This document shows, one piece after another, positions 1-64,000 of a stretch of DNA of 64,000 nt. The notes under the pieces were generated by a model. The model worked only from the letters and a program-made list of their open reading frames with translations, was not told where the DNA came from and searched no databases. Location: contig NC_092671.1 in the NCBI RefSeq assembly GCF_964355755.1, forward strand, positions 14,426,501 to 14,490,500. Reading direction: 5' to 3'. The position numbers were made by a program, and so were the translations under genes. Each line of letters opens with the position of its first letter. Position 1 is the stretch's first letter. The stretch is from Antedon mediterranea. Lineage: Eukaryota; Echinodermata; Crinoidea; Comatulida; Antedonidae.

Positions 1-106
1 AATTCAGATTAGATCAAATATGAAATAATAGTCACAAACGAATAATATATCATATGACTAATATAGAATATGATATTAAGCCTGTAGAGAATCACAGTAT
101 TATTAG

Positions 107-279
107 CAATTATCATTACAAAGGTTCGGAAACTTTCGCCTAGATTGAAGAGCTTTTCCGCAGGCGAAGAGTGTAAAGATGTGGTGTCGCTACCCGGGGA
201 GAATGCGGCAATGCCGGAAGGTTGTGACAATGGCATTGACAATGACACTAGGCCTAAATTCAATGAGTACGACAAATAG
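107..279 (+). CDS. Possible terminal coding exon of an unidentified gene cut by the left edge
   Basis: After a possible splice acceptor (TATTATTAG ending at 106) a frame of 56 codons stays open to TAG at 277-279. The peptide is polar and looks coding, with a basic start (KVRKLSPRLKSFSAGEE) and an acidic end (DNDTRPKFNEYDK). AATAAA motifs follow at about 399 and 588. The pyrimidine tract before the acceptor is weak and the minus strand is also open here, so the strand choice rests on peptide composition. I do not recognise a family. The rest of the gene would lie left of the window. Confidence 0.4.
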
Positions 280-3151
280 GATATGCAATATGTATACATT
301 TTAAAAACAAAAAACCCAAACTTCAGAGGTAAACTTAAATTTTTAAAAGAAACGATAGACCTATTCCCTTGGTCATAATAATTCGAAGAACAACACAAAA
401 ATAAAAAATCGAAAAAATATATTAGCAAAAGCTGATTTATATGTTAATAACGGTAACTAACAGCAATAACATATTTCTATAAAATATTTTTTTTGCAGAA
501 TAGTCGTTGTTTAATTTTTACAAACTAATAATAACGTCTAACATGACAAATTAAAATGTTCGTTTTAGCCAGTAACTAAATGCTTAAAATAAAAAATTAA
601 CGTTTAGAAAACTATTAAACTAATGAAGACGAAATAAGTATAGGCATACAACTAACATAAAAAAAAGTATCAGTATCAAAATAATTTTATACAAAAAAGA
701 GAACAATTTACAGTATCCATTACAAAATAACATACAATTATTAAACACTTTAAAAATCGAGGCTGTGCGATAAAAAAAAATCGCACTGAAAAAAAAAGTC
801 TCTCAGAATTAATAGTTGGGATAAAATCGTATTTACACTTACCGTTTTCATACGATCATATTATTCAAAAATACCCAATGAACTTGTTGTGCAGAGGCAG
901 TGAGATTATGGTATCTGCGACTAGCAGACGATCAAGAGTGTAAATATCAATGATGTTGCTGAGAGTTAAGATGAGTTGTAAAGGTAGTCAGTGAAAGTTA
1001 TGTATGCATTACCTTTGTTTCTCTAGTAGCACTGTCGGTATCGGGTGTCCAGGTTCTCGCCAGGTATCTTGATGTTTCGGCTCTGGCGTGAGCTTTGATC
1101 CAAGCGGGGAGCCTGTCACTGGCCCGGGGTTATACGCCAAGTTCGTACTACTTAAAGCGTTTTCTACAGACGTTGGGAAGAAACCTTCACGGTATCAACG
1201 CGATATTGGCCCGTCTTGACGTTGATGAGACCCAGGCCTAAATATTCTCAGGGTTAACTTTCTCGTCCTGTTAGATTAGCGTCTATACCAGGTAAACGTA
1301 CTTTTGAGCTTGCTGCAGGTGCATCGAGTTTGATCCTATACAAAAGGAATATGTTAACGGTGAAAAGTAACAACTGTTAATAAAACGAAACAACAATCAA
1401 CAATTGTCTAAATGTGTGCTGTCGGAGCGATACACTAATGAGAAGGTCTGGTTCAAAATACTTGATCCCGTCGACTCATCTCAGAAATTACAGAAAATCT
1501 AATACTGAAAATTGATTATACCTTATTTTATATATGCCCACCGGCCGAGAAACAACGGAAAATTACCATGGAATTTACATGAAAATATTATGCGACAAGA
1601 AATATGTCTCCTCAAGTAAAGAAAATACGGCAATACGAGGTTTTGTTAAGCTCTCACGAGCTATATCAATGCGTACCTTAAAGGGGAACACCACTGTGAT
1701 ATGTCGTATCGTTTTCAATGCTTTTGTCAATCTCTTCCCTGAAGTTCGTCTATAACGAAAACAAACTTGTTTTACGTAGTATCAATTCACTGGCGTACTT
1801 TTAAAGAGTTTAGCTACGAGAACTGATAGACTGGTTCTCGTCAAACTGTTTAAATAGGTCAGAAAGCGTACTATGTCGGGGTAGTCGTCACCGAAGGGTA
1901 TTTATACCCGTGATTGGCATATATGATATTAATTCGCTTTAAGCACAACCACATAATCAGTGCTTACAAGTTAAGTTCGAATCGTAACAATACCATAACT
2001 AATTTCCATCAATTGCTATTGGTTAAATTAATAATACCGCGTAACTCATCACACTGGGCGGAGTCGGAAACTTAATACGCATCTTATTGGTCAATTTGTA
2101 ATTACGTTAAACGTTTCATTGTAATTACGGTAGCTTTAATGTTTAATTAGCTTTGATCCATGCATTAACTTTTAAATTCCAACATGTTATAAACTCTTTA
2201 ATTCAATTACTACAGTAAATCTGTATTTTCATTGGTTTACTGAAGTTTTGGTTTTTTTTGTACCTATGATACCATGGATACCAAGTTTATAAATAATGGT
2301 ATTTTTAACATAAAAGCTGATACAAAAACTGTTTGCTAATGGTATTCAACAAGATTTATACTTTATTAGCTCTACTATGCTATTACCATCATTATAAACG
2401 AAAGAGATACGTTTTTAAAAATTGAATTGAGCCCACGATACATTGAACAATTACCAAAAATCAATAATACCAATAAATCGATAATAAAGCTAAATTTAAT
2501 GAGTGCTCTTCAGAATTAAACTGACAGATATTCAATAATATCACGGATATTTGTAAACATAAGAATTTTGAAAAAAAAAACTAAGGATAGGGGTGTCTTC
2601 TGAATAGAAATTGGCCAAAACATTCGTTTCAAAAGAAAATGTCCCTTAATAAGTATACAATAGGGGTATCCACTGAATAGTGGTGTCCCAAAGCAGCCTC
2701 TGTATAATTACGATTATTATATTTAAATTATTATAAATAAAAACAGAGTACTCTAGTATAAGTGACAATACATCATCATGCGAACAATGCTTCTTCAAAT
2801 TCGAATTATCTTCGTCATTACAATATAAAAAATGAGTGTGAAACAATTAATGCACCTTAAAATCAGAGCATGCTAAAGTGGTTGGAATTGATTACATGAT
2901 CTTAATCAATATCTCGCATACGTTACTATAGAGATACGCGCGTTTTGATACATGTGTGTGATTTCACCTGTCTGACGTCACAGGTGAATCGAGCCTGAAA
3001 TGACACAAGTATTAGCCACACGTTCATCCACAGGCATTGCCATGAAAATCTGATTGATTATTGCTAAGAAACTGAACATCGTCTCCTCGATACTAATGAG
3101 TTTGATGAATTTGAGAAGACAAAGTGTGAAACTAATACCGTAACTTTGTTC
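280..3151. other. Non-coding stretch, no recognisable gene
   Basis: AT-rich sequence with short chance ORFs only. The exception is a locally GC-richer patch at about 1010-1330, annotated separately. No RNA gene or transposon end could be recognised elsewhere in this stretch. Confidence 0.5.
1013..1194 (-). CDS. Possible internal exon (weak)
   Basis: In a GC-richer patch the minus strand stays open for 60 codons and ends at a plausible donor (CAAAG|GTAATG, exon end 1013). The peptide is proline-rich and polar, with stretches such as NPGPVTGSPLGSKLTPEPK. No in-frame Met and no clear acceptor were found; a stop lies at 1195-1197. Other frames of the same patch are also fairly open, so this may be a chance effect of composition or an old retrotransposon piece. 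Family unknown. Confidence 0.22.
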
Positions 3152-3318
3152 TAAAGCTCTGTCTGCACTATCAAACGTTATGTGACAACAAAATGTGATG
3201 TGCCCATATAAATAGACATGATGATGTCAAATCACTACCGTATTTGGGCATATCACCACCATATTTGGGCGCATCACACTTTTTTTGGTAAAACTTTGAT
3301 AGTGTAGACAGAGTTTTA
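3152..3318. mobile_element. Non-autonomous TIR element (MITE), family A, complete copy
   Basis: A 167-bp element whose ends are inverted copies of each other. The left end reads TAAAGCTCTGTCTGCACTAT and the right end, reverse-complemented, reads TAAAACTCTGTCTACACTAT; the similarity runs over about 26 bp. The interior carries direct repeats of an ATATTTGGGC-like motif and no coding capacity. A second copy with the same left end and interior lies at 37269, inside PDE3 intron 1. Confidence 0.75.
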
Positions 3319-3485
3319 CTATTATTTCTTTCTTATCATTAACATTGTCTTTTAACGTTTCGTTTCTCTCAGAAAGTTAAATCATTATATCTCTCTTAAG
3401 CTTTCTTTTTACATAGGTTAGAATGAAGTTTAGCCAAATCTATAATTACACTATCCACTAGAATATCGGTACGTTAACTAGATTT

Positions 3486-3628
3486 ATCCAGTATCATGGG
3501 AACATTCTGTAATATAGCATCACATGTGTCTCAGATCGCCTGGTATCATACCAACATATCCCTTAACCAACACGATAACGTGTACCACATGTGATGCTGT
3601 ATTATCGAATATTCCTATGATACTGGGC
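3486..3628. mobile_element. Palindromic MITE-like inverted repeat
   Basis: Two arms of about 42 bp face each other. The left starts CCAGTATCATGGGAACATTC and ends in GCATCACATGTG; the right is its near reverse complement, ending ATGATACTGG. About 55 bp separate the arms. This is the shape of a foldback MITE. No coding capacity. Confidence 0.65.
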
Positions 3629-6432
3629 AAATATTGTAGTATGTGGAGATTTGTCAGTACTGAGAATCGGGTATGGCAACAGCCAATTTAGAAATCGTTG
3701 TTATTTGTTCGAAACCGACTACTCTGGGAAAACTATTTCTCTTCACTTTTGTGGCGTAAACACCACTTTCATTCACATTAATATCATCTTAGTCATGTCA
3801 TCGCCATAACATCTTCATACTATTTCACTATTATCACATTCTTGTCATTTTTCTAATGCTTTCGTTCCATCTTTAAGGAACACGAACAACATTCATTAAA
3901 CATTTAGTTTAAATCGCGATCATCACCAATTAGTTGGTGAAGCAGAGAACCGTAGTTTTTAAACATCGAAATATCCTAGGATCTTCAATTCAAACCAACT
4001 TATTCAATGGAATGAAAACTACAGTATAGTCCATAATACTATTATGGACTATACTTTTATTATAAGATATCTGGTTCGAATAGAGGTACGGTATCTGTGT
4101 ACGTACTTTCATGAGAAAGGCTGTGACGAGTTAAAAGAACCGTTTACTTGTACACGGGTGCATGTATCGATGATTTGAACAGCTTAGTGGACTTAATTAA
4201 ACATACTTAATTGAAATTAACGTTTTGTGTGGATTGTCTTACTGGTTCGTCGTCTGAGAATCCTGTAACCCAACGATTATTTCAATATGATTATACAGCC
4301 TGCATAATGGTGTGTTAAGTAAAGCGTAAATATAACAAAGCATCTGAAATAATTTAATTGCGGTTTACTCCCTGGTTTTGAATAATCTTCTTATTTACGC
4401 CTTTATATTTTGACATTTTCGTGTGAAAACATTTTTTAAAATAAAGAAATGTTGCTAATTCATCAAAACGTCACGAAACATCTCACAAAGTTGACGCGCA
4501 TGCGTCACGTCATTATTTTATTCGAATGTGCGTAAGTAAAGTGATGTAGGGCTTTTAATGAAGAATTACTCCCGAATTACTCAATAATAATCATAGGAAT
4601 GATGCATTGCAATTCATTTAGGTTTAATTCATTAATAATCAGATAAACAAACTCTTGAAACTGACCTCATTGAATCAATGTGAACAGATTACAATGGAAA
4701 GGGTCGATTAAAATAACTGTAATGCTACTTTGTGTTTAAGGCAATCTCACGGCGGTTATTGGTAAAGCAAGTTTATGTGTGCCATTCCCACGAACGAATT
4801 AAAGTGCCTACATTAGATTATCTATCACAAATTTTCTTATTTTACAATATGATTCGATGTTTCATGGTTTTGTCTATTAAATTCGGCCTTTTTCTTTTGT
4901 ATCAGCTCGAAATTCAGCAATTGTGGATTGGATGTGTACTACTAGTACGTATACGTGTATATAGTGATTTCTGTCTCATCAAATGCACAAGAATCGTTTG
5001 TTTAATTTAGGTAATTTTTGTTGTCACAAGACGCATGGATGGTCCTGTTCACTGCCTCAAATTAGGCTCGAGTTAAAAACTTTCCAGGAACATTTCCTTA
5101 CCGTACTTTGCCATGTTGAGCCCAATATACGTAGGCCTTTTATGTCATTCTATGTGGTAATGTGTCCGGCTTCTAAGACAGCCATTTAAATTTCAATTTA
5201 TAAAGTTTCATTTTAATAAAGTTGAATGAAATCAAAAAGTGAATTGGATACGTGCCGATACTGTTGGCCTATTTATACCATACCGTACTTCTAGTCTGTT
5301 CAGTTTTGACAAAGGACGCAACTAGTATTTACCAGGTGCATAAATCAACATTTTGAATGATTTAATATTAGATAACAGAATATCTTGATTGAGATATTAA
5401 CCTGCTAATCGTTATCTGTTAATTTCATATGTAATAGTATATGATGCACCTGATCAGTTTATTATAATGTTTTATCAAATCCTCACAAATCTGTCAACAT
5501 ATCCATGCAATAGGATATCAGAAAAAAAATAAACGACCTAGCAATATCCATTGAGCTACAAACCTGTGATTGTATTTGTCTTTATACGAATAGGAGAAAA
5601 TAATCGAAATTCGTGACAAATTGTGTTAATTCACTACCTGTTCACACGCCTTTGTGATTGACAAAGTCATTTATTATTTAACAATCACTGAATTATCGGA
5701 TCACGTCAAAACACAAGTCTAATTTTCGATTGTGTTATAGATAACCATAACGTATCATATTAATAATTTTGTATAGGACAGAAATCAATACGATCAATTG
5801 AATGGAGCACTCCCTCAGGCGGTCGTGTGTCGACCGAACCCTGGATTATTTCTCTGCTTTGCGGATCACCTGCAGAATTGTGCGCGATTGTGAGTTAGCC
5901 AAGCAGAAAATCTGTTGGTAAGCCGTCTTGGGAAACACTTCGAACAACGTTTCTTCAATTGGAATGTCTTATCCGATCTTAATTGACCGATTAAAAGTAG
6001 GTAATGCCTAATACACAAATACATGTTGAGATGTGAGCCCATCTTCCAAAAATACAATTAGAGTAAACATCGTAGAATGTAATATTTTAATTCTACAACT
6101 TAAAAATAACGCATAAAGTATGCCTCTATAAACCTTCACATCCATTTATAAAACGGTATTCTTTAAAGAATAGGGCATATTTCTCTAAAACAAGAAGCAA
6201 GAATTATACTTATTACACATTAGCCCACCAACGGCTTAACGTTTAATCTAAAAGACGATATGATTATGTAAAACGTGATGTAGAACCGAGTAAAACATGC
6301 CGTAAATGGGTTAAACGGTATATTAAGCCACATCACGTCACTTATACAATAAGATATTACAGCAAAGTGTTCGTTATGCGATCATCATTAACGATCCTGG
6401 AAAATTGAGGAGAGGAACTGCAGTCAACTTGA
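3629..6432. other. Non-coding stretch with one perfect hairpin
   Basis: No gene recognised. At 4023-4055 a 16-bp arm (AGTATAGTCCATAATA) is followed by one base and its perfect reverse complement, a 33-bp palindrome. ORFs at 4.7-5.2 kb and 5.87-6.06 kb have no protein-like composition or splice context. Confidence 0.5.
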
Positions 6433-6612
6433 CAACCACGTAACCTCCTCACATTGGACACATAAAAACAACCACGTAACCTCCTCACATTGGACACATA
6501 AAAACAACCATGTAACCTCCTCACATTGGACACATAAAAACAACCATGTAACCTCCTCACATTGGACACATAAAAACAACCACGTAACCTCCTCACATTG
6601 GACACATAAAAA
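6433..6612. repeat. Minisatellite, 36-bp unit, five copies
   Basis: Five head-to-tail copies of a 36-bp unit beginning CAACCACGTAACCTCCTCAC, differing only by a C/T in CACGTAAC versus CATGTAAC. As 36 is a multiple of three and the unit lacks stops on the minus strand, two minus-strand frames stay open through the array. This explains two apparent ORFs without implying a protein. Confidence 0.95.
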
Positions 6613-7710
6613 CAAAAAGAAGCCAAAACAATGTTTAATCTGGAAAATAGTGAATCCTGTTACATTGTTATGTTGTGGAGTTGACGGACACAGACAAACA
6701 GGTCATCTGTGCGTCTCTGGAGAATGCCTAATCAACCGGGTGTGGTTATTCGCAGTACTAAACTATTTTTGCTACCGTTATACTTTTTTCAACATTTCTT
6801 TTTCTTTTTTTTATTTTTATACTGTCGATATAACATTTTGCGGTTGTTATCGATTTCTATAATATAATTTTAGCCTAATTTTGATTAACTCATTTTCCAA
6901 ATATAATCAAGTAGCAAATAGGGTATAAGTTGTCGACTGCTGGGTAAACATTGCTACAAACACACGTATCTGAGTTTATAAGATGACAAGAAATACTCCC
7001 TGAATAAGCGTGTATTAAGTGCAGAACAAACACACTTAAAATATTACCAGTACATCATCGTTTTCTTTTCATCGGATTTGATTAATTAACCGACAGTTCT
7101 TTTGTTTCAAACATTGTTTAACCAGCAATATTCGTTTACTTGAAATCACAGTAATGTATAAAGACATCACCCTGAATGTAAGCAGAGAAGTTTATGTTGG
7201 AATTGTGTACGACTCGTGGCTAAATTGTAGTGTCTCGCGTTCGGTGTATGTTGGTGGCGACGAGGCCGTCAATCGGTAAACAACGCACGCAGTACTCGCA
7301 GTCAGTAGTAAATAAGAGCATTGCGCTCAAAGTCAAATACCATTTTGTTACAAAGAAATATTCTTCGGAACAGTCAAAACTGATTAATTGTTTAAATAAT
7401 CTATTTAGATTTGATATCAATGTTGGCAATTGACTTCGTGATTGCCCACGTTTTTCAGCACTAACTTCTGATTTACGTTGTGCTGCCGATCCTGCACGAT
7501 TTAAGCGCTCGGAGCAAATAAGCGCACCGTTTATTGATATTAAATCTAATTAACCGTTTATTATTGCTTAAAACCTACAGGATAGATACAACGGTGTCGG
7601 TTAGTGTTAGAAAAGATCGACATTTTATACGATACGTCAGTGGAATTCATCAATTTATATATCCACCTGCACTGTCCAATTTTCAATATTGTTATTGGAC
7701 GCGTCGCGAC
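6613..7710. other. Non-coding stretch, nothing recognised
   Basis: No gene, RNA or transposon end recognised. At 7220-7433 both strands are open over the same interval, with no sign of which, if either, is coding. Confidence 0.45.
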
Positions 7711-7962
7711 GACGATCAAATGATGTTAACCACGATGAAGACGACGACGATCAAATTATGTTAACCACGATGAAGACGACGACGATCAAATGATGTTAAC
7801 CATGACGACGATCAAATGATGTTAACCACGATGAAGACGACGACGATCAAATGATGTTAACCACGATGAAGACGACGACGATCACATGATGTTAACCACG
7901 ATGAAGATGACGACGACGATCAAATGGTGTTAACCACGATGACGACGATCAAATGACGACAG
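7711..7962. repeat. Minisatellite, about 35-bp unit, eight units
   Basis: Eight copies of a unit containing GATCAAATGATGTTAACCAC followed by GATGAAGACGACGAC. GATC recurs at 7714, 7749, 7784, 7810, 7845, 7880, 7918 and 7947, so the period is 35 bp with occasional 26, 29 and 38-bp steps. An internal GAC triplet run varies in length. The period is not a multiple of three, so it is unlikely to be translated as a repeat. Confidence 0.92.
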
Positions 7963-7981
7963 GGTTAACAGTGATCCGACG

Positions 7982-8170
7982 ATGGTAGTAGCGGCGCTAG
8001 CGAAGAAGATTGTATATATTTATTATTTATATGATGATAGTGAACAGAAGACGATAAACAACAACTCCCTGACGAAACTTATAGAAACAAGAACGAAACA
8101 AGCTACGACTACGATTGACGAGCTCATAAATACTGACGAGTTTATTGCTCTCCTACAAGACTTCCACTGA
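7982..8170 (+). CDS. Hypothetical 62-codon ORF after the minisatellite (weak)
   Basis: An ATG ORF directly downstream of the minisatellite. The predicted peptide has a helical, polar C-terminal half (SLTKLIETRTKQATTTIDEL, then FIALLQDFH and stop). The frame extends 14 codons upstream of the ATG before a stop in the repeat. It could be a terminal exon or chance. No acceptor, partner exon or family recognised. Confidence 0.2.
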   Translation: MVVAALAKKIVYIYYLYDDSEQKTINNNSLTKLIETRTKQATTTIDELINTDEFIALLQDFH

Positions 8171-11100
8171 GTTACTCGTATCGTTCTACCACTATTTACA
8201 TTGTAAGCAATAGGCCTGCAAAAGTCATCTTAAAACATTACCTTCATTTTATAAGAACTAGTAATATTCACAACACATATTAGCCGGCCCTATCGAAAGG
8301 CTTGCAACCGGCCCTAGTTCAAAATACTTCTAAACATAATGTTTTAATATTACCACTAAACAAAAACACTCGACTACACTTTCCTAACTTTTAACAACCT
8401 CCTTCTGTCTGGGAGGGGGGGGGGGGGTGCGGGGAGTTGTAGTTTGTTATGAAACGATACAGGGTTTACTCGCTTATGTTATGTGTTAGGCCTATATTAT
8501 ATGTTGTCTGTTGTGAACTGCTAATCGATGTGGTCTTTAAAGCACTAATTGTTCCAATGTGTACAAGTAAATTATCAATTGTAATTTCCTACAAGATTCT
8601 GTGGTGAATCCTTTCCCTCTACCAATTTATAACCGAGTTTATTTTTTTACACAAAATTGTTAAAAAACGTCGTTTATCCCACAGACACGCAATACACAGT
8701 TATACTGTATATACGGTATACTTATACTGTAGTATTTTTTGGGCATTTAATACGGCAGTAATGTGCCTAGACGGTTATACTGTAGGTAAGTCTGGTAAAT
8801 AAAATGTAGGCTAATTCTATAACTATTACTATTACAAGTTAATTGAAATATATACAGAGCTATACATATTACAGAGTTTAGCGACTATTAGAACTAGGTA
8901 AAAACTAGCCGTTAAAGAGGGCGCTAGCCTAATGACACTCATTTATTTGAAAATGTAAAATATGTTTACAAACTACTTAATTCACAACTATACCTACTAA
9001 AATACAATTCTCAGGTAGGCCTATAATTTTGTTGAGCTTGCAGTAGACACGATAACTTTAACTGAATATAAGCTGTCCTCGCAGCTTATTACAACAAGTC
9101 AACAGCCAAGTTACTTTAGATAATTAAGAAAAAAAACAAAATTGTAAATTACTTGATTACATATTTGTTTACCAACCATGTAGGCCTACTGTATAGTAAT
9201 TTTTCAAGTAACAAGTTATTTAATATAGATTTGTCTCCTAAACATCTTTACAATGATTCGGTAAAACATATTTCGCGAGCACGTTCCTTACTATTAAAAT
9301 TCTGTTTAACGTGATCCATCTATCTATAAACAAAAAAGTGAAAATATAACTCCAACTACCACAATGCTTGGTGCTGGGTGTTGTATCAAGCTGATATTAC
9401 TTTTCACTAAATTTGCATTTATGTATCATGTATGTAAATGATGTAAAAAGGTGATGCAATATAATCATGCTCTGGGACGGATAATTCGTTTAAAAAGAAC
9501 TTATAAAGTCTTCAAAGCTGGGTACAATTTTTCAAAACAATAAATCATGATAATTGTTTACAACCTGCTTTAAATATTATAAAAAATTCACTTTTTTCCC
9601 TAGTAATTTACTTTTCGATTTGAATAAATGTTTACTTTAATTCAGGCTACAATCAACATTATTGCACAGGGAATAAAAAAGCAGACATTGTTGCCGGACA
9701 AAGTGTGTGTTTAGTAGGAGCACCGAGAAATAGAAGCAACTTGTCCTTATTTACAATTACCATAACCATATATATGGTGTCCTAAAACTGATTATTTTTT
9801 TATACGTTTTCATTTTCACCATTTACATATTTATTTAACTTGGTGTTAGTCTATCTTTATTTTCATTTATATTCCATATATACAGTATATATCAATATGC
9901 AAAACAATAAAACAAAATATGTTCAGCGATATCACATATGTGTATATTGTGATAAACACATTATAAAATCTATTTGTTTGGCTATATTGTTAATTATTAC
10001 TCAGTACGGTACCGGTAAAAGAGGAATGATAAACCTCAACTTCATTCCTCTTATAAACTGTTCTTGTTCAACTGTTCAAAATTTTGATTTGGTATGCCAG
10101 AGTGATTACATTCAATAGGTAATATATTACATAAGCTAATATATGGTATTCTTCGGTAGAGTGGAATCTCTTGTATACATTTTACACCTGGTAGATGCCC
10201 TACACACGTTCATGTCAATTACACTAAATATATTTGCTGGAAACATCTAATCTGAGCTACACTACAATAAATTATTCTGAAAAAATACTATTTTTACACC
10301 ATCTGCTATCACAAAATATTTACATCAACAGTAAACTTTAACCCTAAATCTAAAGTAGGTATAGATATAAACTAAATAATAGAGCTTTGCTGTCATTATG
10401 AATGCTTCAGATAGCTAATGTGTCAATGTGTATGTTTCATATTAATAGATATTTTGCATATACAAGAGAACCCCTCCTTTGTGACACACTTTCACTTTTC
10501 AGTGAAACCAACACCACAAAAAATACGGCCAAATTCTATTCAGGGGACACCAGTTTCAAAGGCTTAATAGCGGTTCTAAGAATATTTAATGTATTGATAT
10601 AAAGAACAAATTGTTTTTAAATTCTGTGCGAACCAGTATTAATGCATTTGATCTATAGAATAAAATATAATCTTCTCTTGATGAAAAGAAATAAAAACTA
10701 AACCTAAAATAGAATTTATCTTAACATTACTAATATTGTAGCTAGGAAAAGTGTATGATTATGTACAAAATATATTTGATTGAATGTTAATACTGCTAAA
10801 ACTATTCTGGACTAAAATTCTATCAAAGACCATACACCCCGGCTTAAAATTTAAACCATACATTGATGCACATATGTGTAAACCACAATCTAAAAAATAA
10901 TATCTAAAATGGATACTATTATAAGAGAATATGATTGTGTTTAACGAGTATAAATAAATAATATTAATAAGATTGTATTGTGTGTTTTTTTTGGAGGTTA
11001 ATTCTCAAAATTACAAACTGAATATAAATGAATATTGCCCCACGGCTCGTAGCTATAACCTCCATTTGTATAAAAACATTGGTTTTTTTTTCAAATTTGA

Positions 11101-12357
11101 AACATTTGATTATCATGCCAGCAGTTTTTCATTTTTTGCACAACACATCAGAAAATCTGATTGCAGTTAGTGTTAGCTAAGGTAAGCTAGCTAACTGCGA
11201 CAGTTTTTGTTTGTTCCTGTCCTGATTGGATTGCTTTTAAACACAAGAATAAATTCCGGTAATTTAATTTTTCCTAAACCAGTATGATTTTTTTCTGGTA
11301 AAAAATGTACCATATTCGACTGGCTTACTGCGAAAAAGATCGCAGTTGTATTTAGCGAAAACGTGCTGTGTGAGAACGTGGTATTTTGCAGCTAAGTACC
11401 ATGTCATGCAGTAAAGTTTATAATGTAAACCATAGTTATACACTGCTTGTATTTCTGTAAAGACAGTCTAATATGTATAGATACTTCCGGAAACGCTATG
11501 TATCATTGTCGGTATATATGTAAGAAAATTACACTAATTGTTTCTTTTACAATTAGCTATTCCTCATAAGCTTGGCATTTAAAAAAAAAATACTGATATG
11601 TTTTTGTACATTTGATAATGAATAAAAATAAAAAATTAAATTAAAGAATTAACTTAAACTCAATGAAAAACATAATTTGTATTGCAATTAATTTTTAAAA
11701 TATTACAAAAAATAACAAAAGGAAAGACAAATTTTGAATTAATTGTACAATTTGATTTCAAAATGGGTTGTTTTAAAAAGTAATAATCATTTCAGTATAA
11801 AATAAATTTTTAGAACAAAATAAAAATATTAATGATTGTTATTAATAATAATTATAACCATAGTAATTTAATATAATATTCATATAGCATGGCATCAAAT
11901 TTTGTGGCAAAAATATATATAGTTGTTAAATTTCAGTTAAATAAATTAAGACAAATAAAATTTAATAAAAAGCTTAAAACCACTTGTTTCACATAGACAC
12001 AACCTCTACATATATCTAACATAAAATATACACAATATTGTAATACACATTGGCAAATCCTACCTATACAAACTATGTTACGTTTTAGTTTCTCCGCCCA
12101 TAAGTATTTTTGCGTCCTCATTTTAAACTGGACACCGACAAAATGTTGGATCAGGCCCATGTTTCTTTAAACCATCTTCCCTATTTTGTTTGCACTACTA
12201 TTTCTGGACCCTGTTTCCGTATTGTTTTTTTGTTGGCCCTTACTCCCTGTTTTTGACCCACCACAGAGATATATCTATATAATATTCTATATAACTTAAT
12301 AATAAAATAAGTACAGTTGTTTGATTAATTGGTAGCTATTTACACTTCGACCTTGTC
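8171..12357. other. Non-coding interval 3' of the PDE3-like gene
   Basis: AT-rich, with a poly-G run at about 8415-8428 and small hairpins: arms AAGAGGAATGA/TCATTCCTCTT at 10019-10052 and GCAGTTAG/CTAACTGC at 11162-11198. The part nearest 12.3 kb should include the PDE3 3' UTR on the minus strand, but I could not place its polyadenylation site. ORFs here are short and low-complexity. Confidence 0.5.
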
Positions 12358-40306
<27,949 letters not shown>

Positions 40307-41792
40307 TTTTTAATTTTCCAAAATGATACCATAGGCTTGATTCAGTCGTTTTTCGCAATGGTCTTTTCGTCCGTTCTCCGACTTCCATGGAACCAAGGCT
40401 AACGTAAGTACGTACTCGTTGTTACAACCTTCCTACCAGCTGCTTAAAATTGAGGGCGCTCGTCATAATTATACCAAAATATTCAGATACACTTTCCAAT
40501 AATAATTTACGGATATTCTGATATCAAAAATATTATTGCTGTCGATCAGTAAAAATAAGATGTAAATATTGCGGGTTTTATGTGAGCAAAAATGAAATTC
40601 TGACACGGATCGCGTTTTTTCCTGTAATATTTATTATTTATTTGTCATCACTTATCAGTGGCACACACTGTCGTGATATGGTGCAACCAAAATAAAACAA
40701 ATGAGCAATAATAATGAAAGAAAACAAAACAAAAGCAACGGAAAAACAAAAATATATATATATACTATAAACTATATATAATAGGTACACAATTCATCAA
40801 GATCTTTTGAGTTTTGTGTTTCCTTTCAACTCTGTATCGACTTGTTTTTTGTATTTTCATGATGATGATGATTATGAATAATAACAAATATTAAATAACA
40901 TTTGATTCCATTTGAAGGACCTTTCATAGTATATAATATTTATAATAACTCCATTTCAAGATTCCTAAAGACAGACGATCCTTTTATCAAAATGTCCATT
41001 ACTTTCAAAATTATAGGCCTACATGGAATCGATCATCCCTTCTGACAGTTCGATAATTAATCAGTTAATCATACCGTTCAGTCGTACTTGGAATACTGTT
41101 CATTAATTTTTAATTCAATTATTTCTTGTACACAATCTCAGCGTATTTCCAATGTTCAGAACAAATTTATTAGATTCCTTACTCGCACTTGTCCTAATTA
41201 TAATGTTTTTTATACAACTCTTTCAATTCTGTGTATGATTGTCCTCTTGTTGCTTTCTTATAAGTTGAATATACCAACTCGTAGGCTACTCGCAGCAAGT
41301 GTTTGCTTCACGTTCATTGTGGTCGTGTTGAATGCACAAAACGAGGTATTTTTCAGCGGTTACCTAACACATTTAATGTGCTTGTTACATGTTTGGATAT
41401 TGATTTATTAATGATAGTTTAAATGTATTCAAGGGTAACATTGTTAAATCTCTATAATGTTCTGATCTTTGTTTATGTTATTGTTGCTTAATCGAATGTA
41501 TTTGTATGGTTTATTATGTTTAGATTCAAATAGTGGTGGTTTCATCGATGTTGGTTGTCAACTGAATAAAATAAAAATACAATGTATACTTATATTAATG
41601 TGTAGAAAATATAATACCATAAGAATTAGGTGTGTAAGAAGAAAGTGTAAAAAAAGCTGTATTCTATGTAATTTATGTATAAATGGAAAGAATAAATGTG
41701 GGACACACCCACCAAAGAGAGAAACAAAATTAATCCTAATATTCAATTGTCAATGCCATGGTATACAATAACGCATTAATTGTATGACAACG
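40307..41792. other. Interval between PDE3 and the thioesterase array
   Basis: Includes the PDE3 5' flank, a LINE-tail-like piece at about 40620-40700 (minus) and the LINE fragment at 41060-41260. The 3' flank of thioesterase copy 1 must also lie here on the minus strand. The plus ORF at 41469-41771 shows no recognised domain and is probably antisense noise. Confidence 0.5.
41060..41260 (+). mobile_element. LINE reverse-transcriptase C-terminal fragment
   Basis: A plus-strand frame encodes YLEYCSLIFNSI and then ISNVQNKFIRFLTRT, matching the pattern (VLEYxxxVW... IExVQxRxxRxI) that follows the reverse transcriptase domain in CR1/jockey-like LINEs. It is heavily decayed and only about 60 codons remain. 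Confidence 0.55.
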
Positions 41793-44700
41793 TTAAATGG
41801 CCAATGTTTTCCTTAGAAACTGTTTCACTATTTTCCATGAATGTTTTTGTGCCGTTGCATGCTCTGGTAAGCCTCCTCCATAAGTAATTTTTGTATCGGC
41901 TACAATACAAATAAAAAAAAACCAATTTTACTAAAATTTAGAGACAGTTAAAGACATTAACATGACGTATTTAGGCCTACAAACAAACAAGTAAAATAGT
42001 CACCGTTAAATGGGTTCTTCATTATATTAGTAACTGGTAGTAACCCAGGATCAATAAGATGACCAGTTCCTGGGTAGACCAATGTCCTGTGATTGCGATG
42101 ACCATGTTGATTCAACCTCTCAGTGAGCCTAGAAGCACAGTATACGCTTGGAATAATCTGATCATCTTCCCCAGCAATAAAAAGGAAATCGGCTTTGGCT
42201 TTTTCGATCTATGAAAATTGCTCTATTATTAAAACTCTGAAAATGATTCATTTAGATTTGTTTTCAGATTCATTCAGATGAGTTTGTCTACAAAAACACA
42301 CTTTTCGAGCTGATCTGAAGCTGCTACCAAGACAAAAACAGTAGGATAAAGATAGGCCTACAAGTTAAAAAGTATATACCGTAATAGCAAACAGGTTTGA
42401 CAAGTCCAGTGGTCCAGTAGTCCAGTAATAAAGAATATTCACTAAGTATATCACAGAATCATCCTGAGTTGAAATATGTATAATTTAAATCTGGCAAAAG
42501 TTTAATTAATTAATTTAACTCTTCCCTGATTTAAATACAATGTATTACCTGAATGGCAGTTAATTCACTTTTGTCAAAAAATTTACAACCAAACGATTTG
42601 AGGTAATTTATTGCACCATCTTTATCCACAACTGGGTTTTCGTTGTTGCTGTAAATAAGGTAAATGTATAAAATGTTATTCTATGAATTTTCAATCGTAT
42701 TATTATGACGTATTCTTTAATAAATAGGCCCCTAGGTCAACTTAAGATGGCATTGTTTGCTTTGAAGACTATTGGCATCATTCTCTTGGTTCATCCTTGA
42801 TTTTAATTCATTATCACATCACCAGTAAGGACTTGCAAATCCTGAAGCACTGATTCTGTACGGGACCAGCTTGACCATCCTAAACTGATAGAGAGCTAGC
42901 TAACTATCGTATACAGGCTCATTTGCATGTTGTTACTTTCGTACATATTATTCTGAAGTCTTGTGTTATACTGTACCGATATTTACTTTATGTAAGGTAA
43001 TGCTCTTCCATGATATGTGAGTGGTGTCATCGTTCGATGATGGGGAGCGTTGTACGAAACAACTGCGCGTATCTGTAAAATATTAGAGTTTCTTAACAAT
43101 AATTAATGGTATGTCGGAGTAACAAGATAATTAGCTTGATTGCAGACTGTTATTATGCTCACGACATTTTATTTATGTCCTTAAGGCATTCTAATTGCAA
43201 AAATTCCATATTCTCTCTAGAATAGAAACTTACCATACCAGGCCAGTACGTAGCCATAACAATACTTAGCATTGCTCCGAGTGACGTACCGACAAGTGCT
43301 ATTCTAGAAGAATCCACATATTCTTGAGAAGAGAACCACGTTAGAGCTTCCTACGTTAATATAAGCAAAGTGTGATGATTTGTAATGCATATTATATTTT
43401 GTTTTATAAAAACAAAAGCACATGTATCAACCGTAATCATAAATAATGTCATGAATCATTAGTGATGGACCAAAGATGTACATATTATAAAAAAGAAAAT
43501 GTATTAAATTAGACTAAATTGAGCTTATAGAAATGGCAAACCGAGTCAAAATTACCTCAAAATATCTTAAATCGACATCACCGACGTCTTTTACTAGATC
43601 TCCGTAAGCAAAGTATGGCAATGCATATGTTACAAAACCATATGAAGATAACAGAGCTGCCCTGGATGGCTTTAAACCACCACTCACACCATACATGTCA
43701 ATAATTCCTGGGAATGGCCCTTTTCCTTTATAATACAAGATGAATTTGAAAGATAAAATATGTATTAGTACTGCACGAGTGAACCAAATAACACATTGCC
43801 TTATGCCTTGAAATAAACTGATTTTATATAAAGGGGCAATAATTGAGTTATTTATTTATTTTTACGTTTGGTGATTACTCAATATTAGTTTGGCGCATTG
43901 AAGAGTGGGATGATTTGGAAAAACAACAATCAACTATATAACTTTTAGTCCTGTTTCTGGTAATACTTACCAGTTGGTATACAAACAGTTCCTCGAAGCC
44001 TCCCATTTGAAACATCATATTTCTTTACATTTTCAGATAGAAACCTCCTTTCTAATTGACATGATGTCATTACATCTGACTTGTCGATCTCTCGTTTAGT
44101 CAGTGCACCTTGGTGAACACTGAAGACCATCTTCAATGGCTTTTGAACATCTCTAACTGTCAAGATTGTAGCTTTAACGTGTTTCATACATTGAAGACTC
44201 CAAAAGAGTCCAGCATTGTCCAGCCCTATAGTTGTTAGAAATGCATTTACAGAACACTGTATCACTTAAATACCAAGAAATTAATAATTATTTCTCCATT
44301 GAAACATAATTAGGTATACTCTAATCCAAATACGTTTTTTCAGAGACATATGAAAATATTTAGAATTATATAGAACATTGTCAATTGTTTACCTGTGTAT
44401 GTACCGCCCAATGACGAGTGCCGATTAAGATCAATTTCGCCTGTTGCGGATGATTTGAAGTGGCCGTAAGAAACTAAAGTTTTGTCGCGATGACGGACAC
44501 TTCCTTTTATGGTATACAATGAATCTGGCTCAGCAGACGTTACACAGATCCTTGGACATTCATCCACCAAGCAAGAAGAAGGAGAAACCTGCATATGTAT
44601 TGACATCTGCTGGTTTAATCTATGGGCAAACCTGTAATAAAATGTCCATGGCAAAATGAATTCAATTTGTATAGACAGCGTAAATCAACTTTTTATAATC

Positions 44701-44994
44701 TTTATAATTTCTAAAGAAACAAAAGAAAAATCCAACCTACCTTTGGACAGTCCAGGAAATCTAAACTTGATCACATTCATACAAATGAAAGGCACACATA
44801 CTGGTCTCTGTCACTCTCAAAGGCAATGCATATGCCAACGTCAATGACGACCTGATGTTAATGAGGACGGTTACCCAAATAAATGAACAACATGAACAGT
44901 TAATGTATACTTACTTATGTGCAGAATTATGTTTTGCCAAGCCAAACGATTCTTGGCACACACGTATGTAGGAGACCATACAAGACCTAAACAT
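41793..44994 (-). CDS. Acyl-CoA thioesterase/BAAT-family protein, tandem copy 1 (9 exons)
   Basis: Predicted acyl-CoA thioester hydrolase (ACOT1/2/4-BAAT family), alpha/beta-hydrolase fold. Exons: 44994-44915, 44631-44393, 44225-43971, 43725-43556, 43350-43234, 43072-42987, 42648-42549, 42208-42004, 41899-41793. The phases agree and total 1359 nt (452 residues), close to mitochondrial ACOT2. Exons 2-3 form the N-terminal thioesterase/BAAT domain. Exon 4 carries GKGPFPGIIDMYG. Exon 5 holds the nucleophile Ser271 in LVGTSLGAM; BAAT itself uses Cys, so Ser favours a thioesterase. Exon 8 holds GEDDQ (Asp364/365) and GTGHLIDPG (His399). Exon 1 is basic and Ser-containing (SYIRVCQESFGLAKHNSAHK), like a mitochondrial presequence. 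A shorter start at Met36 is possible. Ends ...RKTLAI, stop TAA. Confidence 0.9.
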
Positions 44995-47900
44995 GTTTGT
45001 ACGTTTAAATGTATACATCACGAGAATCACAAAGGCCACAGACTTGGAATTATAAACAATGAATGCATTAATTAATTTTAAAAAAAGGTACCTGTATTTT
45101 GTTAAATGTCTTATTTAATTACAGGTACGTCAATCTGTTGATGATCAAAACAGTTATTTAAAATGTTAATCAGACATACGATTGTATGCTGAACTCAATA
45201 TGGAAACCATAATACTGTGTAATGAGTGGACCAAAATAGACACAAACAGATAAACCTTATTCGTATAAAATGTAAACATTTTTTGAAAATTCTTTTGTTT
45301 GGCAAGATAAGATATTAATACATTTAACATGTATGTTAGAAAAAGCATTTAAAATAATTATAAAATACATTTTAACACGATAAAACATACATTTAAACTA
45401 CCGAATAAAAAATGTTAAATATGTTTTTCGCTTAGAACAAAATATACTTAAAAGGTGAATTGTTTGATTTTGGTGTACATAAACGGTAAAAGCAACTGAA
45501 GACACAACCACTGTGTTCAAGTGATTTATCTTTATCAGAATATACATAACATACATAAACCTCTACAAGAATAAGACATTACTAAACTGTTAAATTAGGA
45601 TTGTTAAAAGGATAACATTCCAGATGTGCTTCAAGAGATCATTCCATTCTGCCAGTAGGCTACTCTATACTGTATTCGTTATTTCATTATTCTATCTAGG
45701 TCTACAATAATCAGGAATTTCAACTTGTACGATCAGTGTACTACTTTAAACTCTTTAAGAACCAGTTGAAGTCTTTCCCTTTCAAGTTTTTCATTAATTT
45801 AAATTAATGGTACTTCTCTTCTATTTTATTTATATACATTGATAGCTTGCTTATATGCGTAACTATTTATTTATTATTATTATTATTTTTGTTAAGTTGA
45901 ATGGCCAATGTTTTCCTTAAAAACTCTTTCACTATTTTCCATGAATGTTCTTGTGCCTTTGCATGTTCTGGTAAGCCTCCTCCATAAGTAATTGTTGTAT
46001 CGACTACAATACAAATTATAAAATAAAAAATTCTAGTAAATTTCACAGACAAGAGAAAACATCAAGATGTATACAAACACATATAAAGTAAAATAGTTAC
46101 CGTCAAATGGGTTCCTCGTTATATTAGTGACTGGTAGTAATCCAGGATCAATAAGATGACCAGTTCCTGGGTAGACCAATGTCCTGTGATTGTGATGACC
46201 ATTTTGATTCAATCTCTCAGTCATCCTAGAAGCACAGTATACGCTTGGAATAATCTGATCATCTTCCCCAGCAATAAAAAGGAAATCGGCTTTGGATTTT
46301 TCGATCTAGTATAATAAAATTAGTTATAATAAATGTTTCGAGGGGAAAAAACGGTTCATTTGCTGCAATAACGTTTCGTTTGTCTATACAGTAAATCGAT
46401 CGAGTCGCTCTTAGGCTTTCAGGACATGAAGAAAAGCAGTAAAAGATACGGTACTGTAAAGTTAAGTTGAGAAACCCAAACTCAATAGTGACCCAACCAA
46501 AATAATGAAGTATGTAGACCATCACATGGATCATATCCTGTGGTGGGAGTGTGTATGGGGCTCCTATTCACACCTAAAATGAAGTTATAAACTACTTTTA
46601 TTTGTGATATCTATTTTGAAAGACTATAATGTTTGCTCTCTCCGTTTAAAAATTTCTGCCATGGACCCGCAACAAGTGTATAATTTAAAAATACAATTAT
46701 TATTGTTTTAGTATTACCTGAATAGCAGTTGATTCACTTTTGTTCAACAATTTACAACTAAAAGATTTTAGGTAATTTAATGCACCGTCTATATTTACAA
46801 CTGGATTCCCATTGCTGCTGTTGAATAAGATAAAACTTTTTTGAATTTTTAACTTAGCACTTAAATAGATTAAAATTAAGATGGCAATGTTTGCTTTGAA
46901 GACTATCATTCTCTTGGTTCATCCTTGATTCTAATTCACAGAGTCACATCAGTGAATGTCACCAGTAAGGACTCGCAAATCCTGAAGCACTGATTCTGTA
47001 CGGAATCATCTTTGCTTAATCATCATCATCCTAAATGAATAGAGAGCTCACTACCGGATACAGGTTCATTTGCATTTCATACTTTTATATATATATATAT
47101 TGTGTAAATACTGTTATACTGTACCGATATTTACTTTATGTAAGGTAATGTTTTTCCATAATATGTACGGGGTGTAATCGTTCGATGATGGGTAGCGTTG
47201 TACGAAACTACTGCGCGTATCTGTAAAATATTAGAGTTTCTTTACAATAATTAATGGTATGTCGGAGTAACAAGATAATTAGCTTGATTGCAGACTGTTA
47301 TTATGCTCACAAAATTTTATTTATGTCCTTAAGGCATTCTAATTGCAAAAATTCCATATTCTCTCAGATAGTAGATAGATAACTAGAAACTTACCATATC
47401 AGGCCAGTACGTAGCCATAACAATACTTAGCATCGCTCCGAGTGACGTACCGACAAGTGCTATTCTAGAAGAATCCACATATTCTTGAGAAGAGAACCAC
47501 TTTAGAGCTTCCTAAGTTAATAAAAGCAAAGTAGACAACTTTTTTTGGTTTATGAAATTGAAGGCACGAGTATCACCCGTAGGCACAATCTGATTTGAAA
47601 TGAATCAATGATTTTAAATGCAAATGTTCATATCTTTTTGGAAGAACTTGATTACAATTGAACTTATGAAAATGGTTTTATAAAAACACTGAGTAAAAAT
47701 TACAGTACCTCAAAATATCTTAAATCGACGTCAGCAACGTCTTTTACAAGATCTTTGTAAGCAAAGTATGGCAATGCATAGGTTACAAAACCATATGAAG
47801 ATAACAGAGCTGCCCTGGATGGCTTTAAACTACCATTCAAACCATACATGTCAATAATTCCTGGGAATGGCCCTTTTCCTTTATAATACAAAATACGAAA

Positions 47901-48724
47901 TATGTACATTAGTATTGCATAACAAGTAAATTACAAATTGGCTATGATTTAAAAAAAAACTAAAATAATTAAAAATAGGCCTATACATAATAATAATATA
48001 TAACATGTCAGGACTACTTTCAGCACGTCACTATGTTTTACTATTATGTTCACATTTACCAGTTGGTATGAAGACTGTTCCTCGAAGCTTCCCATCTGAA
48101 ACATCATATGTCTTTACATGGTCAGAAAGAAACCTCCTATCTAATTGACATGATGTAATTGCATCTGACTTGTCGATCTCTTGTTTAGTCAGTGCACCTT
48201 GGTGAACACTGAAGACCATCTTCAATGGCTTTTGAACATCTCTAACTGTCAAGATTGTAGCTTTAACGTATTTCATACATTGAAGACTCCAAAAGAGTCC
48301 AGCATTGTCCAGCCCTATAGTTGATACCAAGAAATTAATAAATTGGCCTCCATTGTAACCTAATTAGGTATACTGTCCTCTAATCCAAAAACGTTTAATA
48401 TTTTTTTCAGAGACGTAATGAAGATATATAGAAATTATATAGAAAATTGTAAATTGTTTACCTGTGTATGTACCGCCCAATGACGAGTGCCGATTAAGAT
48501 CAATTTCGCCTGTTGCGGATGATTTGAAGTGGCCGTAAGAAACTAAAGTTTTGTCGAGATTACGAACACTTCCTTTTATGGTATACAATGAATCTGGCTC
48601 AGCAGACGTTACACGGATCCTTGGACATTCATCCACCAAGCAAGAAGAAGGAGAAACCTGCATATGTATTGACATCTGCTGGTTTAATCTATGGGCAAAC
48701 CTGTAATAAAATTTCCATGGCAAA
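44656..48724. repeat. Tandem segmental duplication, unit 1 (about 4.07 kb)
   Basis: This unit and 48725-52800 are near-identical direct repeats covering most of copy 2 or 3 plus the upstream region and first exon of the preceding gene. The offset is 4069 bp at 44656/48725 and at 45867/49936, and 4060 bp after small indels (47709/51769). Intron and flanking sequence is nearly unchanged, so the duplication is recent. Copy 1 is clearly more diverged in its introns. Confidence 0.93.
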
Positions 48725-49063
48725 ATGAATTCAATTTGTATAGACAGCGTAAATCAACTTTTTATAATCTTTATAATTTCTAAAGAAACAAAAGAAAAAT
48801 CCAACCTACCTTTGGACAGTCCAGGAAATCTAAACTTGATCACATTCATAGAAATGAAAGGCACACATACTGGTCTCTGTCACTCTCAAAGGCAATGCAT
48901 ATGCCAACGTCAATGACGATCTGATGTTAATGAGGACGGTTACCCAAATAAATGAACAACATGAACAGTTAATGTATACTTACTTATGTGCAGAAATATG
49001 TTTTGCCAAGCCAAACGATTCTTGGCACACACGTATGTAGGAGACCATACAAGACCTAAACAT
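45867..49063 (-). CDS. Acyl-CoA thioesterase/BAAT-family protein, tandem copy 2 (9 exons)
   Basis: Same architecture as copy 1. Exons: 49063-48984, 48700-48462, 48314-48060, 47878-47709, 47511-47395, 47220-47135, 46817-46718, 46305-46101, 46003-45867. The total is 1389 nt (462 residues). Ser, Asp and His motifs are intact (GTSLG, GEDDQ, GTGHLIDPG). The stop of copy 1 (TAA after LAI) reads CAA here, so translation continues through QLNKNNNNNK, encoded by a (TTA)n run, to a TAA at 45867-45869. It lies in the same orientation as copy 1, with about 870 bp between copy 1 exon 1 and the copy 2 stop. Splice signals look functional. Confidence 0.9.
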
Positions 49064-52000
49064 GTTTGTACGTTTAAATGTATACATCACGAGAATCACA
49101 AAGGCCACAGACTTGGAATTATAAACAATGAATGCATTAATTAATTTAAAAAAAAGGTACCTGTATTTTGTTAAATGTCTTATTTAATGACAGGTACGTC
49201 AATCTGTTGATGATCAAAACAGTTATTTGAAATGTTAATCAGACATGCGATTGTATGCTGAACTCAATATGGAAACCATAATACTGTGTAATGAGTGGAC
49301 CAAAATAGACACAAACAGATAAACCTTATTCGTATAAAATGTAAACATTTTTTGAAAATTCTTTTGTTTGGCAAGATAAGATATTAATACATTTAAAATG
49401 TATGTTAGAAAAAGCATTCAAATTAATTATAAAATACATGTTAACACGATAAAACATACATTTAAACTACCGAATAAAAAATGTTAAATATGTTTTTTGC
49501 TTAGAACAAAATATACTTAAAAGGTGAATTGTTTGATTTTGGTGTACATAAACGGTAAAAGCAACTGAAGACACAACCACTGTGTTCAAGTGATTTATCT
49601 TTATCAGAATATACATAACATACATAAACCTCTACAAGAATAAGACATTACTAAACTGTTAAATTAGGATTGTTAAAAGGATAACATTCCAGATGTGCTT
49701 CAAGAGATCATTCCATTCTGCCAGTAGGCTACTCTATACTGTATTCGTTATTTCATTATTCTATCTAGGTCTACAATAATCAGGAATTTCAACTTGTACG
49801 ATCAGTGTACTACTTTAAACTCTTTAAGAACCAGTTGAAGTCTTTCCCTTTCAAGTTTTTCATTAATTTAAATTAATGGTACTTCTCTTCTATTTTATTT
49901 ATATACATTGATAGCTTGCTTATATGCGTAACTATTTATTTATTATTATTATTATTTTTGTTAAGTTGAATGGCCAATGTTTTCCTTAAAAACTCTTTCA
50001 CTATTTTCCATGAATGTTCTTGTGCCTTTGCATGTTCTGGTAAGCCTCCTCCATAAGTAATTGTTGTATCGACTACAATACAAATTATAAAATAAAAAAT
50101 TCTAGTAAATTTCACAGACAAGAGAAAACATCAAGATGTATACAAACACATATAAAGTAAAATAGTTACCGTCAAATGGGTTCCTCGTTATATTAGTGAC
50201 TGGTAGTAATCCAGGATCAATAAGATGACCAGTTCCTGGGTAGACCAATGTCCTGTGATTGTGATGACCATTTTGATTCAATCTCTCAGTCATCCTAGAA
50301 GCACAGTATACGCTTGGAATAATCTGATCATCTTCCCCAGCAATAAAAAGGAAATCGGCTTTGGCTTTTTCGATCTAGTATAATAAAATTAGTTATAATA
50401 AATGTTTCGAGGGAAAAATCGGTTCATTTGCTGCAATAACGTTTAGTTTGTCTATACAGTAAATCGATCGAGTCGCTCTTAGGCTTTCAAGACATGAAGA
50501 AAAGCAGTAAAAGATACTGTAAAGTTAAGTTGAGAAACCCAAACTCAATAGTGACCCAACCAAAATAATGAAGTATGTAGACCATCACATGGATCATATC
50601 CTGTGGTGGGAGTGTGTATGGGGCTCCTATTCACACCTAAAATGAAGTTATAAACTACTTTTATTTGTGATATCTATTTTGAAAGACTATAATGTTTGCT
50701 CTCTCCGTTTAAAAATTTCTGCCATGGACCCGCAACAAGTGTATAATTTAAAAATACAATTATTATTGTTTTAGTATTACCTGAATAGCAGTTGATTCAC
50801 TTTTGTTCAACAATTTACAACTAAAAGATTTTAGGTAATTTAATGCACCATCTATATTTACAACTGGATTCCCATTGCTGCTGTTGAATAAGATAAAACT
50901 TTTTTAAATTTTTAACTTAGCACTTAAATAGATTAAAATTAAGATGGCAATGTTTGCTTTGAAGACTATCATTCTCTTGGTTCATCCTTGATTCTAATTC
51001 ACTAGAGTCACATCAGTGAATGTCACCAGTAAGGACTCGCAAATCCTGAAGCACTGATTCTGTACGGAATCATCTTTGCTTAATCATCATCCTAAATGAA
51101 TAGAGAGCTCACTACCGGATACAGGTTCATTTGCATTTCATACTTTTGTATACATATATATTGTGTAAATACTGTTATACTTTACTGATATTTACTTTAT
51201 GTAAGGTAATGTTTTTCCATAATATGTACGGGGTGTAATCGTTCGATGATGGGTAGCGTTGTACGAAACTACTGCGCGTATCTGTAAAATATTAGAGTTT
51301 CTTTACAATAATTAATGGTATGTTGGAGTAACAAGATAATTAGCTTGATTGCAGACTGTTATTATGCTCACAACATTTTATTTATGTCCTTACGGCATTC
51401 TAATTGCAAAAATTCCATATTCTCTCAGATGTAGATAGATAACTAGAAACTTACCATATCAGGCCAGTACGTTGCCATAACAATACTTAGCATCGCTCCG
51501 AGTGACGTACCGACAAGTGCTATTCTAGAAGAATCCACATATTCTTGAGAAGAGAACCAATTTAGAGCTTCCTAAGTTAATAAAAGCAAAGTAGACAACT
51601 TTTTTTGGTTTATGGAATTGAAGGCACGAGTATCACCCGTAGTCACAATCTGATTTGAAATGAATCAATGATTTTAAATGCAAATGTTCATATCTTTTTG
51701 GAAGAACTTGATTACAATTGAACTTATGAAAATGGTTTTATAAAAACACTGAGTAAAAATTACAGTACCTCAAAATATCTTAAATCGACGTCAGCAACGT
51801 CTTTTACAAGATCTTTGTAAGCAAAGTATGGCAATGCATAGGTTACAAAACCATATGAAGATAACAGAGCTGCCCTGGATGGCTTTAAACTACCATTCAA
51901 ACCATACATGTCAATAATTCCTGGGAATGGCCCTTTTCCTTTATAATACAAATTACGAAATATGTACATTAGTATTGCATAACAAGTAAATTACAAATTG

Positions 52001-52800
52001 GCTATGATTTAAAAAAAAAACTAAAATAATTAAAAATAGGCCTATACATAATATAATATATAACATGTCAGGACTACTTTCAGCACGTCACTATGTTTTA
52101 CTATTATGTTCCCATTTACCAGTTGGTATGAAAACTGTTCCTCGAAGCTTCCCATCTGAAACATCATATGTCTTTACATGGTCAGAAAGAAACCTCCTAT
52201 CTAATTGACATGATGTCATTGCATCTGACTTGTCGATCTCTTGTTTAGTCAGTGCACCTTGGTGAACACTGAAGACCATCTTCAATGGCTTTTGAACATC
52301 TCTAACTGTCAAGATTGTAGCTTTAACGTGTTTCATACATTGAAGACTCCAAAAGAGTCCAGCATTGTCCAGCCCTATAGTTGATACCAAGAAATTAATA
52401 AATTGGCCTCCATTGTAACCTAATTAGGTATACTGTCCTCTAATCCAAAAACGTTTAATATTTTTTTCAGAGACGTAATGAAGATATATAGAAATTATAT
52501 AGAAAATTGTAAATTGTTTACCTGTGTATGTACCGCCCAATGACGAGTGCCGATTAAGATCAATTTCGCCTGTTGCGGATGATTTGAAGTGGCCGTAAGA
52601 AACTAAAGTTTTGTCGCGATGACGGACACTTCCTTTTATGGTATACAATGAATCTGGCTCAGCAGACGTTACACAGATCCTTGGACATTCATCCACCAAG
52701 CAAGAAGAAGGAGAAACCTGCATATGTATTGACATCTGCTGGTTTAATCTATGGGCAAACCTGTAATAAAATGTCCATGGCAAAATGAATTAGATTTGTA
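48725..52800. repeat. Tandem segmental duplication, unit 2
   Basis: Partner of 44656-48724. Similarity fades a few tens of bases upstream of copy 3 exon 2, beyond about 52820, where the spacer differs from those before copies 1 and 2. Confidence 0.93.
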
Positions 52801-55765
52801 TAACACAGCGTAAATAAACTTTTTATAATCTGAATGCATACGAATATGCCAACTGAAACATAACTAACAAGAAATATTTCTTACAAAAAACGCTGCTCGC
52901 TTATTGAAAAATATTTTTTATTTCAAATGTTTTTGAATGTGTCATTTTATTGTCACATAATAGTTATTTTACCTGAAAAAATGTAATTTAAAGCAACAAA
53001 TATTTAAATTGTCTGTCAGACAATGGTTTTTGGGTTTCTTTTCTCTTTTTATATGTAAATAAATATTGTTTTTGTGTTACAGAAGTGAATACTCAATTTC
53101 TGTCACTTTAGTTAATTTTATTGCTAAGGTCAAGTCTGGGGGTCACTTCATCACCCTAGATATTTCAAGTGTGAAGTATCCTATTACAAACACAAACTTT
53201 AATGGACTGTTTCGATAATAATTCAATGAATATCTGACAGTGAATATACCAGAAATGCTTTGGGATTTGTAATTTTAGCATGACATGTCCTAATAGACTC
53301 TTTTCCCAGACGTTTTTGGGGTCTACAGTAGCAGCTGGAAATCTATAAATTATAGTGGAGTTTCCATTTTCGCAAAAATTGTCGTCCTTAGAACTATAAC
53401 TGCTGCTTGCTTTAGCTTCTGATTGAGTAGTCCTAATGGGACGTAGCGGGCTAGAGCAGCAGCGTGAAAAGTCAATTTACGACCTGATGTTAATGAGGTC
53501 GGCTTCTTCTTCTTTTTAAACTTTTTTACCTCAAGAACTCCAATGGAAATAAACCTGAGTTATTTGTTTTCTTGGACGATCCTGATCGAAATCACCTTTT
53601 CTCACCCTTTTTATCTCTTTTGAATTTGTAATGGTTTTTAATTTTTTAGTTTTTATTCGGTTTTAGATTTTTTAAAAATATTGTTATATTTGTTTTATAT
53701 GTTGTTTTTAATACTGTTTTATTCATGAACTTAAAACTTGTGATTTTGATCAAATAAATGAATGAATGAACTAAATAAATGAACAAAATGAACAGTTAAT
53801 ATATAGCCCTTACTTAATGTGCAGAATTATGTTTTGCCAAGCCAAACGGTGCTTGGCACAAACGTGTGTAGGAGACCATACAAGACCTAAACATGTTTGT
53901 ACGTTTAATTGTATACATAACGAGAAGCAATAATTGGTTTAAAAAAAAAAGTACCTGTATATTTATTTTGTTAAATTTCTTATTTAATGACAGGTACGTC
54001 ATTTTGTTTATTTCAAAACAGTTAATGTTAATCAGACATGCGATTGCATGCTGAATTCAATATGGAAACCATAATACTGTGTAATATGTGGAAAATTCTC
54101 TTGTTTGGCAAGTCCAGTCAAAGTTTTCGATCAAAATTATTATATCTCATAATGCAACGCGTTTGTTTGGCTACTCTGTATGCATAATCATACAACTTCC
54201 TCGCGATCTGTGTGAAAACACCTTCATGACAAGTTGTAAACAATCTTAATTAGCACCATGCATAATGCATACTCGAGGTTTGAAATCTTTGTTTACTTTC
54301 GTTCGCGACAATTTTCCAGACGAAATGTAATCAAATTAATTTACCTGTAGGCTAATTATGTAAACTTGTTGTTTTTGGCTAGAATTTTCGACTTAAAGTG
54401 AATAACTTTAATATTACTTTGATATGGCTATTTTAAATTTAGAATATTTTGACCTTCATTTTTTGTGTTTCAAGGGACAATACCATACATCTTTAATTAT
54501 TTCAGATGTGTCTTTCAGCATTTGGCTCTTTTTTATTCGGCCCATCTACCACCATTATATTCGGCGCTCTTTATGATTCGGCCCTTTCTGCATTACGTTC
54601 GGCTCTTTTTTAATCGGCCTTTTTTATACGTCGCAATTAAAATGTAACCTTTGACATGGGATCAAATGGAAGAAAATCAACGGCTGGAAATGAGTCTATG
54701 AAAGGTTTACAAACATTTCATTATCATGACGCCAACCACCATGTGTAGCCAACCGATTAAAGATGTGTTGAATAACCTAAATTTAAGTCATCTTTTAACA
54801 CATTTTGAGAAAGAAAGGGTAAATTATTAATATTAAATGTTAGCCTAGGCCATAAATCAAACATTTTCTCTCTCAAAATGGTCAATAGAACTAAAGTTTA
54901 ATGGCGTTCCATATTAAGCTCTTTCAGGATGTTGTTTACTTGGTTGAGTAGGCCTACTTATTTAACGGAGTATTTTGAGCGTTATGAGATTGTTCTTAAC
55001 GAACAAGCACGAATGTGCAATACTCGGGGTACAGGGTAAAAGAAGCTGTAATGACGTCATAAGACGGGATGTAACGTCACATACACATCAATAACCTCGC
55101 TACCAAATACGGCTATATTCCGAAAAGTTACGTCACATAACCGGAAATAATAATTACGGTAAATTATGAAATCTGATTTTTGCACAATATCATTAAATAG
55201 GTTTTACTGTATATATTCTTATTCTCCCAAGTCAAGCCAAGTTGAAATGACACCAAACACGGCTATATTACGACGAAAATCTTTGGCACCAAGGTGCCAT
55301 CTTCAAGACGTCATATGGCTGCATCCAGTTAGCACGGCGCTGAAACAATGTATATTCAAAAGTGAAAGTACTTTTTTTTACGCTTTTTTCCCTAATTTTT
55401 TTTCGCGTAAAGGACTAGTAGGACTTGAAAGTTGGCTCAATAGTGTCCAGATGGAAGAAGAAGAGGAAGAGGAGAAGTACTCCGAGTTAAAAAATGCGTT
55501 TTAAACGTTTTCTATTCGAATAACGTTCTGTTGAGCACACATTTACAATTTGAATACAAAAATACTCAACGAATGTTTACGTTGACAACGAAAGTTCCAG
55601 TTCGAATACGACAATTGACGACCTGATGTCAATGAGGTCGGCTAACTAAATAAATGAACAAAATGAACAGTTAATGTATACTTACTTATGTGCAGAATTA
55701 TGTTTTGCCAAGCCAAACGGTGCTTGGCACAAACGTGTGTAGGAGACCATACGAGACATAAACAT
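49936..55765 (-). CDS. Acyl-CoA thioesterase/BAAT-family protein, tandem copy 3, with distant first exon
   Basis: Exons 2-9: 52760-52522, 52374-52120, 51938-51769, 51571-51455, 51281-51196, 50880-50781, 50374-50170, 50072-49936; all frames and splice sites are intact, with the same catalytic motifs and the same QLNKNNNNNK extension as copy 2. The nearest first-exon copy (53894-53814) has an extra base that puts TAA just before the donor. A second, intact first exon of the expected 80 nt lies at 55765-55686; joined to exon 2 it gives 462 residues. I used that one. Alternatively translation starts at the Met in exon 2 (52735), giving a protein without the presequence. Exons 2-9 are secure; the choice of first exon is inference. 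Confidence 0.8.
52801..53813. other. Spacer upstream of copy 3 exon 2
   Basis: No gene. At about 53480-53790 (plus) lies a retroelement 3' end: CTCAAGAACTCCAATGGAAA, an AT-rich tail, and AAATAAATGAATGAATGAAC at the end. The block GACCTGATGTTAATGAGG before an AAATAAATGAAC tail also occurs at about 44848, 48918 and 55620, so each upstream region carries a related 3'-end fragment. Confidence 0.45.
53814..53894 (-). pseudogene. Broken first exon of thioesterase copy 3
   Basis: Matches the first exons at 44994-44915 and 55765-55686 but is 81 nt long: one extra base near the donor (CACATTAA|GTAAGG against CACATAA|GTAAGT) creates an in-frame TAA and shifts the frame. The start and presequence-like residues (LCQAPFGLAKHNSAH) are kept. 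It could still act as a 5' UTR exon. Confidence 0.8.
54726..54818 (+). CDS. Possible first coding exon with a SAM-domain-like start
   Basis: 31 codons from ATG at 54726 to a donor AAAGG|GTAAAT. After a short leader it encodes IKDVLNNLNLSHLLTHFEKE, which has the pattern of helix 1-2 of SAM domains (hydrophobic L..L.L..L...FE.E). The rest of a SAM domain was not found downstream before the oppositely oriented genes, so this is either an isolated exon of a longer gene or a relic. Family assignment is inference. Confidence 0.33.
54819..55685. other. Spacer with one 112-codon ORF of doubtful value
   Basis: The plus ORF 55166-55504 ends in a Glu run (MEEEEEEEKYSELKNAF) encoded by a GAAGA repeat. 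No domain or splice partner recognised. Just upstream of this stretch, at 54520-54620 inside the preceding spacer, TTCGGC-CTTTT-like motifs recur irregularly. Confidence 0.35.
55686..55765 (-). CDS. Intact duplicate first exon of the thioesterase family
   Basis: 80 nt from ATG (55765) to donor CACATAA|GTAAGTAT, the same length and phase as the first exons of copies 1 and 2. It encodes MFMSRMVSYTRLCQ, then APFGLAKHNSAH. The next compatible acceptor on this strand is copy 3 exon 2 at 52760. Basic, with no acidic residue: presequence-like. Confidence 0.65.
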
Positions 55766-55817
55766 GTTTGTACGTTTAATTGTATACATCACGAGAAGCA
55801 ATAATTGATTAAAAAAA

Positions 55818-55985
55818 AAAGTACCTGTATATTTATTTTATATATATATATAGGAGACCATACGAGACATAAACATGTTTATATTATTTTATTTATATAT
55901 ATAAAATAAATATACAGGTACAAACATGTTTAGGTCTTGTATGGTCTCCTACACACGTTTGTGCCAAGCACCGAGGTCCCGCTTC
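55818..55985. repeat. Hairpin with inverted copies of the thioesterase first exon
   Basis: Arms GTACCTGTATATTTATTTTA (from 55820) and its reverse complement ending GGTAC at 55921 face each other around an AT core. Between and beyond them sit a partial first-exon copy in the gene orientation (55851-55880) and a truncated copy in plus orientation (55921-55974: ACAAACATGTTTAGGTCTTG and on). Local inverted duplication of the exon region. Confidence 0.75.
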
Positions 55986-56155
55986 GTGAATAAAAATAGA
56001 TGAGGGTGAATCAATTTGATCTCTGGTGCGCGTGCGTACAATTGAGGACTAGTGCTGTTCCGCCGTACCACGCCGAGGGTCCCGTGGTCTAATGGTTAGG
56101 CCAGCTGCATATCAAGCAGACGGTCCGAGTCTTTATCGTTTCAAATTAATTAATT
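55986..56155 (+). mobile_element. tRNA-derived SINE unit 1
   Basis: Contains a Pol III A box TGGTCTAATGG (56085-56095) and B box GGTCCGAGTCT (56122-56132) in a tRNA-like context (GTCCCGTGGTCTAATGGTTA). The 5' half shares about 80 bp (AGATGAGGGTG to ACGCCGAG) with the next unit. Confidence 0.62.
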
Positions 56156-56220
56156 AAATTTCAGTACATCACCGGGCGGTTTAAAATTAACATATTTACA
56201 TATATAAAAATATCTCTTCG

Positions 56221-56483
56221 GAGAATAAAAATACTGAATAGATGAGGGTGTATCAATTTGATCTCTGTTGCGCGTGCGTACAATTGAGGACTGGTGCTGT
56301 TCCGCCGTACCACGCCGAGAGTGTGAAAGAGTCGCTATCCAATTGAGTTTGAACAATACCATGAAAGCCCCAGGTCTAATAGTTAGGACAGCTGCGTATC
56401 AAGCAGACGGTCTGAGTCTCGGTTGGGGCTTTTTCTCATTCTCACAGATTTCTTCATCTTTATCGTTTCAAATTAATTAATTA
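56221..56483 (+). mobile_element. tRNA-derived SINE unit 2
   Basis: A second unit offset by about 242 bp. Its tRNA-like part (56367-56429) has pairing ends GCCCCAG/TTGGGGC, an A-like box AGGTCTAATAG, an anticodon-like hairpin CTGC-GTATCAA-GCAG and B-like box GGTCTGAGTCT, then a T run. The T arm is decayed, so I do not call a functional tRNA. Both units end in TCGTTTCAAATTAATTAATT. Confidence 0.6.
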
Positions 56484-56789
56484 CATTTTAGTAAAGTATA
56501 TAAATAGCTGAAATGAATTACTTGTTTCTGGATCTCAGCATGTGCTGGATCCGGAGTCGAGGCTATGCCTATAAGCCCTCTTGAAAATGACATCATATCT
56601 CAAAAACCACCAATTTTAAAGGGTGGTTGGTCCATGCCTGTTCGACTTGAATTTTTTATCTTGAACATACTTCCCCCGTGACGTTACATCCGGTCTTATG
56701 ACGTCATTACAGCTTCTTTTGCTGTACCCCCCCCCCCCCTCGCACTTGTTTATCTTTAGCTAAACGCTCTGCCACCACATGGTGCAATT

Positions 56790-57600
56790 ATATATTTATT
56801 TATTTATCTATTTCCTTTATTGCATCAAGTAAACAGTGATGAAGTTGACATAAATATAATAATAAATATATAATAATTTTGTATTGTTAGATTTTAAGAT
56901 TTATATATATTTTTATTGGTATAGTTTATTCCATTCTGTAAGGGGCGGGTTTCCCGCTGTTGAATGAGTTTGAATAAAATAAAATATATTAAAAAAAACA
57001 TAGTATAACACAGTCCAAACAAGTAATACTAAAATATATCATAGTCCACAAATTAGTCTTTCAATGACCATCATAGTACATCCAGTAACACAAACCAAAA
57101 GGGGTTCACAATTTGCTTATCATAACTCAGTTTCTGATCATTCACCAATCATTGAAAACTCCGTGGAAAGTAATGAAGTTTTTTTGTGCGTTGTGTCCGG
57201 ACTTCGGGTAGGGTGAACGATCTAATGCGTCGGAGCTGATGGTTGTGTGTGGGAGGTTTAGGTAAGAGAGAGTGTAATCTATGATCTTCTTTTTTCATTT
57301 TATCAAAGAATTTTCTTGACAACTTCTCGCGGCGTTCAGATAGAGTGATGATGTTAAGGTATCTGCGGGTATCAGCATACGAGGTACCATCGGGGCATAT
57401 TATGTTACACGCTCTTCTTTGGACATGTTCAATTTGGTCAGATTGTGCTTTGGATAAACTCGGGGACCAAACAGCACAGGCATATTCGAGAACAGGTCGT
57501 ATCACTGCTTAATAGTATCGGAGCAGTTCCAGTCTATCTAAGCCAGACCTCTTGAGTTGTTTAAGAAAAAACAACCTTGGATGCGATTGTAAATGAACCG
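56790..57600 (-). mobile_element. 5'-truncated CR1/L2-like LINE, 3' end
   Basis: The minus frame encodes the C-terminus after the reverse transcriptase: FFLKQLKRSGLDRLELLRYY, a stop, then VIRPVLEYACAVWSPSLSKA, IEHVQRRACNIICP and RREKLSRKFFDKMKKEDHRL (ORF end 57149). PVLEYACxVWxxxL followed by IExVQRRA is diagnostic of CR1/L2/jockey-like LINEs. The 3' UTR runs to an (AAAT)n tail at about 56815-56793. The stop and missing 5' part show it is dead. At 56900-57000 a plus-strand (ATAAA) tail suggests a second nested piece. Confidence 0.85.
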
Positions 57601-57907
57601 AAATGTTGAATGCTCAGTAATTATGTAGAATTGACACTTTTAAAAACCTTATGAGGCGTAGACACCGATCATTGTTCACATTTAGTGATTGAAAAATATA
57701 CAGTACACCTTTCAGATTGCCTAGAAAAATTCTAGAATTTACTAACACACACCAGGACCTAAACAGAAGTGTGTGTATGGTGTGCCATGTGTGTGAAAAC
57801 TCCCTAGTTATATGTTTAATTAATCTCAAACTGAGAATAACATACGGCAATGAAACAAAAACTATGAATAAAAACAGTATTACACATGGATTGTCTTTTC
57901 ATTATTC

Positions 57908-57913
57908 TTTTAT
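57908..57913 (-). terminator. Polyadenylation signal of RPL10A
   Basis: AATAAA on the minus strand 89 bp beyond the RPL10A stop, the expected distance for a compact ribosomal protein gene. Confidence 0.6.
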
Positions 57914-58001
57914 TCCAATAGCAAGTTGTTTAACTGCAAAATGGTATTTAAATATTATTTCTGCTGTAGGCCTAGTAGTTTTTTTGAAATTATTTTCCTG
58001 T

Positions 58002-61000
58002 CTAATACAAGCGTTGTGGTTTTCCCATTGTGCTCTTGATGTACAATGAACGTACATTTTGCCAGTTTTTCTTCAACAGCGACACCAAGAAGTTGATAGC
58101 AAGACTGATGTTGGCAACAAGCTCATCATCAGTCAACTCAATATGGCCGACAGCAACAGCAAGACACAGAACCTAACAAGAAACAAAAAATAACTGTATG
58201 GATAAAGAAAGTTCACATAAAACCAAACATTGGAGGTTCAAGGTACAGAATATTTTCAGTTCATTGGGTTAGAATAGTGAATACACGCTGTATTACCAAT
58301 GTTTTCGATCATATAATTTGTCTGTAGGTTTCGTCTCGAACAGTCACTTGTCTAACTGTGCAAGATAGCGACATACAGTTTAATATTTGCAGTCTTTCTT
58401 GCCTTAAGATGGCATAAAAGGCCAACATGGCATTAATATTAAGGTGTCAATTAGACTGCAAGAAACAACAATGACATTGAAAATGTGTTTATACCTTTTT
58501 CATCTGAAACTTAATGGTGGCTTTGACTTCTTCCACTTTGTTGGTCAATGGCTCTTGATGAGACACAAGGGTAGGGAATTTTCCTGCCTTGTTCAAACCA
58601 GGCCCAAGAAGCTTGGGAATCTGCTTGATGAGCGAGTCTGAAGCAAGGAAAGCATCATATTTCTTGGCTGCAAAACAAATGAATCCAGATCTCCAGTTCT
58701 AATAGTGTTTAATGTTGTTCTATGGGAAAAAGTACTATTTTGGGGGCATGTTTGTAGGTTTCGTCTCGAACAGTCACTTGTCTAACTGTGCAAGATAGCG
58801 ACATACAGTTTAATGTTTGCAGTCTTTCTTGCTTAAGTTGACATAAAAGGCCAACATGGCATTAATAATAAGGTGTCGATTAGACTGCAAATATAATGTA
58901 TTCAAGCAATACCTCAACAAACAAGATAATGAATCAATATTACTATTTATAGGCAAACAGATGTTATGGTAATTAATATGATTACTCTAGTACAACTTTT
59001 TATACCAACAAAACTGAGTTTCTTGAATAATATTTTTAATTATAATAATTTTAAATAAGTTTACAGCCATAACCGTAATCTAATACTTTCAACAATTTTT
59101 AGTACCTAATTTTTTGACCAGTTTCTTGTTTTTGTTAAGCTTTTTCAATGAGTCCGCATTCATGCATGGAAAGCCAAGATCTTGGGCCTCATCACAATGT
59201 TGTTGATCTCCAAGAATACAGATTGAGAACTTTGGTCTTGGAACCTTGTGCAACCTAAAGAAAGAGTTACAATTTGTAGCCAGATTATAATCACACTAGA
59301 TAAGGTAATTCATTCATTAGATGTCTATTAGATATGGCAATATTCACTGCATATTATACATACAGTCGACCTTCTCATTTACACATTTCTCAATTACACG
59401 CCGTTTGAACAATGACGTCATCAGCCAATTAAAAAAAATAACATAAAACTTTTACATACAGGTACAGTACCTACTAAAGTATTATCTTCTTAATTCATTA
59501 AATTATCCCAAAACAATTATTTAAAAAAATGAAAAAATTAATAAAGCAAAGGTTATTACACACGTATTCTGTTTATTTCGAGTTTAAAAGTTGTCTAGGC
59601 CTAGATTAAAAAGTCAGTGGCCTTGGCCGTTTGGTCTAGGCCTAAGCTAGTGGTCAGGAGATCATCATCCCCACTGTTGGAGTGCATGAAAAGCACCCTG
59701 CACATGTTTTTGAAAAAAATCAAAGATTGATCGCGAACTTTAAAAAGGCTACACACTATGACCACACTGTAAATTCTGTTTGGTTTGTGCATGTTTTTAC
59801 GATATAAAAAAACACTTGACTCTTATAACAATTTTAAACTTTGTTGTCAGCCTTTCTGGGAATTCCATTTTACTTGCTGTCCGATCCACACTAGATTCTA
59901 GTAGCTTTCAAAATGTAAAATATATGCGGATTTGATATTATTAATTCAAGAACAGGTTTGTAAATTACAGTTTGTATCAAAATGTGCAATAGGCCTATAA
60001 AAAAAGTCAACGATGGAATTTTGGTACAGAGAATGAGTGTAACAAAAAGCAGAAATATTATTAATGTTTTTGGCAGTCAAAGTGTTAATTTACATTGTTT
60101 TATACTGTATTTGTTTTAATATTGCTTTATTGTTCTTCTCACTATACTATGCACAGTAATACATAGTCAAAGGTCTTTGTTTGGGCATGTTTTTACCTCT
60201 GGTTTTAATAGAGGGCGCTTTTTTCCGAACCTTTTCATTTACGAACGCCTCTCAGACCAAGGGGTACGTAAATGAGAAGGTCGACTGTACTACTATTACT
60301 GAATTATTGTACAACTTATTAAAAATCGACATTGTGATTAGTTCACACTTCCATAAATGACAATTGGCCATTCATTACTATACTGTACAGTAGAACCTCC
60401 ATTTTACGTACGGTACGGGACCGAAAGGCGTACGTAAAACAAAGGATTCGTAAAATCAAGGTTGACCTTAAATTGACCCCAAATACGTAGCGATCGTAGC
60501 TGGCCGTGTTTGCCTTCTGTACATTATGCAGGTGGTCACTAGCTAGGCCTTGCCTAGACTATTCAGGCCAGGCTAGCAGGCCTAGCAAGATGTGAAGCCT
60601 AACTAGAAAAGTACAGTATATACAGGCTGTGCGATGTTTAAATAAAGTGTAAAATATAATTGTTTTCTATAAAAAAAACCAGTCGCTGCTTTATGGGGAA
60701 TGCACGTGCGTAGCTTGTCCCACACACAGCAGAATTCCTCACACAGCCATGCTTGTGGCTTTGTTGTTGTTAAATTGCGCCCTCAATGTAAGAAAATGAC
60801 ATGACGTCATCGGTTATTTTTAGCGTACGTAAAATCGAGGGAACATAAAATCAGGGTACGTAAAACACAGGTTCTACTGTACTTGGTAATTTTATTCAAT
60901 GCGCTATTCTCAGTTTAGTTTCTCTTCAAATATTTTTAAGATAAGACATGCATATACATCATTGAATAGCGCATTAATTATTGGTTGCATCGATCCAACT

Positions 61001-61332
61001 TGCAACAAAACCAATCTACCTGTACTTGTTGCACAACCTAATTATTTAACTAGTTTAGTGGCGGCCCTTTCTTAGCCTACCCAATTATTTTAAGACCCTG
61101 GGTGAGGGTCCGCCTGAACACGACATCCAGGCTACCTGGCTTAATGTCAGGTTGTAATTAAAGATGGCAGCTTCCATACTTGACAGTGCCGGAGAAACGT
61201 TTGTCCTTCTGAGGATCGTAGTTCTTCAAGTTGATCTGGAGTTCAACGGTCTCAACAAATTTCCGCTTCTTATCCTTGCTGCCCTGGATGATTGCAGCTA
61301 CTGCATCATATATGGAGTCTCTTGATACCTTA
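58002..61332 (-). CDS. RPL10A: Large ribosomal subunit protein L10a (uL1), coding exons 2-5
   Basis: Component of the 60S L1 stalk, contacting 28S rRNA near the E site. Exons: 61332-61180, 59254-59106, 58667-58495, 58172-58002, total 646 nt. The sequence begins within codon 3 and gives 214 residues plus stop; with the missing two to three N-terminal residues it matches the family length of 217. Recognisable blocks are [72 protein letters not shown] and the invariant end MGKPQRLY. Exon 1, expected to hold ATG and a few bases, was not found; a TIR element starts 51 bp upstream of exon 2 and exon 1 may lie beyond it or beyond the window. Introns 3 and 4 carry snoRNA-like sequences. Confidence 0.95.
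58316..58461 (-). ncRNA. H/ACA-type snoRNA, copy in RPL10A intron 4
   Basis: About 146 nt in the sense of its host intron. The first hairpin closes with TTGCAGTCT/AGACTGCAA, with an inner stem CCTTAA/TTAAGG. Box H is ATATTA (ANANNA). The second hairpin is CTGTA/TACAG with an upper ACAGT/ACTGT stem, followed directly by ACA three bases before the likely 3' end. The first pocket sits 15 nt from box H, as guide RNAs require. The near-identical copy in the next intron supports a functional unit. The target site and known family were not identified. Confidence 0.75.
58746..58890 (-). ncRNA. H/ACA-type snoRNA, copy in RPL10A intron 3
   Basis: Paralogue of the intron 4 sequence, about 145 nt. Both terminal stems are kept. 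Box H is ACATTA, still ANANNA, and box ACA follows TACAA. Most changes fall in the loop of the first hairpin or at its inner stem, while the second hairpin up to CGAAACCTACA is unchanged. Sequence outside the two units does not match, so the copies are defined by the RNA and not by a wider duplication. Confidence 0.75.
59363..60287. mobile_element. Pogo-like TIR element 1 in RPL10A intron 2
   Basis: Inverted ends CAGTCGACCTTCTCATTTAC and GTAAATGAGAAGGTCGACTG, flanked by TA at 59361 and 60288. CAGT ends and a TA target fit pogo/Tigger. 925 bp, no transposase frame. Confidence 0.85.
60388..60879. mobile_element. Pogo-like TIR element 2 in RPL10A intron 2
   Basis: Left end CAGTAGAACCTCCATTTTAC, right end GTAAAACACAGGTTCTACTG, flanked by TA at 60386 and 60880. 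Subterminal CGTACGTAAAA repeats. 492 bp, non-coding; a different family from its neighbour 100 bp away. Confidence 0.85.
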
Positions 61333-61383
61333 CTGGAAAAAAAAAGTAAAATATATCTGAAATAAATGCTTGCCAAATTGGTA

Positions 61384-62688
61384 GGGTTATCGTGAGTCGA
61401 CGCCATTGTTATTGAAAAAATTCAATGAATCGGGACATTTTTATAGCAATTTGTTTTATGTATTTTACATTTTTTTAGTAATTTTTTTTATATATTATAA
61501 TATATAAAATAAATTATTATAAAAATGTAAATTTATATGCAATTATTATTTCTAAAAATCTGGGAGATTGTAATTTGTTTAATATTAGGGATAACGATGC
61601 AAAATTAAAAGTTGTTATTTTTAAACCAATTTAAATATTATATGTTAGTATTTTGTTTCAATATTCCAATAAAGAAAGAATTACGAAAATCTGACTTGTA
61701 GTTTTCGAAATATAGGGTATAAAACATCGCCGAAAATGATCGTTTTTGGCCACGAACGTTGTAAACAAATTGCGCCCTCAGTCAACAATTGTATGAACCA
61801 CACCATTTTTCGCTAAAATAATTACATATAATTACGTTTTATAGTAATTTATTTTATATATCAACATTGGAAATATCAATAAAATATATTATTAAATGTT
61901 TACAAAATATATAAAGTTGTTTATTTAACGGAATTCGTACAAATTCATTGCTCTAAATTTGTGTAGTAACGATCAGTACAGACAGACCATGTGACTTCGC
62001 AGTACACGCGAGAGAAAACATTCCGCTGTGGGTGATTCGCGTCCACCAATCAAATAGCCAGAATCCAAAATCATTCAACCGTGAGCTCTGCCGATCGCGG
62101 GAAATCTCAGCTTTGATTGGATTACGATGACATATCACAAAATGGTGGTTTTGTAGTTGAGCCTCACGTAATTTTCACAATTTTATTTCAAAAATGAAAT
62201 AAATAGACCTTCTTTATGGTATGTCTGATTTTTCTCTAAAAGATTTGAATAATAAAGGCTTCATATCGAGAAAAAACCGTTTTTTTGGCACTTATCATAA
62301 ATATTTCTCAGAGCCTCTCATGACCTGGGATTTGTTTAACTACAAAAACAAGGTTGAATAGGGTAAGGTCACTGGACCGTTTGAAGGTTTTTGAGTAAAC
62401 AATCTACCGCGTATAGTCGTACGCGCTAGACAGTACGATATTTTAACCACATTTTTTACATGTTTGGTTGAATGTAATGAAGATAAAAAATAGTTGATCT
62501 TATGGAATGATATGTAAATAAATAAATACTCAAAAGAATTATGTTTACAGTTCAATTATTTTCAGAATAATACTACATAAAAATGTGTTTACCAATGGAC
62601 AAATAATCGCGTCAATGACATAGCGCGCATGGTAACGTACGCGGAGTTGAATCGTGGCAATAACAATGGAGTCAACTCTCGGTAACCC
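61384..62688. mobile_element. TIR element upstream of RPL10A exon 2
   Basis: Inverted ends of about 31 bp: left GGGTTATCGTGAGTCGACGC, right (reverse complement) GGGTTACCGAGAGTTGACTC, both continuing CATTGTTATTG and flanked by TA. 1305 bp. The ATG frame that seems to extend RPL10A exon 2 upstream (61406) is this terminus read through the intron, and is not a coding start. Confidence 0.8.
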
Positions 62689-63444
62689 TATTAATATCGC
62701 TCGGGTGGCTAAACAAAATTTTTGGCAATGTTTTAGGTCCTATATTTAAAAAATATTTTATTTCATCATTACCCCAAAGTCTCTCTAAAAAAAAAAGTTA
62801 GTGAAAAAAGGCTTGTTTATACTTATAAAATGCATATAAAAGCCTATAAATATAAGTGGGCCGAATCGTCTCAGAGATAACGACTAGCAAAACCGCTAGA
62901 GGGCAGCAGACATCTTTAGGGAATAGACAAGTGTGACCCTTAACCTGTTAAAAACGGGTCAACTTGCGCATGAATTTACGAACTCTGGCTATTCAGAAAA
63001 AACGAATGACTGTACGATCTTCTCCGGAAAATTCCGATGAAAAATTTGAAATTCCTTTGCCCACATGTCTTCGCGATGACATTTTATTTTGGGCTCGAAA
63101 TGTTAGTAAAATCAGAAAAAATCGAAAACATGCCTAATATTTTGGGATTTTGCTTATAATATATTTTAGATATATTTATATTTTAACAGTGTACGCCTTT
63201 GGTTTTATATAAATATCACCTATATTGGATCGCAAAAGGTTTTAAATCACCTGATGCTAGGTGAGTAAGCAATTCTAGGCCGCGAAGTCCCCGATGACGT
63301 CATCACACAGCCTGGCTGAGGTGGGGGTATTCCTCCGGGACATTCGCGCAGTCCGGGGAGAGGGTAAACATAAAATAAGTACTTTCTATCTTATTTTTGT
63401 GATTTTGACACAATTTCCAAACAAAATGTGGTACTATGCAAATA
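62689..63444. other. Non-coding stretch
   Basis: No exon recognised. I looked here for RPL10A exon 1 (an ATG within about 10 bases of a donor on the minus strand) and found no convincing candidate. Confidence 0.4.
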
Positions 63445-64000
63445 CAGTCGACTCCGCCTAAGTCGAATTTGCGTAAGTCGAAAAATCGCGAAAGTCGAAT
63501 TTTTAGGAAAGTCCCATTTCTTTCCTATACATTACTGTGTAATTTTTATTTCTAAGTCGAATTTTTCTAAGTCGAAATTCGTCTTAGTCGACGTCTTTTT
63601 GCGGTCCGAATACACACATTCTTTAGTGATTTATATCGTATAAGTCGAAGTCACAAATTACGCGGCAACAACGCGTTAAAAAAGCCGATGAAACGTACGT
63701 AATTCGATAAACAAACAACAGAGGGGAAAATGTGGGACCATATCGGTTCTCTCAAGCAGGTTGCATAGTATAGGCGGCGTCCTACAACTCGCGCTAGTGT
63801 ATAGAGTGTATGAGTTGTTTCAGAGGTGAGAACTTGAGCGGCGTTTTGTGGGTACCTATTTTGTGCTAGACAGATGGCAATAAAATAGATACCCATTTCG
63901 AATAAGAACCGAAATGTATTTATTATACGTTTTTGTATTGTTTCGGAAAAATACAGTTTATCAAAGAGGCTTAGCATTCATTAGGCCTAGCTAGCTAGCT
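63445..64000. mobile_element. Left end of a pogo/Tigger-like element, right end outside window
   Basis: Starts CAGTCGACTCCGCCTAAGTC after TA at 63443-63444, with subterminal repeats of TAAGTCGAATTT, the usual form of Tigger-type ends. No matching inverted end appears before 64000, so the element is either cut by the window or truncated; its true right boundary is unknown. Confidence 0.6.

Follow-up and report, generated by a model that had tools for sequence, protein, structure and literature searches.

A pair of related units in consecutive introns of RPL10A

The window, a 64-kb stretch of the genome of the crinoid Antedon mediterranea (354 Mb in 18 contigs), lies on a contig of 40.9 Mb. Minus-strand reading frames between positions 59256 and 58005 join to encode the C-terminal three quarters of uL1/RPL10A, and the translated exons matched solved uL1 chains at an E-value of ~1e-84. 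The initial annotation had placed two snoRNA-like units in introns 3 and 4 of this gene in the sense orientation. Mapping of the intron limits confirmed this arrangement, with both units on the minus strand like RPL10A itself (Table 1).

Table 1. Positions of the RPL10A exons and introns and of the snoRNA elements within the window
Feature	Position	Strand	Length, sequence and basis
RPL10A exon 3	59106-59256	-	reading frame and protein match; upstream limit approximate
RPL10A intron 3, host of unit 2	58668-59105	-	438 nt; gtactaaa...ttgcag; GT...CAG ends and reading frame
Unit 2, H/ACA snoRNA, including 3-nt tail after ACA	58746-58890	-	145 nt; repeat, fold, boxes
Unit 2, first hairpin	58817-58890	-	fold, alignment
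Unit 2, H box ACAUUA	58811-58816	-	sequence
Unit 2, second hairpin	58752-58808	-	pocket arms as in unit 1
Unit 2, ACA box	58749-58751	-	sequence
RPL10A exon 4	58495-58667	-	reading frame and protein match
RPL10A intron 4, host of unit 1	58173-58494	-	322 nt; gtataaac...ttgttag; GT...TAG ends and reading frame
Unit 1, H/ACA snoRNA, including 3-nt tail after ACA	58316-58461	-	146 nt; repeat, fold, boxes
Unit 1, first hairpin	58387-58461	-	9-bp base UUGCAGUCU/AGACUGCAA; fold
Unit 1, H box AUAUUA	58381-58386	-	sequence
Unit 1, second hairpin	58322-58378	-	pocket arms UGUCGCUAU (58373-58365) and ACG (58334-58332)
Unit 1, ACA box	58319-58321	-	sequence
RPL10A exon 5, coding part including stop	58002-58172	-	reading frame and protein match

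Without the tails, the repeat covers 58319-58461 (143 nt) and 58749-58890 (142 nt), and the two copies align in register over 143 columns with six substitutions and a one-base gap. Their likeness extends from the first paired base on the 5' side to the ACA box on the 3' side; the three bases following ACA do not agree between the units, and the intron flanks show no relationship, with 8 identities in 33 positions and 23 in 77. In line with the earlier claim, similarity stops at the predicted RNA ends. When introns 3 and 4 were compared by blastn, the unit was the sole match with a strong E-value. A DNA search across all 354 Mb located the unit sequence at these two places and at no third one, and a covariance model built on the units and run on the window returned units 1 and 2 only.

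Because only two copies exist in the genome, the units do not represent a transposon. More generally, two insertions of a small repeat or mobile element into the gene could account for the sharp unit ends and the unrelated flanks with no need for RNA genes, but we regard this explanation as extremely improbable, given that both copies lie in the sense of a single host, that no target-site duplication is obvious, and that the units combine H/ACA anatomy with a matching rRNA target (see below).

Both units show the anatomy of box H/ACA snoRNAs

Along the sense strand of RPL10A, each unit consists of a hairpin, an H box, a second hairpin and ACA. The alignment of the repeat, the folds and the boxes thus agree with the initial description of two similar units, each with two hairpins, an ANANNA and an ACA box. 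The sequence between the hairpins conforms to ANANNA in both units (AUAUUA and ACAUUA). The first hairpin of each is closed by a 9-bp base (UUGCAGUCU/AGACUGCAA), its upper part being loosely defined, while the second hairpin is built on a CUGUA...UACAG stem, of which the outermost pair is lost in unit 2. In a mature H/ACA RNA, ACA stands three nucleotides before the 3' end (PMC7991803). As the likeness of the units breaks off right after the ACA found in both, its limits coincide with the points at which a mature H/ACA RNA would be expected to begin and end.

Folding of both units, the check suggested with the initial annotation, gave structures better than those of dinucleotide shuffles (z = -4.24 for unit 1, -2.99 for unit 2), and both adopt the hairpin-hinge-hairpin-tail fold that defines box H/ACA snoRNAs; the second hairpin alone reached z = -2.99 in either unit. 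The alignment of two near-identical rows yielded no covariation support for the fold. The pocket-to-box spacing, previously described as correct, is so for hairpin 1, with 15 nt between the upper stem and the H box, but falls slightly short in hairpin 2, with 13 nt to ACA compared to the usual 14-16. A generic scan for the hairpin-H-hairpin-ACA shape on both strands of the 64 kb ranked unit 2 second among 21 places and missed unit 1, whose minimum-energy first hairpin is branched and conflicts with the single-hairpin rule of the scan. The top place, 58010-58158 on the plus strand, is antisense to RPL10A exon 5 and scored slightly above unit 2; we take it as a chance match. Since such an antisense stretch outscores unit 2, shape alone proves little, and it is the repeat, the sharp ends and the target match that are decisive for the H/ACA reading. 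These observations support the assignment of the units as box H/ACA snoRNAs, paired in introns in the sense of RPL10A.

It is conceivable that a functional snoRNA comes from only one of the copies and that its partner, for which unit 2 is the better candidate, is a decaying duplicate. Compared with unit 1, unit 2 lacks one pair at the foot of hairpin 2 and one nucleotide of the hairpin 1 upper stem, and its fold is the weaker one by the above z-scores. However, neither unit shows damage to its H box, its ACA box or any part of its second pocket, and the change in the H box still fits ANANNA, so that we find decay of one copy somewhat unlikely.

The second hairpin matches a known pseudouridine site in 28S rRNA

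The first rDNA locus of A. mediterranea (L009) is mostly N, and usable 18S and 28S sequences were taken from other, scattered copies. The resulting rRNA set contained a full-length 18S (L007/L016); for 28S, L015 supplied the part between the 5' end and GGGTAAAC, and L013 and L014 the greater part of the 3' domain. The position of 18S within the A. mediterranea loci was found with the help of yeast-like rDNA in L010, whose LSU is N beyond base 5000 and was left unused; viral contigs, searched by pattern for 28S, returned no match.

Targets were scanned without fixing the upper stem, the pocket or the distance to the box, and with four pocket definitions. The second hairpins of both units gave an outstanding match to 28S GCGU[UC]AUAGCGACG, with a score of 30.8-32 and 22.4 for the next target. 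With a cleaned rRNA set, the next-best target scored 15.8, and 10 of 3000 shuffled guides attained a score of at least 30.8. Nine bases of the 5' arm (UGUCGCUAU), extendable to 10, and three of the 3' arm (ACG) pair with the rRNA, with one G-U pair on the 5' arm in one 28S copy. The predicted target uridine is the bracketed U of A. mediterranea 28S GCGU[U]CAUAGCGAC. We slid a table of human 28S modifications (Taoka et al., PMC6182160) along this 28S, and in the unique best register, which fits 19 of 21 bases (next register, 11 of 21), the predicted target corresponds to human position 4390, a pseudouridine at 99% (PMC6182160). In human 28S, Psi4420 (older number 4390) is guided by SNORA63 (PMC9941101). 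By our count, ~100 of the ~1100 uridines in the rRNA set correspond to human Psi sites, and that the match falls on one of them therefore lends it further support. Hence, the search for pocket complementarity to rRNA advised in the initial annotation revealed a strong match to a known 28S pseudouridine site for hairpin 2 and none for hairpin 1.

The second hairpin most likely guides the 28S uridine that corresponds to human Psi4390, a conserved site near the catalytic centre of the ribosome. The weakest points of this assignment are the distance of 13 nt between the second pocket and ACA and the 3-bp 3' arm. Both would also be compatible with genuine H/ACA snoRNAs that guide another RNA or are orphans, the match at 28S Psi4390 being coincidental, as would the finding that ~1 in 300 shuffled guides do as well per pocket definition, with four definitions tried. 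Coincidence nevertheless appears quite unlikely, considering that the matched uridine is a known pseudouridine and that identical CUAU...ACG edges frame this uridine in the SNORA63 pocket.

For the first-hairpin pockets, no convincing target emerged among 18S, 5.8S and 28S rRNA and the human snRNAs. Pairing of the first hairpin with the Psi4373 site was weak and contained mismatches, and this candidate was rejected. The first-hairpin guide may be dead or aimed elsewhere.

Relation to SNORA63

The units escaped recognition by Rfam. Running them against its models, as the initial annotation had advised, produced no family match, and no snoRNA was found at the locus either at the gathering score or at E-values up to 1. 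The SNORA63 model (RF00092) had no match in the window, the units staying below its gathering cut-off, and its best match in the A. mediterranea genome, with 27.7 bits compared to a cut-off of 90, is located elsewhere and is not credible. As a positive control, we put the Rfam SNORA63 consensus through the same target scanner; it selected the 28S uridine chosen for the units, and with an equal score; here the 5' arm contributes four pairs and the 3' arm nine.

The units thus resemble SNORA63 (E3) in that a 3' hairpin pocket with CUAU...ACG edges surrounds the same 28S uridine, and their 3' hairpin is predicted to guide 28S Psi4390, the function that characterizes SNORA63. They differ in the distribution of pairs over the 5' and 3' arms (10 + 3 in the units, 4 + 9 in SNORA63), in a distance to ACA that is one nucleotide shorter, and in their host gene, which is RPL10A for the units and EIF4A2 for SNORA63. 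The units may be very diverged SNORA63 orthologues or independent guides for the same site.

Divergence and origin of the copies

According to the initial annotation, the second-hairpin guide is unchanged between the copies while the first has drifted. This is literally correct, as six of the seven differences fall within the first 83 columns (first hairpin and H box) and the remaining one sits where the second hairpin ends, but the imbalance between the hairpins is not significant (binomial ~0.13 by our own arithmetic). The near-identity of the units extends to apical loops and other free bases, a pattern that points to recent copying or to gene conversion more than to selection acting only on the guide.

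Of the marks of a retroposed snoRNA (snoRT), the units possess RNA-precise ends, whereas inspection by eye revealed neither an A-tail nor an obvious target-site duplication beside either unit. Marks of an old retroposition could have decayed, and retroposition, which the initial annotation had put forward beside strong selection on the RNA, is a possible origin. Alternatively, a copy could have moved between the neighbouring introns via an RNA intermediate, for example by templated repair or reverse splicing, which would leave exact RNA ends without the usual retroposition marks in a copy that is still fresh; we consider such a route unlikely.

We consider it highly probable that the units form an H/ACA snoRNA pair read out with the RPL10A pre-mRNA and that their 3' hairpin guides the Psi4390 equivalent; the copies would have arisen by cis-duplication. 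Each unit would be transcribed as part of the RPL10A pre-mRNA. By analogy with established H/ACA biology, splicing would be followed by debranching of the intron and by trimming up to the ends that the core H/ACA proteins protect. In the assembled RNP, the 3' hairpin pocket would hold 28S GCGU-[Psi N]-AUAGCGACG by 9-10 base pairs with its 5' arm and 3 with its 3' arm, directing pseudouridylation at the site that SNORA63 serves in humans, while the 5' hairpin would be structural or have an unrecognised target. The two copies, duplicated in cis between adjacent introns, would probably provide one and the same guide.

That snoRNAs can duplicate within a gene into a neighbouring intron is already well documented. 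Introns 5 and 6 of RPL13A in the sponge Suberites carry two H/ACA snoRNAs that are 94% identical (PMC3412847), nearly the same arrangement of near-identical H/ACA RNAs in neighbouring introns of one ribosomal-protein gene, although the host gene is a different one; the comparison is one of arrangement. Chicken snoRNA paralogues have originated by intragenic (cis) duplication (PMC2653536), likewise with the copy placed in a neighbouring intron of its host gene, whereas the flanks of the RPL10A units retain no trace of the event. Intragenic snoRNA duplication has also been referenced for nematodes and platypus (PMC3412847). New here is a pair of snoRNA genes that go unrecognised by Rfam and for which a conserved function is predicted. 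They add a putative guide RNA outside Rfam for a pseudouridine near the peptidyl-transferase centre, and suggest that the job of SNORA63 is done in this animal by a two-copy RNA housed in a ribosomal-protein gene. The finding is of use for annotation and for tracing the movement of guides between introns, and leaves the general picture unchanged.

Additional features of the rDNA copies and the window

The 28S copies are interrupted. L013 and L014, minus-strand 28S 3' fragments, both abut unrelated sequence precisely at TAGCCAAATGCC, the insertion site of the R2 retrotransposon, and in the minus-strand 28S 5' part L015, 28S stops after GGGTAAAC. This suggests R2-type insertions in this rDNA. 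L010 (BMQD01000062.1), filed under Planomonospora parontospora, contains a eukaryotic (yeast-like) rDNA unit with 18S, 5.8S, 28S and 5S; eukaryotic rDNA in this bacterial contig is apparently contamination.

Elsewhere in the window, an open frame of 275 codons with several hydrophobic stretches (39482-40309, minus strand) had no match in Pfam and possibly encodes a single-exon membrane protein. Near-perfect tandem arrays are found at 6432-6615 (36-base unit), 7707-7956 (35-base unit with a higher-order 61/96 pattern) and 25969-26160 (32-base unit).
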